The notes under the pieces are model-generated. The model was not told the DNA's origin, made no database searches, and saw nothing but the letters and a program-made list of their open reading frames with translations. DNA of 64,000 nt from Sneathiella chungangensis (GTDB lineage Bacteria; Pseudomonadota; Alphaproteobacteria; Sneathiellales; Sneathiellaceae): contig NZ_WTVA01000004.1 of assembly GCF_009882935.1 (NCBI RefSeq), positions 62,001 to 126,000 on the forward strand, written 5' to 3'. The translations under genes were made by a program, and so were the position numbers. Position 1 is the first letter of the stretch, and every line of letters begins with the position of its first letter. This document shows positions 1-64,000 of the stretch, piece by piece.

Positions 1-92
1 TGGTCTGCCTTGGCGCCGGATCGATCTCCAACTGGGCGAATGCGCTACCGGTGGAGCTTGAAAAGCTGGCGACGGGGAAAAAGGCGGGATGA
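1..92 (+). CDS. murC: UDP-N-acetylmuramate--L-alanine ligase, C-terminal fragment
   Basis: Only the last 29 codons are inside the window; the gene begins upstream. The frame ends GAGSISNWANALPVELEKL followed by a short basic tail, which matches the usual MurC C-terminus. The TGA at 90-92 overlaps the ATG of murB at 89-91 (ATGA), so the two are probably translationally coupled. MurC is the cytoplasmic ligase that adds L-alanine to UDP-MurNAc, acting after the MurB reaction. The assignment rests on this short tail plus the expected murC-murB-ddl-ftsQAZ order. Confidence 0.8.
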   Translation, partial: VCLGAGSISNWANALPVELEKLATGKKAG

Positions 93-1051
93 TTGAGATG
101 AGCGCAATGAAATCCACACTCCCGACAACGGAAAACCTGATGGACCGGATGCCGCCAGTGCGCGGACGGCTCCGTCAAAATGCGGAACTTGGTAAGGTGA
201 CATGGTTCCAGGTGGGCGGCCCGGCGGATATTCTGTTCAAGCCGGAGGATGAGGGTGATCTCGCAGATTTCCTCAAAAACCTGCCCGCCGATATACCGGT
301 TTATATGATCGGCGTGGGCTCGAACCTTCTGGTCCGTGACGGGGGCGTGCGCGGCGTCGTTATCCGGTTGGGTCGGCATTTTGCCAAAATGAATACGGAC
401 GATGACAAGCTGATTGTCGGCGCCGGTGCGCTCGACGCCCATGTCGCACGCTTTGCCGCGGATGCCGGGCTTGAGGGCGCGGAGTTCCTGAGCGGCATCC
501 CCGGCGGAATTGGCGGCGCGTTGCGGATGAATGCCGGTGCCTACGGTGCGGATGTCTCGGATATCTTCCTCTCCGCTATTGCCTATGACCGCGCCGGAAA
601 CCGCCATGAACTGTCGCTAAAGGACATGGGGTTTTCCTATCGCCATACGGATATTCCCAAGGACTGGATTTTCACGCAGGCGACCTTCCGCCTTTCCTTC
701 GGCGACCGGCAGGAAATTCTCGACCGCATGGCGGATATTTCACGCAACCGGGAGGAAAGCCAGCCGGTGCGGAGCCGGACGGGAGGCTCCACATTCGCAA
801 ATCCATCCGGCAAAAAAGCATGGGAGTTAATTGACGATGTCGGCGGCCGCGGTTTGACCATAGGCGATGCCATGGTGTCCGACAAGCATTGCAATTTCCT
901 GATCAACAAAGGCACCGCCCGGGCGGCCGATCTGGAGACGCTGGGGGAAGAACTTCGTCGCCGTGTCTTCGCCAAACATGACACCCTGCTCCGTTGGGAA
1001 ATTGTCCGTCTTGGCGAACCCGCAGAGAAAACGCAAGGAAACAGGCCATGA
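89..1051 (+). CDS. murB: UDP-N-acetylenolpyruvoylglucosamine reductase MurB
   Basis: NADPH-dependent flavoenzyme that reduces UDP-GlcNAc-enolpyruvate to UDP-MurNAc in the cytoplasm, the committed step of peptidoglycan precursor synthesis. The 320-residue product has the FAD-binding fold with GVGSNLLVRDG at about 75-85 and SGIPGGIGGALRMNAGAYG at 135-153. The catalytic-serine segment GGSTFANP lies at 232-239 and a C-terminal Glu sits near 304, as in type I MurB. The start overlaps the murC stop by ATGA, and the stop overlaps the ddl start in the same way. Length and motifs are normal. Confidence 0.96.
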   Translation: MIEMSAMKSTLPTTENLMDRMPPVRGRLRQNAELGKVTWFQVGGPADILFKPEDEGDLADFLKNLPADIPVYMIGVGSNLLVRDGGVRGVVIRLGRHFAKMNTDDDKLIVGAGALDAHVARFAADAGLEGAEFLSGIPGGIGGALRMNAGAYGADVSDIFLSAIAYDRAGNRHELSLKDMGFSYRHTDIPKDWIFTQATFRLSFGDRQEILDRMADISRNREESQPVRSRTGGSTFANPSGKKAWELIDDVGGRGLTIGDAMVSDKHCNFLINKGTARAADLETLGEELRRRVFAKHDTLLRWEIVRLGEPAEKTQGNRP

Positions 1052-1956
1052 AACATGTCGCCGTTTTGATGGGCGGCTGGTCCGCCGAGCGGGAAGTGTC
1101 GATGAACAGCGGCCTCGCCTGCAGCGAGGCCCTGAAGAAGTGCGGCTATCAGGTCACGCCGGTCGATGTCGGGCGCAACATTGCCCAGACGCTTGGCGAA
1201 CTCAAACCCGATGTGTGCTTCAATGCGCTGCATGGCCGCTATGGGGAAGATGGCTATATTCAGGGCATGCTGGAAATCATGGGAATTCCCTATACCCATT
1301 CCGGCGTGCTTGCCTCGGCGCTCGCCATGGACAAGCCGGTTGCGAAGACATTGTTTGCCGAGGCGGGAATACCGGTCGCGGAAGGCCGGATCTTCACCCA
1401 TCAGGAAGTAAAGCAAGGCGCGAGCTATCCGAAACCCTTCGTAGTCAAGCCGCTGAACGAAGGCTCCAGTGTCGGTGTCACGATCATTCTGGAAGGCGAG
1501 AATATTGCGCTTCAGGATCTGCCCTGGACCTTTGGCGAAAAGGTGCTGATCGAGACATTCGTTCCGGGCCGGGAAATCCAGGTCGCGGTGATGGGGGATG
1601 AAGCGCTCGGCGCCGTTGAAATCCGTCCGCTTGGACGCTTTTATGACTACGAAGCGAAATATACGGCGGGCAAGGCTGAACATCTGATGCCGGCCCCGCT
1701 TGATCCGGACGAGTACGAGGAAGCGCTTCGTCTCGCCCTGCTGGCGCATCAGACCCTCGGGTGCCGTGGCGTCAGCCGGAGCGATCTTCGCTTTGACGAT
1801 ACCGGGGAGGGGCCTGGTAAATTCTATATGTTGGAAACCAATACTCAGCCCGGCATGACATCGCTCAGCCTTGTGCCGGAAATCGCCGGCCATACCGGCA
1901 TTTCCTTTGAAGAGCTTGTCCGCTGGATTGTGGAGGATGCATCATGCGACCGATAA
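1048..1956 (+). CDS. ddl: D-alanine--D-alanine ligase
   Basis: ATP-grasp ligase making D-Ala-D-Ala for the MurF step of peptidoglycan synthesis. The 302-residue protein starts MKHVAVLMGGWSAEREVS, the typical Ddl N-terminus. It has the substrate and ATP-binding segment KPLNEGSSVGV in the middle and the metal/phosphate segment LETNTQPGMT near the end. The ATG at 1048 overlaps the murB stop (ATGA). A start further upstream is possible but would add an unconserved extension. The 3' end overlaps ftsQ by 13 bases. Confidence 0.95.
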   Translation: MKHVAVLMGGWSAEREVSMNSGLACSEALKKCGYQVTPVDVGRNIAQTLGELKPDVCFNALHGRYGEDGYIQGMLEIMGIPYTHSGVLASALAMDKPVAKTLFAEAGIPVAEGRIFTHQEVKQGASYPKPFVVKPLNEGSSVGVTIILEGENIALQDLPWTFGEKVLIETFVPGREIQVAVMGDEALGAVEIRPLGRFYDYEAKYTAGKAEHLMPAPLDPDEYEEALRLALLAHQTLGCRGVSRSDLRFDDTGEGPGKFYMLETNTQPGMTSLSLVPEIAGHTGISFEELVRWIVEDASCDR

Positions 1957-2993
1957 CCATAGACAAGGATGACCGCGTAGTTCCCGCGCCGCGTCCACGG
2001 AAATCGAAAAGGAAAAGCGGTCCGTCCAGAAGCTTTTTTGGTGGCGGCAAAAAGAAGAAAACTGCTAGCGGCAAGGCTGAACCGCGTTTTTCCACGGGGG
2101 CGGCTTTCTCCCGGCTTGGCGGAATGACTGTCGAGATTACGGACCGGATCAGCGCCCCGTTTAGAACCGAAAAGCCAAAGCGTGGCGGACGACGCAAGCC
2201 GGCACCGGCCTGGCGCAAGCCCACGCTGATCTGCGGCGCGGTGCTCCTGGCCGCTGTCATTATCGGCGGCGTCACAAACTTCATGGTCCGTACGGAAGTG
2301 CTGGATCGGAGTGCGGCCTGGATCGATGAGCAGCAACAGGCGCTCGCTGAGTTTTTTGGTCTGACGGTGCAGGAAATCAGTGTAATCGGCCGCGACAAGA
2401 CCTCTGGCGACGATATTTTGAAAGTGCTGAATGTGAAGAGAGGCGACAGCATCCTCGGCGTCGATCCGGAGGCTGCGCGCGAGCGGCTTGAGACGCTAGG
2501 TTGGGTGGAGACAGCGTCCGTCATGCGCCGCTATCCAGACGAAATCTTCATCGAGATCAGGGAAAGGCGGCCCTATGCGCGGTGGCAGATCGACGGGCGC
2601 ACGGGCGTGATCGATCGGACTGGCGCGGTTGTCTCGAAAAAGGATGAGGCATCGTTCCGCTATCTTCCGAAGGTCGTCGGCCCGAATGCGAATGAGCACG
2701 CCGCCGAACTGTTCGATATGCTGGCGCAGACCCCGGAACTGTTCACCCGGGTGCAGAACGCCGTACGCATTCGCGACCGGCGGTGGGATCTGGAATTCGA
2801 TAACGGCGTGAAAGTGCTGCTGCCCGAGAAAGGGGCGCTGCAGGCCTGGAAACAGCTTAACAAGCTGCAGGATGAACAGAAGATTCTCGACAAGGATGTG
2901 GTGGCCATCGACATGCGCGCGGAAGACCGCATGTATGTCCGGCTCAATGCGGACGCGGCGAAATCTCGCCGTGTTGCCGGAAACGACACGTGA
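1944..2993 (+). CDS. ftsQ: Cell division protein FtsQ
   Basis: Bitopic divisome protein that links early and late division proteins (partners FtsB and FtsL). The 349-residue product has a long, very basic cytoplasmic tail (residues 1-92). One membrane segment follows at about 93-114, then a periplasmic POTRA domain from about 141 to 210 and the FtsQ/DivIB beta domain. The long Lys/Arg-rich tail is common in alphaproteobacteria. The start lies inside the end of ddl, and ftsA follows after about 50 bases. Confidence 0.93.
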   Translation: MRPITIDKDDRVVPAPRPRKSKRKSGPSRSFFGGGKKKKTASGKAEPRFSTGAAFSRLGGMTVEITDRISAPFRTEKPKRGGRRKPAPAWRKPTLICGAVLLAAVIIGGVTNFMVRTEVLDRSAAWIDEQQQALAEFFGLTVQEISVIGRDKTSGDDILKVLNVKRGDSILGVDPEAARERLETLGWVETASVMRRYPDEIFIEIRERRPYARWQIDGRTGVIDRTGAVVSKKDEASFRYLPKVVGPNANEHAAELFDMLAQTPELFTRVQNAVRIRDRRWDLEFDNGVKVLLPEKGALQAWKQLNKLQDEQKILDKDVVAIDMRAEDRMYVRLNADAAKSRRVAGNDT

Positions 2994-3043
2994 AAATTGA
3001 TAAAGAAGCCAAATGAACAGAAGACGGAGCATGTGGAACGGTA

Positions 3044-4285
3044 ATGGCAGCGGGACGTAACGGACCTTTGGCGGCACTTGATGTCGGCTCTACAAAAGTA
3101 TGCTGCTTTGTCGCGTCGGAAGAAGCGGGGCGTCTTCGCGTGACCGGCATCGGCCATCAGGTTTCCCGCGGACTCCGGGCGGGCGGGATCACCAACATGG
3201 AGATGGCGGAAGAGGCAATCCGCTCCGCCGTGGATGCCGCGGAACGCATGGCCGGGGAAACGGTGCGGGAAGTCTTTCTCGGCGTCTCCGCCGGCAAGCC
3301 GGCGTCGCAGACTGTTGATGTGGAAATGTCGATCGGCGGCCAGGAAATTACGGAAAAGGACCTGCAGCGCACCCTGAAGGAAGCCCGGGCGAGCTACCAG
3401 CCGGAGGGGCGGACAGTGATTCATGCGCTACCGGTCGGATATACGGTGGATGGCAATCGGGGCATTCGCGATCCGCGTGGCATGTATGGGGAAACCCTCG
3501 GGATCAGCATGCATATGGTCTCACTGCAAAACAGCCATATGCGCAATCTCGCAAATTGTGTTGAACGCTGCCATCTCGGAGTCGCGGGTATGGTTTCCGC
3601 GCCCTATGCCTCCGGTCTTTCCTGCCTTGTGGAAGATGAAATGGATCTCGGGGTGACGGTCATCGACATGGGCGGCGGCTCAACCTCCTTCGCCGTCTTC
3701 TATGATGGCGAGATGGTCTATAACGAGGTTATCCCGGTCGGCGGCGGCCATGTCAGCAATGATATCGCCCGGGGCCTGTCGACGACTCTCGCCAATGCGG
3801 AGCGTATGAAAACCCTTTATGGCAATGCGCTTGCCAGCCCCGCCGACGAGAAGGAAATTATCGATGTGCCGCTCATCGGCGAGACCGATCACGACGTCGC
3901 CAATCATGTGCCGCGCTCGATGCTCGTTGGCATCATCAAGCCGCGTCTTGAGGAAATACTCGAGCTGGTCAGGGACCGTCTGACAGCCTCCGGATTCAAC
4001 AAAGTGGCAGGACGTCGTGCGGTGCTGTGCGGTGGCGCGGCGCAGCTTGCCGGCGTACAGGAACTGACGGCGCGGGTCCTCGACAAGCAGGTGCGCATGG
4101 GTAAACCTATCCGTGTTAAGGGGCTGGCCGACGCAACGGACGGCCCGGCGTTCACGACCGCCGCAGGTTTACTGTCCTATGCCGTTCGCGAGCGATTTGA
4201 TGAAGGGATCAAGATGTCGGTGGCGGAAAAGCCGCCCAAAAACCGGTTTTTAAAGGTCGGGAACTGGTTCAAGGAGAATTTTTAG
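3044..4285 (+). CDS. ftsA: Cell division protein FtsA
   Basis: Actin-like ATPase that tethers FtsZ filaments to the inner membrane and recruits later division proteins. The 413-residue sequence begins with the phosphate-1 segment ALDVGSTKVCCFVA, carries a second nucleotide motif VIDMGGGSTSFAVF and the SHS2 insertion between them. It ends in a short amphipathic, Lys/Phe-rich helix (KNRFLKVGNWFKENF) that matches the usual FtsA membrane-targeting tail. The C-terminal residues immediately precede the ftsZ leader. Confidence 0.96.
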   Translation: MAAGRNGPLAALDVGSTKVCCFVASEEAGRLRVTGIGHQVSRGLRAGGITNMEMAEEAIRSAVDAAERMAGETVREVFLGVSAGKPASQTVDVEMSIGGQEITEKDLQRTLKEARASYQPEGRTVIHALPVGYTVDGNRGIRDPRGMYGETLGISMHMVSLQNSHMRNLANCVERCHLGVAGMVSAPYASGLSCLVEDEMDLGVTVIDMGGGSTSFAVFYDGEMVYNEVIPVGGGHVSNDIARGLSTTLANAERMKTLYGNALASPADEKEIIDVPLIGETDHDVANHVPRSMLVGIIKPRLEEILELVRDRLTASGFNKVAGRRAVLCGGAAQLAGVQELTARVLDKQVRMGKPIRVKGLADATDGPAFTTAAGLLSYAVRERFDEGIKMSVAEKPPKNRFLKVGNWFKENF

Positions 4286-4392
4286 GCAAAAATCTGTCGA
4301 AAAATTGTCAATATGTAAGAAGTGGGGTTTCATTAACCACAATATTTGGTATTAATTAGCTGTTCGTCAGCGTCTTTAAGGAGGAGAGTACC
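4286..4392 (+). promoter_or_regulatory. ftsA-ftsZ intergenic leader with strong ftsZ ribosome binding site
   Basis: A 107-base AT-rich spacer interrupts an otherwise tightly overlapped cluster, so ftsZ probably has its own promoter here. A strong AAGGAGGAG Shine-Dalgarno precedes a GTG start at 4393. TTAACC at about 4333 resembles a CtrA half site, but a second half at the consensus seven-base spacing is absent, so I do not call a CtrA operator. Confidence 0.45.
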
Positions 4393-6096
4393 GTGAGTAT
4401 CAATTTGTCAGTGCCGGAGCAATCAGAGCTGAAACCAAAAATCCTGGTATTGGGCGTTGGAGGAGCTGGCGGTAACGCGGTAAATAACATGATCACCTCT
4501 GAACTTCAGGGGGTCGAGTTCGTCGTCGCCAACACCGATGCGCAAGCGTTGAAGCAGAGTTTGGCGGAGCGTCGTATTCAACTAGGAGCTGAGCTGACGG
4601 AAGGTCTTGGTGCGGGATCAAAGCCCCATATCGGCGCCGGCGCAGCAGAAGAAGCGATAGAAGAAATTACCGGCCATCTTGAAGGCGTTCACATGTGCTT
4701 CATCACCGCTGGTATGGGCGGCGGCACGGGAACCGGCGCAGCGCCTGTTGTGGCGCGGGCAGCCCGGGAAAAAGGAATTCTTACGGTTGGCGTCGTGACG
4801 AAACCCTTCCAGTTTGAAGGCAATCATCGGATGCGGATTGCGGAAGAGGGTATCGAGGAATTGCAGCGCTATGTTGATACGCTGATTATCATCCCGAACC
4901 AGAATCTCTTCCGGATCGCCAATGAGAAAACGACTTTCGCCGACGCCTTCAACATGGCGGATGAAGTGCTGCATTCCGGTGTTCGCGGCGTAACCGATCT
5001 GATGGTTATGCCCGGACTGATCAATCTCGACTTCGCCGATGTGAATACCGTCATGAACGAAATGGGCAAGGCGATGATGGGTACTGGCGAGGCGAGCGGC
5101 GAAAATCGTGCGATCGAAGCTGCGGAAGCCGCCATCTCAAACCCGCTCTTGGACGACGTCTCCATGAAGGGCGCGCGTGGCGTGCTGATCAACATTACCG
5201 GCGGCATGGATCTTACATTATATGAGCTGGATGAGGCGGCGAACCGGATTCGCTCCGAGGTTGATCCGGAAGCGAACATCATTGTCGGCTCCACTTTCGA
5301 TACGGAAATGGAAGGCCGTATGCGGGTTTCGGTTGTCGCGACAGGTATTGACGCGCTGGAAGTACAGAAGGCCAATTCACCCAATGTAACGTCGCTTCGC
5401 ACTGTCAAGGGTGACGGAAAAGCAACGTCAGCGAATTCCGGTGGCGCCGGTGAGGCCGCCAGTCCGATGGTGCCTGCGGCGGCGGCTATTTCCGCATCCG
5501 GCTTCGGCGCAAGTGTTCCGGGCGGCAATTTCTCCGGTCAGCCGGTCGCTCAAGGCGCGGATGCATCTGGCGCGTCGGAAAGCTTTGAAATGGGATCAAC
5601 GTCAGCTGACAATACGTCGGTAAGCGGCAATCTGGCGATTGATCGGGATCGTGATCTCCTCTCTGACATTGACGCGGAGATGGAGGAAAGCGACCGCACT
5701 CAGGACGAGACAACGGGAAAGGACAGCCCGTTCAAGGCACCGCCCGCGATCCGAGTCGATAAAAGCCCGGAGAAGCTTCTCAATCCCGATGCGCAGCAGG
5801 TAGCATCAGAGGCGTCCGATCCGAAGGCGAAAAAGCGCGGGGCCAGCCTGTTTGAACGGATGACTGGCGTCAGCCGCTCCTTCCGGAAAGAGACCGCAAA
5901 AGAGGAAGCGCCTGCTCCGGCCCGGCGCGAACCGACCAGCAGCCGCGTGGCGCCGCCCCCTGCGGCATCGGCGCCGGCTGCGCCGCAAAGCCAGCCTGTG
6001 AAGAAGGAGGTAACGTCTTCGGTCAAGATCGACCAGAAACAGGAAGACGAGGATCTGCTCGATATTCCGGCGTTTCTGCGCCGTCAGGCAAACTAG
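4393..6096 (+). CDS. ftsZ: Cell division protein FtsZ
   Basis: Tubulin-like GTPase that polymerises into the Z ring. The GTG start is set by the AAGGAGGAG ribosome binding site and gives 567 residues. The GTPase domain shows [10 protein letters not shown] near residue 22 and the tubulin signature GGGTGTG near 105-112. A long, low-complexity Ala/Ser/Pro linker (about 330-550) follows. The C-terminal peptide [11 protein letters not shown] (557-567) is the FtsA-binding tail. The protein is longer than the E. coli homologue because of the linker, as is usual in this class. A terminator follows directly. Confidence 0.98.
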
Positions 6097-6107
6097 TCTG
6101 AGACAAT

Positions 6108-6141
6108 AAAAAGAGGCGTGAAACATTTCGTTTCACGCCTC
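6108..6141 (+). terminator. Rho-independent-like terminator after ftsZ
   Basis: GAGGCGTGAAAC and GTTTCACGCCTC form a perfect 12-bp stem around an ATTTC loop, about 15 bases after the ftsZ stop. It is preceded by an A-rich stretch and followed by only a weak T tract, so it may work in both directions. It closes the division cluster; no lpxC gene follows. Confidence 0.75.
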
Positions 6142-6218
6142 ATATCGTTTACTCGGCAGTTACTCGTAAGAAACTCGTCTGTATTTAATCCGCGAAGGGA
6201 GGCAACGAGTCTTCCGGT

Positions 6219-6338
6219 CTAGAAACAATCGCAGCCGTGACAGGGCTTTGCGCCTGCGGTCGAGCCCATCAGGGCATCCCGCAAACTGCGAACGGCCTGT
6301 GCCACCAGTGTCAAAAGGCTGTATCTAATTCTGACCAT
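6219..6338 (-). CDS. Possible 39-residue mini-protein with C-terminal Cys cluster
   Basis: This short reading frame lies 125 bases downstream of hemF on the same strand. It starts at an ATG preceded by AGGGGA at good spacing. The product has a basic, amphipathic N-terminal half (MVRIRYSLLTLVAQAVRSLR) and ends KPCHGCDCF, a C-x2-C-x-C arrangement with one His that could bind a metal. I do not recognise a family. The ribosome binding site, the composition and the otherwise empty 370-base gap after ftsZ support it. There is no experimental or comparative evidence, so it could be a chance frame. Confidence 0.4.
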   Translation of the reverse strand: MVRIRYSLLTLVAQAVRSLRDALMGSTAGAKPCHGCDCF

Positions 6339-6463
6339 CGTACCAATCCCCTAAAAAGTTCTCGATCACGGAAAGATATTACACCCGAAGGGGCGTTATC
6401 CCAAGCGAAAGAGATGTGCGCATTGTCACAGCTTGGTACGAAAAGCGGCTATTTATACCATAT

Positions 6464-7315
6464 TTAGGGCCATTTCACCTCTGGCGGGAGGGACATGAGG
6501 ATAGCCTCCGTGTTTCCTCCAGTCTTCAGGCCGAAAGTCGTGCCGCGGTCATAGAGCAAATTAAACTCGACATATCGGCCACGCCGGACGAGCTGATGTT
6601 CCCGCTGCTCGGCTGTCCATTCCCTGTTCATATGGCGGCGGACAATTTCAGGGTAAATATCGCGAAAGGCGCGACCGACATCCTGGGTAAAGGCAAAATC
6701 TTTCTCCCAGTCGGTTGCCAGGCGGTCAAAGAAAATGCCGCCGACGCCGCGCGGTTCATTCCGGTGCGGCAGGAAAAAATATTCGTCGCACCATTTCTTG
6801 AAGCGTGGATAGTAATCCGCGTCATGGCGGTCGCAGGCGTCTTTGAGGGCGGCGTGAAAGTCCTTGGTGTCCTGATCATCCGGATACATGGGCGTAAGGT
6901 CCGCGCCGCCGCCGAACCAGCCCGCGGTCGTGACGATATGCCGCGTATTCATATGCACGGCGGGGACGAGCGGGGACTGCATATGCGCGACGAGGGAAAT
7001 ACCGCTCGCCCAGAACCTGCCATCTTTCTCGGCACCGGGAATCGATTTGCGGAATTCTTCGGAAAATTCGCCATGGACCGTCGATATATTGACGCCCACC
7101 TTTTCAAATACGCGGCCTTTCATGACCGACATTTCGCCGCCGCCGCCGCCCGGCCGGTTCCATTCCGTCACCTCGAAACGACCCGGTTCACGATCGCTGA
7201 AACTGCCGGTCAATTCCGCTTCGAGGGTTTCGAAACTCTCGCGTATCTGATTCCGCAGCATACGGAACCAATCCGCCGCTCGCTGTTTTTGTAATTCTGT
7301 CGTTTCGTCTGTCAT
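6464..7315 (-). CDS. hemF: Oxygen-dependent coproporphyrinogen III oxidase
   Basis: Converts coproporphyrinogen III to protoporphyrinogen IX with O2, a late step of haem synthesis in the cytoplasm. The 283-residue protein carries the family's conserved segments [38 protein letters not shown] and the C-terminal [21 protein letters not shown] with bound-substrate residues. Length is typical. The ATG at 7315 overlaps the trmL stop (ATGA), so it is probably translated from a trmL-hemF message. Its presence points to aerobic haem synthesis, consistent with the divergent bc1 operon. Confidence 0.95.
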
Positions 7316-7797
7316 ACAAGTCCCGTGGTTTCGGAGAGAGAGCCGATCTTCGGAAACCCGGCTGTCTGGCGAAGCGCTTCGCCAAGGACCATGGCCGCGG
7401 ACACTGCGACATTAATAGAGCGCATGCCCGGAACCATCGGGATGACCAGCCGGTGGTCGACGATGGCGTGGATGTCGTCCGGTACGCCCGCACTTTCGCG
7501 CCCCAACATGAGAATATCCGATTCTGTGAATGTAAATTCCGTATAGGGGGCATCCACCCGAGTGGTCAATAAAACGAGGCGATTTCCGGCGATGCTCTTG
7601 TGAAAGGCCTGAAAGGAAACATGACGCGTGACATCGGCGGCGTCACGGTAATCCATTACCGCCCGCTTGAGGTCGCGGGCGCCGAAAGGAAAGCCGCAAG
7701 GCTCTATAATATCGACAGGAACGCCAAGGCAGGCGCCCAATCTGAGCAGGGTTCCGACATTGGGCGGAATATCCGGTTGGTAAAGTGCAAGTCGCAT
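7312..7797 (-). CDS. trmL: tRNA (cytidine(34)-2'-O)-methyltransferase TrmL
   Basis: SPOUT-class enzyme that 2'-O-methylates the wobble base of tRNA-Leu isoacceptors. I take the ATG at 7797 ([20 protein letters not shown]), which is where family similarity begins. This gives 161 residues, the usual size; the frame extends further upstream without recognisable sequence. SPOUT-knot segments [11 protein letters not shown] and [20 protein letters not shown] are present. It is divergent from petA, and its stop overlaps the hemF start. Confidence 0.93.
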
Positions 7798-7945
7798 CTT
7801 GCTGTTGTACTGGGAGTGTTGTAACAAATACAGAAAAAATCCGCGCTTTATTGTCGCATTCGTCACGTTCGGGCTGGACATGACGGCATTATGATGACAA
7901 AAAGCGGTCGCAGTAGAATAATTTTTTAGGCTTTGGGGAAAGTAA

Positions 7946-8473
7946 ATGACGACAACCACCCCTGAAGAAGAGAACGGCGTCAAACGCCGTGATTTTCTTT
8001 ATATCGCTGCCGGCGGCCTTGGTGCCGTGGGGACGGCAGCCGCCATCTGGCCCTTTATCTCGCAAATGAACCCGTCTGCGGATGTTCTGGCGCTTTCTAC
8101 GACGGAAGCGGATCTGGAAGGCATCGAAGTCGGTTCCGAAGTCACTGTCGTATGGCAGGGCAAGCCGGTCTTTGTAAGGCACAGGACAGAAGAAGATATT
8201 CAGCGGGCCGAAGATGTGGACCTCGCCGAATTGCGGGATCCCCAGCCGGACGCGGACCGCGTGATCAAGCCGGAATGGCTGATCATGGTCGGTATCTGCA
8301 CTCATCTGGGCTGCGTGCCGTTGAAAGGGCAGGGAGAATATGGGGGATGGTTCTGCCCGTGCCATGGATCGCATTATGATACGTCAGGACGTATTCGCAA
8401 GGGACCGGCGCCGCTGAATCTGGCGATTCCACCCTACGAGTTCCTTGACGACAATAATATCAAGATCGGGTAG
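7946..8473 (+). CDS. petA: Ubiquinol-cytochrome c reductase Rieske iron-sulfur subunit
   Basis: Rieske [2Fe-2S] subunit of the cytochrome bc1 complex, passing electrons from ubiquinol to cytochrome c1. The 175-residue protein has an N-terminal twin-arginine-type signal anchor ([17 protein letters not shown], about 13-38). The cluster-binding boxes CTHLGC (118-123) and CPCHGSH (137-143) supply two Cys and two His ligands. It is the first gene of petABC, with 11 bases to petB, and the 148-base gap to divergent trmL probably holds the operon promoter. Confidence 0.97.
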
Positions 8474-8484
8474 GGGGCCCCAAG

Positions 8485-9723
8485 ATGTCTTTTGAACCGA
8501 AAAATCCTGTCGTTAAATGGGTAGAGCATCGCCTGCCGATTACCGGGATGTTGCATCACGCTCTATATGAGTATCCGACTCCGAAAAACCTGAGCTATTG
8601 GTGGACCTTTGGTTCTCTGGCCGGGTTCATGCTGGTTGTGCAGATTGTGACGGGTATCGTCCTCGCCATGCATTACACGCCGCATGTGGATTACGCTTTT
8701 ACCAGCGTCGAACATATCATGCGCGATGTGAACTATGGCTGGCTTCTCCGGTATATGCATGCCAATGGCGCATCGATGTTCTTCATCGTTGTTTATCTGC
8801 ATATTTTCCGCGGATTGTACTATGGCTCCTACAAGGCTCCTCGGGAACTTCTGTGGTGGCTTGGCCTGGTCATCTTCCTGCTGATGATGGCAACGGCCTT
8901 TATGGGCTATGTGCTTCCCTGGGGCCAGATGAGCTTCTGGGGCGCAACCGTTATCACGAACCTGTTCAGCGCCATTCCGCTGGTCGGCGACAGCATCGTC
9001 ACCTGGCTATGGGGCGGTTTCGCGGTCGACAACCCGACCCTGAACCGGTTCTTCAGCCTGCACTATCTGCTGCCTTTCGTCATCGTCGGCGTGGTTATCC
9101 TGCATGTCTGGTCCTTGCACACGAACGGCTCCAATAACCCGACCGGGCTGGACATCAAGGACAAGCAGGACAGCATTCCGTTCCATCCCTATTATACGGT
9201 CAAGGATTTGTTCGGGTTGGCGATCTTCCTGATTTTCTTCTCCGCCTTCCTGTTCTATGCGCCGAACTACCTCGGTCATCCGGACAACTACATCCCGGCG
9301 AATCCGCTGGTGACGCCGGCGCATATCGTGCCTGAATGGTACTTCCTGCCGTTCTATGCGATCCTCCGGGCCGTTCCGGACAAGCTCGGCGGCGTTCTGC
9401 TGATGTTCGGCGCGATTGCGGTGCTGTTCGCGCTTCCCTGGCTGGACAAGAGCCGGATCCGCTCCGCTCGTTTCCGTCCGATCTACAAACAGCTTTTCTG
9501 GGTGTTTGTCGCGGACTGCGTTTTGCTCACCTACATTGGGGGCAAGCCGCCGGAAGGAGCCTTCATCATCTGGGGCCGGATTGCGACGATCTATTATTTC
9601 GTGCATATCCTGATCCTTCTGCCGCTGGTAGGTCTGTTTGAAAAACCAAGACCATTGCCGGCCAGTATTTCGGAAGATGTTCTGCCCAAGAAGGCGGCGA
9701 GCGGGGAGACGGCCAATGCGTAA
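8485..9723 (+). CDS. petB: Cytochrome b of the bc1 complex
   Basis: Eight-helix integral membrane subunit carrying the two b haems and the Qo/Qi quinone sites. The 412-residue sequence shows the haem-ligand helices ([10 protein letters not shown] region and the paired His helices around [20 protein letters not shown]). It also has the Qo-site motif PEWY in [14 protein letters not shown]. Length fits the proteobacterial single-chain form. The last codons overlap the start of petC by 8 bases. Confidence 0.97.
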
Positions 9724-10483
9724 ATTACTGACGTCTTTAAGCATTTCGGTTGTGGTATCGCTCCTATCTCTGGGCTCGGCTCAGGCTGCGGGTGATGCGG
9801 TTGAACTGAAATCCGTTTCCTGGAAACACGGGGGCCTCTTCGGGACATATGATCGCGCAGCCGCACAGCGTGGCCTGCAGGTATATCGCGAGGTTTGCGC
9901 GGGCTGTCACGGCCTTGGCCTTGTCGCCTTCCGCACGCTTGCCGATCTTGGCTTCAGCGAAGAGGAAATCAAGGCACTCGCCGCAGAGTCCGAATTTGTT
10001 GACGGACCGGATGGCGACGGTGAAATGTTCGAACGGCCGGGTAAGCCGTCGGATAAGTTTCCGTCTCCCTTCCCCAACGAGCAGGCCGCACGTGCCTCCA
10101 ATGGCGGGGCCTATCCGCCGGATCTGTCACTGATAACCAAGGCGCGCGCTCATGGTGACGACTATCTCTATTCGTTGTTGACCGGCTATACCGACGTTCC
10201 GGCAGATTTTACCCTCGCAGAAGGAATGAATTATAACGCGTACTTCGCTGGGCATCAGATTGCTATGCCGTCACCCTTGAGCGACGATGCGGTGGAATAT
10301 GCTGACGGGACACCGGCAACGGTCGATCAGATGGCGAAAGACGTCACCGTGTTTCTTGCTTGGGCGGCTGAACCGAAGCTGGAACAGCGCAAGAGCGTCG
10401 GCCTGAAGGTCATCTTGTTCCTGCTGATCCTTGCGGCAGTATTCTATGCCGTAAAGCGGAAGGTCTGGTCCGACCTTCATTAA
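9716..10483 (+). CDS. petC: Cytochrome c1
   Basis: Membrane-anchored c-type cytochrome subunit of bc1 that hands electrons to soluble cytochrome c. I take the ATG at 9716, inside the end of petB, because it opens directly on a signal peptide (about 1-25, cleaved near AQA). The 255-residue product has the haem site CAGCH at 61-65 and a Met-ligand region later. One C-terminal membrane helix ([15 protein letters not shown]) ends in a basic tail. A terminator follows. Confidence 0.95.
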
Positions 10484-10501
10484 GTAACCGCGAATTCGGG
10501 A

Positions 10502-10530
10502 AAAGGGCGCTCAACGGGCGCCCTTTTTTA
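10502..10530 (+). terminator. Terminator after petABC
   Basis: AAGGGCGC pairs with GCGCCCTT around a seven-base loop and is followed by a run of T, a classical Rho-independent terminator 18 bases after the petC stop. Confidence 0.88.
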
Positions 10531-10586
10531 TGGCACCGCGCGGATTTCAACGGTAAGTTTTCGGCGGCAACAAGGAGGAGAGGTGA

Positions 10587-11468
10587 ATGGTTTCATCTGC
10601 GGGAAAACCGGTGATCGGAGTGATTGGCGGAAGTGGTGTCTATGAACTCGACGCCCTTGCCGACAAGCGCTGGCAACGCGTTGACAGTCCCTTTGGCGCG
10701 CCGTCCGATGAACTGCTTTTTGGTTCGCTTGACGGCGTTGAAATGGTGTTCCTTCCGCGTCATGGACGGGGCCATCGTATCCCGCCGGCCGAGGTTAATT
10801 ACCGCGCCAATATCGATGCCTTGAAACGTGCGGGCGTCACGGACATTATCTCAGTTAGCGCTTGCGGCTCCTTTGAAGAAGAACTTGCGCCCGGCACCTT
10901 CGTGATCGTCGATCAGTTTATTGACCGGACCATCGACAGAAAGAAGAGTTTTTTCGGCACCGGGCTTGTTGCGCATATCAGCATGGCCCATCCGGTCTGT
11001 CCGCGCCTTGGCGATGCCCTGGAGGCGGCGGCACAATCTTTGGATATCCCCGTACATCGCGGCGGAACCTATCTTGCAATGGAGGGGCCGCAATTCTCAA
11101 GCCTCGCCGAGTCCCGGCTTTATCGAAGCTGGGATTGCCAGGTCATCGGGATGACCAATATGCCAGAGGCCAAGCTCGCCCGGGAAGCCGAAATGTGCTA
11201 CGCGACCGTGGCCATGGTCACCGATTATGACTGCTGGCATCCCGATCACGATGCAGTGGAGGTCGCCACGATCATCGAGGTTCTGATGAAAAATGCAGAC
11301 AACGCCCGAAGCCTTGTGAAAACGGTCGTGCCGGAGCTGAAACAACGAGACGCGGCATGCCCGGGCGGATGTGATCATGCCCTTGATAATGCGCTGATAA
11401 CGGCGCCGGACGCGCGGGATCCGGACCTGATGAAAAAACTCGATGCCGTTGCCGGGCGCGTCCTTTAG
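10587..11468 (+). CDS. mtnP: S-methyl-5'-thioadenosine phosphorylase
   Basis: Cleaves methylthioadenosine, the by-product of polyamine and quorum-signal synthesis, to adenine and methylthioribose-1-phosphate. The 293-residue PNP/MTAP-family trimer type shows [10 protein letters not shown] at the N-terminus and phosphate-site PRHGRGH. It also carries [20 protein letters not shown] and the base-site segment [27 protein letters not shown]. An AAGGAGGAG-type ribosome binding site precedes the start. apt follows after 13 bases, matching the adenine product. Confidence 0.94.
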
Positions 11469-11481
11469 GAAGGGAAGAACA

Positions 11482-12009
11482 ATGGATATCAAAACGATCA
11501 TTCGCACCATTCCCGACTACCCGAAAAAAGGGATTATGTTCCGCGATATCACGACGCTCTGGCAGGATGCCGGCGGTTTCCGTCATGTGATCGATCAACT
11601 CGTCTGGCCCTATGCAGGTGTCAGGATTGACAAGGTCGCCGGCATTGAGGCGCGAGGCTTCGTGCTGGGCGGCGCCATCGCGCATCAGCTGAGCGTGGGC
11701 TTTATTCCCGTCCGCAAGAAAGGCAAGCTTCCCGCAGCCGTTATCAGCGAAGAATACGACCTCGAATATGGAACCGATACTGTCGAAATACATGAGGACG
11801 CGATCAAGAAGGGTGAGAATATTCTTCTGGTCGATGACCTGATCGCAACAGGCGGGACGGCGGCGGCGGCAATTAACCTGATCCGCCATGCCGGGGGAAC
11901 GGTCGTCGGGGCGGCGTTTGTGATCGACCTGCCGGATATTGGCGGCGCGCGGCGTATAGGGAAAATGGGCGTCAATGTCCGTACCCTCTGCGAGTTCGAA
12001 GGCGACTAA
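11482..12009 (+). CDS. apt: Adenine phosphoribosyltransferase
   Basis: Converts adenine and PRPP to AMP. I take the ATG at 11482 ([20 protein letters not shown]), preceded by AGGAAGGGAAG; an upstream in-frame ATG would overlap mtnP and adds no conserved sequence. The 175-residue protein has the PRPP loop motif [16 protein letters not shown] and the flexible-loop segment [18 protein letters not shown] typical of APRT. It is coupled to mtnP, which releases its substrate. Confidence 0.96.
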
Positions 12010-12089
12010 GCCGTCGTTCCAACAAGGCGCTTGTCAATTTTCCTGATCTATGTCTTTGCTGTTTTAAACACCAGAGAACAGGGAAAGCC

Positions 12090-12713
12090 ATGTCGTTTGA
12101 AATATGGATATCTTTTTTTATTGCAAGCGCCGCACTTCTTGCCGTGCCCGGACCGACGGTGATGATTGTTATCAGCTATGCCCTGGGTCAGGGGCGCAGC
12201 ACCGCCTGGGCAACGGTTCCGGGCGTCGCGCTCGGTGACTTCACCGCGATGACAGCTTCGCTGCTGGGCGCCGGCGCGGTTCTGGCGGCTTCAGCAACGC
12301 TGTTTACCGTGTTGAAGATCGCAGGCGCCGTTTACCTGGTTTGGCTCGGCATCAAGCTGTGGCGCGCGGATGGCGGAATGGGAACGGTACAGACGACAGA
12401 AAAGCAAAGCCGCCTTTCCATATTTCGAACATCATATATCGTGACGGCCTTAAACCCGAAAAGCATCGTTTTTTTTGTCGCTTTCGTTCCGCAGTTCGTT
12501 AATGTCCATGAACCGATATTCGTGCAATTCGCGATTTTGGAGGCGACCTTCCTCGTGCTCGCGGCGATAAATGTTGCAATATGGGCCTCCCTGGTAGGTA
12601 ATCTGCGGGAGCGCTTCAAGAATCCGAGAACGCTGAAGATTGTAAATCGGATCGGAGCAAGTTTCTTGATCGGTGCAGGGCTGCTAACGGCGCTCGTCCG
12701 CCGGACGGCCTGA
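12090..12713 (+). CDS. LysE/RhtB-family amino-acid exporter
   Basis: Six-helix inner-membrane efflux permease of 207 residues. The opening helix and the PGPTVMIVISYALGQGRSTAWATVPGVALGD region are diagnostic for the LysE/RhtB family, as is TALNPKSIVFFVAFVPQFV in the middle. Substrate cannot be read from sequence; homoserine, threonine and related amino acids are typical. It has its own ribosome binding site (AACAGGGAAA), and a VOC-family gene follows after 35 bases on the same strand. Confidence 0.88.
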   Translation: MSFEIWISFFIASAALLAVPGPTVMIVISYALGQGRSTAWATVPGVALGDFTAMTASLLGAGAVLAASATLFTVLKIAGAVYLVWLGIKLWRADGGMGTVQTTEKQSRLSIFRTSYIVTALNPKSIVFFVAFVPQFVNVHEPIFVQFAILEATFLVLAAINVAIWASLVGNLRERFKNPRTLKIVNRIGASFLIGAGLLTALVRRTA

Positions 12714-12748
12714 TCAGTCAATGGAAAAACAAAAAACGGAGCGGAAGG

Positions 12749-13609
12749 ATGCTGCATAATATCAAGGGTATAGATCATACACTCATCGGCGTGGCGGATT
12801 TGGAAGCCGCCCGGAGCGCATTCGAGAATCTGGGATTTACCCTGACCCCCCGCGGTTCCCATATCGGCTGGGGAACGGCAAACTACTGTATCATGTTCGA
12901 CGAGGATTATATCGAGCTTCTCGGTATCGTGGATCCGTCGCTGGAGACCAACGGCCTTGACGTTGCACTCGAAGAACGCGGGCAGGGGCTCCTCGGCGTT
13001 GCGCTGGCGAGCGATGAGCCGGAGGCGACGCATCGATCCCTGATGGAGGCGGGACTGGAACCCTCCGGCATTCTGTCGCTGGAACGCAAGCTGGAACTGC
13101 CGGAAGGAGATGTCCTGCCGGCCTTTCAATTGATCCGGCTCACCTCGTCAGCGGGGCTTTCTGCAAAGAACTTGTTTATTTGCCATCATCTGACGCCGGA
13201 GCTTGTGCGCCGCCCCGAATGGCTGACCCATGCGAACGGCGCGAAATTCATCAAGTCGGTCGTCGTTGTTGTGGACAATCCCGGCGCGTTGGCGCCCTAT
13301 TATCAACGCTTATGCGGGTCCATCAATGTCACCCTGACCGACAATACGATGACTGTCCGCTTTGGCCGCGGCAGCCTTATTTTCGTAAATGAGCGGGATA
13401 TCGATCTGTTGTTTCCGGGTTTGACGATCATGGACGAGATGCCGCCGCTACCGCATCTGATTGCCATGACCATCGCCGTTGATAATCTTGAAGGGACCGA
13501 GACACTGCTCAAAAATAACGGTATCGGGCCGCAAAGAATTGCGAACGGCACTGTGCGGGTCGACCCGGAGGAGGCCTGTGGCCTGCTTCTGGAATTTACA
13601 GCAGCCTGA
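12749..13609 (+). CDS. VOC-superfamily (glyoxalase-like domain) protein
   Basis: 286-residue protein with an N-terminal IDHTLIGVADLEAARSAFEN segment and the beta-alpha-beta repeats of the vicinal-oxygen-chelate fold, ending in a second, weaker module (about 210-286). It resembles the Glyoxalase_3-like group, whose substrates are mostly unknown. The His of IDHTLIGV and EDYIELLGI are the sort of metal ligands expected, but I cannot assign a reaction. It is convergent with the next gene, with two bases between stops. Confidence 0.7.
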   Translation: MLHNIKGIDHTLIGVADLEAARSAFENLGFTLTPRGSHIGWGTANYCIMFDEDYIELLGIVDPSLETNGLDVALEERGQGLLGVALASDEPEATHRSLMEAGLEPSGILSLERKLELPEGDVLPAFQLIRLTSSAGLSAKNLFICHHLTPELVRRPEWLTHANGAKFIKSVVVVVDNPGALAPYYQRLCGSINVTLTDNTMTVRFGRGSLIFVNERDIDLLFPGLTIMDEMPPLPHLIAMTIAVDNLEGTETLLKNNGIGPQRIANGTVRVDPEEACGLLLEFTAA

Positions 13610-13611
13610 CG

Positions 13612-14268
13612 TTAGCCAATAAATTCCAGCGTGCGTTCCAGGGCGAGCTTTGCCGATGCGGCATCATAGCTGCCGCGCTGATCGCAATTGAAGCCGTGAC
13701 CCGCCTCATAGACATAGACGGGAATATCCGGCCGTTTCGCCTTTACCTCTTCGACCGCGGTCATTGGAATTGAGGCGTCCGTATCGCCGAAATGGAGTAA
13801 CACCGGAACTTTGGGGGCTTCCGCGATATGCTGGGCGACCTGGCCGCCATAATATCCGACGGCCTTGTTGATCGAGGTGAGACGGCAAGCCGAAAGATAG
13901 GCGAGGCTGCCGCCCCAGCAATATCCGATCACCGTAATCTCGCCGGCATCGGAAATCGCCTTTGCCGCCGCGTCAATGTCCTTAAGCGCATCCTCATCGC
14001 TTACCTGCATCCTGTATTTGAGGCCTTGCTGGACGTCGTCTGGCTGGTAACCGAGGGTTATTTCAGGCTCGATACGATCGAAGAGCGCGGGGGCGATGGC
14101 AATAAATCCGTCCTTGGCATATCCGTCACAGACTTCCCTGATATGCGAATTGACGCCAAAAATCTCCTGAACGATGACGACGCCCCCTTTGGGCGCCCCC
14201 GCCGGGACCGCTTTGTAGGCGGCAAATTTGTGGCCATCGGTTGCCGTGAGGTCGATCATTTCTCCCAT
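13612..14268 (-). CDS. Dienelactone hydrolase family protein
   Basis: Alpha/beta hydrolase of 218 residues in the carboxymethylenebutenolidase family. The nucleophile elbow GYCWGGS contains the family's Cys. The acid lies in the segment LLHFGDTDASIPM, and the catalytic His is in YEAGHGFNCDQRGSYD. The ATG at 14268 is preceded by GGGAGAAATA; longer starts have no support. True substrate is uncertain because there is no aromatic-degradation cluster nearby. Confidence 0.85.
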   Translation of the reverse strand: MGEMIDLTATDGHKFAAYKAVPAGAPKGGVVIVQEIFGVNSHIREVCDGYAKDGFIAIAPALFDRIEPEITLGYQPDDVQQGLKYRMQVSDEDALKDIDAAAKAISDAGEITVIGYCWGGSLAYLSACRLTSINKAVGYYGGQVAQHIAEAPKVPVLLHFGDTDASIPMTAVEEVKAKRPDIPVYVYEAGHGFNCDQRGSYDAASAKLALERTLEFIG

Positions 14269-14281
14269 GATTATTTCTCCC

Positions 14282-14749
14282 TTATGTCTTGGCGACGGGT
14301 TCGACGATAAGAAGGGTTCCATCAACGCCCGTAACGCGGACAACGGCGCCTGCGTCGAGGTCGGGTCCCTCCACCGCCCATTGCGTGTCGTCCACATGAA
14401 TTTTGCCCCGGCCGTTTTGTATGGCATCGGTCAGCGTGAATTGTCGGCCGATATATTGAACGCCGCGCTGATTTAACGTGATGTTATCCTCAACACCCGG
14501 ATGTTTTCTGAGAAATAGGCGCGACAGCACGATACTGCCGACGGAGATGCCGGCGAAGATTATCCATTGATATTCCCAGCGCATGTCGGGAACGACCCAG
14601 GCGACCACGCCGACGACACCTGCGGAAATTCCCAGCCAGAGAAAAATCGTACTGGGCGCGAAAACTTCGAGAATGATCAGCACCAGCCCGAGAATCCACC
14701 AGGACCAGAATTCGAGGCCTGCGAGCCATGCTATAATCGTTTCCATCAT
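14282..14749 (-). CDS. NfeD-family membrane protein
   Basis: 155-residue short NfeD protein. It has hydrophobic helices at about residues 10-75 and a C-terminal OB-fold domain (RGVQYIGRQFTLTDAIQNGRGKIHVDDTQWAVEG). Such proteins pair with SPFH/stomatin proteins in membrane microdomains. The SPFH gene lies directly upstream in the same operon with 5 bases between, which supports the assignment. Confidence 0.87.
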   Translation of the reverse strand: MMETIIAWLAGLEFWSWWILGLVLIILEVFAPSTIFLWLGISAGVVGVVAWVVPDMRWEYQWIIFAGISVGSIVLSRLFLRKHPGVEDNITLNQRGVQYIGRQFTLTDAIQNGRGKIHVDDTQWAVEGPDLDAGAVVRVTGVDGTLLIVEPVAKT

Positions 14750-14754
14750 GGCGA

Positions 14755-15732
14755 TTACTCGACTGTCGGAACGGAACCGCTGGTGCGGCGGGCCGCCCCG
14801 TTGCCGTCTTTTCCGAACACTTCTTTCGCAATCGCACTGATGCCGCCAAGCGAACCGATGAGGGCGCTCGCCTCCATCGGCAGAAGCACAACTTTAGAAT
14901 TTCGCGCCATGCCGATTTCCTTCATCGCCTCGGTATATTTCTGCGCGACGAAATAGTTGATGGACTGGATATCGCCGGCGGCAATGGCTTCGGAGACGTC
15001 ATGGGTGGCCTTCGCTTCCGCCTGGGCGAGACGCTCGCGCGCTTCGGCGTCGCGGAACGCGGCTTCGCGGCGGCCTTCCGCCTCAAGGATCATGGCGCGT
15101 TTCTCACCCTCGGCCTTCAGGATTTCTGACTGGCGGACACCTTCCGCCTCCAGAACCACGGCACGCTTGAGCCGCTCCGCCTTCATCTGGCGTCCCATCG
15201 CTTCCACCAGGTCGATCGGCGGCGTGATATCCTTGATCTCGACGCGGGTGACCTTGATTCCCCAAGGGGTCGACGCCTGATCGATGACGGTAAGCAGGCG
15301 GACATTAATCGCATCGCGCTGGCTGAGTGCTTCATCAAGGTCCATTGACCCCAGAACGGTACGCAGGTTGGTCTGCGCAAGGTTCTGCACCGCGCGTTCC
15401 AGATCCCGTACCTCATAAGCGGATTTCGCGGCATCCAGCACCTGATAGAACAGAACGCCGTCGACCTGCACCATGGCGTTATCGCGGCTGATCACTTCCT
15501 GCGTGGGAATATCCAGCACCTGTTCCATCATGTTGATCCGGCCGCCGATGCGGTCGATAAAGGGAAGGATCAGGCCAAGGCCCGGATGCAGGCTGCGGGT
15601 GTATCTGCCGAAGCGCTCAATGGTGTATTGATAACCCTGCGGCACGATCGTAACGCCCATGAAAACGATAACAATCGCGAAAATGACCAGAACGACGACG
15701 AAAATTGCAAAGCCGGATAAGAAAAAATCCAT
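14755..15732 (-). CDS. SPFH/Band 7 (stomatin-like, QmcA-type) membrane protein
   Basis: 325-residue membrane-anchored protein with one N-terminal hydrophobic segment (about 6-30) followed by the Band 7 domain starting [16 protein letters not shown] charged Ala/Glu/Arg-rich coiled coil (about 190-250) mediates oligomerisation in the family. It forms a two-gene unit with NfeD downstream. Family members scaffold membrane domains and modulate proteases, but the specific role here is unknown. Confidence 0.9.
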
Positions 15733-15840
15733 ATCGCATCCCCCAATAAACCGGATAATTAACTAGTCTGACGGACTATATAGCGGATCGCCGTCAGACC
15801 TAAGTTAAAAATCCACGGGCGGCGAATATCGCCGGCTATC

Positions 15841-16290
15841 TTAGTCGGGGCGCGTCTGCACCATCCCGATCGATGTGAAGTTGAGAACGACCTCGTCATT
15901 CTGGTTGAAGAGCTTGACGTCTGCCTTGATGATACCCATGTCGGGCCGGGATACAGAATTTCGTTTTTCGATGACGGTCGATTCATAGCGCAACCTGTCG
16001 CCGGGGCGCACCGGGCGGATCCAGCGCAGATTATCGAAACCGGGCGAGCCCAACCCGGCGCGCTTGTTGGTCATATTGTCAACGAGAAGGCGCATCAGGA
16101 TGGCCGCCGTATGCCAACCGGACGCAATCAGTCCGCCATAGATGCTTTTCTTTGCCGCTTCTTCATCGATATGGAAAGGCTGAGGATCATATTTGCGGGC
16201 AAAGTCGAGGATCTCCGCTTTAGTGACCTCCTTGACCTTGGAAACCGTTTTTTCCCCGATCTCGATATCCTCGAAATATATTGTGCTCAT
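15841..16290 (-). CDS. MaoC-like hot-dog dehydratase, second of a pair
   Basis: 149-residue single hot-dog-fold protein of the MaoC/(R)-hydratase type, with the active-site helix segment DPQPFHIDEEAAKKSIYGGLIASGWHTAAI. The D and H in this stretch fit the hydratase dyad (Asp-x4-His). Its start overlaps the stop of the related upstream gene by 4 bases, so the two are translated together. Likely substrate is an enoyl-CoA, but no other acyl-CoA gene is adjacent. Confidence 0.85.
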   Translation of the reverse strand: MSTIYFEDIEIGEKTVSKVKEVTKAEILDFARKYDPQPFHIDEEAAKKSIYGGLIASGWHTAAILMRLLVDNMTNKRAGLGSPGFDNLRWIRPVRPGDRLRYESTVIEKRNSVSRPDMGIIKADVKLFNQNDEVVLNFTSIGMVQTRPD

Positions 16291-16754
16291 CGGCCGGCCT
16301 CCTCGCCCTTGCGGGCCGGATCGCGGAGGAACATGCCGCTCGAGATCATGGTCATTTTGATTTCGTCATTCTGATTCAGGACGGTATGAGAGAATTTGAC
16401 GAACCCGAGTTCCGGTCGGCTTTTGGGCAGGCTGCTGTCCAGGACCTCGGCCTTGACATGGAGAATTTCACCCGGCCGCACAGGTTTTTTCCAGCGGAGC
16501 TGTTCGATCCCCGGTGACCCCATCGACGCCGCGTCGATCAGGTAATTATCGACCATCATACGCATGCACATGGCGCCGGTATGCCATCCGCTTGCGATCA
16601 GTCCGCCGAAGAAATGCTCCTTCGCGGCCACCTTGTCCACATGGAAGGACTGCGGGTCGTAATCGGTCGCGAATTCGATGATTTCCTCTTCTGTAACTTC
16701 GTATCCGCCGAATTCCATGACCATGCCGACGGTGAAATCCTCCCAATAACGCAT
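16287..16754 (-). CDS. MaoC-like hot-dog dehydratase, first of a pair
   Basis: 155-residue MaoC-type protein with the matching active-site region DPQSFHVDKVAAKEHFFGGLIASGWHTGAM. It is clearly paralogous to the next gene, sharing the FGGLIASGWHT core. The tandem arrangement with a 4-base overlap suggests either a recent duplication or a heteromeric hydratase. The downstream copy keeps the same catalytic segment, so neither looks degenerate. Confidence 0.85.
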   Translation of the reverse strand: MRYWEDFTVGMVMEFGGYEVTEEEIIEFATDYDPQSFHVDKVAAKEHFFGGLIASGWHTGAMCMRMMVDNYLIDAASMGSPGIEQLRWKKPVRPGEILHVKAEVLDSSLPKSRPELGFVKFSHTVLNQNDEIKMTMISSGMFLRDPARKGEEAGR

Positions 16755-16826
16755 TTTCTATACCTTCTGATCTTGTTCCGATCGCTTACGCATTTGTTGC
16801 TTGTTCAAGGTTGGTGTCCGGCGCGT

Positions 16827-17924
16827 CTAGTTGGCAAATCTGAAATGCAGAACATCCCCGTCCTCGACGACATATTCCTTCCCCTCAAGACGCATGAGCC
16901 CGGCTTCCTTTGCGCCGGTTTCGCCGCCATGCGCCACATAGGCAGAATAGGCGATAGTCTCGGCGCGAATAAAGCCTTTTTCGAAGTCCGTGTGGATTAC
17001 GCCTGCGGCCTGCGGCGCCTTGGTGCCTTTGGTGACGGTCCAGGCCCGGCATTCCTTCGGGCCGACGGTGAAATAGGTGATCAGATCGAGGAGGTCATAG
17101 CCGGCACGGATAATACGGCCAAGTCCGGTTTCCGTAAGGCCCAGATCGGCGAGAAATTCGGCTCGCTCTTCTGCGTCGAGTTGGGCAACTTCGGCCTCGA
17201 TTGCTGCGGAAATCACGACCGTTCCCGCATGTTCGTCCGCCGCCTTTTTTGCAACCTTGTCGGAAAAGGCATTGCCCGTTGCCGCGCTTCCCTCATCCAC
17301 GTTGCAGACATAAAGAACCGGCTTCTGCGTCAGGAGTTGCAGGTTGCGGAAGGCCTTCACCTCTTCGTCCGCAAGGGAGACGGCGCGCGCGGGTTTTCCA
17401 TCACGTAAGGCCGCGAGGGCGCGATCAATAAGTTCCGCCTGCTTTTTCGCCTCCTTATCACCGCCGCGAATTTTCTTTATCAAAGCCTCCGAGCGTTTCT
17501 CGAGACTTTCAAGGTCCGCGAGCATCAGTTCCGTCTCGATGGTTTCAATGTCGGACAGCGGATCGATTTTGCCATCGACATGAGTGATGTCGTCATCTTC
17601 AAAACAGCGGACAACCTGGATAATCGCGTCGACCTCGCGGATATGGGCGAGAAACTTGTTGCCAAGGCCTTCGCCGCTCGCCGCGCCGCGAACCAGCCCC
17701 GCGATATCGACGAAGGTCAATTGCGTCGGAATGATTTCCTTGGACTTGGCCAGCGCCGCCAACGTTACCAACCGCTCATCCGGAACCGGTACCTGCCCGA
17801 GGTTTGGTTCAATCGTGCAGAACGGATAGTTTTCCGCCGCCGCCTGCGCGGTTTGCGTCAGGGCGTTGAACAGCGTCGATTTTCCCACGTTCGGCAATCC
17901 GACGATCCCGCATTTGAACCCCAT
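16827..17924 (-). CDS. ychF: Redox-regulated ATPase YchF (OLA1-type)
   Basis: Obg-family P-loop protein of 365 residues that prefers ATP and binds the ribosome. The Walker A GLPNVGKSTLFNAL is at about 8-21. DIAGLVRGAASGEGLGNKFL provides the switch region and VCNVDE replaces the GTP-specific NKxD motif, the hallmark of YchF. A C-terminal TGS-like domain ends DGDVLHFRFAN. The stop of pth lies two bases upstream of its start, the common pth-ychF pairing. Confidence 0.96.
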   Translation of the reverse strand: MGFKCGIVGLPNVGKSTLFNALTQTAQAAAENYPFCTIEPNLGQVPVPDERLVTLAALAKSKEIIPTQLTFVDIAGLVRGAASGEGLGNKFLAHIREVDAIIQVVRCFEDDDITHVDGKIDPLSDIETIETELMLADLESLEKRSEALIKKIRGGDKEAKKQAELIDRALAALRDGKPARAVSLADEEVKAFRNLQLLTQKPVLYVCNVDEGSAATGNAFSDKVAKKAADEHAGTVVISAAIEAEVAQLDAEERAEFLADLGLTETGLGRIIRAGYDLLDLITYFTVGPKECRAWTVTKGTKAPQAAGVIHTDFEKGFIRAETIAYSAYVAHGGETGAKEAGLMRLEGKEYVVEDGDVLHFRFAN

Positions 17925-17926
17925 CT

Positions 17927-18535
17927 TCAGTTTCCTCGTGTCGTATCAGTACTTTTGTTTTTTGGCGGAGAGACATCCAACGCCAGCTTGTTCATGAAGC
18001 CGGCGGCATCTCCGGCAACCAGCAGATCGATGTTGCGGGCGACGCTGTCGATTATTTTTTCGGCGACCGACTCTTCGGCCTTGGCAAAATCCTTGAGAAC
18101 GTAGCCGGAAACGAGATGCTTTTCTCCCGGATGCCCAATACCGAGACGGACGCGGCGGAAATTCTCACCAAGATGCTCTATAATCGACCGGACGCCGTTG
18201 TTTCCCCCATGGCCGCCACCAGTTTTCACGCGAACCTTGCCCAGCGGCAGATCCAGCTCGTCATGGAGCACGATGATGTTCTCAAGCGGAATCTTGTAGA
18301 AGCGCGCCGCGTCACTGACCGACTGACCGGACAAATTCATAAAGGTGGTTGGCTTAAGGGCGAGAATTTTTTCACCGCCGATATTCCCCTCGGCGGCCAG
18401 ACCCTGAAAGCGAACGCGCTCCGGCATAAAGGAATGGCGGCGGATAATCTCATCCACCGCCATATGTCCGAAATTATGCCGGTTCCCCGCATATCCCTTT
18501 CCGGGATTACCGAGACCCACCAGCAAAATCATCAT
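17927..18535 (-). CDS. pth: Peptidyl-tRNA hydrolase
   Basis: Releases tRNA from prematurely dropped peptidyl-tRNA. The 202-residue protein begins [19 protein letters not shown] with the catalytic His at about residue 20. It carries the conserved NLSGQSV and [23 protein letters not shown] stretches. The C-terminal tail is slightly longer and polar. It sits in a rplY-pth-ychF series, 10 bases after rplY. Confidence 0.96.
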
Positions 18536-18545
18536 TCAATCCCGA

Positions 18546-19211
18546 TTATTCTTCGGTATCGCCGGCGTCTTCGCCTTCATCCTCGGCGCTTGCTTCCGTT
18601 TCGGCAGCGTCTTCACCTTCACCTTCCTCTTCCGGCTCCGGTTCTACGGTCGGCGCTGCGATCGTCGCAATCGTGAAGTCACGATCCGTAATTGTCGGCG
18701 CCGCGCCTTCCGGTAGAGCAACTTCGGAAATATGGACGCTGTCGCCGATATCATATTTGAGGAGATCGATATTGATTGCTTCCGGGATATTGCCTGCCGG
18801 CACCATCATTTCGATTTCATGGCGGACAATGTTAAGAACGCCGCCGCGTTTCAGACCCACGCATTCCTCTTCATTGAGGAAGTGAACCGGTACCATAACG
18901 GCGATCTGGGATTTCGCGGACACCCGCAGAAAGTCCACGTGAACGGGAATCTCATTCACCGGATGCAACTGCATGTCCCGGGGAAGTACGTTATGCTTCG
19001 TCGAGCCCACCTGAACCGTATAGACGGTCGCGAGGAAAGAGTCGCGATGGATTGCCTTCACCAGTTCCTTGGTTTCCAGGGAAATGGAAATCGGTTCTTT
19101 TTTATCACCATAAATGACGGCGGGTGTCCGTCCGTCACGACGCAATGCACGGGAGGTCCCCTTTCCGACCCGGTCACGCGTTTCTGCAATTAGCACTGCA
19201 TTTTCGCTCAT
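18546..19211 (-). CDS. rplY: 50S ribosomal protein L25/general stress protein Ctc
   Basis: Long (Ctc-type) L25, 221 residues, binding 5S rRNA. The N-terminal L25 domain includes [22 protein letters not shown]. The C-terminal beta domain (about 95-185) is followed by a strongly acidic Glu/Asp/Ala tail (about 190-221). Such tails are frequent in the Ctc form. It lies between prs and pth on the same strand, as in many alphaproteobacteria. Confidence 0.94.
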
Positions 19212-19306
19212 TGTTTATCTCCTAAGTAACGAGCAACACCGGGACGAACCCAGTGCCAAATTGGCGCGTGCCTCCAGGGGTGCCCGCGCCGCCTATGCCT
19301 GTCCGG

Positions 19307-20242
19307 TTAGTCGAACAGGCTGGAAACCGAAGTTTCCTTTGAAATTCTGTACATCGCCTCGCCGATCAGCGGGGCAACCGAAACCTGGCGCATCTTGCTG
19401 GAGGCGCGAAAAGCATCCGTCGCCATGATGCTGTCGGTCGTGACCATTTCATCAAGGGCGGAGTCATTGATACGCGCAATGGCACCACCCGAGAGAACGC
19501 CATGGGTGACGTATCCAGCAACGCTCTTGGCTCCTTTTTCCATCAAGGCCTTTGCCGCGTTGCAGAGCGTTCCCGCGCTGTCAACAATGTCGTCGACCAG
19601 GATGCAGCGTTGGCCCTTAACGTCACCGATGATATTCATCACTTCCGATACACCGGCTTTTTCACGGCGCTTATCCACGATTGCAAGGTCGGCGTCAAGC
19701 CTTTTGGCGTAGGCCCGGGCGCGGACAACACCGCCCACGTCCGGTGAGACAATCGTGATATCACTGCCCTTGCCGTAATGTTTCTCGATATCCGGGACAA
19801 TTACCGGCGCGGAGTAGAGGTTGTCGGTTGGAATGTCAAAGAACCCCTGGATCTGCCCCGCGTGAAGATCCATGGTCAGAACGCGGTCAGCGCCGGCCGT
19901 CGTGATCAGGTTGGCGACCAGCTTCGCGGAAATCGGCGTCCGGGGTCCGGGTTTGCGGTCCTGCCGGGCGTAGCCGAAATAGGGGAGGACTGCCGTGATT
20001 CGTGCGGCCGACGCGCGCTTCAGGGCATCGATACAGACAAGAAGCTCCATCAGATGGTCGTTTGCCGGGAAAGATGTCGGCTGGACAACGAACAAATCCT
20101 CGCCGCGGACATTTTCATGGATTTCCACAAAAACTTCCATATCCGAGAAACGCCGGACATCGGCATCGGTCAGGGGGAGTTTTAGATAGCTTGTGATGGC
20201 TTCTGCCAACGGTCGGTTGCCATTTCCCGCAAGCACTTTCAT
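19307..20242 (-). CDS. prs: Ribose-phosphate pyrophosphokinase (PRPP synthetase)
   Basis: Makes PRPP from ribose-5-phosphate and ATP for nucleotide, His and Trp synthesis. The 311-residue class I enzyme starts [16 protein letters not shown]. It has the metal/ATP segment [18 protein letters not shown] and the PRPP-binding loop [15 protein letters not shown]. An AAGGA ribosome binding site precedes the ATG. The 94-base gap to rplY holds a GC-rich inverted repeat (GGCGCG/CGCGCC, about 19262-19289) that may be an attenuating or processing hairpin. Confidence 0.97.
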
Positions 20243-20403
20243 AGGAACGTCCTTTAGTCAGTTGAGGGCTTTTCCAGTTAAAAAAACACACTGCCCCTCG
20301 CGCGAAAATGAACGAGTCGGCGTCGGCGCGCGGAACTTACCAAGGCCTTTTCCTCCTGTAAACGCTTTAAACGCCGTTTTTTTGCAGTATCGTGCAAATA
20401 ACG

Positions 20404-21264
20404 TCAGGATTTCGATTTAAAGTAATCAGGTTCGCTTTTTTTCAGCAGGTTATACACGCCGTCCGCGCCGCCACGGGCCGCCAGACGGGCCGTATCGCCC
20501 CAGGCGCCGTTAAGTGACCCCGCCCTGATTCTGTTGCGCTGTCTGATCTGGCCGACCTGTTCGCCGTTTCGTCGCTCCAGGCTCCAAACCAGTTCGATCA
20601 CTTGCGTCTCGAATTTCGGCGGCGTGATCTCCGCCCGGCCGCGAACAATGAAGTTGGCGCCGGTTTCCGTCGGCAGAACCTCAAGACCGAGACGCACCAG
20701 TTCGTCCTGGATGGCGGCGGCAAGGCTTTCCGACCCGTCACCCGGCGCACCTTCGACGATGGGAACGAAAATAACCGGCTTGTCGAGATTTGCGAAATTG
20801 ATGCCGTCACCGCCAAGCAGCTTGTCGATATGGCTCGCAGAATTCACCGCCAGTCTTTCATATATCTCCGGCGGAATATTGGCCGCGTCTTCAGATACGG
20901 GCAGTTTTTCGCGGGTATAAAGGCCTGTATCGCGGTTTTGCGGATCAAAAATCGTCCAGTTGAGATAACGTGCGCCCGCCTCATCGACGATGTTTCCTCG
21001 GACAAAATAACGGTTGGGCAACGGTTGGCCCGGAAAGGCGGCAATGCCCAAGGTTTGCAGTTTGGCGGCGATGGCCTGTTCAAGTTCCGGCGGACCGTTC
21101 TTTACCGGCTCGACATAAAGTGCCGCGCGCGGACCCGGCGCTGCCCGCCACGAAGATTTTACTTCCGGTTGGAACGGCCGCTCCAATGGTTGGCAGGCGG
21201 TCACCGCGGCGATCGCCAATATCAGGCAGGCTCTTATGACGGCTTTACATGGCACAGGTAGCAA
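20404..21264 (-). CDS. Predicted lipoprotein of unknown function
   Basis: About 283-286 residues with a signal peptide ending in a lipobox (LAIAAVTAC), followed by a Cys acylation site and QPLERPF. The body is a mixed alpha/beta domain with two similar halves (a FVRG segment occurs in each), suggesting an internal repeat. I do not recognise the family. The start is uncertain: TTG at 21264 and GTG at 21255 are both inside an overlapping mini-ORF. Genes upstream (lgt, pgeF) are on the same strand, and Lgt would lipidate such a protein. Confidence 0.7.
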   Translation of the reverse strand: MLPVPCKAVIRACLILAIAAVTACQPLERPFQPEVKSSWRAAPGPRAALYVEPVKNGPPELEQAIAAKLQTLGIAAFPGQPLPNRYFVRGNIVDEAGARYLNWTIFDPQNRDTGLYTREKLPVSEDAANIPPEIYERLAVNSASHIDKLLGGDGINFANLDKPVIFVPIVEGAPGDGSESLAAAIQDELVRLGLEVLPTETGANFIVRGRAEITPPKFETQVIELVWSLERRNGEQVGQIRQRNRIRAGSLNGAWGDTARLAARGGADGVYNLLKKSEPDYFKSKS

Positions 21265-21310
21265 GGACCCCCAAAAGACACATCAAAATAAAGATCACCA
21301 TATAAGGCAT
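21245..21310 (-). CDS. Possible 21-residue hydrophobic mini-ORF overlapping the lipoprotein gene
   Basis: ATG at 21310 follows a strong AGAGGA ribosome binding site; the frame reads 21 codons to TAA and is almost entirely hydrophobic (MPYMVIFILMCLLGVLA then TCAM). It would be a single membrane helix. Its end overlaps the lipoprotein start region, so it could be a small membrane protein or a translational-coupling leader. The strong ribosome binding site, absent in front of the lipoprotein itself, is the main support. Confidence 0.4.
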   Translation of the reverse strand: MPYMVIFILMCLLGVLATCAM

Positions 21311-21349
21311 TTTTTTCCTCTTGTAAAAGCCGCGCTTATGCCAATTGAC

Positions 21350-22114
21350 CTATGATTTGAGGGCGATGGCAGAGAGTTGGCGCCCGTAATCTGCTTCCCC
21401 GCGTTTTGTCATGCGTCGGTAACTGTAGAAAAGATCCTCTTCCGCGCAGGTGTCGTTGTCGATCAGATCAATGGCGCCTATACCCAGTTTTTCCAGTTCC
21501 GCCCGGACGTATCCTGTCAGGTCGAACATATGTCGTCCCGGATTTTCTGACGGGATAAAGAAACGCGCCGCCGATGGATCGGTCGCGAGAAAGGGTTCGG
21601 GAAACTCCGGTCCGACCTCATAAGACTTTTGCGCGATGGCCGGACCGATCGCGGCTGAAATCGCGGATCTGTCCGCACCGAGGTCGACCATTTGCTCGAC
21701 AACCCGCTTACTGATATTGCCGACGGCCCCTTTCCACCCGGAATGCGCGGCGCCAATCACGCCGTTAGCGGCGTCAGCAAATAGGACAGGCACGCAATCC
21801 GCCGTCAGGATGCCGAGGGCGAGGCCGGGAATTTTGGTGACCATTGCATCCGCCTTGGGACGCGGCGTAAGCGCCTCCGTCCGGTCGAGGACGAGTACTT
21901 CGGTGCTGTGTATCTGATAAACAGTCCGGAGCGCCTCCGCCGGTTGCCCGATCATAGCCATGGCCCGGGCGCGATTCTCCTCGACCCGCGCCGGATCGTC
22001 TTTCGATCCCGGTCCGCAGTTGAGGCCCCGATAGACGCCTTCGGATACGCCACCCTCGCGCGTGAAAAATCCATGCACAACGGAATCGCTTTCCAATACC
22101 CGGCTCTTCAACAT
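21350..22114 (-). CDS. pgeF: Peptidoglycan editing factor PgeF (YfiH/laccase-domain)
   Basis: 254-residue Cu-oxidase_4 family protein. It carries ILTADCVPVLFADAANGVIGAAHSGWKGAVG, supplying the metal-binding Cys and His, and an earlier His in IHSTEV. Family members remove misincorporated L-Ser muropeptide precursors, or act on purine nucleosides; laccase activity is doubtful. The start is one base from the stop of the upstream methyltransferase gene, in the lgt series. Confidence 0.9.
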   Translation of the reverse strand: MLKSRVLESDSVVHGFFTREGGVSEGVYRGLNCGPGSKDDPARVEENRARAMAMIGQPAEALRTVYQIHSTEVLVLDRTEALTPRPKADAMVTKIPGLALGILTADCVPVLFADAANGVIGAAHSGWKGAVGNISKRVVEQMVDLGADRSAISAAIGPAIAQKSYEVGPEFPEPFLATDPSAARFFIPSENPGRHMFDLTGYVRAELEKLGIGAIDLIDNDTCAEEDLFYSYRRMTKRGEADYGRQLSAIALKS

Positions 22115-22115
22115 G

Positions 22116-23180
22116 TCAGTTCCCGAACCCTTCTCCGGCCGCCGCCATATTATGGGACAGCGCCATGGCTTTGAAAAGAGTGCCCATTTCTTTGGCGCTG
22201 ATCAATCGCCGAAACTGTGCGTCCAACTTTTTTTTCTGCGCCTCGGTTGCTTCTTTTCTCAGCATGTAGTGACGTGCCTCAATCCCCAGGCGCTCAAGAA
22301 ACCGGCCCTGTGGGGTCGGTCCCTGCACCGTTACGCCCTGTGATAGAGCGATTTTCTTGAAGATCGCAAATTTGACATGTGCGGTCAAATCGGCTTCGCC
22401 CGGCGCGACGAGGGGATCAACAGGCCTGTGCCCCCTTACAGCCTGAAAGCTGTCGCCGATCAGGGCATCCTCTGCACCGTAATCGATTATGAGCGCCGCG
22501 CCTCCTTCTTGCCTGAGGAGGTTGCTAAGGCGGCCGATCAACGCCTCTCCGTCGGGGCATCTTTCATAAATGTCTCCCTCCTTCGCCTCCGGGGCGTCTT
22601 TCAGATCGGACGGGCGGGCGGATTTCGTATATTCGAACCCGCCGTTCTGCCAGGTGACCAAACGCTCGAACCAGCGACCGCCGGTAAAGACGAACTGGCG
22701 TATGGGTAGCGCATCGAAGAATTCATTGGCGAGCAGGATGACGGGCGCGCCCGAGAGGGTCGGCAATTCTTCGTGCCAAGTGACATTATGATCGGCGAGG
22801 GCATCCGCCTGTTTCTTTCGAAGGCGCGCACTGGTTTCGACAAGATGGATGGTCGCCGACGAAAGGAATTCAGGCGCGATTCGGGCGCTTCGCAATATAT
22901 CCGTCATCAGCGTGCCGTTGCCGGGTCCGAGTTCGACCAAGTGGAATTTCGTTGGGCCGCCGAGTTTGGCCCAGACATCCACGGCCCAAAGACCGATGAG
23001 TTCGCCGAACATCTGGCTTACCTCGGGGGCTGTGATGAAATCTCCTGTCTCGCCGAAAGGTTCCCGTTGCGCGTAATAACCCAGTTCCGGATGCCCAAGT
23101 GCCATTTTCATAAAGTCATGGACAGGGATAGGGCCGTCCTTTTCGATTTGCGACCTTAGTAACTCACCGAGCGGTGTCAT
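22116..23180 (-). CDS. SAM-dependent methyltransferase, NDUFAF7/COG1565 family
   Basis: 354-residue class I methyltransferase related to mitochondrial NDUFAF7/MidA, which methylates an arginine in a complex I subunit. SAM-binding segment VELGPGNGTLMTDILR lies near residue 84, and NEFFDALPIRQFVF is the family motif following it. The start overlaps lgt's stop by 4 bases. The bacterial substrate is inferred only by analogy. Confidence 0.88.
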   Translation of the reverse strand: MTPLGELLRSQIEKDGPIPVHDFMKMALGHPELGYYAQREPFGETGDFITAPEVSQMFGELIGLWAVDVWAKLGGPTKFHLVELGPGNGTLMTDILRSARIAPEFLSSATIHLVETSARLRKKQADALADHNVTWHEELPTLSGAPVILLANEFFDALPIRQFVFTGGRWFERLVTWQNGGFEYTKSARPSDLKDAPEAKEGDIYERCPDGEALIGRLSNLLRQEGGAALIIDYGAEDALIGDSFQAVRGHRPVDPLVAPGEADLTAHVKFAIFKKIALSQGVTVQGPTPQGRFLERLGIEARHYMLRKEATEAQKKKLDAQFRRLISAKEMGTLFKAMALSHNMAAAGEGFGN

Positions 23181-23986
23181 GCGGTTTTTGGCGCGGAGCG
23201 GAACATGAAATAAAGGCCGATCACGAGCATCGGCAGCGACAGAAGCTGGCCCATGGTCAGCCCGCCGATCAAAAATCCGAGATAGGCGTCCGGTTCGCGG
23301 AACAGCTCGACAATGCTCCGGGCAACGGCATATCCGGCGAAGAACATCCCCATGATAAAGCCCTGCTTTTCTGCAAAACGGGTCCGCCGGAAGATGATCA
23401 GAAGGATAAAAAGGACAGCGCCTTCGAGGAATGCCTCGTAAAGCTGGCTTGGATGGCGGGGCATGTCTCCGCCTTCTGGGAACACCATTCCCCAGGGGAC
23501 ATCCGTTGTCCGACCATATAGTTCGCCATTAATGAAATTCGCGATGCGCCCGAAAAAGAGGCCAATAGGGACCACAGTCGCGAGCAGGTCGCCGAAGTCA
23601 AGAATGGCTATTTTCTGTTGGCGGCAATAGAGTATGGTCGCGAGCACGACACCAAGAAATCCGCCATGGAAAGACATCCCGCCCTGCCAGACCATGAATA
23701 TCTCTGCCGGCGCGCTGAAATAATAATCGGGTTTGTAGAAGAGCACATAACCGAGACGGCCGCCAAGAATGACGCCAAGCGTGGCCCAGACCAGAAAATC
23801 ATCGACCTGTTTCGCTGAAATTCGCGACCCTTCGGCGCGCGCAAAACGCATCATCATCTGCCACCCGATGATAAGACCGGCGACATAGGCGAGCGCATAC
23901 CAGCGAATGGCAAACGGTCCGATCTGAAAAATGACAGGGTCAATTTCAGGGAAGGCGACGGCCGAAAAGAGGGTCGAAAATATCAT
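23177..23986 (-). CDS. lgt: Prolipoprotein diacylglyceryl transferase
   Basis: Inner-membrane enzyme that transfers diacylglycerol to the lipobox Cys of prolipoproteins. The 269-residue, seven-helix protein has the Lgt signature GRIANFINGELYGRTTDVPWGMVFP and the catalytic-region HPSQLYEA. It heads a tight minus-strand unit with the methyltransferase and pgeF. It is divergent from the UbiK-like gene across a 114-base AT-rich gap. Confidence 0.97.
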   Translation of the reverse strand: MIFSTLFSAVAFPEIDPVIFQIGPFAIRWYALAYVAGLIIGWQMMMRFARAEGSRISAKQVDDFLVWATLGVILGGRLGYVLFYKPDYYFSAPAEIFMVWQGGMSFHGGFLGVVLATILYCRQQKIAILDFGDLLATVVPIGLFFGRIANFINGELYGRTTDVPWGMVFPEGGDMPRHPSQLYEAFLEGAVLFILLIIFRRTRFAEKQGFIMGMFFAGYAVARSIVELFREPDAYLGFLIGGLTMGQLLSLPMLVIGLYFMFRSAPKTA

Positions 23987-24100
23987 GCGGGCTACTATAT
24001 AAAGCTCTATAAGATAATCGCAAGCCTGTCGAAGCGTTGCGGTTGCTTTCCTCTGGCGCCACTGCCATTATGACGCAAATCTTTTTTGGGGTATAGGACC

Positions 24101-24415
24101 ATGCAGACTAACTCGCGTCTTTTCGATGACCTCGCTCGTCTTGCCACCGGCGCGCTCGGGACGGCACAGGGCGTAAAGGCGGAATGGGAGAATCTTTTTC
24201 ATCAACGGCTTGAGCGGTTTATCTCGGAAATGGATCTCGTTCCCCGTGAAGAATTTGATGCGGTCAAAGCCATGGTGGTTCTCGCGCGTGAGGAAAATGA
24301 TGCGCTGAAAGAACGCCTCGCCGCGCTGGAGAAAAAAATAGACGGGCCTGCGAAGGCAGCGCGCGCGCGGAAGAACTCGCCGTCGAAGGGTAAGGCAACC
24401 GCATCCGAGAAGTGA
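24101..24415 (+). CDS. UbiK/BMFP-type accessory factor
   Basis: 104-residue, mostly helical protein matching the BMFP/UbiK family, whose members help ubiquinone synthesis and bind membranes. The N-terminal amphipathic helix (SRLFDDLARLATGALGTAQG) is followed by REEFDAVKAMVVLAREENDAL and a C-terminal coiled coil (about 60-85). It ends in a Lys/Ala-rich tail. I take the ATG at 24101; a shorter upstream start adds five residues. Divergent from lgt. Confidence 0.85.
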   Translation: MQTNSRLFDDLARLATGALGTAQGVKAEWENLFHQRLERFISEMDLVPREEFDAVKAMVVLAREENDALKERLAALEKKIDGPAKAARARKNSPSKGKATASEK

Positions 24416-24653
24416 CCTCCCTCCGGTTTCGTACGTTGGGAGGGGCGTTTGGCGCGAACTTATCCACAAGAAAATACGCCGCCGGGATGTTTTCTTTGTT
24501 GCGCCGCACCGCAAGGCGGACTACGCTAGATTTATGGTGTTGATAATTTGAGTGCACCATATATGGCCTGTAGTAGATTTCCTTACCGGCTAGGCTTTGT
24601 GGGTAAGTAGCGGGGCGCAAACCGGTGGGGACGGTTCTGAAAGGAATGGCTCC
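24416..24653 (+). promoter_or_regulatory. Intergenic region with consensus DnaA box upstream of ybjN
   Basis: The 238-base gap holds TTATCCACA (24460-24468), a perfect match to the DnaA-box consensus. Immediately before it CCTCCC...GGGAGG (24418-24443) can pair as a short stem after the ubiK-like gene. A single box is expected about once by chance in a window of this size, so I see no origin here. The remainder is a leader ending in the AAGGA ribosome binding site of the next gene. Confidence 0.3.
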
Positions 24654-25160
24654 ATGACGTCCTTGTACCTCTCTCACGAAGAACTCGAAGACTCCAACCC
24701 CCTCGATCTCATAGAAAGCATCATCGCCGACAACGACTGGTCTTTTGATCGTCAGGGGAACAATGAACTGACTGTCGGGGTAGAGGGAAGCTGGTGTCAG
24801 TATCATCTCTGGTTTTCCTGGCGCGCCGACCTTCGGGCGATCCACTTTTCCTGTGCATATGACGTCAAGATCCCGGATCGCCAGTATACGGCAATTTACG
24901 AATTGCTGGCGCGGGTCAATGAAAGAATGGCGGTTGGGCATTTCGATACCTGGCGCGAAGAGGGTATGGTGCTGTTTCGGCACGCGCTGCTTTTGAGCGG
25001 TGCCTCAATTGTGACAAGCGAGCAAATCCAGACACTCGTTGAGATAGGCATGAGCGAGCTTGAGAAATTCTATCCGGCCATCCAATTCTGCCTATGGGGC
25101 GGAAAATCCCCGGAGGATGCCATCGAGGCTGCGATGTTCGAGACGATGGGAGAAGCTTAG
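24654..25160 (+). CDS. YbjN domain-containing protein
   Basis: 168-residue acidic protein of the YbjN family (type III chaperone-like fold). It has the typical N-terminal NPLDLIESIIADNDWSFDR segment, a beta-rich middle and a C-terminal helix pair. The ATG at 24654 is preceded by AAGGAATGG. Alphaproteobacterial ybjN genes are commonly followed by proC, as here (3 bases between). The molecular role is not established; a chaperone- or regulator-like function is suggested for homologues. Confidence 0.85.
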   Translation: MTSLYLSHEELEDSNPLDLIESIIADNDWSFDRQGNNELTVGVEGSWCQYHLWFSWRADLRAIHFSCAYDVKIPDRQYTAIYELLARVNERMAVGHFDTWREEGMVLFRHALLLSGASIVTSEQIQTLVEIGMSELEKFYPAIQFCLWGGKSPEDAIEAAMFETMGEA

Positions 25161-25163
25161 AAT

Positions 25164-25976
25164 ATGGGTCTTTCTTTGCTTCTTGTCGGGTGCGGCAAGA
25201 TGGGGCAGGCGATGCTCGGCGGCTGGATCGACGATGGGATAATTCCAGCCGAAATCGTCGTTATCGACCCGAATGCTGAGAACCTCGCTGTCGCGCTCGA
25301 CTTGAAATGCCGGGGTGTAGAAGCCGCCGCGGACATGCCGACCGATTTCATGCCGGATGTCATTGTCCTCGCCGTCAAGCCGCAGATCATCACCGACGTG
25401 CTTCCGATTTTCCGGGCGTTTGCTGAAAAAGGCAGCCTGGTTGTGTCTATCGCGGCAGGCACTCGCCTCGCCACATTCGAGGCTGCTTTTGGAGAAAGTG
25501 CCGCGATTGTCCGCGCCATGCCGAATACGCCGGCCGCGGTTCATCAGGGAATGATCGTTTGCTGCCCCAACGGCCATGTTTCCTCCGCTCAAAAGTCAGA
25601 TTGCGATCGGTTGATGCGGGCCATCGGGGAAGTTGCCTGGATTGAAGACGAAGAACTGATGGATGCGGTGACGGGCCTTTCGGGGTCCGGGCCCGCCTAT
25701 GTCTTTTACATGATTGAGACGATGACAGCGGCGGGCGTAAAGGCGGGATTGCCCGAAGGACTGGCGGTTCAGCTTGCGCAGCAGACCGTCGCGGGGGCGG
25801 GCGCGCTCGCGCGGGCATCCGACGAGGACGCAGCGCAGCTCCGTAAGAATGTGACTAGCCCGAATGGCACGACCGCAGCCGGTCTTGCGGTATTGATGGA
25901 CGATGCATCCGGGCTTGGCCCGCTGATGGAGAGGACTGTGGCGGCGGCGACCAGACGGTCACGTGAACTCGGCTAA
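25164..25976 (+). CDS. proC: Pyrroline-5-carboxylate reductase
   Basis: NAD(P)H-dependent last step of proline synthesis. The 270-residue protein has the Rossmann motif LLVGCGKMGQAMLGG. It also shows VLAVKPQII, SIAAGTRLATFE, RAMPNTPAAVHQG and the C-terminal active-site stretch NVTSPNGTTAAGLAVL, all standard for ProC. It is co-transcribed with ybjN, and an AT-rich gap of about 80 bases follows. Confidence 0.96.
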   Translation: MGLSLLLVGCGKMGQAMLGGWIDDGIIPAEIVVIDPNAENLAVALDLKCRGVEAAADMPTDFMPDVIVLAVKPQIITDVLPIFRAFAEKGSLVVSIAAGTRLATFEAAFGESAAIVRAMPNTPAAVHQGMIVCCPNGHVSSAQKSDCDRLMRAIGEVAWIEDEELMDAVTGLSGSGPAYVFYMIETMTAAGVKAGLPEGLAVQLAQQTVAGAGALARASDEDAAQLRKNVTSPNGTTAAGLAVLMDDASGLGPLMERTVAAATRRSRELG

Positions 25977-26057
25977 TCGGCCCGGCATTCGAGAATACTC
26001 TTTAAAATAGAATAATACATATTATATACTCCTTTATATCGAGATGATGGAGGAGTG

Positions 26058-26528
26058 ATGAGCGATAAACCGGAAACGCCGGCCGCGTCCGCTGACAGCG
26101 GCAGTTCCGCATCGGCTGGGGGTGGCGCCGGTGCGCCAACGGTGGCAGGATGTCTGATTATTCCGGATCTCAGTGCGATAACCACCATGCAGAACGACAA
26201 TATGCAGAAAATGACCGCGGCCGTTCAGTCGGCGTCGCAGGGTCTTCAGGATATTGTCTCCCAGCAGCGGGCGACACTGCAGCAAACCATCGGCAATTTG
26301 CAGAAATCCCTCAACAGCTCCGTTGGGACCGCGAAAGCGGGGACGGGCGCGGCGCCGGATATTCAGCCGGAAATCGATAATCTGAACCTGACGGTGGATA
26401 ACCTCAGCAAGGCGGCGGATACGCTGACGGCGTCGACGAGTAAATCCTTCGACGCGATCAACAAATCCATGCAGCAATCGCTTGCCGCGATTGAGCAGGT
26501 CGCCCAGAAATTTTCGTCGGGTGGATAA
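26058..26528 (+). CDS. Hypothetical helical protein (phasin-like composition)
   Basis: 156 residues: a disordered Ala/Ser/Gly/Pro N-terminus (1-35), then a long Gln/Ala/Ser-rich, heptad-like helical region rich in MQ, LQ and SLN motifs. The C-terminus carries KSMQQSLAAIEQVAQKF. No signal peptide or membrane segment. The composition is like phasins or other filamentous surface-coating proteins, but I do not recognise a family and no PHA genes are nearby. ATG at 26058 has a GGAGGAG ribosome binding site. A related-looking protein lies at 26957. Confidence 0.65.
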   Translation: MSDKPETPAASADSGSSASAGGGAGAPTVAGCLIIPDLSAITTMQNDNMQKMTAAVQSASQGLQDIVSQQRATLQQTIGNLQKSLNSSVGTAKAGTGAAPDIQPEIDNLNLTVDNLSKAADTLTASTSKSFDAINKSMQQSLAAIEQVAQKFSSGG

Positions 26529-26590
26529 CCCTGATGATTTTTAGTCAAGTTTGTCCTAGCATCTGCCCAATCAAAGGAGATGCGACTGAC

Positions 26591-26932
26591 ATGACCAAAG
26601 AGATTACGATTGAAGATTTTCTGAAAGTGGATATCCGCGTTGGCAGGGTGCTTGAGGTATCGGAATTTCCGGAGGCGCGGAAACCGGCCTATAAACTCAA
26701 GATCGATTTCGGCGACGGCATCGGTATACGAAAAAGCTCGGCGCAAATAACAAAGTTATATGAACCGGGGGAATTGGTCGGCCGACAGGTAATGGCCGTC
26801 GTGAATTTTCCGCCCCGCCAGATTGGCCCCTTTATGTCCGAGGTTCTGGTGCTGGGTTTCAGCGATGCGGACGGAAATATTTCGCTCGCCGCGCCCGATC
26901 ATGACGTGCCGATCGGCGGGCGGCTCCATTGA
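26591..26932 (+). CDS. csaA: CsaA-like tRNA-binding domain protein
   Basis: 113-residue stand-alone OB-fold tRNA-binding domain. It starts ITIEDFLKVDIRVGRVLEV and carries ARKPAYKLKIDFG and MAVVNFPPRQIGPFMSEVLVLGF, a close match to CsaA chaperone-type proteins. The ATG at 26591 is used because similarity begins there (AAGGAGATG upstream). Homologues bind tRNA-like or unfolded substrates; a secretion-chaperone role was proposed in Bacillus. It is flanked on both sides by unknown helical proteins in one direction. Confidence 0.88.
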   Translation: MTKEITIEDFLKVDIRVGRVLEVSEFPEARKPAYKLKIDFGDGIGIRKSSAQITKLYEPGELVGRQVMAVVNFPPRQIGPFMSEVLVLGFSDADGNISLAAPDHDVPIGGRLH

Positions 26933-26956
26933 GCCTGATGGCGAGGAGGATTGGTA

Positions 26957-27322
26957 ATGACGGATGATAATGCGACGTCGGTGGCGGACGGGGATGTAGA
27001 TACAGACGACATGCCGACACCGCCCGACCTGACGGCGCTTTTCCAAAAGCAGACCCAGCAGATCAACGACGCCTGTCAGAAAGCCGGCCAGGCCTTTTCC
27101 GTTTTCAAATCAAGAGATCAGGATGTCGCGACGCAGACGCAAAGCCTAAACAGCGAGGTGAATGAGGTTTTTATGATGGCGCAGGCGGCAAAAACGCCGC
27201 AGCTTGCCATGGCAACGATCCCACCGGTTCTTGCTCTCGCCAATACCACCTTCGCGGCGGTACCTGTGACGGACCAGAAAACCCAGAGTGAAATCCAGCA
27301 GGCCTTTGCGCCGTTCAAGTAG
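26957..27322 (+). CDS. Hypothetical helical protein
   Basis: 121 residues with an acidic, disordered N-terminus (1-25) and a helical body rich in Gln, Ala and Thr (LFQKQTQQINDACQKAGQAF and the VATQTQSLNSEVNEV stretch). No signal or membrane segment. Its size, composition and position suggest it belongs with the protein at 26058. A GAGGAGGA ribosome binding site precedes the ATG. I recognise no family. It is convergent with the histidine kinase gene that follows. Confidence 0.6.
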   Translation: MTDDNATSVADGDVDTDDMPTPPDLTALFQKQTQQINDACQKAGQAFSVFKSRDQDVATQTQSLNSEVNEVFMMAQAAKTPQLAMATIPPVLALANTTFAAVPVTDQKTQSEIQQAFAPFK

Positions 27323-27337
27323 GAACGAATGACGAGC

Positions 27338-28705
27338 CTAGAGGGGAAGGCGGATCTCTATGCGCAGGCCGCCAGCCGGTGACTCGCCAAGAGATATTTG
27401 CCCGCCATGCCCGTGAATGACGTCGCGGGCGATGGTCATGCCAAGTCCGCTGCCGCCGGTTTCCAGATTTCGTGACGGATCGAGACGGTAGAAGGGACGA
27501 AAGACGTCCTTCCGTCTGTCCGCAGGTATGCCCGGACCATCATCATCGATCAGGATAATGATTTCCGAGTTGCTTTGCTTGACGGTTATCCAGATTTCAT
27601 TCGCGTAGCGCGTCGCGTTGTTAATCAGGTTGGTTATGCAGCGTTTGAAACCGTTGGGCCGGACTTCGGCGCGAAAACTTTCCGGCGCTTCCAGCGAGAC
27701 CGCAACACCCTGGCGGCGGGCATTCATGACGACGTCTTGAAAGAGTTCCGGAATGTCCGTATCCTCGACCGCTTCCGCCTCCTGACCGCGGGCAAAGGCG
27801 AGATAGCCTTCGACCATTTTCTCCATGTCTGCGACGTCGCCCTCGAGGCTGGCCTTGCTTTCATCATTTTCCGGCATCATGGCAAGCTGGAGCTTCATGC
27901 GGGTAAGGGGGGTGCGAAGGTCATGGCTCACGCCGGCCAGCATTTCCGTCCGCTGGGTGATTTGTCGCAGGATGCGATGCTTCATGACATGAAATGCACG
28001 GGACGCGGAGCGAATTTCCTGGGCGCCGCTTGGCTTAAAGTCATCAACAAACTGACCTTTGCCGAATTGTTCAGCAGCGGTTGCAAGCTGGCGGATCGGA
28101 CGCATCTGGTTGCGCAGGAACAATAACGCGACGCCAAGGAGGACGAGGGAAATCGCCACCATCCACATGACAAAAATATAGGTCGTCGTCGAAAACAGCC
28201 GTTTGTCACGGACGATCACCTGCAGCACTCCGTCCGGCAGCTGGATCAAAATAATGACGGACTCGAGTTTCTTGTTGGTGGAAATGTGAAAGGGGCGCGC
28301 CGGCAAACTCTCTTTGAGCGCGTTCACAAGATGACTTTCCAGGAAACCATAGCTTTGCTGCTTTTCGCTTCCTTCCGGCAATTTGCCTCCCATGTCGATA
28401 CTGACGGCAAGACGCATTTGCCCGCGACCGATGCTGAGAATATCCGCCTCCGCGGCGTCTCCCGGGAAGCGATCGCGCAATGAAATAATGGCGGCGATAT
28501 CGCCGGCGACGCCTTGCGCGAGACGGCGGGCGACATCGTCCCAATGCCGCTCGTAAAAGATATAGGTGACCAGAATTTGCAAAAGAAGGATTGGCAGGAC
28601 GACAATCAGGATGGACCGGCCAAACAATGTTCTCGGCATCATATTCTTGATGAAGCTGCCCACAACCTTGTTATAAAAATCCCGTACCGCGACTAGTCCG
28701 CCCAT
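27338..28705 (-). CDS. EnvZ-type sensor histidine kinase
   Basis: 455-residue membrane kinase with transmembrane helices at about 31-51 and 174-197 enclosing a periplasmic sensor domain of about 120 residues. HAMP (about 198-250) and the HisKA box GVSHDLRTPLTRMKL follow, with the phospho-acceptor His at 261. The ATPase domain has N-box NLINNATRY, DDDGPGIP and GGSGLGMTIARDVI. It resembles OmpR-partner kinases of alphaproteobacteria. Its start overlaps the stop of the response regulator by 13 bases. Confidence 0.93.
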   Translation of the reverse strand: MGGLVAVRDFYNKVVGSFIKNMMPRTLFGRSILIVVLPILLLQILVTYIFYERHWDDVARRLAQGVAGDIAAIISLRDRFPGDAAEADILSIGRGQMRLAVSIDMGGKLPEGSEKQQSYGFLESHLVNALKESLPARPFHISTNKKLESVIILIQLPDGVLQVIVRDKRLFSTTTYIFVMWMVAISLVLLGVALLFLRNQMRPIRQLATAAEQFGKGQFVDDFKPSGAQEIRSASRAFHVMKHRILRQITQRTEMLAGVSHDLRTPLTRMKLQLAMMPENDESKASLEGDVADMEKMVEGYLAFARGQEAEAVEDTDIPELFQDVVMNARRQGVAVSLEAPESFRAEVRPNGFKRCITNLINNATRYANEIWITVKQSNSEIIILIDDDGPGIPADRRKDVFRPFYRLDPSRNLETGGSGLGMTIARDVIHGHGGQISLGESPAGGLRIEIRLPL

Positions 28706-29376
28706 AAAACATACCCTTCGCCGCGCACAGTTTGCAGATGCCGTGGCGTTTTCGGATCAATCTCTATTTTGCGTCTGAGGCGTGTAATCTGGACGTCGAC
28801 GGCCCGGCCTTGACTGCCGCTTGAAAGAGACAGTTCCTCGCGGCTGATCGGTACGCCCGGTGTTGCCGCCAGGGACTTGAGAAGGACGGATTCACCTGAC
28901 GTAAGATTGATAACTTCCCCATCTTTCAATAGTTCGCCCCGTTCAATATTGAAAGTAAAGGCGCCAAACCGCAGTTCTTCCTGTTTTTCCGTTTTCGATC
29001 GGCGCAAAATCGCATCGATACGGAGCAGCAATTCCCTGGGTTCAAAGGGCTTGCTGAGATAATCATCGACCCCGGCTTCAAGTCCGATGATGCGATCCTC
29101 CGCATCGCCCATTGCGGTCAGCATCAGGATCGGAATTCCCCTGTTCGCCCGGCTTCCATCACGCATTTTTCGCGCCAGATCGATGCCGTCGCCGCCCGGC
29201 ATCATTCTATCCAATACGATCAGATCGAAGAAGAACCCGGTCATTTTCGTCTCCGCAGTATCGATGCTGGTCGCGGTGGAAATACGGTAGCCGTTATCCA
29301 TAAGATATTTCTTCAACAGTGACAGCAGCCGCGTGTCGTCATCGACAACCAGAATATGCGGGGCGTTATCCATCAT
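28693..29376 (-). CDS. OmpR-family response regulator
   Basis: 227 residues: receiver domain with the acidic pocket VDDDTRLL, phospho-acceptor Asp at 56 (LIVLDRMMP) and the conserved Lys at 109 (YLSKPFEP). A C-terminal winged helix ends VDVQITRLRRKIEIDPKTPR then HLQTVRGEGYVL. It is the upstream partner of the overlapping sensor kinase; together they are an EnvZ/OmpR-type pair. The stimulus cannot be read here. Confidence 0.94.
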   Translation of the reverse strand: MMDNAPHILVVDDDTRLLSLLKKYLMDNGYRISTATSIDTAETKMTGFFFDLIVLDRMMPGGDGIDLARKMRDGSRANRGIPILMLTAMGDAEDRIIGLEAGVDDYLSKPFEPRELLLRIDAILRRSKTEKQEELRFGAFTFNIERGELLKDGEVINLTSGESVLLKSLAATPGVPISREELSLSSGSQGRAVDVQITRLRRKIEIDPKTPRHLQTVRGEGYVLWAD

Positions 29377-29402
29377 TACCGACTATCCTTTGACACCGCG
29401 CA

Positions 29403-29897
29403 TCATGGTTTCAACACGCGTCCAAGGACGGTATCCCGATTGTCTTCATCAATCAGTCCCATGAGAACCTTGCGATATCCCGCAACCGCATCGCCACCGG
29501 CCTCGCGAAAGGCGCGGGCAACCAGATCGCGCTGCACACGGCTGACTTTCTGCTCAAGCTGGCGACCTTCCTCAGTCAAGTACAAGCAGCGTTGCCTCCG
29601 GTCTTCCTCGCCCTGGCGCTGTTCGATGAACCCGCGCTTGATCAGATTGCCGAGAACCCGGTTCAGGCTTTGCTTGGTGATCCTCAGGATGTCGAGAAGT
29701 TCGGATACCGTCATTCCCTCGTTCCGGCCGACAAAGTGAATCACCCGATGGTGCGCCCGCCCGAAATTATAGTCTTTCAGGATCTGGTCCGGGCCGGCAG
29801 TGAAGTCCCGATAGGCGAAAAACAGGAGTTCTATGGCCTGCCGAAGTTCTTCTTCGCGCAGAAAAAGCGGATTATTTGCTGATTTTACGTCAGTCAT
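29403..29897 (-). CDS. MarR-family transcriptional regulator
   Basis: 164-residue winged-helix regulator. It contains DYNFGRAHHRVIHFVGRNEGM, the recognition-helix region VSELLDILRITKQSLNRVLG and the wing sequence EQRQGEEDRRQRCLYLTEEGR. It is divergent from the branched-chain aminotransferase gene across about 104 AT-rich bases, so it may control that gene. It precedes the OmpR gene on the same strand by 26 bases. Ligand unknown. Confidence 0.88.
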   Translation of the reverse strand: MTDVKSANNPLFLREEELRQAIELLFFAYRDFTAGPDQILKDYNFGRAHHRVIHFVGRNEGMTVSELLDILRITKQSLNRVLGNLIKRGFIEQRQGEEDRRQRCLYLTEEGRQLEQKVSRVQRDLVARAFREAGGDAVAGYRKVLMGLIDEDNRDTVLGRVLKP

Positions 29898-30001
29898 GTT
29901 GACATATATTTCTTATAATGTTACAAAATTATCATTCGATTCGACATAATCGAACTTTCAATGGGAATATACGATACTATAATAACTTAAGGTGCTTTGA
30001 A

Positions 30002-30886
30002 ATGGATACCTCTTCTTTTGCCGATCGTGACGGCTTCATCTGGTTGAATGGTAAACTCGTACCATGGCGGGATGCAAACATCCATGTGCTTACGCACGGA
30101 CTGCATTATGCCAGCAGTGTGTTTGAAGGGGAACGGGTCTATGACGGTGAAATTTTCAAGCTGCAGGAGCATACGGATCGGCTGATTGAATCTGCGCGCA
30201 TTTTGGGCTTCAAGCTTGAACAGACGGCCGAGGAGATCAATGAGGCCAGCCGTCAAACCGTCGCCGCCAACAAGATTGTCGACGGATATGTCCGCCCCGT
30301 CGCCTGGCGTGGATCGGAAATGATGGGCGTCTCCGCGCAGAATAACCGTATCAATCTTGCGATTGCCGCATGGGTCTGGCCAAGCTATTTCTCGCCGGAA
30401 GCCCGCATGAAGGGAATCCGGTTGAAGCTGTCGTCCTGGAAGCGACCGTCGCCGGAAACCATTCCGACAAAATCGAAAGCGGCCGGGCTTTATATGATCT
30501 GCACCTTGAGCAAGCATCAGGCGGAATCCGAAGGGTTCGATGATGCGCTGATGCTCGACTATCGTGGCCGCGTTGCGGAAGCCACGGGCGCCAATATCTT
30601 TTTTGTTCGCGACGGCGTGCTTCATACGCCGACGCCGGATTGCTTTCTTGATGGCATCACCCGGCGGACGGTCATCGATCTTGCCAAGGCGCGCGGCATT
30701 GAAGTCGTGGAGCGGGCGATCATGCCGGAGGAGCTGGCGGATTTCACGGAATGCTTCCTGACGGGCACGGCGGCGGAGGTCACTCCGGTCAGTAGCATCG
30801 ATACCTATCAATTCACGCCGGGAACGATCTGCGCGCAATTGATCAAGGACTATGATAATTGTGTTCGCCGTAAAATCGCCGCGTAA
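30002..30886 (+). CDS. ilvE: Branched-chain amino acid aminotransferase
   Basis: PLP fold-IV aminotransferase of 294 residues catalysing the last step of Leu, Ile and Val synthesis or the first of their breakdown. N-terminal ANIHVLTHGLHYASSVFEGER, the PLP-lysine region PTKSKAAGLYMICTLSKHQA, GRVAEATGANIFFVRDG and the C-terminal EVTPVSSID are all present. The ATG at 30002 begins the conserved part; a longer upstream frame is unsupported. A terminator follows. Confidence 0.93.
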   Translation: MDTSSFADRDGFIWLNGKLVPWRDANIHVLTHGLHYASSVFEGERVYDGEIFKLQEHTDRLIESARILGFKLEQTAEEINEASRQTVAANKIVDGYVRPVAWRGSEMMGVSAQNNRINLAIAAWVWPSYFSPEARMKGIRLKLSSWKRPSPETIPTKSKAAGLYMICTLSKHQAESEGFDDALMLDYRGRVAEATGANIFFVRDGVLHTPTPDCFLDGITRRTVIDLAKARGIEVVERAIMPEELADFTECFLTGTAAEVTPVSSIDTYQFTPGTICAQLIKDYDNCVRRKIAA

Positions 30887-30907
30887 ATCGAATAAGTAGG
30901 TTATACT

Positions 30908-30943
30908 TAAAACCCGTCTTAACCATGTTAGGACGGGTTTTTT
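30908..30943 (+). terminator. Terminator after ilvE
   Basis: AAAACCCGTC and GACGGGTTTT pair, extended by TAAC/GTTA around a short loop, and a run of six T follows. Typical Rho-independent terminator about 25 bases after the stop. Confidence 0.88.
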
Positions 30944-31027
30944 GATTTTTGCGTAATTTCGACTAAAATAATGTATATATTGAGACAAGTTAATTAAGGC
31001 GCAGACCTTTTGGGATTAAAGGCAATT

Positions 31028-32479
31028 ATGATCACGCACCGATTTTCACTGGCTCTAGGATTGATGCTTCTCAGCACGCATGTCGCCAACGCAAGTTATG
31101 AAACGGGACGCGAGGCGCTCGATCGTGATGATCCGGTTGCGGCCGTTGAGGAATGGCGGCCGGTGGCTCAGCGCGGCGACGCCAAGGCGCAACATGCGCT
31201 TGGCCAGATTTTCGAAAAAGGTGCAGACGGTGTGGCGGCTGATTTGGTCGAGGCCTATGCCTGGTTCAAACTGGCGGCTGCCCAGGATTTCGAGACCGCG
31301 AACGACGCCGTGGAACGTCTGAGGGCCGAGATGACGCCGGAGCAATTGCAGGAGGCCCAGTCCCGGTCTCTTGCCGCGCTTGGGTTCTGGTTCCGTGATC
31401 TCACCGGTCAGGACGAAGCCACGTTCCAGGAAACGAAGGCGGCAACGGTCGTCCAGCAGCCGCAGCAGACAGAAACGGTGGAATCTCTTGCAGAACAACG
31501 CGCCGCGGCGCAGCGTGAACTTATCGAACAGCGCAAGGCGGAGGCCGAAGCCAAGGCGAAAGCACTAGAGGAAAGTCGGCAGGCGGCCATCCGAGCCGCG
31601 CAGGAGCAGGCCGAAGAGGCAAAACGCCAGGCGGAACTTCGTGAAAAGCAGATCGAAGAGCAACGCCGCGCGATCGCCCCGAAAGATGCGCAGCAAAGCC
31701 AGAATGATATGGCGACGGCCCGCGCCCGCCTCGCTGCCCTGATGGCGAAGCAAACCGGCACGGACGCGTCCGCGGATACTGCACTCAAAACGGGAACGCC
31801 TGAGACTTCCGCGGCGGAGCAGGCAACCGCTGCCGCCGCAACCCCTCCGCAAAAAATGACGGCGGTTGAAGAGCTAAAACCGGAAACGTCCATAGAAAAG
31901 ACCGCGGTGACGACACCTGCACCGGGACCGTCTCCACAAAAACTGGCATCGACCCCGGAAAAAACGCCGAATCCCGCCGCGGTTTCAGCGACGAAAATAG
32001 ATAAGGTTGCCCCAACGGAAAAGGTTGAAGCGGCCGCCAGCCCAATGTCCGCCGCCAAAATGGAGGTTGCGCCGACGCCGAAACAGGAAGAGGCGGTGCA
32101 AAAAGTGGCGCTTGCCAAGGAACCGGAGCCGGTGAAATCGACGAGGGTTCAGAACCCGCCGGCTTCTGCCCTGTCGGAGGAAAAATCAGAGGCGCTCGCG
32201 TCGCTCAAATCGCTTGATGGTCTGGATCGGGATGCCGTTGAGCAAATTTTCGAACAGGCGAAGATCGCGGACCTTGATACCGCCGCCGCACAGGCCGAAA
32301 TCGAAAAATCCCTGACCCGGATCGAGGCGCTGAAATGGTCTCTCATCTCCGGGGCAAAAGGAGACAAGGCGGCGCCGAAAATGAACAAGGTGCTGATGTC
32401 GAGAATGTCGGATGTGCAGATCGCCGAAGCGAACCGTCTTGCCGGCCAATGGCTGATCGACGAGCAGAAACAGCTCTGA
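31028..32479 (+). CDS. Secreted Sel1-repeat / coiled-coil protein of unknown function
   Basis: 483 residues. The ATG at 31028 opens on a signal peptide (about 1-23, MITHRFSLALGLMLLSTHV). Sel1-like repeats (about 30-95, with AQHALGQIFEKGADGVAADL) follow, then a long Ala/Glu/Gln/Arg-rich coiled coil (about 150-235) and a low-complexity Pro/Thr/Ala/Lys linker. A C-terminal helical domain carries KSEALASLKSLDGLDRDAVE. It looks like a periplasmic or envelope scaffold protein. Sel1 proteins mediate protein contacts, but the function is unknown. Confidence 0.75.
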   Translation: MITHRFSLALGLMLLSTHVANASYETGREALDRDDPVAAVEEWRPVAQRGDAKAQHALGQIFEKGADGVAADLVEAYAWFKLAAAQDFETANDAVERLRAEMTPEQLQEAQSRSLAALGFWFRDLTGQDEATFQETKAATVVQQPQQTETVESLAEQRAAAQRELIEQRKAEAEAKAKALEESRQAAIRAAQEQAEEAKRQAELREKQIEEQRRAIAPKDAQQSQNDMATARARLAALMAKQTGTDASADTALKTGTPETSAAEQATAAAATPPQKMTAVEELKPETSIEKTAVTTPAPGPSPQKLASTPEKTPNPAAVSATKIDKVAPTEKVEAAASPMSAAKMEVAPTPKQEEAVQKVALAKEPEPVKSTRVQNPPASALSEEKSEALASLKSLDGLDRDAVEQIFEQAKIADLDTAAAQAEIEKSLTRIEALKWSLISGAKGDKAAPKMNKVLMSRMSDVQIAEANRLAGQWLIDEQKQL

Positions 32480-32481
32480 AT

Positions 32482-32952
32482 TTAGGATCTCTCGTTCGTT
32501 TTTGAGGACCAGCGGTTCGCAGCCATGAGGTCGCCTTCGCGCTCTTTTACCCAATTCTCCTGACCGTCAGCATTCATTTCCCGCTTCCAGAAGGGCGCTT
32601 TGGTTTTGAGCCAGTCCATAAGGAAATGCGCTGCTTCAAACGCATCCTTGCGGTGCGGGGAGGCAGTGATCACCAGCACAATAGGCTCGCCCAACGACAT
32701 ATCGCCGTGGCGGTGAATGATCAGGCTTTCCTGAAGCTCCCAGCGTTCGCGCGCTTCCTTCTCGATTTTCTCGAGCTCCTTCTCCGTCATTCCGGGGTAA
32801 TGCTCGAGGCTGAGCCCCGTCACTTCCGCGCCATCGTTAAAATCGCGTACCAGGCCGATAAAGCTGACGATCGCGCCGATATCTGTGCGGCCGCGAGTGA
32901 GGCCATCGATTTCCTTTCCGACGTCGAAAATGTCGCGCTGGACACGGATCAT
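32482..32952 (-). CDS. moaE: Molybdopterin synthase catalytic subunit MoaE
   Basis: Large subunit of molybdopterin synthase, which adds two sulfurs to cPMP. The 156-residue protein has GAIVSFIGLVRDFNDGAEVTG, LEHYPGMTEKELEKI and IIHRHGDMSLGEPIVLVI, then RKDAFEAAHFLMDWLKTKAPFWKRE with the catalytic lysines. It follows moaD by two bases on the same strand, forming the expected pair. Confidence 0.95.
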   Translation of the reverse strand: MIRVQRDIFDVGKEIDGLTRGRTDIGAIVSFIGLVRDFNDGAEVTGLSLEHYPGMTEKELEKIEKEARERWELQESLIIHRHGDMSLGEPIVLVITASPHRKDAFEAAHFLMDWLKTKAPFWKREMNADGQENWVKEREGDLMAANRWSSKTNERS

Positions 32953-32954
32953 TG

Positions 32955-33206
32955 CTATCCCCCTGTCACGGGCGGGAAGAATGCCACTTCGTCATTCTCG
33001 GACAAGGTGACGTTGCCGGTGATATATTCCTGATTGACGGCAATGCGCACAACTTCCAGATCGCTGAAAACTTCCGCAAAAGCGGGTCCGCGGCTTTTCA
33101 TCCAGCGAACAAGGCTGTCCGTATCCCCGAGCTCCTTTGACCAGGGCACAGTCTCTTCGTTCATCTGCAGCTTCGCCTTGAGCCAGGCGAAATAAAGAAC
33201 TTTCAT
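32955..33206 (-). CDS. moaD: Molybdopterin synthase sulfur carrier MoaD
   Basis: 83-residue ubiquitin-fold carrier that donates thiocarboxylate sulfur to the MoaE active site. It starts MKVLYFAWLKAKLQMNEE and ends in the essential diglycine (FFPPVTGG). Its start overlaps the stop of the upstream moeA gene by 4 bases. Together with moaE, moeA and mobB this makes a Mo-cofactor cluster. Confidence 0.94.
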   Translation of the reverse strand: MKVLYFAWLKAKLQMNEETVPWSKELGDTDSLVRWMKSRGPAFAEVFSDLEVVRIAVNQEYITGNVTLSENDEVAFFPPVTGG

Positions 33207-34456
33207 CGCATCAACTCCGAAAAGGGGAGAAATTTGACCAGATCCCCTTTGTCAATATAGGTGACATCGTCGCCGATTTCGATCAATCCGTTTGCCCAGA
33301 CGGCGGACGTAAGAATTCCGGAGCCGTCCGTAGCAAATTTTTGCACGGTGCCGATTCCCTCGCCGCCGGTGTAGTGGCCTCGCAGCCATTCCGTACGCCC
33401 GGCTTTCTTTTTCATGGCGAAGTCGGCTTTTGCCTGAAAGGTCAGCGGCTTCCTGGCGTTTGCGCCACTTAAAATGCCAATCAACGGCCGGACAAAAATG
33501 AGGGAGCAGACCAGCGCGGCAATCGGATTTCCCGGAAGGCCGACGAACGCCGTGTTGCCAATCTGCCCAAGCGCAAGCGGACGGCCCGGCTTGATGGCGA
33601 TCTGCCAGAAATGAAGCTGCCCGACGTCGGTGAGAGCTGTCCTGACATGGTCTTCATCCCCCATCGAGACGCCGCCGGAGGTTATAACCAGATCGTGATT
33701 TCCGGCCGCGTCGTTTAACGCCGCGCGAACAACCGGCAGGCGGTCCTTGAGAATGCCGAGGTCGGTAACGGCGCAGCCAAAGGATTTCAGCAGGGCGCCC
33801 AGAATGAAGCGATTGCTGTCGTAGATATGACCGGAGGCGTAAGGCTCATCGGGGTTGAGAAGTTCATCGCCGGTTGAAAATAGCGCCACCCGAAGGGGTT
33901 TGTAGACTTTGACGGATGCCGCGCCGATAGAGGCGAGGTAGCCGAGTTCCTGCGGGCGAAGGCGGGTTCCCTTTTTTAGTAAAACCTGCCCTTCGCGTAT
34001 ATCTTCGCCGGCTTTGCGGCGGTTTGCGCCAGCCTTCATGCCGGCGGGGAGAATGATATGGCTCCCGTCGGAGGATATATCCTCAATCATGGCGACAGTA
34101 TCGAAACCTTCAGGCATCATCGCGCCCGTCAGGATTTTTACGACGCCGTCCCCTTCAAGACTGCCTTTCCAAGGATGTCCGGCCTTGCTATGGCCGAGAA
34201 TCGCGCGCCGCGCATCGGGGTTTTTTTCGTAATCGGCATGGCGAAAGGCGAAGCCGTCTACAGCCGAATTATCTGCAGGCGGCACATTTCGCGGGGCAAT
34301 GACATCTTCGGCGAGGATGTGGCCCAGAGCGTCGGGCAGACGGCGGGTTTCCGCGTCAACGATGGCCGCGCCTGCCTCGGTGATTTTCTCAATCGCTTCC
34401 CGCGCGCTGATCATCTCCGAGGAATTCGCGAAGCAGTCGTTAGCCAGCCGTTCCAT
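33203..34456 (-). CDS. moeA: Molybdopterin molybdenumtransferase MoeA
   Basis: Inserts molybdate into adenylated molybdopterin. The 417-residue protein has the MoeA N-terminal domains (PRNVPPADNSAVDGFAFRHAD), the molybdate/MPT core VITSGGVSMGDEDHVRTAL and LPGNPIAALVC, and a C-terminal beta domain. I take ATG at 34456, placed 9 bases after a GGAGG box inside the end of mobB; a later ATG at 34414 is also possible. It overlaps mobB by 17 bases. Confidence 0.92.
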   Translation of the reverse strand: MERLANDCFANSSEMISAREAIEKITEAGAAIVDAETRRLPDALGHILAEDVIAPRNVPPADNSAVDGFAFRHADYEKNPDARRAILGHSKAGHPWKGSLEGDGVVKILTGAMMPEGFDTVAMIEDISSDGSHIILPAGMKAGANRRKAGEDIREGQVLLKKGTRLRPQELGYLASIGAASVKVYKPLRVALFSTGDELLNPDEPYASGHIYDSNRFILGALLKSFGCAVTDLGILKDRLPVVRAALNDAAGNHDLVITSGGVSMGDEDHVRTALTDVGQLHFWQIAIKPGRPLALGQIGNTAFVGLPGNPIAALVCSLIFVRPLIGILSGANARKPLTFQAKADFAMKKKAGRTEWLRGHYTGGEGIGTVQKFATDGSGILTSAVWANGLIEIGDDVTYIDKGDLVKFLPFSELMR

Positions 34457-34961
34457 GGACAGTGGCCTCCAGCTTGAAATATTGAATGATAAACTCCGCG
34501 ATGCTGTTTTCATCATTCAGATCGAGAATGGGCACATGGGCCTTGAACGACAGATCCGGTGTCGCCAGGGCGATAATACTGCTGTCCGACGCGACGCGTG
34601 GTTCCGTTCCGCTTTCCGGGCGCCAGACTTCAATTTTCGGAAAATCCTCAGACTTGAACCCCTCGACCAGCAGGATATCGACCGGCGCCATCTTGGCGAT
34701 CAGCTCCTCAAGGCTCGTCTCCGGGCCATCGCGATTTTCATGCATCAGCGCCCATCGGCTTGAAGAGGAGATGAGAACCTCCATGGCTCCTGCCTCACGA
34801 TGACGGAACGAATCTTTACCGGGCGTGTCGATATCGAATTTGTGGTGGGCGTGCTTGATGGTCGATACTCGGTAGCCGCGCGCAATCAGGGCCGGGATCA
34901 GACGCACGAGAAGGGTGGTTTTTCCGTTTCCGCTCCATCCTGAAATACCAATTATATTCAT
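34440..34961 (-). CDS. mobB: Molybdopterin-guanine dinucleotide biosynthesis adaptor MobB
   Basis: GTP-binding protein that assists MobA in making the MGD form of the cofactor. 173 residues from the ATG at 34961 (MNIIGISGWSGNGKTTLLVR), with the P-loop GWSGNGKTTL at about 7-16, KHAHHKFDID with the metal/nucleotide segment, and LLVEGFKSEDFPKIEVWRPE. It follows pgsA by 25 bases on the same strand. MobA itself is not in the window. Confidence 0.92.
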   Translation of the reverse strand: MNIIGISGWSGNGKTTLLVRLIPALIARGYRVSTIKHAHHKFDIDTPGKDSFRHREAGAMEVLISSSSRWALMHENRDGPETSLEELIAKMAPVDILLVEGFKSEDFPKIEVWRPESGTEPRVASDSSIIALATPDLSFKAHVPILDLNDENSIAEFIIQYFKLEATVHGTAG

Positions 34962-34986
34962 GATCGAACCGCGCGATTTCCAGAGG

Positions 34987-35550
34987 TCACGGACCTTCAT
35001 CCATCATATGCTTGAGACCGAGGCGCAAATAGTCGTAGCCCGTCCAGACCGTCAGCGATCCGGCAAGCCAGAGCAGGACCTGGCCGATGATAATGGCGTC
35101 GAACTGTCCGGCGACCGCCGGTCCGCCAAGAAGAAAGCAGAGCGCAAAAATCTGCGCGGCCGTTTTCCATTTGGCGAGTTTGCTGACGGGCATGCCGACG
35201 CGCAATTCCGCAAGATATTCCCGAAGGCCCGAAACCATGATTTCCCGGCAGAGAATAATTGTCGCGGGAATAAGGTCCCATTCTCCTATCCGTCCGATGC
35301 CGACCAGCACAAGGAGAACCGATGCAACAAGAAGCTTGTCTGCGACCGGATCCATGAAACGCCCGAGATTGGACGTCTGGCGATAGCGGCGCGCAAAATA
35401 TCCGTCGAGAAAATCAGTTATGCCTGCAGCGATGAAAAGTCCAAGCGGCACCCAGCTTCCCAGATCGCCGGGCAAAAACAGCGACGCCAGTAACAGCGGA
35501 ATGACAACAATCCGTGAAAGTGTCAGTAAGTTCGGCAACCTAAAGAGCAT
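34987..35550 (-). CDS. pgsA: CDP-diacylglycerol--glycerol-3-phosphate 3-phosphatidyltransferase
   Basis: Makes phosphatidylglycerol-phosphate for acidic phospholipids. 187 residues, several membrane helices. The CDP-alcohol phosphotransferase motif D-G-x2-A-R-x8-G-x3-D-x3-D is read as DGYFARRYRQTSNLGRFMDP. The ATG at 35550 begins MLFRLPNLLTLSRIVVIP, the usual N-terminus. It sits between uvrC and mobB, the common alphaproteobacterial uvrC-pgsA order. Confidence 0.94.
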   Translation of the reverse strand: MLFRLPNLLTLSRIVVIPLLLASLFLPGDLGSWVPLGLFIAAGITDFLDGYFARRYRQTSNLGRFMDPVADKLLVASVLLVLVGIGRIGEWDLIPATIILCREIMVSGLREYLAELRVGMPVSKLAKWKTAAQIFALCFLLGGPAVAGQFDAIIIGQVLLWLAGSLTVWTGYDYLRLGLKHMMDEGP

Positions 35551-35624
35551 GAGTTTTTTCGACGTCGGCGGTCTGGTGAAAAATCCAGTATAGGCACGGA
35601 CCCACACGAATTAAAGAGCAGAAA

Positions 35625-37535
35625 TCAGCTTTCTTCATGGAAAAAATTATAAATAGTTTCAGCGGTTGCCCGCGAAATTCCCTCGACGGCCTGCAAGTCG
35701 CCGAGCGCCGCCTGTTCGACGCCCTTGGCCGACCCGAAACGGTTGAGAAGCGCCTTCTTGCGTTTCGCGCCAATACCCGGAATTTCGTCGAGAGGCGACC
35801 GGCCGATGGCGCGGGAACGCTTCGCGCGATGCGTGGAAATGGCAAAATGATGCACCTCGTCACGGAGCCGCTGCAGGAAATAGAGGGTCGGGTCTTTTTC
35901 GGGCAGGGAGAAGGGCGCCTTTCCGGTCATGAAGAAACGCTCCCTGTCGGCATTGCGGTCCGGTCCCTTGGCGATGCCGACAAGCGCAACATCCGTTATG
36001 CCCAGTTCCTCGAAGACTTCCTCGGCGACATTGAGCTGGCCCTGTCCGCCGTCAATCAGGATGAGATCCGGCCATTGCTCCCGCGAACCCGAGACGGCCG
36101 GTCCGGCCCTGTCCGGATCTTCCTTCTGGAGGCGGGCGAAGCGGCGCGTCAAAACCTCCCGCATCATTCCGTAATCATCGCCCGGCGCAAGCGCGGTGTT
36201 CTTGATATTGAACTTGCGGTACGCCTTTTTCTCAAACCCCTCGGGGCCGGCGACGACCATCGCGCCTACCGAATGGGTGCCCGAAATATGACTGTTGTCA
36301 TAGACTTCGATCCGCATCGGCGGCTCGCCAAGGCCGAAAGCTTCCGCCACTCCTTCAAGATGCCTGCGCTGCGTCGCGTTTTCAGCCATGCGTCGCGCAA
36401 GCGCGCCTTTTGCATTCAGCAGCGCATGCTCGACCATCTCCCGTTTTGCGCCGCGCCTCGGCGTTTCGATCTTCACCACCCGATCGGAGGCGATGGAAAG
36501 CGCCTCCCCGATCAGATCGGCATCCTCTAGCTCATGGCTGGTCCAGATGCGTCTTGGCGCGCTGCGCCCGTCATAGAACTGCCCGATAAAGGCGCTCAGG
36601 ACCTCCGCAGGGCCATCCTCCCGATTATGGCTCGGGTAATGGGCACGGTTGCCGAAATTCTGACCGGAACGGAGGAAGAAAACCTGCACGCAGGTTTGGC
36701 CGCCTTCCTGATGCGCGGCGATGACGTCGACCTCTTCTTCCGTCGGTAGGTTGATCGTCTGTTTCGACTGAATATGCGCCATCGCTTTCAGCCGGTCGCG
36801 CAGAACGGCCGCCTGCTCGAAATCAAGCGCATCGCTTGCCGCCTGCATCCGGCCGGCAAGCTTTTCCTGCAGCATATGGCTTTTGCCGGAGAGAAAACTG
36901 CGGGCCTCATCGACGACGTCGAGATAGTCTTCCCGGCTAATCAAGCCCACGCAGGGACCGGAGCAGCGCTTAATCTGATACTGAAGACAGGGGCGGGTCC
37001 GGTTCTGAAACTCGGAGTCGGAGCAGGAGCGGAGGGGGAACAGCCGCTGGAACGTCGCGAGCGTTTCATTCACCGCTCCGGCGGAGGCGAAGGGGCCGTA
37101 ATATTCTCCTTTGCGTGATCTTGCGCCGCGATGCTTGGTAATTTGCGGCCATTCATGGTCCCCGGTAATCAGAATATAGGGAAAAGATTTGTCGTCGCGC
37201 AGAATGATGTTGTAGCGCGGTTTCAGATTCTTGATCAGGTTGGCTTCGAGAAGGAGCGCCTCAACCTCGGTATGAGTCGACACGAATTCCATCGACTGGG
37301 TCAGGGACACCATGCGCATGATGCGCGTCGACTGGCCCGTCATTTTGACATAGGCGCCCACCCGCTTTTTCAGATTCTTCGCCTTGCCCACATAGAGAAT
37401 CTGACCGGTGGCATCGATCATCCGGTAAACGCCAGGGGAGTTAGGGAGGTTTTTTAGAAACCGTTCGATCACCGTCGCGCCGCGGCGGAAGGGTGTTTCG
37501 TTTTCTTTGTCGGTCGATTCGGCTCTCTGGTCCAT
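35625..37535 (-). CDS. uvrC: Excinuclease ABC subunit C
   Basis: Dual-incision nuclease of nucleotide excision repair. The 636-residue protein has the GIY-YIG domain (PGVYRMIDATGQILYVGKAK near 30-50), a UVR motif (about 215-250) and the RNase H-like UvrC domain including EVYDNSHISGTHSVGAMVV. A C-terminal helix-hairpin-helix pair begins with EIPGIGAKRKKALLNRFGS. uvrB is also in the window, at 42138, on the same strand but separated by several genes. Confidence 0.97.
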   Translation of the reverse strand: MDQRAESTDKENETPFRRGATVIERFLKNLPNSPGVYRMIDATGQILYVGKAKNLKKRVGAYVKMTGQSTRIMRMVSLTQSMEFVSTHTEVEALLLEANLIKNLKPRYNIILRDDKSFPYILITGDHEWPQITKHRGARSRKGEYYGPFASAGAVNETLATFQRLFPLRSCSDSEFQNRTRPCLQYQIKRCSGPCVGLISREDYLDVVDEARSFLSGKSHMLQEKLAGRMQAASDALDFEQAAVLRDRLKAMAHIQSKQTINLPTEEEVDVIAAHQEGGQTCVQVFFLRSGQNFGNRAHYPSHNREDGPAEVLSAFIGQFYDGRSAPRRIWTSHELEDADLIGEALSIASDRVVKIETPRRGAKREMVEHALLNAKGALARRMAENATQRRHLEGVAEAFGLGEPPMRIEVYDNSHISGTHSVGAMVVAGPEGFEKKAYRKFNIKNTALAPGDDYGMMREVLTRRFARLQKEDPDRAGPAVSGSREQWPDLILIDGGQGQLNVAEEVFEELGITDVALVGIAKGPDRNADRERFFMTGKAPFSLPEKDPTLYFLQRLRDEVHHFAISTHRAKRSRAIGRSPLDEIPGIGAKRKKALLNRFGSAKGVEQAALGDLQAVEGISRATAETIYNFFHEES

Positions 37536-37962
37536 CAGCTTTATTTATCTGTCCGCGAAAAATTCCAGCCTAGGTTATTTGATGGAGTTAAAACGATCAT
37601 CAGTAAAATAGCCTAACTCCCTTATACGTAAGAGACATTGGAAATGAAATTTTTGACCACTTAACATGTCTGTGACAGTTTTTTTACACTATCCACTGAA
37701 TCTGTGGAAAACTTTGTGAATAAGCTGCCGACATAACGCTGTATGGCCAAGGAAACCTAGCGTTTGACGAAGATGCCTATTTTTTAAGCAATTTCATAAG
37801 CATTTGAATTATATATCATTTTTAAAAGTCAAGCCAGTGTTTCAGGGAAAATCAGGAATTTTTTCTGCTGTTGCACGAATATCAGGGCGTTTGCAACGCA
37901 ATGTGCACAACTATCGCCGAGATTTCGTCAAATTTTATGAATTTGGCCTCCCCGCGCCGATT
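37536..37962. other. AT-rich 430-base gene-free region with DnaA-box-like sites
   Basis: No convincing gene. TGTGAATAA (37715-37723) is the complement of TTATTCACA, a consensus DnaA box. TGTGGAAAA (37703-37711) and TTGTGCACA-like sequence near 37912 each differ from consensus by one base. TCCACTGAATCTGTGGA (37692-37708) is an inverted repeat containing GAATC. A very AT-rich tract lies at about 37785-37830. It may be a long leader for uvrC, a regulatory region or an origin-like element. Confidence 0.35.
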
Positions 37963-38373
37963 TTAGCTCTTTCCGCGAAGAATTTCGACACCGACGCTTG
38001 TCGTGTTTTTTATCGCGTTAAGCTTCTCGACTTTTACCTGCACAAGGCTAACCCGTTCATTGTTAAGGCAGATCGCGGCAGCTTTCTCCGCCAGCGTCTC
38101 AACAAGATTTACATGCTCGCCCTGCGCCATCTCAATAATGCGATTGGCGATGGTCTCATAGCAAACGACATTTTTGTAATTATCGGCGAGCGGTGCCAGC
38201 GTGTCGACGACTGTCATCTCGATATTGAACCGGACCGCCTGCGGTGTTGATTTTTCATGCGCATAAACGCCGATCAGCATGTCAACTAGGAGATCATTGA
38301 TGAAAACCTTGTGGGTTGACGTCGGCCGGGTCATTTGTTCCGGATAAAGTACATTGGCGGTCGGTTTATTCAT
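37963..38373 (-). CDS. folB: Dihydroneopterin aldolase-like protein FolB
   Basis: 136-residue tunnelling-fold protein of the FolB/FolX family acting on dihydroneopterin in folate synthesis. It shows KVFINDLLVDMLIGVYAHEK, the catalytic-region CYETIANRIIEM and HVNLVETLAEKAA, and a C-terminal VEKLNAIKNTTSVGVEILR. The ATG at 38373 overlaps the end of the upstream SDR gene and has GAAGGTG in front. Pairing with a pteridine-reductase-like SDR supports the pterin role. Confidence 0.88.
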   Translation of the reverse strand: MNKPTANVLYPEQMTRPTSTHKVFINDLLVDMLIGVYAHEKSTPQAVRFNIEMTVVDTLAPLADNYKNVVCYETIANRIIEMAQGEHVNLVETLAEKAAAICLNNERVSLVQVKVEKLNAIKNTTSVGVEILRGKS

Positions 38374-39124
38374 GCACACCTTCCTTCGCGTCAGCCCGAT
38401 ATATCGGCAGATGCTGGCCCCCATCAAGGGAAATAAATTCACCCGTCATCGATTTCGCTTCCACTATGAACTGCACGGCGCGGGCGATTTCCTCGGGCGT
38501 CGGACCATATCCTAGCGGCACTGACTGCTGCTGCTGTTTGAATTGCGCCGGGGTCTGTCTTGTATTGGCCAGCGTCGGTCCCGGCCCGATGGCATTCACC
38601 CGGACTTTGGGGGCAAGAGCCATTGCCGTTGTTTGCGTCAGCGTCCAGAGCCCGGTCTTGCTCAAGGTGTAGGAAAGAAATTCGGGCCGCAGATTAAAAA
38701 CCCGCTGATCGGCAATATTGATCACATTGCCCTGCTCGTCATCCGGCAGTTGTTTCGCAAAGGCCTGTGTCAGCAGCAATGGCGCCAACAGGTTCGTATT
38801 CATGTGGCTATAAAAGCTATCCGACGTCGTATCCGTAATCGTATCCTTCTCGAACATCGCCGCGTTGTTGACGAGACAATGAAGCGGGCCAAGGGTGTCA
38901 CCGACAGTGGAAACTATATGGGATACGGCGGCCGGATCGGCAAGCTCCGCTTTGATCAGCGCGATTTCGACGCCATGCGCCGACAATTCATCCTTGAGGG
39001 CGTCCGCCTCGTGACGAGATTGGCGGTAATGAAGGGCAATGCCCCATCCTTTTTCAGCGAAACCAAGGGCGATTGCACGACCGATGCGGCGGGCGGATCC
39101 CGTTATAAGAACGTTTCTCTGCAT
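38366..39124 (-). CDS. SDR-family pteridine reductase-like oxidoreductase
   Basis: 252-residue Rossmann-fold reductase with the coenzyme motif TGSARRIGRAIALGFAEKG. The dinucleotide-binding arginines in TGSARRIGRA are characteristic of pteridine reductases and FolM. NNAAMFEKD, an Asn/Ser region and catalytic YTLSK are present. It overlaps folB by 8 bases, so a role in dihydropterin or dihydrofolate reduction is likely; the exact substrate is inference. Confidence 0.85.
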   Translation of the reverse strand: MQRNVLITGSARRIGRAIALGFAEKGWGIALHYRQSRHEADALKDELSAHGVEIALIKAELADPAAVSHIVSTVGDTLGPLHCLVNNAAMFEKDTITDTTSDSFYSHMNTNLLAPLLLTQAFAKQLPDDEQGNVINIADQRVFNLRPEFLSYTLSKTGLWTLTQTTAMALAPKVRVNAIGPGPTLANTRQTPAQFKQQQQSVPLGYGPTPEEIARAVQFIVEAKSMTGEFISLDGGQHLPIYRADAKEGVHE

Positions 39125-39146
39125 TTACGCGATTTTCCGGTTTTCG

Positions 39147-40121
39147 TCAGTGTATTGGTGCGGCATAGACGCCAGACATACCATAAAACTGAGCAGTTAC
39201 ATAGGCGACATAGGCGATGCAGAAGGCGCCGCCGAGAACCCGCCCGATGGGCTTCCGTGCGATAAAGATCGGAATCATCAGGAGCGAAACAAACAACATG
39301 ATCCAGAGGTCGAAATGGAGAATTTGCTCCGGCGCCGCCATAGGCTCGACGATTGCCGTTGCCCCGATAATACCGGTAATATTAAAAAGGTTCGAGCCCA
39401 GCACATTCCCGATGGCGACGTCGCCATGACGGCGGAAGGCCGCGATGATAGAGGTTGCGAGTTCGGGAAGAGAGGTTCCAAGCGCGACGAGCGTGAGGCC
39501 GATAATTTCGTCGGAAACACCGGCGGCCTGCGCAATCAACTCGGCCCCCTTAACAAGCAGATGCGAGCCGAGCACGAGGCCGATGAGTCCCATCAAGATG
39601 AAAATCAAGCTGATCCAGAGGCTCTTCGGCATATTCTGCTCGTATTCCTCGAGAGCCTCGTCGGCGCTTTCGTCCCCTTCCTTCCTGGCACGGAAATAGG
39701 ATCTCAGAACCACGGCTGCGAGGAAAGCGACAAGCAACACGCCCTGCCATAGTTCGATGGTGCCGTTCCAGGCCAAGACCATGAACAGAATAGACGCGGC
39801 AACCATGATAAGGCTGTCCCGAAGCGCCGAACGGGTGTCGCAGACGAGCGGATAGATTAACGCCGGGATGCCGATGACAAGCAGAATATTCGCGATATTG
39901 CTGCCGATGACATTGCCAAAGGCGATCCCCGGCACGCCGTCTATCGCGGCCTGAATACAAACCACCAGCTCCGGCGCGGACGTGCCAAAGGCAATGACCG
40001 TAAAGCCAATGACCAGCTTGGAGACGCCCATCTGCTCCGCCAGGGCCACTGAGCCCCGGACGAGAAGTTCACCGCAAACCAGAAGGATAACCAGACCAGC
40101 AGCTACTTGTAGGTACATCAT
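39147..40121 (-). CDS. CaCA-family Ca2+/Na+ (or H+) antiporter
   Basis: 324-residue, about ten-helix inner-membrane protein of the YrbG type. The two alpha repeats are visible: IGFTVIAFGTSAPELVVCI near residue 40 and IGLTLVALGTSLPELATSI near 205, each with the cation-binding Glu. An acidic cytoplasmic loop (about 145-165) separates the halves. Which ion is exchanged cannot be told. It lies 22 bases upstream of the SDR gene on the same strand. Confidence 0.9.
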   Translation of the reverse strand: MMYLQVAAGLVILLVCGELLVRGSVALAEQMGVSKLVIGFTVIAFGTSAPELVVCIQAAIDGVPGIAFGNVIGSNIANILLVIGIPALIYPLVCDTRSALRDSLIMVAASILFMVLAWNGTIELWQGVLLVAFLAAVVLRSYFRARKEGDESADEALEEYEQNMPKSLWISLIFILMGLIGLVLGSHLLVKGAELIAQAAGVSDEIIGLTLVALGTSLPELATSIIAAFRRHGDVAIGNVLGSNLFNITGIIGATAIVEPMAAPEQILHFDLWIMLFVSLLMIPIFIARKPIGRVLGGAFCIAYVAYVTAQFYGMSGVYAAPIH

Positions 40122-40228
40122 CTTGGGTTTACATCCCGGGACATATTTCCCGTCACACTCATCCCGTCACCACTGTTCCTTGAAGACAATTGGTTGTTAT
40201 ATAGACATGCCCCCGTACCAGTAAAAGA

Positions 40229-40250
40229 GCAAAAGGCATTAATATGCCTT
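40229..40250 (-). terminator. Possible terminator after the TraB/GumN gene
   Basis: AAGGCAT and ATGCCTT form a 7-bp stem about an AT loop, with T-rich sequence on the minus-strand 3' side. It lies about 75 bases after the TraB-family stop and before the antiporter promoter region. The rest of the 200-base gap shows nothing further. Confidence 0.5.
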
Positions 40251-40322
40251 ATTTTCCGGAGAGTAAGACGAAATGCGGATATAAGTTGATTGCTGTGCAA
40301 TCGGGATTGACGGTTATTGTCC

Positions 40323-41249
40323 CTAGTATTTCCGCTCTATAGTATAGCCGAGTTCTTCAAGGAGGGAGAGGACGCCCGCGTCCCCTGGCAGGTGAAGGGC
40401 GCCAATCCCGACAAAGGCATTTCCGTTCACTAGCTCGGGTAACATCCGCTTTACCATACGGCGGTTTCTCAGGTAAATCAGATCATCGGTCATGATTTTG
40501 CCAAGTGCCGGGCTCACTGTCTCAAGAGTTTCCTCAAGGTTGCAAGCAATCCAGCCCGTATTTCCGGACAGGTAATAGCTGGTCATCTTCTCGATCTCCT
40601 CGTCCAGCTGCCCGTTTTCATTGATGGCCTGATCGAGATATTCAAGCTGGACTGTCTCCGGCATGGAATCGAAGACGTCGAGCTGCTCCTGATTGGTTTC
40701 AAGCGCCACGACCCGCTTCCCCGCCTGATGTGCGGATTTCTCAAGCTCCTTGTCAAGCAGCGTAAAACGCTGGCCGTCCTGCCCTTGGGGCGGCGGCTGG
40801 CTGATAATGGCCGCAGCCGCCCAGATCTTAACCCTATCCAGCGTCGCCGCATCCATTCTGTATGTTGACGCTATCCGTACCAGTGCGTCAAACCGGTCGG
40901 AGCCAATTTTCGCCCGTAGGCTTTGTCCTGGTGCGAGCAGCATCTGTTGCTGGTTTCGGATCAGTTCGTCGTCCTTCAAAGACGTTTCGAATACGGCGGT
41001 GGAAGACGCGATGAAGACCTGCATGACAACGCCCGGCAGATAGAGAATACGGGGGTCTTTTGAATGCATGGTGCCGAAAATGTAACTTGGCGGGGTGTTC
41101 TCCTTGCTGACCTTCCATAAACGGCCTTTGTCGAACGGCCGGTCGGCGCAGTTCTCCGGCGGCAGCGGCTTTGCGATGGAAGAGGGGGCAATGCCCAACA
41201 ACAGGAACAGGAAAGCGAGACCCAAAAAAAGTCTTGAAAGAACGCTCAT
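40323..41249 (-). CDS. TraB/GumN-family protein
   Basis: 308 residues with an N-terminal signal peptide (about 1-27). The TraB/GumN domain begins with LWKVSKENTPPSYIFGTMHS, continues through VFETSLKDDELI, and closes with NAFVGIGALHLPGDAGVLSLLEELGY. Its GTMHS and GALHLPG motifs are the family's conserved His-containing segments, related to Tiki-type metalloproteases. Periplasmic; function in bacteria not defined. Confidence 0.87.
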   Translation of the reverse strand: MSVLSRLFLGLAFLFLLLGIAPSSIAKPLPPENCADRPFDKGRLWKVSKENTPPSYIFGTMHSKDPRILYLPGVVMQVFIASSTAVFETSLKDDELIRNQQQMLLAPGQSLRAKIGSDRFDALVRIASTYRMDAATLDRVKIWAAAAIISQPPPQGQDGQRFTLLDKELEKSAHQAGKRVVALETNQEQLDVFDSMPETVQLEYLDQAINENGQLDEEIEKMTSYYLSGNTGWIACNLEETLETVSPALGKIMTDDLIYLRNRRMVKRMLPELVNGNAFVGIGALHLPGDAGVLSLLEELGYTIERKY

Positions 41250-41264
41250 ATCAGGCCTCGTTAA

Positions 41265-42134
41265 TTGCGAATGCGGCGAATTGCCCCTAGACTAACATAT
41301 AATAGGACGATTTCACCGATTTGCCGAAAAAAGGACGGAGCCGGGCTGTTGCAAAATCGATATAGAAAATATTTCCGATATTCTGCGATTTTGGGCGCCT
41401 TGTTCTCCGGTGCCGTCGGTTCGGCGCAGGCATCTGAGGAAGACGTTGTCGTTTTCGCGGCGGCCAGCACGACCGAAGTCGTTTCGGCCCTCGGCACGGA
41501 ATTCGAGAAACGGACAGAAATCCCGGTCATCTCGTCCTTTGCCGGTAGCGGTACTCTGGCGCGGCAAATTTACGAAGGCGCGCCTGCCGATATTTTTATT
41601 GCGGCGAACATGGCCTGGTTGACCTATCTGGACGAGGCCCGGTTGCTTGAGGCCGGAAGCATTGTAAAGGTCGCGTCCAACAATCTGGTGCTGGTCGCCC
41701 CCAAGGATACTCTGGTCCCCGATCCGTTTGATTTTCAAAAACTTCCGGATCTGCTCTCAGGGCGGCGGCTCGCCATCGGCAATCCGGCACATGTGCCGGC
41801 AGGGAACTATGCCAAGTCGGCGCTGCAATTTCTCGATCTTTGGCGTGTGCTGCGGGACCAGTTTGTATATCTGCCGAATGTCCGGTCAGTCCTGGCACTT
41901 GTGGAACGGGGGGAGGTGCCGTATGCGATTGTCTATGCAACGGATGTGCGCCTGGCCAAAAATATCCGGATTGTCGCTGTTTTCCCCCGGGAATCCCATC
42001 CGCAGATTGCTTATGGAATGGCGAAGATCCGCGACAATGACGGGCATTCGACAAATCTTTTCTATGATTTTGTCAAATCAGGCGACGGACAGGAAATATT
42101 TCGCCGTTTCGGTTTCGTTACGAAAGTGAACTGA
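41265..42134 (+). CDS. modA: Molybdate ABC transporter substrate-binding protein
   Basis: Periplasmic oxyanion-binding protein with VVVFAAASTTEVVSALGTEF, FAGSGTLARQIYEGAPADIF and the closing LALVERGEVPYAIVYATDV segments of ModA. The start is unclear: ATG at 41271 gives 287 residues with a long basic stretch before the signal peptide, while a TTG near 41352 would open just before it. modB and modC are not adjacent. It fits the Mo-cofactor genes 7 kb away. Convergent with uvrB. Confidence 0.87.
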   Translation: MRMRRIAPRLTYNRTISPICRKKDGAGLLQNRYRKYFRYSAILGALFSGAVGSAQASEEDVVVFAAASTTEVVSALGTEFEKRTEIPVISSFAGSGTLARQIYEGAPADIFIAANMAWLTYLDEARLLEAGSIVKVASNNLVLVAPKDTLVPDPFDFQKLPDLLSGRRLAIGNPAHVPAGNYAKSALQFLDLWRVLRDQFVYLPNVRSVLALVERGEVPYAIVYATDVRLAKNIRIVAVFPRESHPQIAYGMAKIRDNDGHSTNLFYDFVKSGDGQEIFRRFGFVTKVN

Positions 42135-42137
42135 GAT

Positions 42138-44312
42138 TTAGGATGACCTTGTCCGGCCGCCAAGTACATGGCCGTTTCCGGCGCGCCCTTTGCGCGAACG
42201 TCCCTGCGGTCGGCCGCTGTTTGGCCCGCCGATACCAAGCTCCCGGTCCTGCAATTTTTTGATCTCGTCTCGCAGGCGCGCGGCTTCCTCGAATTCCAAA
42301 TTCTCGGCGGCGGCGCGCATTTTCTTCTCAAGCTCCTCGATATGGGTGGCAAGGTTATGGCCGATCATATGGCTCGCCTCTTCCAGGCCCAGATCGACAT
42401 TATAGTGATCCTGCTCATAAACGCTCTGCATGACGTCGCCGATATTCTTCCGGATCGACATCGGGGTGATCCCATGCTCTGCGTTGAACGCCTCCTGCTT
42501 GTCCTTGCGTCGCTTCGTCTCATCAAGGGCGAATTGCATGCTGTTGGTAATCCTGTCCGCATAGAGGATTACGCGGCCATCGACATTTCGCGCTGCGCGG
42601 CCGATGGTCTGGATCAACGAGGTCGAGGAGCGCAGGAAACCTTCCTTGTCCGCGTCCAGAATGGCGACAAGCGCACATTCCGGGATATCCAGCCCTTCGC
42701 GCAGCAGGTTGATGCCGACAAGGACGTCGAACGTGCCCAGCCGTAGATCACGAATAATTTCAATGCGTTCCAGCGTATCGATGTCTGAATGGAGATACCG
42801 GACCTTGATTCCGTTCTCATGAAAATATTCGGTCAGATCCTCTGCCATTTTTTTGGTCAATGTGGTAACAAGGACCCGCTCTCCTTTTGCGGCGCAAAGC
42901 TTGCACTCGCGCATCAAATCATCGACCTGCTGGGCGACGGGGCGGATAATGCAGTCCGGATCGGTCAGGCCGGTCGGCCGGATGACCTGCTCGACAAACG
43001 CGCCGCCTGTCCGCTCCAGCTCCCAGGGGCCGGGGGTGGCGGAGACGAATATCGTTTGCGGCCGCATGGCCTCCCACTCCTCGAATTTCAGCGGCCGGTT
43101 GTCCATACAGGAGGGCAGGCGGAACCCATATTCGGAAAGAGTGGATTTGCGCCGGAAGTCGCCCTTGTACATGGCGCCGATCTGGCTGACGGTCACATGG
43201 CTCTCGTCGACCATCAGTATGGCGTTGTCCGGAAGATATTCGAAAAGGGTCGGTGGCGGTTGTCCCGGTCCGCGACCGGAAAGATAACGGGAATAATTCT
43301 CGATGCCCGCGCAGGCGCCGGTCGCCTCCATCATCTCAAGATCGAATGTCGTGCGCTGCTCCAGCCGCTGCGCCTCCAGCAATTTATTCTGCGCCTCGAA
43401 CTCGGCAAGGCGGGACTTGAGCTCAGCCTTGATCAGTTCCTGCGCTTGTTTCAGGGTCGGTTTCGGCGTCACATAATGGCTGTTGGCGTAAATGCGCACT
43501 TCCGACAGGCTGCCCGCCTTCTCACCGGTCAGGGGATCGAACTCGGTAATGCTTTCAAGTTCGTCGCCAAACAGCGAGAAACGCCAGGCGCGGTCTTCCA
43601 GATGGGCCGGAAAAATCTCGATCGTATCTCCGCGCACGCGGAAGGTGCCCCGGGTAAAGCTAGCGTCATTTCGCCGGTATTGGATCTCGACCAGTTGCCG
43701 GAGGAGGTTCTGGCGATCGACCGTCGCGCCGACTTTCAGATCCAGCGTCATCTCGCTATAGGTCTCAACCGATCCGATACCGTATATGCACGAAACCGAG
43801 GCCACGATAATCACATCATCGCGTTCCAGGAGTGCCCGCGTTGCAGAATGTCGAAGCCGGTCGATCTGCTCATTCACCGACGCGTCTTTTTCAATGTAGG
43901 TGTCCGTCCGCGCCACATAGGCTTCCGGCTGGTAGTAGTCGTAGTAGGAGACAAAATATTCGACGGCATTATTGGGGAAAAATGCCTTCATCTCGCCATA
44001 GAGCTGGGCGGCAAGAGTTTTGTTATGCGCGAGGACGAGCGTGGGGCGCTGTAACTTCTCGATGACTTTAGCCATCGTGAAGGTTTTGCCGGAACCGGTT
44101 ACCCCCAGCAGAACCTGGTCTTTTTCGTTTCGCTGCAGTCCGCTGACGAGTTCAGAGATTGCTTCCGGTTGATCTCCGGCGGGTTCATATTCCGAAACGA
44201 CTTCGAAGGCGATGCCGCCCTCGGATTTTTCGGGTCTGACGGGCCGGTGAGGAATGAAGAGCGCCGAGGCATCTTCAAGGCCGGATGTTTCATTTTTGTT
44301 CTCAAACTGCAT
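42138..44312 (-). CDS. uvrB: Excinuclease ABC subunit B
   Basis: Damage-verifying helicase of nucleotide excision repair. 724 residues: Walker [13 protein letters not shown] near 75-86, the beta-hairpin [20 protein letters not shown], Walker B-type VDESHVTV, helicase motifs through [19 protein letters not shown], and a C-terminal UVR coiled coil ([20 protein letters not shown]) that contacts UvrC. Length is slightly longer than E. coli UvrB. No LexA-like operator is obvious to me upstream. Confidence 0.97.
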
Positions 44313-44412
44313 GAACTGGTTATAAGGTGCCTGCCGCTAAATTTCCATCCCTAATCACATGATTGGCGGTAAATTTTTCGACAGATATCTGTTCCGGTTC
44401 AAGATGGAGGGG

Positions 44413-44461
44413 CCGCCCGGACGTCTGGGGACAGGAAGGATACAGACGTTGGTCCGGGCGG
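44413..44461 (-). ncRNA. Structured stem-loop downstream of the DUF1127 gene
   Basis: CCGCCCGG pairs with CCGGGCGG at the base; after a small bulge CGTCTG pairs with CAGACG, leaving a loop with TCCTTCCTGTCCC in RNA sense. It starts about 13 bases after the DUF1127 stop. There is no T tract, so it is a 3'-UTR structure, processed RNA end or weak terminator rather than a classical terminator. In Rhodobacter, DUF1127 messages are known to carry sRNAs in their 3' ends, which is why I mark it. Confidence 0.4.
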
Positions 44462-44474
44462 TCGTTCGACAGGG

Positions 44475-44705
44475 TCAGGACTGCCAGAATGTTTTTTCGG
44501 TCTCGTTCTGCACCTGGGCGACGGTGAGACCCATGTCGGTTAAATAAACCTTATCCAAATCGGCGAGATGATGCCGCAGCGATGCCCGTTCCTGCCATTT
44601 CATGACAGTGGCGGCAACTGAACCAATGAAACCGGTCGTGCCGAACTGGCCCTTGGTCGGCGCAAAATGCAGTTTTCCGCCATTTGTGTACAAGTTCGTT
44701 GCCAT
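44475..44705 (-). CDS. DUF1127 domain-containing small protein
   Basis: 76 residues from ATG at 44705, preceded by AAGGAGTAGTAAA. The C-terminal half (WQERASLRHHLADLDKVYL then TDMGLTVAQVQNE, ending FW) is the DUF1127 motif, an Arg-rich helix followed by LxDxGL. DUF1127 proteins in other alphaproteobacteria bind RNA or affect sRNA and phosphate/carbon responses. It is divergent from a LysR gene (150 bases), a frequent regulator-target arrangement. Confidence 0.85.
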   Translation of the reverse strand: MATNLYTNGGKLHFAPTKGQFGTTGFIGSVAATVMKWQERASLRHHLADLDKVYLTDMGLTVAQVQNETEKTFWQS

Positions 44706-44855
44706 TTTACTACTCCTTAAAAATTCAGGGGGTTCTCTCCGTCTGGAGATGCCCGTATGTTCGATGAACCTTATGTGCCAATTTCCGGTCTTGATTACAA
44801 ACGACAAATTCTAATAGAATGATTTAGTTTTTCTAATCTGAAGCAGGATCATGAT

Positions 44856-45785
44856 ATGCGGCTTCCACCGCTGAAAGCATTGCGCAGCTTTGAGGCCGCG
44901 GCCCGGCATTTAAGTTTTTCTAAAGCGGCCGATGAGCTGTTCGTCACTCCGGCGGCGATCAGCCATCAGGTGAAAGCATTGGAAGACTGGCTCGGCATCA
45001 CCCTTTTCAAGCGGCTCAACAGGGCGGTGATTCTCACGAAAGAAGGGCAGAATTACCTTGTCGGCGTGCGCAACGGGCTGGAAGTGATCGGCGCGGCGAC
45101 TGAAAATGTCATGCGGCAGGACGCAACCGGGGCGCTGCATGTGGATACGTTGCCGTCATTCGCGGCGCGCTGGCTGCTCCCCCGCCTCAGCCGGTTCCGC
45201 GAGGCACATCCCGATATCGACGTCCGCCTGTCCGCGTCTGATCATCTGACGGATTTCAACCGGGAGGATGTTGATGTGGTTATCCGTTACGGCCATGGTA
45301 ATTATCCCGGCCTCCGTGTTGATAAGCTGCTGACAGAAGAGGTTATGTTCCCGGTTTGCAGTCCCAGCCTGCTCGACGGCAAACATCCGTTGCGATCGCC
45401 AGCAGATCTGAAATACCATACGCTGCTCCATGACGATATGCGAATCGACTGGCAGGCTTGGCTGACCATGGCGGGCGTTACGGATGTGGATCCGAAAAAG
45501 GGGCCGAGCTTTAACGACAGTTCGATGTTGCTGACCGCCGCGATGGAGGGGCAGGGAGTAGCGCTCGGTCGCAGCACGCTGGCCGCCGATGATCTGCTCG
45601 CCGGACGTCTTGCCCAGCCGTTCGATGTTCAGCCGATTCAGGCGCATCACGCCTATTATCTCGTCAGTCCGGAGGAAATGGCCGATCGCCCGCGCATTGC
45701 CGCATTCCGCGAATGGATATTGGAAGAGGCGTCGGTCAGCTCTGGCCGCTTCAAATCACGTACGGAGCAGGCGCAATACCGCTGA
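44856..45785 (+). CDS. LysR-family regulator, GcvA-like
   Basis: 309-residue LysR protein. It opens LPPLKALRSFEAAARHLSFS then KAADELFVTPAAISHQVKAL, the winged-helix N-terminus typical of the GcvA branch, and continues with the effector-binding domain including SFAARWLLPRLSRFR. It diverges from the DUF1127 gene, which it may regulate, and is convergent with the chemoreceptor gene. The effector cannot be predicted. Confidence 0.9.
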   Translation: MRLPPLKALRSFEAAARHLSFSKAADELFVTPAAISHQVKALEDWLGITLFKRLNRAVILTKEGQNYLVGVRNGLEVIGAATENVMRQDATGALHVDTLPSFAARWLLPRLSRFREAHPDIDVRLSASDHLTDFNREDVDVVIRYGHGNYPGLRVDKLLTEEVMFPVCSPSLLDGKHPLRSPADLKYHTLLHDDMRIDWQAWLTMAGVTDVDPKKGPSFNDSSMLLTAAMEGQGVALGRSTLAADDLLAGRLAQPFDVQPIQAHHAYYLVSPEEMADRPRIAAFREWILEEASVSSGRFKSRTEQAQYR

Positions 45786-45795
45786 GCCGGATCGG

Positions 45796-47196
45796 CTAGC
45801 GCTTCGGCTTGTAGCCGATACGAAAACCGCCCCAATGCCGGCCTTTGACGTAAATCGGCGCGGATAAATCCTTCATCATCGCAAAGGTCCCGCCGCCCAT
45901 ATCCCGACGATAGGTCTGCAGAAGGAAGGGTTTCGTATTGCGCCCGGCCGCCAGACCCGTGCGGTCGTCAAATATCCGCCGGTTGCGGCAGTTCGCCGCA
46001 TTCCAGTCCGGATCGTTCGGCCGCTGCGGGTGCGAAAATTTAAGGTTATGCGTTGGCAAATAGCCGTTTCGATCAACCGCGGCACAGAAGACAATGCTCT
46101 CATCGCTTTCAAGCGCGGGCTCCTGTACCTCAGGAAAAAGGCGATCTGTCAGGTCAACGAACCTGGTCATTTGCTGCGGCGGGTCCGTGCCCTCGATATC
46201 CACATAATTTTCATCGAACAGGTCATCGATAGAGATCGTTCCCTCCTCAACGGCATCTTCAAGCAGCCTTGAAATTTCCGCGGCCTTTTCTGTTGCCAGC
46301 CGGATAAAGGGCGTATCCACGGTTTCATGCCCGCTTCCGGCAATCAGCTCGATCAGGGTTTCGCTGACCTGCAAGAGGCCGGTCGCCTTGGCATCCGCGA
46401 GTGAAATGTTTGTATCTGTTTCCGCGACACTCGACTTCAGGGAATCAAGTTCCGCCGATACGCGATCGCATTGGGCAAGATTACCGTCTGCGTCGCCGGC
46501 CATGGCGGTAATTTCAGTGCTGATCTGACGGAGGTTGTTTTCGACAGTCTCGAAAATTTCCGCAATATCGGCAGAGCCGTCCTGCGCAGACTGCGCGCGT
46601 TGGGAATTGCCGGCAACCTGTGTCTGCAGGCCGCCAACCTGATCGGTCAGAATCTTCACCGTATTGGTGATTTCAACGGTGGCTTTCTTGGTCTCATCAG
46701 CAAGGCTTTTGACTTCCGTCGCGACAACAGCGAAGCCTTTGCCCGCTTCGCCCGCACGTGCCGCTTCGATTGTTGCATTCAGCGCCAGCAGGTTGGTCTG
46801 GCTTGCGATGCCCTCAATGCCGGCGGCAACCTTTGCGACGTTGGCAAGCGCTTCACTCAGGCTCGCGAGCTGGCCTTCGAGCTGAGTCACGCCGGTGACA
46901 AGTTCCTGAATATCCTTGATGGCGTGGGTGATTTTCTCCTTAGAGTCATGAACCTCGGTCGCCGTTTGTGTCGTCGCACTCTTCGATGACTGGGCCGCAT
47001 CACTGATCTTGTTGTTGGCGGCGATCATGTTGGCCGCGACATCGGAGAGATTTTCAAACTGTTTTGATTGCGCTTTGCTGCGCGCGGACACTTCAGCCAG
47101 ATGGCCGGCAATTTCGGCGACTTCCACACCAAGGCTACCGACTTCGCTCGCCATTTTTGCAACGAAGGCGTCGGATTTGTTCGTCATTTCGGACAT
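45796..47196 (-). CDS. Soluble methyl-accepting chemotaxis protein
   Basis: 466 residues, no transmembrane segment, so a cytoplasmic receptor. The MCP signalling domain is N-terminal to central, with the hairpin tip [20 protein letters not shown] then [22 protein letters not shown]-terminal sensing module (about 370-466) contains [25 protein letters not shown] and the [15 protein letters not shown] end. The ATG at 47196 is preceded by AGGAGG. Ligand unknown; the module recurs in alphaproteobacterial receptors. Confidence 0.88.
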
Positions 47197-47358
47197 CCGG
47201 GATATCCTCCTCTTTCTCATCCCCCAACTGGATAGTGTCCGGCAGTATCGGCAAATATGGTAAAAATTTAGTGAATGAGGGAAGTCCCTTATTTTTTTGC
47301 CGCTTTAGGTCGGTTAAGGTGAAAAACGGGTGGTCTGGAAGCGCAATAAACGCTATAG

Positions 47359-48624
<1,266 letters not shown>

Positions 48625-48646
48625 CCGAATTCATTCTCCATTCACG

Positions 48647-48674
48647 GGCGGCCGATGATTCGGCCGCCTTTTTT
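48647..48674 (+). terminator. Terminator after aatA
   Basis: GGCGGCCGA and TCGGCCGCC make a perfect 9-bp stem with a TGAT loop, followed by TTTTTT. Clear Rho-independent terminator 22 bases after the stop. Confidence 0.92.
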
Positions 48675-48781
48675 GTGCGGCTGACTGACGCGAAAAAAAA
48701 TAGTCGAGGCCCGCAGTTTTCCGCCCGGTCTATTCCTGTCGACAAGTTTTTCCTTGCACCCGTCGAGACGGAGGCAGAACA

Positions 48782-48814
48782 TTAGACTTGTCTAACAAAC
48801 AAGGGAGGCACGAT
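48782..48814 (+). promoter_or_regulatory. Leader of the EF-G-like gene: palindrome plus strong Shine-Dalgarno, candidate sRNA target
   Basis: TTAGACTTGTCTAA (48782-48795) is a perfect palindrome; it overlaps GTCTAAC (48790-48796). Five bases later AGGGAGG (48802-48808) is the ribosome binding site for the ATG at 48815. GTCTAAC and AGGGAGG are the two halves of the complement of the conserved sRNA box at 52375, 52620 and 52902, so base pairing with a five-base bulge is possible. The palindrome could equally be a protein operator. Confidence 0.5.
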
Positions 48815-50830
48815 ATGGTCGTAGACAAACCTAAGGGGCCTCGCAGCATCGCGCTGGTAGGCCCCTATTCAAGCGGGAAAACAACACTTCTTGAAGCCAT
48901 CCTGCATATCTGTAATGAAACCGACCGGAAAGGGAGTGTCACGGCAGGAACGTCCTGCGGCGACAGTTCCAAGGAGGCGCGGGAGCGCCAGATGAGCGTC
49001 GAGGTAAACACGGCGCATGCGCATTATCTGGATGACGACTTCACCATTCTCGACTGTCCCGGTTCCATCGAGTTTTTTCAGGAGACAGAAAATGCCTTAA
49101 CCGGTGTTGATGCCGCGGTGGTGGTCTGCGAACCGGACAAGGATCGCGTCCTGACCCTTTCGCCGCTGCTGAAGACCTTGCAGGAAAGAGGTCTGCCAAC
49201 CTTCATTTTCGTGAATAAGATGGATAAGGCCTACGGCTCGGTGCATGATTTGTTCAATTCGCTGCAGGCCGTTACCGATCGCGCCCTTGTTCTCCGTCAA
49301 GTGCCGATTTTCAAAGACAATATTATCAGCGGATATGTCGATCTCGCGTCCGAACGAGCCTATGTCTATAAGGAAGGGGAAGCCTCCCGTATTATCGACC
49401 TGCCACCGGAAATGGCGGAAGAGGAGGGGACGTCACGCTTTGCCATGCTCGAGAAGCTCGCGGATTTCGACGACCATCTGATGGAAGAACTGCTGGAGGA
49501 TATTGAGCCCGAGCGCGAGGAGATTTATGCGCTTTTGCAAAATGATCTCCGCGAAGGTCTGGTAACCCCGGTCTTCCTCGGATCCGCCGAAAACGACAGC
49601 GGCGTTCGCCGCCTATTGAAGGCGCTTCGTCATGAAGTGCCGGCCGCCGACGTGGCGGCCACCCGGGCCGGGTTTGATGCGGCCTCCGATCAACCCGTTG
49701 CACAAATTCTCAAAACCTATATGTCGTCTCAGGGCGGCAAGCTCTCTCTTGCCCGCATCTGGTCGGGCGAGATAAAGGATGGCGATAGCTTCGCCATTGG
49801 ACGCATCGGCGGGATTTTCAGGCTTCAGGGCGCGAAATCGGAAAAGCTGGATCGCGCTGGTCCCGGCGAGATCGTCGCTTTCGGTCGGCTTGATGAAGCC
49901 AGAACAGGTGACGTCCTGATGAGCGATAAAACGATCAACTCGCCAGCAGAGGCGGTGCTGCCGCCCGTATACAGCATTGCGCTTGTCCCGGAAAAGCGGG
50001 ACGACGAGGTTAAGCTCTCCGCCGTCCTCAGTAAAATACTGGAGGAGGATAACTCCCTCAGGGCGGAACATAAACAAGAAACCCAGGAGCTGATCCTGTG
50101 GGGACAGGGCGAAATCCACCTGAATGTCGCCCTTGACCGGATGCGCAACAAATACGGGCTGAACGTCAAGTCACGGCGCCCGAAAGTCGCCTACAAGGAA
50201 GCGATCCGCAAGGCCGCAACCCAGCATGCGCGCTATAAGAAGCAGAGCGGCGGTCACGGGCAGTTCGGAGATGTTCATATCGAGATCAAACCATTGCCGC
50301 GGGGATCGGGCTTCAATTTTGAGGAGAAGATCGTCGGCGGTTCCGTTCCGCGTCAATATATCCCGGCGGTCGAGCATGGCGTGAAAGAGTACCTCGCGGA
50401 AGGGCCGCTCGGCTTTCCGGTTGTCGATGTGTCTGTCACGTTGTTCGACGGGCAATTCCATTCGGTGGACAGCTCGGAAAATTCCTTCCGGTCGGCGGCT
50501 CGTATCGCCATGAGCGAGGGAATGCCGAAATGTGATCCGGTATTGCTAGAGCCTATCTATAAGGTCGAGATTTCCATGCCATCGGAGCATACCTCCAAGG
50601 TCAACAGTATTGTCAGCGGCCGACGTGGCCAGATATTGGGCTTTGATGCGCGGGACGGATGGGAAGGCTGGGATGTGCTGGTGGCCATGATACCGGAATC
50701 CGAAGTGCATGATCTGATCGTTGATTTGCGCTCGGCGACCCTCGGTGTGGGCACCTATCGCAGCGAGTTTGACCATTTGCAGGAACTCACCGGTCAATAT
50801 GCGGAGAAAGTACTGCAAAACCGGAACTGA
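48815..50830 (+). CDS. Elongation factor G-like translational GTPase paralogue
   Basis: 671-residue five-domain EF-G homologue. P-loop GPYSSGKTTLLEAIL at the N-terminus, the G3 motif reads DCPGS instead of DTPGH, and G4 is NKMD. EF-G domains II-V follow, including PRQYIPAVEHGVKEYLAEGP and the C-terminal GRRGQILGFDARDGWEGWDV. The His of DTPGH, needed for normal GTP hydrolysis, is replaced by Ser, as in the EF-G-like branch rather than FusA. Role unknown, perhaps ribosome recycling or stress. I use the ATG at 48815 because of the GGGAGG in front; an upstream TTG is unlikely. Confidence 0.9.
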   Translation: MVVDKPKGPRSIALVGPYSSGKTTLLEAILHICNETDRKGSVTAGTSCGDSSKEARERQMSVEVNTAHAHYLDDDFTILDCPGSIEFFQETENALTGVDAAVVVCEPDKDRVLTLSPLLKTLQERGLPTFIFVNKMDKAYGSVHDLFNSLQAVTDRALVLRQVPIFKDNIISGYVDLASERAYVYKEGEASRIIDLPPEMAEEEGTSRFAMLEKLADFDDHLMEELLEDIEPEREEIYALLQNDLREGLVTPVFLGSAENDSGVRRLLKALRHEVPAADVAATRAGFDAASDQPVAQILKTYMSSQGGKLSLARIWSGEIKDGDSFAIGRIGGIFRLQGAKSEKLDRAGPGEIVAFGRLDEARTGDVLMSDKTINSPAEAVLPPVYSIALVPEKRDDEVKLSAVLSKILEEDNSLRAEHKQETQELILWGQGEIHLNVALDRMRNKYGLNVKSRRPKVAYKEAIRKAATQHARYKKQSGGHGQFGDVHIEIKPLPRGSGFNFEEKIVGGSVPRQYIPAVEHGVKEYLAEGPLGFPVVDVSVTLFDGQFHSVDSSENSFRSAARIAMSEGMPKCDPVLLEPIYKVEISMPSEHTSKVNSIVSGRRGQILGFDARDGWEGWDVLVAMIPESEVHDLIVDLRSATLGVGTYRSEFDHLQELTGQYAEKVLQNRN

Positions 50831-50932
50831 AGGACTTTGGTGGGGCGCCGCTCACAGACTGTTGACTTGTAGTTGAAGCGGCGCCGCCCGATTATCGTCT
50901 GTAGCCAATGAACTACAGAAGGATGTGGGCGC

Positions 50933-51904
50933 GTGTTGATTAAGAATCCAAAGGGCTGGGAACTCCCGGAATCGAAAGCGATTTCGGAATCCGTTTATCT
51001 GAACCGGCGGAAAATCCTGCAGGGGATGGCGGGCGCCGGATTGATCGCGTCAATCGGTTCAGCAGTGCCGCTCCACCGGGCGTTTGCCGATGATGCAGAT
51101 CCAAGCGCCAAACTCTACCCTGTGCCACTGAATGACCGCTACAAGGTTATGCGCGAGCTGACGCCCGAAAAAATTGCGACGACCTACAATAACTTTTACG
51201 AATTCGGCTCTCACAAGGAGATCTATGAAGCGGCCCAGGCGCTCAAAATCCGGCCCTGGACGGTAAAGATCGACGGCATGGTGGAAAAGGAGATGGACAT
51301 CGATATTGATGACCTTCTCGCGAAGATGCCGCTTGAAGAAAGACTTTACAGGCATCGCTGCGTTGAAGCCTGGTCGATGGTCGTGCCGTGGAGCGGGTTC
51401 CCGATGAAGGAGCTTGTGAAACTGGCGGCGCCAACGTCCAGCGCGAAATATGTGGTCATGCAGACCTTCGAGGATAAATCCATGGCCCCCGGCCAGCGGC
51501 AGTTCTGGTATCCCTGGCCCTATACGGATGGCCTCACCATAGAAGAAGCGACCAATGACCTTACCTTCATGGTGACGGGCCTTTACGGCAAACCGCTGCC
51601 CAAGCAGAACGGCGCCCCCCTGCGATTGGCCGCACCCTGGAAATATGGCTTCAAGCAGGTAAAATCCATTGTTCGCTTTACGTTCACCGATAAGCGACCG
51701 GTAAGCTTCTGGGAAACGCTTCTCGGTGAAGAATATGGTTTCTGGGCCAACATCAATCCGGAAGTACCGCATCGGCGCTGGTCGCAAGCATCGGAACGCG
51801 ACATCGGAACGGGGGAAAGGATCCCGACACTTCTTTACAACGGATATGGCGAGTATGTCGCTGATATCTATAAGGACATGAAAGGCGAGCGGCTTTTCAT
51901 GTAA
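50933..51904 (+). CDS. msrP: Protein-methionine-sulfoxide reductase catalytic subunit MsrP
   Basis: Periplasmic molybdoenzyme repairing oxidised methionine in envelope proteins. 323 residues: a twin-arginine signal (NRRKILQGMAGAGLIASIG, RR at 25-26), then the sulfite-oxidase-like fold with the Mo-ligand Cys at 143 in RHRCVEAWSMVVPW. It ends FWANINPEVPHRRWSQASER followed by a C-terminal tail. GTG start. The usual haem-membrane partner msrQ is absent; the next gene encodes EncFtn. The Mo-cofactor genes are elsewhere in this window. Confidence 0.93.
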   Translation: MLIKNPKGWELPESKAISESVYLNRRKILQGMAGAGLIASIGSAVPLHRAFADDADPSAKLYPVPLNDRYKVMRELTPEKIATTYNNFYEFGSHKEIYEAAQALKIRPWTVKIDGMVEKEMDIDIDDLLAKMPLEERLYRHRCVEAWSMVVPWSGFPMKELVKLAAPTSSAKYVVMQTFEDKSMAPGQRQFWYPWPYTDGLTIEEATNDLTFMVTGLYGKPLPKQNGAPLRLAAPWKYGFKQVKSIVRFTFTDKRPVSFWETLLGEEYGFWANINPEVPHRRWSQASERDIGTGERIPTLLYNGYGEYVADIYKDMKGERLFM

Positions 51905-52035
51905 ATTCTCCGATCTCCACCGTTCCGCCGCCGAAAATTTCTGCGCGCCGCGGTATGCGAAGGGCCTTTGTTCTGCTATCAATAATGATCAACGAGACTT
52001 GAATCATTCCAATACGCCGAGGAGGGCGAATTTAC

Positions 52036-52329
52036 ATGGCGAATGAAGGATACCACGAGCCAATTGCGGAACTGTCAGACGAGACACGGGATATGCACAG
52101 GGCAATCACCTCGCTGATGGAGGAACTTGAGGCTGTTGACTGGTATAATCAGCGGGTTGACGCCTGCAAGGATGCGGAGCTTAAAAAGATTCTCGCTCAT
52201 AACCGGGATGAAGAGAAAGAACATGCCGCGATGGTACTGGAATGGATTCGCCGAAAAGATCCGACATTTGATCACGAGCTTAAGGATTATCTCTTCAAAG
52301 AAGGTCCGATCGGTCATCACCACGATTAA
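52036..52329 (+). CDS. EncFtn-type (encapsulated) ferritin, orphan
   Basis: 97 residues matching the encapsulated-ferritin family of Rhodospirillum. The two-helix core has RAITSLMEELEAVDWYNQRV and LAHNRDEEKEHAAMVLEWIR. The expected ferroxidase residues E29, E30, E32, W36, E59, E60 and H63 are all present; in the family two subunits form the iron site. Unlike encapsulin cargo, it stops shortly after YLFKEGPIG with HHHD and lacks the C-terminal localisation extension. No encapsulin gene is adjacent or elsewhere in the window. GAGGAGG ribosome binding site. Confidence 0.93.
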   Translation: MANEGYHEPIAELSDETRDMHRAITSLMEELEAVDWYNQRVDACKDAELKKILAHNRDEEKEHAAMVLEWIRRKDPTFDHELKDYLFKEGPIGHHHD

Positions 52330-52343
52330 CGAATCTTGTAGAC

Positions 52344-52463
52344 AAAAAAATGCCGGCCAAATGAATGGCCGGCAAGTCTAACAGGGAGGTGCATCTTGAA
52401 GAAAGATGCGATGGAGCGAAAAGGATAGGGAGGAAACCTTCCGCTCCTGCCAGAAACTGGCAT
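52344..52463 (-). ncRNA. Small RNA copy A of a four-member family (anti-Shine-Dalgarno type)
   Basis: Read on the minus strand, 5' to 3': hairpin TGCCAG/CTGGCA (52448-52462); a stem GGAGCG/CGCTCC with inner AAGG/CCTT (52413-52447) whose loop contains TTTCCTCCCTAT. Then come hairpin GCATCTT/AAGATGC (52391-52409), the single-stranded box ACCTCCCTGTTAGACT (52375-52390), and a terminator GCCGGCC/GGCCGGC (52352-52373) followed by seven T (52344-52350). No reading frame of note. Exposed CCUCCC motifs can pair with ribosome binding sites, as in mmgR and CcsR sRNAs. Promoter not identified. Confidence 0.8.
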
Positions 52464-52585
52464 TCGAATGATATATATTTCAACACCATTCTTCCTTTAT
52501 ATTGTGTTTCCCGAAATATTTTAAATACGTGAATCTACATATCAGCCATGTGTCAGCGGCATATGCGAAAACCGGACGGCAGGGC

Positions 52586-52712
52586 AAAAAAAGACCGGCC
52601 TCAATTAAGAGGCCGGCTTAGTCTAACAGGGAGGTATTGCCTTTCGACAATACAGATTACATGTGATTGGGAGGAATACATGCAATCGATATCAGCAGGG
52701 AGCTGATATAAT
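52586..52712 (-). ncRNA. Small RNA copy B of a four-member family (anti-Shine-Dalgarno type)
   Basis: Minus strand order: hairpin ATATCAGC/GCTGATAT (52689-52709) with loop TCCCT; stem GATTGCATGT/ACATGTAATC (52655-52687, one mismatch) with loop ATTCCTCCCAATC. Hairpin TATTG/CAATA (52635-52652), box ACCTCCCTGTTAGACT (52620-52635) and terminator CCGGCCTC/GAGGCCGG (52595-52616) then seven T (52586-52592) complete it. Sequence outside the box and terminator differs strongly from copy A but the order of structures is the same. This compensatory variation supports a functional RNA. Confidence 0.82.
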
Positions 52713-52718
52713 AAATGC

Positions 52719-52731
52719 TGCGACGCAACAT
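52719..52731 (-). promoter_or_regulatory. Motif shared upstream of sRNA copies B and C (copy B site)
   Basis: ATGTTGCGTCGCA on the minus strand lies 10 bases upstream of the first hairpin of copy B. The same 13-mer with one change occurs upstream of copy C. It includes the palindrome TGCG-W-CGCA and may be a regulator or sigma-factor site or the 5' end of the transcript. Confidence 0.45.
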
Positions 52732-52870
52732 TCATGAGTAATAAATAGCTAAATCAGGGGCTATATTCCACAGTTAATATTGCACTGCACCTATGCAGAA
52801 AATGCATAGCTCAAATTGAGCTTCTCCGGTGACTGCTTTTGAAGTCCTGGATTTTTTGGCAGAATCAGCC

Positions 52871-52995
52871 AAAAAAATGCCGGCCAAATGAATGGCCGGC
52901 AAGTCTAACAGGGAGGTAATATGTCAAGAAGACATAGGATTGCAAAAATCAGGGAGGAGATTTCGCAATCTCATCAAGATCAGGGATCTTCATGA
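52871..52995 (-). ncRNA. Small RNA copy C of a four-member family (anti-Shine-Dalgarno type)
   Basis: Minus strand order: hairpin AAGATC/GATCTT (52976-52990, loop CCT); long stem GATTGCGAAATC with GATTTTTGCAATC (52938-52970) whose loop is TCCTCCCT. Hairpin TATGTC/GACATA (52920-52936), box ACCTCCCTGTTAGACT (52902-52917) and terminator GCCGGCC/GGCCGGC (52879-52900) then seven T (52871-52877) follow. The terminator and box are identical to copy A, so A and C probably share a recent duplication; the upstream stems differ. It is the unit nearest the LysR gene. Confidence 0.82.
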
Positions 52996-53005
52996 AAACG
53001 ATTAT

Positions 53006-53018
53006 TGCGTCGCAACAT
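53006..53018 (-). promoter_or_regulatory. Motif shared upstream of sRNA copies B and C (copy C site)
   Basis: ATGTTGCGACGCA on the minus strand, 16 bases upstream of the first hairpin of copy C; 12 of 13 bases match the copy B site at 52719. Further upstream (about 53035) lies CCTATTTTTATAG, a plausible but unproven -10 region. Copy A has no such site. Confidence 0.45.
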
Positions 53019-53112
53019 CGTTCGGGGACTTTCTATAAAAATAGGTGCGCGGAGAAAAGAGCAATCTCGACAATGCTAATATGCGCGCCCTGCATAGCTA
53101 TGTCTGAGCGGC

Positions 53113-54003
53113 CTAGAAGGAATATTCGGCGACCTTCTGAATAAGGAAGTCACGGAAAATGGTAACCCGCTTCGATTTGCGCAGTTCTTCGGGATAAACA
53201 TAATAGGAATCGAACGTCGGGCCGCCAACGTCCGGCAAAATGCGGACCACATTGGTATGACCGTGCACGATATAGTCGGGCAGGCTGGCAATCCCGAGAC
53301 CGCTTTGAACAGCGAGCAACAGGCCATAGACGTTATTTACCTTGAAGACCGGTTCCTTCGTCCGCCCGATCGCGGTAAGTCTCTTCATTAACCAGTTCAC
53401 GTTTGACAGGTTGGTGGGGGCTTCCTCGCCATAGGTGATGAGGTTGCTCTCCAGAACATCTTCAAGACAGGCTGGCGTCCCGTGCTTCTTGAGGTAGTCG
53501 GGCGACGCGTAAACGTGATGGTTGACTGTCATCAGCTTGCGCTGGATGAGGTCGGGCTGGACCGGAGCGCGCAGCCGAATGGCGATGTCGGCTTCCCGCA
53601 TGCCAAGATCGAGCTCCCGGTCGGCAAGTATCAGATTGACAGTAATTTCCGGATACAGCTCGATAAATTCCCGGATGCGCGGCGTCAGCCAGTTGGCGCC
53701 GAGGCCGACCGTCGCCGTCACCCTGAGTTCGCCGGACGGTTTTTCATGCGCATCCATCAGCTGCGCCTCGGTCATGGCGAGCTTGGCGAAAACCTCATGC
53801 GCCGTCTGGAATAGCAGCTCGCCTTGTTCGGTGAGCAGCAGTCCACGGGCGTGGCGGTGAAACAGGGCAACCTGCAGGCTTTCCTCAAGAGCGCTGATCT
53901 GCCGGCTGATGGCGGATTGACTGAGATGCAGCGTCTCGCCAGCGCGCGTGAAACTGCCCGCTTCGGCGACCGCATGAAATATGCGCAACTTGTCCCAATC
54001 CAT
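53113..54003 (-). CDS. LysR-family transcriptional regulator
   Basis: 296 residues starting MDWDKLRIFHAVAEAGSFTR, a LysR winged-helix domain (AISRQISALEESLQVALFHR), followed by a substrate-binding domain with GLGIASLPDYIVH. It lies 52 bases downstream of trxB on the same strand, a conserved trxB-lysR order in alphaproteobacteria. The sRNA units follow it on the same strand. Whether it controls them is inference only. Confidence 0.92.
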   Translation of the reverse strand: MDWDKLRIFHAVAEAGSFTRAGETLHLSQSAISRQISALEESLQVALFHRHARGLLLTEQGELLFQTAHEVFAKLAMTEAQLMDAHEKPSGELRVTATVGLGANWLTPRIREFIELYPEITVNLILADRELDLGMREADIAIRLRAPVQPDLIQRKLMTVNHHVYASPDYLKKHGTPACLEDVLESNLITYGEEAPTNLSNVNWLMKRLTAIGRTKEPVFKVNNVYGLLLAVQSGLGIASLPDYIVHGHTNVVRILPDVGGPTFDSYYVYPEELRKSKRVTIFRDFLIQKVAEYSF

Positions 54004-54055
54004 ATTTCCGCCCGCCTTTACCTTCCGATGTCAGTATCGGATGCCTGCGGTCTCC

Positions 54056-55024
54056 CTACTCGGCGGCTTCTGCCGATGCATTTTCGTTCTGTGCAATGAA
54101 TTTCTCGGCTTCCAGCGCGGCCATGCACCCGGTGCCCGCCGCCGTTACCGCCTGGCGGTAAATCTTGTCCTGAACATCGCCGCAGGCAAAAATGCCGGGA
54201 ATATTGGTTGCGGTGGAGTCTGGAGCGGTGATCAGGTACCCCTCGTGATCCATATCTAACTTGCCTTTGAACAACTCCGTGTTCGGCGTATGGCCAATGG
54301 CAATGAAGACGCCATGGACGGACACGTCCCTGACTTCTCCGGTCTTGACATGGCGAAGCCTGGCGCCTGTCACGCCGAAAGGATCCTGCTCGCCGATGAT
54401 TTCGTCAAGCACATGGTCCCAGATGATTTCAATTTTCGGATTTTTCATCAGTCGGTCGACGAGAATTTTCTCCGCGCGCAACTCGTCGCGCCGATGCACG
54501 AGGGTTACCTTGTCGGCATGGTTGGTGAGATAGATTGCTTCCTCGACCGCGGTGTTGCCGCCACCGATGACCATGACCTCCTTGCCGCGATAGAAAAAAC
54601 CATCGCAAGTCGCGCAGGCAGAGACGCCAAAGCCCATGTATTTCTCTTCCGATGGCAGGCCGAGCCATTTGGCCGCGGCGCCGGTCGCGATAACAACCGA
54701 TTGCGCGATAAATTTTGTGCCCGAATCCGCCGTCGCAACGAAGGGCCGCTGGTTGACATCGAGATCGACAATATAATCATTGAAGATACGGGTGCCGACG
54801 TTGCGGGCCTGTGCTTCCATCTGTTCCATCAGCCAGGGACCCTGGATCGGATCGGCGAAACCCGGATAGTTTTCGACTTCCGTTGTGATCGTCAGTTGTC
54901 CGCCGGGCTGCAGTCCATGCACAAGGATCGGGTCGAGGGACGCGCGCGCGGCATAAATCGCCGCCGTGTCGCCGGCCGGGCCGGAGCCGATGATAAGAAC
55001 CTCTGTATGGTGAACGTCCGCCAT
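54056..55024 (-). CDS. trxB: Thioredoxin-disulfide reductase
   Basis: NADPH flavoenzyme that reduces thioredoxin. 322 residues from the ATG at 55024 (MADVHHTEVLIIGSGPAGDT). FAD motif GSGPAG, redox-active CATC in GVSACATCDGFFY near 135-147, NADPH motif VIGGGNTAVEEAIYL, and C-terminal FACGDVQDKIYRQAVTAAG. An upstream extension in frame lacks similarity. It links the locus to thiol redox defence. Confidence 0.96.
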   Translation of the reverse strand: MADVHHTEVLIIGSGPAGDTAAIYAARASLDPILVHGLQPGGQLTITTEVENYPGFADPIQGPWLMEQMEAQARNVGTRIFNDYIVDLDVNQRPFVATADSGTKFIAQSVVIATGAAAKWLGLPSEEKYMGFGVSACATCDGFFYRGKEVMVIGGGNTAVEEAIYLTNHADKVTLVHRRDELRAEKILVDRLMKNPKIEIIWDHVLDEIIGEQDPFGVTGARLRHVKTGEVRDVSVHGVFIAIGHTPNTELFKGKLDMDHEGYLITAPDSTATNIPGIFACGDVQDKIYRQAVTAAGTGCMAALEAEKFIAQNENASAEAAE

Positions 55025-55138
55025 AGTAAACTCCGGGATATAGATGCCGCTTTGCTGAAGTATAAAGTTATTTATAACGTGCAGCGAAGCCATGCAAGGG
55101 GCAGGCGCAACTTTGCGGCGCCGGTCACAGTTGCCTGT

Positions 55139-56128
55139 TTATTGCGCGGGGGTTGAACGCTCTTTTAAAATACGTTGAACCTCAGCGGCAACCTTACGCG
55201 TTTCAAGGAGTGGCGGGTAGGTCCAATGTTCCAGCCGACCTTTGAAAGGTCTGGTGTAGCCTTTATCGCGCATGCTTTTGTGGAACCGGTTGAACTTGTC
55301 ATTGCCGCCGGGCAGCTCATAAATATGCACAGGTTTGCCAAGCGCGCAGGCCTCGCAGACCATATTGACAGAATCACCGGTGACAATCAGGGCATCGGCG
55401 AGCGCCAGAAAGCCGAAATAGGGATTCTCCCCATCCCCCGTCCAAAGCCTGTGAGGAACGCCGGAAAGCGCCGATTTCAGTATTTTCTCGTTCTCCGTCC
55501 CCGTGCGGCGGGATGTGGTCACGAGAAAGCTGCAATTTGTCTCCTGATGCAACTCCGTCAGTTTCGCGGCAAGATCGCGCATTGTCTCTTCGGTCATGTC
55601 GTAACAACGGTTGCTTCCGCCGACGAGGACCGTCACGAGCGGTTGGGAGAGATGAGCGAGACCGGGCGCCAATTTTTCGCCTTCCTTCTCAAGCCGTTCC
55701 GGCGTCGTACGGCCAAGGGCCCCAATGGCGACCAGCACATTGGTCCCGCGCAGTTTGTCGTGCTCGGGGACGATCACGAGATCGAACTCGGCGGCGGCGC
55801 AATTCGGGGTCTGGATATGAATAGTGAATGTTTTGTCGCCATTTGCCTTTTTTATCGCCAGGCTGAGCGGTATCGATTGCCGCCCGCAGGTAATCAGGAT
55901 GTCCGGCCAGGGCGGATTCAGCAAATCGCCGCTTTTGTCGAGTGTTTTAAGTGGATTGAGCCAGAATTTCGGTGGCAGCCAGCGCCAGGGCCTGGTTGTG
56001 ACAATTCTCTTGACCTCGAACTCGAGCCCCATGGCCTCCGCAAGGCCGATACACTGGATTTCCATGCCGGCGCTGCCGTCCGTAACGACCCAGCAGGAGG
56101 GATTTTGTGCTGCCGATTGTGTCTTCAT
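55139..56128 (-). CDS. ELM1/GtrOC1-family protein (mitochondrial fission ELM1-like)
   Basis: About 329 residues with the ELM1 domain: WVVTDGSAGMEIQCIGLAEA at the start, TCGRQSIPLSLAI, VTVLVGGSNRCYDMTEETM and a later DALIVTGDSVNMVCEAC. The fold is glycosyltransferase-B-like, and bacterial members are thought to act in cell-envelope sugar transfer. The plant name is historical. ATG at 56128 has no strong ribosome binding site; an in-frame TTG at 56164 is an alternative. trxB follows after 114 bases. Confidence 0.85.
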   Translation of the reverse strand: MKTQSAAQNPSCWVVTDGSAGMEIQCIGLAEAMGLEFEVKRIVTTRPWRWLPPKFWLNPLKTLDKSGDLLNPPWPDILITCGRQSIPLSLAIKKANGDKTFTIHIQTPNCAAAEFDLVIVPEHDKLRGTNVLVAIGALGRTTPERLEKEGEKLAPGLAHLSQPLVTVLVGGSNRCYDMTEETMRDLAAKLTELHQETNCSFLVTTSRRTGTENEKILKSALSGVPHRLWTGDGENPYFGFLALADALIVTGDSVNMVCEACALGKPVHIYELPGGNDKFNRFHKSMRDKGYTRPFKGRLEHWTYPPLLETRKVAAEVQRILKERSTPAQ

Positions 56129-56283
56129 TTTGATGGCATAGGCCGCGCCTTTGCCGCGGGTCAAGTGAATATGCGTCGCGTTGGGTGATTTTCTTGGCTA
56201 TTTGGCATAGTCCCTGCTTCTATACCTTGGCCTCGCGCCATCTTTGTAATAATATTGCGCGTAACTGACAGTCGGAGGACATA

Positions 56284-56787
56284 ATGCAACGCGTAAAGCT
56301 GGACGAAATCGATCGCCGTATCCTGCATGATTTGCAGGAAGACGGGCGCATCACCAATGTAGAACTGGCAAAAAACGCCGGCATTTCAGCGCCTCCGTGC
56401 TTGCGGCGGGTGCGGGCCCTTGAAGAGGCCGGCTATATCGAGGGCTATCACGCGCGCCTGAATGCCGAACATCTTGGCTTCGGCGTGACCGTTTTTGCGC
56501 TTGTCGGGCTGCAAAGTCAGGCGGAAGTCGACCTTTCCGCATTCGAAAACCTTGTTCAATCCTGGCCATTGGTGCGGGAATGCTACATGCTCGCGGGTGA
56601 AAACGATTTTATTCTAAAGGTGGTCGCAAAAGATTGGGACACCTATCAGCATTTCCTGACCCATGAACTGACCGCCGCCCCGAATGTGGAACATGTCAAG
56701 ACGTCGCTCGGCATCCGCGTCTCGAAATTCGTGCCCGGGGTTCCCGTGGAACTCGGCAGCGGGAAAGACGGGGGCAATTCGAGTTAG
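56284..56787 (+). CDS. Lrp/AsnC-family transcriptional regulator
   Basis: 167 residues: AsnC-type helix-turn-helix (LDEIDRRILHDLQEDGRITN then VELAKNAGISAPPCLRRVRA), and a C-terminal RAM domain (CYMLAGENDFILKVVAKDWD). Divergent from the ELM1-like gene over 155 bases and 46 bases before the acyl-CoA ligase. Close relatives sit next to trxB, and the alphaproteobacterial lrp-trxB neighbourhood is partly kept here. Confidence 0.92.
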   Translation: MQRVKLDEIDRRILHDLQEDGRITNVELAKNAGISAPPCLRRVRALEEAGYIEGYHARLNAEHLGFGVTVFALVGLQSQAEVDLSAFENLVQSWPLVRECYMLAGENDFILKVVAKDWDTYQHFLTHELTAAPNVEHVKTSLGIRVSKFVPGVPVELGSGKDGGNSS

Positions 56788-56833
56788 CTGCTGAAATATT
56801 TAGCTATTTTTGTGAGGAGACTGGGAGATTCTT

Positions 56834-58459
56834 TTGACTAAAAATCCATATCAGACGGATCTGGACCGCAATCCGGCAAATTATGAACCCCTTACACCCT
56901 TGACGTTTCTGCCGCGCTCGGCGGAGGTGTATCCCGACAAGACGGCAATCATTCATGGAGATCTGCGCTTTACCTACCGGGAATTCTACGCGCGCGCGCG
57001 CCGCCTCGCGAGTGCGTTGAAGGGCCGCGGCATCGGTGAGGGGGATACGGTATCGATGATGGCGCCAAATATCCCGGCCGTGCTGGAGGCACATTTTGGC
57101 GTGCCGATGATCGGCGCAATTCTGAATACCCTCAATACGCGGCTCGATGCGCCAGCGCTTGCCTTCATCCTCGACCATGGCGAATGCAGGCTCTTGCTAA
57201 CGGACCGTGAGTTCTCGCCGCTGATCAAGGAGGCACTCTCCCTCGCCAAGGTAAAGCCGATCGTTATCGATATTGATGACGCGCTTGCCGAAGGCGGCGA
57301 TTTCATTGGTGACATGGAATATGAGGCATTCCTCGCAACTGGCGACCCTGAATTTGAATGGAAGGGACCCGCGGACGAATGGCAGGCGATTTCGCTGAAC
57401 TACACATCAGGTACGACAGGCGACCCCAAAGGCGTCGTTTATCATCACCGGGGCGCCTATCTGGCCGCCATGGGTAATTCCGTTTCCTGGAGCCTGCCGA
57501 AACATCCGGTCTATCTCTGGACACTGCCGATGTTCCATTGCAATGGCTGGTGCTTCCCCTGGACGCTGACGGCGGTGGGCGGAACGCATGTCTGCCTGCG
57601 CAAGATCGAGGCAAGCGCGATATATCATGAGATGCAGCACTGCCAGGTGGACCACATGTGCGGTGCACCGATCATTCTTTCCATGTTGATCAATGCCTCA
57701 CCGGAAGACAAGGCAAAGGCCCCCTCCGGCGTCAAGTTCATGGTGGCGGCGGCGCCCCCACCGGCGACTGTGCTTGCGGAAATGGACAGCATGGGATTTG
57801 ACGTCACTCATGTCTATGGCTTGACGGAGACATATGGTCCCGCCGTCCTTTGCGACTGGAATTCGGATTGGGATAGCCGGCAGGTCGAGGATCGCGCCGC
57901 GCTGAAAGCGCGTCAGGGTGTCCGTTATCATGCTCTTGCCGGGCTCGAGGTGATGGACCCCGAAACCATGACGCCAGTCCCGAATGACGGCAACACCATG
58001 GGCGAGGTGATGCTGCGCGGCAACCTGATCATGAAGGGATATCTCAAGAACCCGAAAACGACCCAGGCCTCGTTCAAGGACGGCTGGTTCCACTCTGGCG
58101 ACCTCGGGGTGGTGCATGAGGATGGCTATCTGGAGCTGCGGGACAGATCGAAGGACATTATCATCTCCGGCGGCGAGAATATCTCGACGATCGAAGTGGA
58201 GGGGGTGCTTTACAAACATCCGGCGGTGCTGGAGGCCGCGGTGGTTGCACGGCCCGACGAGAAATGGGGTGAGACGCCTTGCGCGTTTGTCGTTCTCCGG
58301 CAGGGCGCGAGCGCCACAGCAGACGATATCATCAAATTCTGTCGCGAAAACATGGCCCATTTCAAATGTCCGAAAACGATCGTATTTGAGGAGTTGCCGA
58401 AAACCTCAACCGGCAAGGTGCAAAAATTCGTCCTGCGTGAGCGGGCGAGGAATTTGTGA
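56834..58459 (+). CDS. Acyl-CoA synthetase (AMP-dependent; possibly DmdB-like)
   Basis: 541-residue ANL-family ligase. ATP-binding motif LNYTSGTTGDPKGVVYHHRG, YGLTETYGPAVLCDWN, DRSKDIIISGGENISTIEVE and catalytic Lys in KTSTGKVQKFVLRE. TTG start, chosen because of AGGAGACTGGGAG just upstream and because similarity starts here (PYQTDLDRNPANYEPLTPLT). Length and sequence are close to medium-chain or methylmercaptopropionyl (DmdB) ligases; substrate cannot be decided. It probably sits in one unit with lrp. Confidence 0.88.
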   Translation: MTKNPYQTDLDRNPANYEPLTPLTFLPRSAEVYPDKTAIIHGDLRFTYREFYARARRLASALKGRGIGEGDTVSMMAPNIPAVLEAHFGVPMIGAILNTLNTRLDAPALAFILDHGECRLLLTDREFSPLIKEALSLAKVKPIVIDIDDALAEGGDFIGDMEYEAFLATGDPEFEWKGPADEWQAISLNYTSGTTGDPKGVVYHHRGAYLAAMGNSVSWSLPKHPVYLWTLPMFHCNGWCFPWTLTAVGGTHVCLRKIEASAIYHEMQHCQVDHMCGAPIILSMLINASPEDKAKAPSGVKFMVAAAPPPATVLAEMDSMGFDVTHVYGLTETYGPAVLCDWNSDWDSRQVEDRAALKARQGVRYHALAGLEVMDPETMTPVPNDGNTMGEVMLRGNLIMKGYLKNPKTTQASFKDGWFHSGDLGVVHEDGYLELRDRSKDIIISGGENISTIEVEGVLYKHPAVLEAAVVARPDEKWGETPCAFVVLRQGASATADDIIKFCRENMAHFKCPKTIVFEELPKTSTGKVQKFVLRERARNL

Positions 58460-58541
58460 GGGTTGACGGTTACGTCGCCGGATTATCGAAAAATTAACCA
58501 AGATTGTTTCATACTGCAGGTCAGATCCCGGTTAGGAGGGC

Positions 58542-58820
58542 ATGAAGGTGACCCATTACTTGGTAACAGAAGATAACCCGGCAGGCAAAAAGCTCGAAGA
58601 AGTCCTGGCCATGGTGCGCAAGGATATTCTCGAGCGCTGCGCGCTGATCACTGATGATCCCCGCGCCGAGGCGAAGGCGGTGCTCGCCAACAATATGCGT
58701 ATTCTCAATTTCCTGACGGATGCCATTTTACTCGCTGAAGACAGCACCAGCATTCTTGATAAAGCATTTGGTCCAAGCCAGGCCTCGAAGGGCGGACCGC
58801 CGCGGATAGGTCATCTCTAA
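58542..58820 (+). CDS. Conserved-looking small protein of unknown function
   Basis: 92 residues with an amphipathic, helical core: KKLEEVLAMVRKDILERCAL, then AKAVLANNMRILNFLTDAIL, an acidic middle and a Gly/Pro-rich C-terminal tail. No signal or membrane segment. AGGAGGGC precedes the ATG. I recognise no family. It is followed by an inverted repeat and the sRNA copy D on the opposite strand. Confidence 0.7.
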   Translation: MKVTHYLVTEDNPAGKKLEEVLAMVRKDILERCALITDDPRAEAKAVLANNMRILNFLTDAILLAEDSTSILDKAFGPSQASKGGPPRIGHL

Positions 58821-58848
58821 GGGATTGTAAAACAGGCCGGAATTGATT

Positions 58849-58876
58849 GAGGGGGCTGCCATATCGGCGCCCCCTC
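58849..58876 (+). terminator. Terminator after the 92-residue protein gene
   Basis: GAGGGGGC and GCCCCCTC pair around a loop, followed by TTATTTT; preceded by few A. About 28 bases after the stop. The stem may also be read in the other direction. Confidence 0.75.
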
Positions 58877-59002
58877 TTATTTTGCCTCAACCTGTCAGAC
58901 TTGCTTCTGAAGGGCCAAATTAAAACGCTGAAATTCAATAAGAGTCAAGAGGCTATGTTGTATTTTCATGAAATGCGGAGTAGTTGCGGCGACAGATCAA
59001 AC

Positions 59003-59100
59003 AAAAAAAGAGCCGCCTTCAAGAGGCGGCCCAAGTCAACAGGGAGGCGTCATAAAGACTGGAATAGGGATTCCAATCTCAGGCAGCCCATCAAGGGCTA
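59003..59100 (-). ncRNA. Small RNA copy D, diverged member of the family
   Basis: Minus strand order: hairpin AGCCC/GGGCT (59085-59099); hairpin TGGAAT/ATTCCA (59060-59075) with loop CCCT. The box GCCTCCCTGTTGACT (59034-59048) has a two-base deletion relative to copies A-C. The terminator is GCCGCCT/AGGCGGC (59012-59030) followed by seven T (59003-59009). It lacks the long CCTCCC-loop stem of copies A-C. It follows the DUF1192 gene on the same strand by about 130 bases, so it could be its 3' end or an independent RNA. Confidence 0.72.
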
Positions 59101-59229
59101 CAACTGACAACTTAACCATCAATTCTTAAATTACAATTAACGAATATGCATTTTTTAGGCTTTTTGGCACTTTTTTTAGCTGGAATTTCCGCCGATTCGC
59201 ACCCCTCAATCCGCTCAATGCCATGCGTG

Positions 59230-59412
59230 TCAGGTCTTGAAAAAACCTGACGCGGCATTTTGCGCTGCCTTTTTCTTTTCGATAATTGTCCTGGTTTTCT
59301 GAATTTCCGCATTCAGCGCGATTATATAGTCCTCTAGATCGCCGATCGACATGCTGTCGAAATTCATTGGCTTCTGTCCCAATATGGGTTTCTCGTCATC
59401 ATCACTTGTCAT
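59230..59412 (-). CDS. DUF1192 small protein
   Basis: 60 residues from ATG at 59412: an acidic start, QKPMNFDSMSIGDLEDYIIA then LNAEIQKTRTIIEKKKAAQN, which is the DUF1192 pattern, a short region and a coiled coil ending in a basic helix. Function unknown; widespread in alphaproteobacteria. It diverges from the quinone oxidoreductase gene, as is common for this family. Confidence 0.88.
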   Translation of the reverse strand: MTSDDDEKPILGQKPMNFDSMSIGDLEDYIIALNAEIQKTRTIIEKKKAAQNAASGFFKT

Positions 59413-59520
59413 CGTCGCGTTCCTCAATATGCTATGCTGCAAATTCGAAAACAAAATTGAAACTTGCGCGGACTGTCTCGGCTTTTGCAAGCCACAGTCC
59501 ATATCATCCTGGAGAATAGA

Positions 59521-60519
59521 ATGACGAGCCTGCCAAAGACAATGACGGCGATCGAAATCAAAGAGTTTGGCGGTCCGGAAGGACTGGTACCTGCAACCCG
59601 CCCCGTACCGTCGCCCGGTCTTGATGAAGTATTGATCAAGGTTGCCGCCGCCGGGGTTAACCGGCCGGATGTATTGCAGCGCAAGGGGGGCTATGCCCCG
59701 CCGCCGGGTGCCTCCGATATTCCGGGTCTCGAGATTTCAGGGACGGTTGTTGCGACAGGTGCGGGCGTCACCCGTTATAAGATCGGCGATCAGCTTTGCG
59801 CGCTGGTGGCAGGTGGCGGTTACGCGGAATATTGCGTGGCGCCGGAGGCCCAATGCCTCGATATACCGGACGGATTCGATTTGGTGCGGGCGGCGGCGTT
59901 GCCGGAAACCTTTTTCACTGTCTGGACCAACGTTTTCGACCGTGGGCATCTGACGGGCGGTGAGACCTTTCTTGTGCATGGCGGAGCGAGCGGCATCGGC
60001 ACGACGGCGATACAGCTCGCCAAGGCGTTTGGCGCACGGGTCTTTACGACTGCCTCCACCGACGAGAAATGCCGCGCTGTAGAGAAACTCGGCGCAGAGC
60101 GGGGGATCAACTACAAAACCGAGGATTTTGTCGCGGTGGTCAAGGAACTGACCGGCGGAAAAGGTGTGGACCTTATCCTTGATATGGTGGGCGGGGACTA
60201 CATTCAGCGTAATATCTCCGCGTTGGCGGTCGAGGGCCGCCTTGTTTACATCGCGTTTCTTGGCGGGCCCGAGGCGACCGTCAATTTCGCCCCCATGATG
60301 CTGAAGCGGCTGACGATCACCGGATCAACCTTGCGGCCGCAGTCTGTTCAGGCGAAATCGGAAATCGGCGAACGGTTGAAGGCGAAAGTCTGGCCGCTCC
60401 TGTCGGCAGGGACGGTAAAGCCCGTCATGGATAGTACTTTCCCGCTGACGGACGCGGCTGCGGCGCATCGCCGTATCGATGATTCGGGACATATCGGGAA
60501 AATCGTTTTAACGGTTTAG
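59521..60519 (+). CDS. Zinc-independent quinone oxidoreductase / MDR-family NAD(P)H enzyme
   Basis: 332-residue medium-chain dehydrogenase without the structural zinc. GGPEGLVPATRPVPSPGLDE at the start, RPDVLQRKGGYAPPPGASDIPGLE with the family's substrate-side residues, Rossmann motif VHGGASGIGTTAIQLAKAFGA and HIGKIVLTV at the end. Likely a PIG3/quinone oxidoreductase type. It diverges from DUF1192, and trcR follows on the same strand after about 90 bases. Confidence 0.9.
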   Translation: MTSLPKTMTAIEIKEFGGPEGLVPATRPVPSPGLDEVLIKVAAAGVNRPDVLQRKGGYAPPPGASDIPGLEISGTVVATGAGVTRYKIGDQLCALVAGGGYAEYCVAPEAQCLDIPDGFDLVRAAALPETFFTVWTNVFDRGHLTGGETFLVHGGASGIGTTAIQLAKAFGARVFTTASTDEKCRAVEKLGAERGINYKTEDFVAVVKELTGGKGVDLILDMVGGDYIQRNISALAVEGRLVYIAFLGGPEATVNFAPMMLKRLTITGSTLRPQSVQAKSEIGERLKAKVWPLLSAGTVKPVMDSTFPLTDAAAAHRRIDDSGHIGKIVLTV

Positions 60520-60610
60520 GTGTGGACTTTGGCGCCGTTTTTCGCCATATAAGCATAAGAAATAGATCTTGGTCCGAACAGACATTGTTCGGACCGTCAA
60601 AGGAGACTTT

Positions 60611-61375
60611 ATGGTAACGCCATTATTGCCAAAGGCGACGGCTGTTTGGCTGATTGACAATACGTCTTTGTCATTTGAACAGATTGCGGATTTTTGCGGA
60701 TTGCATTCCCTGGAAGTTCAGGGGATTGCCGATGGCGAAGTCGCCGTGGGGATTGTCGGGCTCGATCCGATTTCGAACGGACAACTGACCCAGGCGGAGA
60801 TCGACCGGTGTCAGGCGGATACGTCTGCCCGGCTGCAGATAAACAAACCGACCGGCGATGTCCCGCAACCGCGTCGGCGCGGTGGCCGTTACACGCCGGT
60901 TTCGCGCCGTGGCGATCGCCCAGATGCGATTTCATGGCTCATCAAGTTCCACCCGGAACTGACGGACGCCCAGATATCCAAGCTTGTCGGGACGACGAAA
61001 ACGACAATCAACGCTGTTCGTGACCGGACGCACTGGAATGCGCAGAATATTCGGCCGCGCGATCCGGTTAGCCTTGGTATCTGTACGCAGCTTGAACTTG
61101 ATGAGGCCGTGCAGAAATCCGCGCATCGCCGCAAGGACGAAGATCGCGGCAAGCTGATGGAAGAGGTCGCCGCCGCTGTCGCCGCCGAGGCGGCCGCGGT
61201 TCCGCTTACGCCTTATGAAATCAAAAAGCAGCAGGTTCAAAAGGAAGAATCCTATGATCCGCGGGCCGAGGCCGAGGCGGTTTTCGGCAAGTCTGCTGAG
61301 AAAAAGAGGGAAGACGACAAAGCCGCATCCGCCAAGAGTTTTGATGAGCTTTTCAAGTCGTCGTCACGCGACTGA
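60611..61375 (+). CDS. trcR: Cell-cycle regulator TrcR-type protein (DUF1013)
   Basis: 254 residues, helix-turn-helix-like. It begins ATAVWLIDNTSLSFEQIADF then CGLHSLEVQGIADG, with a second DNA-binding-like repeat ISWLIKFHPELTDAQISKLV then GTTKTTINAVRDR. A highly charged C-terminal tail (PRAEAEAVFGKSAEKKREDD) follows. DUF1013 proteins are alphaproteobacterial transcription regulators. The ATG at 60611 is preceded by AAAGGAGAC. A terminator follows. Confidence 0.88.
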   Translation: MVTPLLPKATAVWLIDNTSLSFEQIADFCGLHSLEVQGIADGEVAVGIVGLDPISNGQLTQAEIDRCQADTSARLQINKPTGDVPQPRRRGGRYTPVSRRGDRPDAISWLIKFHPELTDAQISKLVGTTKTTINAVRDRTHWNAQNIRPRDPVSLGICTQLELDEAVQKSAHRRKDEDRGKLMEEVAAAVAAEAAAVPLTPYEIKKQQVQKEESYDPRAEAEAVFGKSAEKKREDDKAASAKSFDELFKSSSRD

Positions 61376-61396
61376 TTTCAAACATTTGAATTGCGA

Positions 61397-61428
61397 AAAC
61401 CCGCGTGCTTTCCGGACGCGGGTTTTTT
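61397..61428 (+). terminator. Terminator after trcR
   Basis: AAACCCGCGT and ACGCGGGTTT pair, then a T tract, in a Rho-independent arrangement about 20 bases after the stop. Confidence 0.9.
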
Positions 61429-61538
61429 CATGAATTTCGGCGCAGGATGCGTCGCTTTGTCCCGCCAGTTTCTGTTGACATCGCGAGCCCGCCGTTGTTT
61501 TTCTAGAGTAAAGAGAAAACAAGCCAGGGAGGCGGTCA

Positions 61539-63440
61539 ATGACCAGCTATGAAAAGGATTATCAGCGTTCACTTGAGGACCCGGAGGCATTCTGGGCGAA
61601 AGCGGCCGAGGGTATCAGCTGGAACAAGACATGGGATCGCGTGCTGAATGCGGATAATCCGCCCTTCTACCGCTGGTACGAAGGCGCGGAGATGAATACC
61701 TGCTTTAACTGTCTGGACCGGCATGTCGAGGATGGCCGCGGCGACCAGAACGCCCTTATCTATGACAGCCCGATGACGGGACAAGTGAAAAGCTACAGCT
61801 ATCGGGAACTGACCGATATTGTGGCACGCTTCGCCGGTGCCCTTGCCGGTCAGGGTATCAAGAGGGGAGATCGGGTTCTCATTTATATGCCGATGGTGCC
61901 GGAAGCCGCCGTTGCCATGCTGGCCTGTGCGCGGATCGGCGCTATTCATTCAGTGGTTTTCGGTGGCTTCGCCCCGAAGGAACTTGCGACGCGTATCGAC
62001 GATGCCAAACCGGTTGCGATCATTGCGGCGTCCTGCGGATTGGAGCCGGGACGGACGATCGCCTATAAGCCGCTGATCGACGGTGCGATTGATATGTCCG
62101 CGCATAAACCGAAAAGCGTTATCATTCTGCAGCGCCCCGAATGTGAGGCGGAGATGACCCCGGGCCGCGATCATGACTGGCGCGAACTGGAGGCGGCGGC
62201 CGCCCCCGTTCCCTGCACGCCGGTTTTGGCGACCGACCCGCTATATATTCTGTATACCTCCGGCACGACAGGCGTTCCGAAGGGGGTGGTCCGCGATAAC
62301 GGCGGTCATGCTGTGGCGCTCCGCTGGTCGATGAAGCATGTCTATAATATCAACCCCGGCGAGGTTTTCTGGGCCGCTTCCGATGTCGGCTGGGTTGTCG
62401 GTCATTCCTACATTGTCTATGCGCCTCTCCTGCATGGTTGCACGACGATCATGTTCGAAGGCAAGCCCGTGGGCACGCCGGACGCGGGCACTTTCTGGCG
62501 CGTGATCCAGGACCATAAGGTAAAAGCGCTATTCACGGCGCCGACGGCCTTTCGTGCCATCCGCCAGCAGGATCCTGAGGGGGAGTTCATCGCCAAATAT
62601 GATTTCAGCGATTTTGACACGCTGTTTCTCGCCGGCGAAAGGGCCGACCCGGATACCATTATCTGGGCACAGGATCAGCTGAAAGTCCCGGTTATCGATC
62701 ATTGGTGGCAAACGGAAACCGGCTGGGCGATTGGCGCGAATTGCATGGGATACGGCATGAAGCCCGTAAAGCTCGGCAGTCCGACGCTGCCGGTTCCGGG
62801 CTATGACATCCGCATCATCAATGAAGAGGATGGCAAGACCGAGATGAAGCGCGGCGAAATCGGAGTGATCGCCGTGAAACTGCCGCTTCCGCCGGGCTCG
62901 CTTCCGACACTCTGGCAGAACGATGAGGGCTTCTTCAAATCCTATATGGCGGATATTCCCGGTTACTATAAGACCGGGGATGCCGGATATATCGATGAGG
63001 ATGGCTATCTCTTCATCATGGCGCGGACTGACGATATCATCAATGTCGCTGGGCATCGCCTTTCTACGGGCGGAATGGAAGAAGTCCTGGCGAGCCATCG
63101 CGACGTTGCGGAATGCGCAGTGATCGGGATTCAGGACAAGCTGAAGGGCCAGATTCCGATGGGGTTTGTCGTGCTGAACGCCGGCGTCAATCGGCCCGCC
63201 GGAGAGATCGAGAAAGAACTCGTCGCGCTGGTGCGCGAGAAAATCGGTCCTGTCGCCGCCTTCAAGATCGCTTTGATCGTGAAGCGGCTCCCGAAAACGC
63301 GGTCCGGCAAGATATTGCGCGGGGTCATGCGGAAAATTGCAGATGGGGAAGCCTATAACGCACCGGCGACGATCGATGATCCGGCAATTCTAACGGAAAT
63401 CACTGAAGTTCTTGCGGCGGCGGGATATCCTGCGAAATAG
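61539..63440 (+). CDS. prpE: Propionyl-CoA synthetase (acetate--CoA ligase family)
   Basis: 633-residue AMP-forming ligase activating propionate (or acetate). It starts YEKDYQRSLEDPEAFWAKAA and carries YTSGTTGVPKGVVRDNGGHA and WWQTETGWAIGANCMGYG. DDIINVAGHRLSTGGMEEVL and the acylated Lys region KTRSGKILRGVMRKI follow. The ATG is preceded by the strong GGGAGG ribosome binding site. Slightly shorter than acetyl-CoA synthetase, fitting PrpE. An SDR gene follows after 16 bases. Confidence 0.93.
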   Translation: MTSYEKDYQRSLEDPEAFWAKAAEGISWNKTWDRVLNADNPPFYRWYEGAEMNTCFNCLDRHVEDGRGDQNALIYDSPMTGQVKSYSYRELTDIVARFAGALAGQGIKRGDRVLIYMPMVPEAAVAMLACARIGAIHSVVFGGFAPKELATRIDDAKPVAIIAASCGLEPGRTIAYKPLIDGAIDMSAHKPKSVIILQRPECEAEMTPGRDHDWRELEAAAAPVPCTPVLATDPLYILYTSGTTGVPKGVVRDNGGHAVALRWSMKHVYNINPGEVFWAASDVGWVVGHSYIVYAPLLHGCTTIMFEGKPVGTPDAGTFWRVIQDHKVKALFTAPTAFRAIRQQDPEGEFIAKYDFSDFDTLFLAGERADPDTIIWAQDQLKVPVIDHWWQTETGWAIGANCMGYGMKPVKLGSPTLPVPGYDIRIINEEDGKTEMKRGEIGVIAVKLPLPPGSLPTLWQNDEGFFKSYMADIPGYYKTGDAGYIDEDGYLFIMARTDDIINVAGHRLSTGGMEEVLASHRDVAECAVIGIQDKLKGQIPMGFVVLNAGVNRPAGEIEKELVALVREKIGPVAAFKIALIVKRLPKTRSGKILRGVMRKIADGEAYNAPATIDDPAILTEITEVLAAAGYPAK

Positions 63441-63456
63441 AGAGTTGGAGGCATCA

Positions 63457-64000
63457 ATGCGGTTGAAAAACAAAGTCGCGATCGTTACAGGAGCGGCGCA
63501 GGGCATCGGGTTTAGCGTTGCGGAACTTTTCCTGCGTGAAGGAGCTGTTGTTTACCTTGCAGATGTAAATAGCGATGCAGTCGCCGCCGCGGCGGCGAAG
63601 CTTGGCGGTTCGGCTATTGCCAAATCCTGCGATGTCTCCAAAAAAGCAGCCTGCAGTCAACTGGTTGAAGACGTCATGAAAGAGCAGGGGCATCTGGATA
63701 TTCTGGTCAACAACGCCGGAATTCTTCGCACCGGTGACGTGCTGGAGATTTCGGAAGAGGATTTCGACGCGGTTCTGGGTGTCAATCTCAAGGGGGCATT
63801 TCTATTGAGCCAGGCGGCGGGCAAGGTCATGGTCGACCAGGAAACCGGCGGCAGTATCATTAATATGTCGTCGGTCAATGCCCTCCTCACGATCCCCAAC
63901 ATTCTCCCCTACAACGTCTCCAAGGGAGGGTTGAACCAGCTTACAAGAGTGATGGCGGTCGCGCTCGCGCAGAGGGGCGTCCGCGTGAACGGCGTCGGCC
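63457..64000 (+). CDS. Short-chain dehydrogenase/reductase, N-terminal part (runs off the window)
   Basis: The frame from ATG at 63457 gives at least 181 residues and is open at the window end. It has the coenzyme motif TGAAQGIGFSVAELFLREGA and NNAGILRTGD, then NMSSVNALLTIPNILPYNVS with the catalytic Tyr and Lys in YNVSK. GGAGG lies upstream. Tightly coupled to prpE. Possible role in propionate or hydroxyacid metabolism, but substrate is unknown. Confidence 0.9.
   Translation, partial: MRLKNKVAIVTGAAQGIGFSVAELFLREGAVVYLADVNSDAVAAAAAKLGGSAIAKSCDVSKKAACSQLVEDVMKEQGHLDILVNNAGILRTGDVLEISEEDFDAVLGVNLKGAFLLSQAAGKVMVDQETGGSIINMSSVNALLTIPNILPYNVSKGGLNQLTRVMAVALAQRGVRVNGVG

Follow-up and report, generated by a model that had tools for sequence, protein, structure and literature searches.

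Small RNAs (sRNAs) of the alphaR8 family consist of a weak hairpin, the seed UUUCCUCCCU and a terminator, and multiple, sometimes adjacent copies have been reported (PMC12559287). alphaR14 (NfeR1) has three hairpins with anti-Shine-Dalgarno (aSD) loops, in which the stems vary freely and the seeds are redundant (PMC10746234), and silencing of target mRNAs by the aSD seeds of SisA and NfeR1 has been established experimentally (PMC12559287, PMC10746234). In S. meliloti, mmgR is repressed by PhaR, whose core consensus is NYGCRNYGCRN and which binds, in EMSA, a promoter containing the site TGTGCACCGCAGCA (PMC12542648); phasin protein is lowered by MmgR (PMC8401924).

The DNA analysed here is the stretch of contig NZ_WTVA01000004.1 (assembly GCF_009882935.1) from position 62,001 to 126,000, which is referred to below as the window and numbered in its own coordinates, 1–64,000. 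It comes from Sneathiella chungangensis; Sneathiella is a marine bacterium. The minus strand contains an array of three tandem units (53020–52344), which are likely to be sibling genes for trans-acting sRNAs of the alphaR8/SorX type, two of them (copies A and B) derepressed together with phasin, whose products would silence mRNAs at Shine-Dalgarno (SD) sites. The architecture, terminators, covariation, conservation and dyads on which this reading draws are observed directly in the DNA.

Architecture of the array

The array lies between a LysR-type regulator gene (53113–54003, minus strand), which is upstream on the same strand and syntenic, and an EncFtn-like gene (52036–52329, plus strand), which is convergent to the array and present in part of the genus only. 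Each unit is predicted to fold, in this order, into a 5′ hairpin, HP1, HP2 with an aSD loop, HP3, the unpaired box ACCUCCCUGUUAGACU and a terminator. A first-pass annotation had placed three tandem structured units on this strand, and all the elements that it described were found. The window has the 16-nt box ACCTCCCTGTTAGACT on its minus strand at exactly three places (52902–52917, 52620–52635 and 52375–52390), whereas 0.11 matches to it would be expected even with three mismatches allowed. Strong minus-strand terminators, each with a GC-rich stem and a 7-T tail, end at 52871, 52586 and 52344, and six terminator-like sites were observed versus 1.2 in shuffles.

Copy A (52871–53021, minus strand, about 150 nt), recognized by its fold, Rfam score, terminator and conservation in Sneathiella, comprises a 5′ hairpin/dyad (53021–52998), HP1 (52995–52971; loop CCC), HP2 (52970–52938; loop CTCCTCCCTG), HP3 (52936–52920), the box (52917–52902), the terminator (52901–52878) and a T7 tract (52877–52871). 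Copy B (52586–52736, minus strand, about 150 nt), recognized by fold, Rfam score and terminator, has a 5′ hairpin/dyad followed by HP1 (52709–52689; loop CTCCC), HP2 (52687–52655; loop TCCTCCC), HP3 (52653–52634), the box (52635–52620), the terminator (52617–52594) and T7 (52592–52586). Copy C (52344–52493, minus strand, about 150 nt), recognized by fold, terminator and a SorX score above the gathering threshold, opens with an AT-rich 5′ dyad (52491–52466) that lacks the PhaR motif discussed below and continues with HP1 (52462–52448), HP2 (52447–52413; loop with TTTCCTCCCT, the alphaR8 10-mer), HP3 (52409–52391), the box (52390–52375), the terminator (52374–52351) and T7 (52350–52344).

The aSD loops of the CCTCCC type that had been noted upstream of the box are borne out by the predicted folds: hairpins with TCCC or CTCCC in the loop lie 5′ of the box twice in copy A, twice in copy B and once in copy C (HP2), where the HP1 loop carries no TCCC. 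The RNAs had been put at about 120 nt. The 3′ ends proposed for them do bear terminators, but the conserved unit starts further 5′, at a hairpin/dyad about 100–125 nt upstream of the box, so that primary transcripts should be about 150 nt long.

Because T-tracts follow stems on the minus strand only, the polarity of the terminators also bears on which strand would be transcribed. The reverse complement of the units presents GGGAGG in loops, and a functional plus-strand RNA could act as a sponge of the CsrA/RsmA type, GGGAGG in hairpin loops being a formal likeness to CsrB/RsmZ. The Rfam SorX match and the homologous terminators likewise lie on the minus strand; we regard a plus-strand sponge as very improbable, and this candidate was rejected on terminator polarity.

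A single alphaR8-like sRNA gene, copy D (58995–59066, minus strand), with the box GCCTCCCTGTTGACTT, a GC terminator and T7, is located 6 kb from the array; one of its neighbors is a DUF1192 ORF and the other a 92-aa ORF to which Pfam gave no match. It is presumably the fourth copy to which the first-pass annotation had referred as copy D.

Conservation and covariation

Relatives were gathered by scanning genome contigs for the exact box and then for a relaxed box. With the exact box, many Sneathiella arrays gave two or three matches, Rhodobacteraceae gave single ones, and in other taxa there were matches that apparently arose by chance; the relaxed box recovered variant third copies. Since the box served as the query, its invariance in the gathered set is by construction, a circularity that the variant copies and the covariance model (CM) search lessen. 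As an observation apart, 43 viral contigs (L001–L043) contain the 14-nt core CTCCCTGTTAGACT.

Copies A and C share a near-identical 51-nt 3′ block (98%), which means that their resemblance is in part plain duplication; the structural claim requires relatives, and the argument rests on an alignment of 52 units from 19 genomes. In HP2 and the terminator, 15 of the 18 pairs have double changes across this alignment, 88.4% of cells are paired versus 68.9% in shuffled alignments, and the covariation score is 0.561, compared with 0.220 after shuffling and no more than 0.149 when partners were slid. An HP3 stem could be located in 47 of 54 units, and most of its positions show four Watson-Crick pair types; the stem is at least 6 pairs long in 91% of these 47 units versus 2.5% of shuffles. 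All 52 units of the 19 genomes have TCCC in the HP2 loop, and most of the box is likewise invariant, so the loop seeds are conserved while the stems drift. The proposal that the stems vary by compensation rather than as a DNA repeat holds across the aligned units. The duplicated block of A and C is what would favor a non-transcribed array of DNA repeats, a reading that we find scarcely credible given the compensatory changes across 52 units, the fixed order of distinct copies 1, 2 and 3 and the fixed synteny over the genus.

Each of the 26 genomes of the order had a match to the CM R1. Sneathiella as a whole conserves the array, usually with three copies in complete genomes; several of these genomes have a further weak CM match about 6 kb from the array, which corresponds to copy D, and the sister genus (G001) has two copies beside the same LysR gene. 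Across the class, 125 of 385 genomes were matched at E ≤0.001, mostly at single alphaR8-like genes; some of the matches have extra aSD loops, and the forms with and without them are intermediates. The conserved gene order is TrxB-LysR-array-molybdopterin oxidoreductase, and the LysR and oxidoreductase genes flank the array in nearly all genomes. The EncFtn-like gene, which had been taken as the context of the array, is found between array and oxidoreductase in one Sneathiella clade only; its presence in only part of the genus makes it incidental and suggests that it was gained or lost within Sneathiella.

Relation to known sRNA families

In searches against Rfam, copy C scored 50.4 bits with SorX (RF02784; gathering threshold 46.6 bits), and copies A and B fell below the threshold with 41.0 and 30.4 bits (E 3e-8 and 4e-5); the match spans the last 73 nt only. 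The gathering threshold of mmgR (RF00519, 41 bits) was not reached by copy D, the genome's best match to this model with 33.1 bits, nor by the others (32.1, 30.9 and 26.1 bits), and SorY (RF02651) gave 26.5 bits versus a threshold of 111. The box, ACCUCCCUGUUxGACUU, is part of both the SorX and the SorY models. Of the covariance-model and Rfam searches that the first-pass annotation had called for, the former matched relatives across the order, and the RF00519 scores of the array in the latter were weak (26–32 bits against 41).

The units share with SorX the HP3 hairpin, the ACCUCCCUGUU-GAC box, the GC terminator and the T-tail. They differ from it in being three tandem units and in having extra aSD hairpins and PhaR-type dyads. 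SorX exists as one RNA, 75 nt long in its mature form, that RNase E releases from the 3′ UTR of an ompR-like (OmpR-family) gene; the neighbor of the array is a LysR gene. SorY has the ACCUCCCUGUU-GACUU box and terminator as well, but is a single gene with its own promoter. MmgR (RF00519, 'suhB') and SisA-D resemble the units in their weak hairpin, single-stranded UUUCCUCCCU-like seed and terminator, and differ in that the seed of the array box is ACCUCCCU and the 5′ part is longer, with extra aSD loops. Compared with the alphaR8 10-mer, the box of copy A is one base off (UUACCUCCCU) and those of B and C are more distant; the layout itself is present, and the exact 10-mer occurs in the HP2 loop of copy C. 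A further difference is that no N-formylglutamate amidohydrolase gene was seen beside the array.

The several aSD hairpins with stems free to vary recall alphaR14 (NfeR1), cuckoo and CcsR RNAs, and the homologous siblings of the array recall the four of CcsR1–4. However, the motif of the array is UCCUCCC or CUCCC, whereas that of alphaR14/cuckoo is fixed as CCUCCUCCC, and the array has an alphaR8-like box and terminator. The alphaR14/cuckoo layout of three hairpins, each with an unpaired CCUCCUCCC, was not found in Sneathiella loops, this motif being seen only in the sister genus (G001); nor is there beside the array, where the neighbors are LysR and EncFtn, a ccaF1 (DUF1127) gene, with which CcsR is co-transcribed.

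These comparisons could be read as pointing to a separate family, nearer to the multi-loop alphaR14/cuckoo RNAs and merely SorX-like in its 3′ module. Several aSD loops on free stems are the hallmark of alphaR14 (PMC10746234), an HP2 loop in the sister genus has CCCUCCUCCCUG, the RF00519 threshold was not reached, and the related arrays L089, L096, L097 and L163 gave no Rfam match at gathering (4/4). But copy C does reach the SorX threshold, the GUUAGACU-box and terminator fall outside the alphaR14 description considered here, and intermediate forms, some with extra aSD loops and some lacking them, are spread over the class. We therefore judge a separate family to be quite improbable, and the CM searches favor a placement of the 3′ module within alphaR8/SorX diversity. 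The 3′ module belongs to the alphaproteobacterial alphaR8 group, which includes MmgR, SisA-D, SorX and SorY, and the array RNAs are an alphaR8/SorX 3′ module joined to alphaR14-like multi-seed loops, not a new class. The likeness to both mmgR/alpha-r8 and CcsR/cuckoo RNAs noted at first thus stands, one in the 3′ module and the other in the multiple aSD loops; a family outside those described, which had been thought possible, does not, given the SorX score of copy C and the presence of the box in the SorX/SorY models. The array is an enlarged, tandem, multi-copy and apparently PhaR-coupled variant of the alphaR8/SorX kind. That the four related arrays tested lack a match at gathering implies that many members of the superfamily are missed by the Rfam SorX and mmgR models.

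The CCCUCCUCCCUG motif of cuckoo/alphaR14 is in the HP2 loop of the sister-genus copy at L163:1700–1870, which is a possible bridge between the families.

Candidate targets

The pattern CAGGGAGG-N4-10-ATG had 22 exact matches, and its reversed control had 5; 13 of the 22 start real ORFs of at least 90 aa. Four of these 13 genes are of solute-binding type (DctP, SBP_bac_5, Peripla_BP_6 and NMT1_3) and two encode AMP-binding enzymes; with a control SD motif, solute-binding genes made up 1 of about 14, so the enrichment is not significant. Such candidates would be in line with the targets of SorY (the takP transporter mRNA), SorX (a spermidine transporter) and NfeR1 (ABC transporters; PMC10746234). 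GGGAGG was not found in the phasin and phaC leaders, and thus no direct pairing to phasin was found.

At the start region of the Peripla_BP_6 gene (G000:C12:12840–12864; gene at C12:12862), 14 of 15 nt are complementary to the box, which extends beyond the SD. As a conserved target this gene (L221, L237) was rejected: only 3 of 25 genomes yielded a match to it, and the single full ortholog checked retains no pairing beyond the SD. It would be at most a local target.

PhaR-type dyads and a proposed circuit

What is new here, and absent from the first-pass description, is a set of putative PhaR-type operator dyads at copies A and B. The dyad of copy A, TTGCGACGCAA (53005–53015), is just downstream of a -10-like TATAGA (53037–53032). 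Copy B has two on the minus strand, B2 (TTGCGTCGCAG, 52718–52728), which is conserved in nearly all arrays, and B1 (GTGCAGTGCAA, 52780–52790), 62 bp upstream of B2, with a -10-like CTATTT (52748–52743) between them. In nearly all A and B copies the dyad YTGCRNYGCAR lies 94–109 nt upstream of the box, and in almost every array the second dyad of copy B lies 61–62 bp further upstream; copy C is without a PhaR-type dyad, except in L097 and, in degenerate form, L094. The dyads agree with the consensus for PhaR in S. meliloti and Bradyrhizobium, a PhaR gene is encoded in this genome, and the extended dyad is about fourfold above the reversed control (60 versus 16 per strand).

The phasin promoter of this genome contains a double dyad 61 bp apart around TTGACA/TATACA, and 16 of the 17 Sneathiella phasin loci found (L240–L256) have a double dyad 58–61 bp apart, the dyads being about 50–130 nt upstream of the phasin match. 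The 61–62 bp geometry of copy B is close to this spacing, and phaC also has a dyad upstream. Outside the order, a dyad no more than 150 nt upstream was found in 13 of 23 alphaR8-like genes (L169, L171, L172, L174–L176, L179, L181, L182, L185–L187 and L189) versus 1.6% expected, where the 23 are the best CM hits and several are closely related. This frequency suggests that PhaR control of alphaR8-type sRNAs is probably old.

No sigma-70 consensus promoter was found at the inferred start of any copy, and independent transcription therefore rests on the conserved -10-like blocks seen by eye. An origin in a 3′ UTR, in which copy A, and perhaps all three, would be cut by RNase E from the LysR transcript into mature RNAs of about 75 nt (HP3, box and terminator), would agree with the position of the LysR gene, which in nearly all genomes precedes the array in the same orientation, with the lack of a terminator-like site from its stop codon to copy A, with the production of SorX in this manner from an ompR-like gene (PMC6238624) and with an Rfam match limited to the last 73 nt. 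We consider it unlikely, however: transcription would have to read through the strong terminator of copy A to reach B and C; a conserved block of its own with a -10-like element precedes every copy; the operator dyads of A and B sit at the inferred start; and conservation extends 5′ of the SorX-like part, to HP2 and HP1.

In the preferred reading of three sibling sRNA genes, each copy would be transcribed as a separate unit of about 150 nt from its own promoter to a Rho-independent terminator, and each RNA would offer several aSD seeds, namely the UCCC-bearing hairpin loops and the single-stranded box. Judging from the motif, PhaR would repress A and B via the phasin-like placed dyads; as PHB accumulates and PhaR is drawn to the granules, A and B would be made together with phasin, and they are thus probably switched on during carbon storage. 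The RNAs, probably with Hfq, would pair to purine-rich SD sites (GGGAGG) and so keep mRNAs from being translated, the most plausible targets being uptake-system and metabolic genes. Copy C, dyad-less in most species, may respond to another signal, in which case the array would sum inputs on one shared target set.

A broader and still tentative possibility is that PhaR control of alphaR8-type aSD sRNAs is class-wide in Alphaproteobacteria, that Sneathiella has amplified it to an array coupling the amount of stored PHB to the dose of multi-seed RNAs that repress nutrient-uptake genes, and that phasin and copy B follow one double-operator design. Three things described separately, alphaR8 seeds, multi-loop aSD architecture and PhaR/PHB control, would here be joined, and the MmgR-PhaR link of S. 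meliloti becomes a testable class-wide circuit with a conserved, phasin-like double-operator geometry. Sneathiella is culturable, and the three siblings can be deleted individually.

In the third copies of one clade (here 52466–52491), an AT-rich 5′ dyad, GATATTGAAATATATATC, replaces the PhaR motif.
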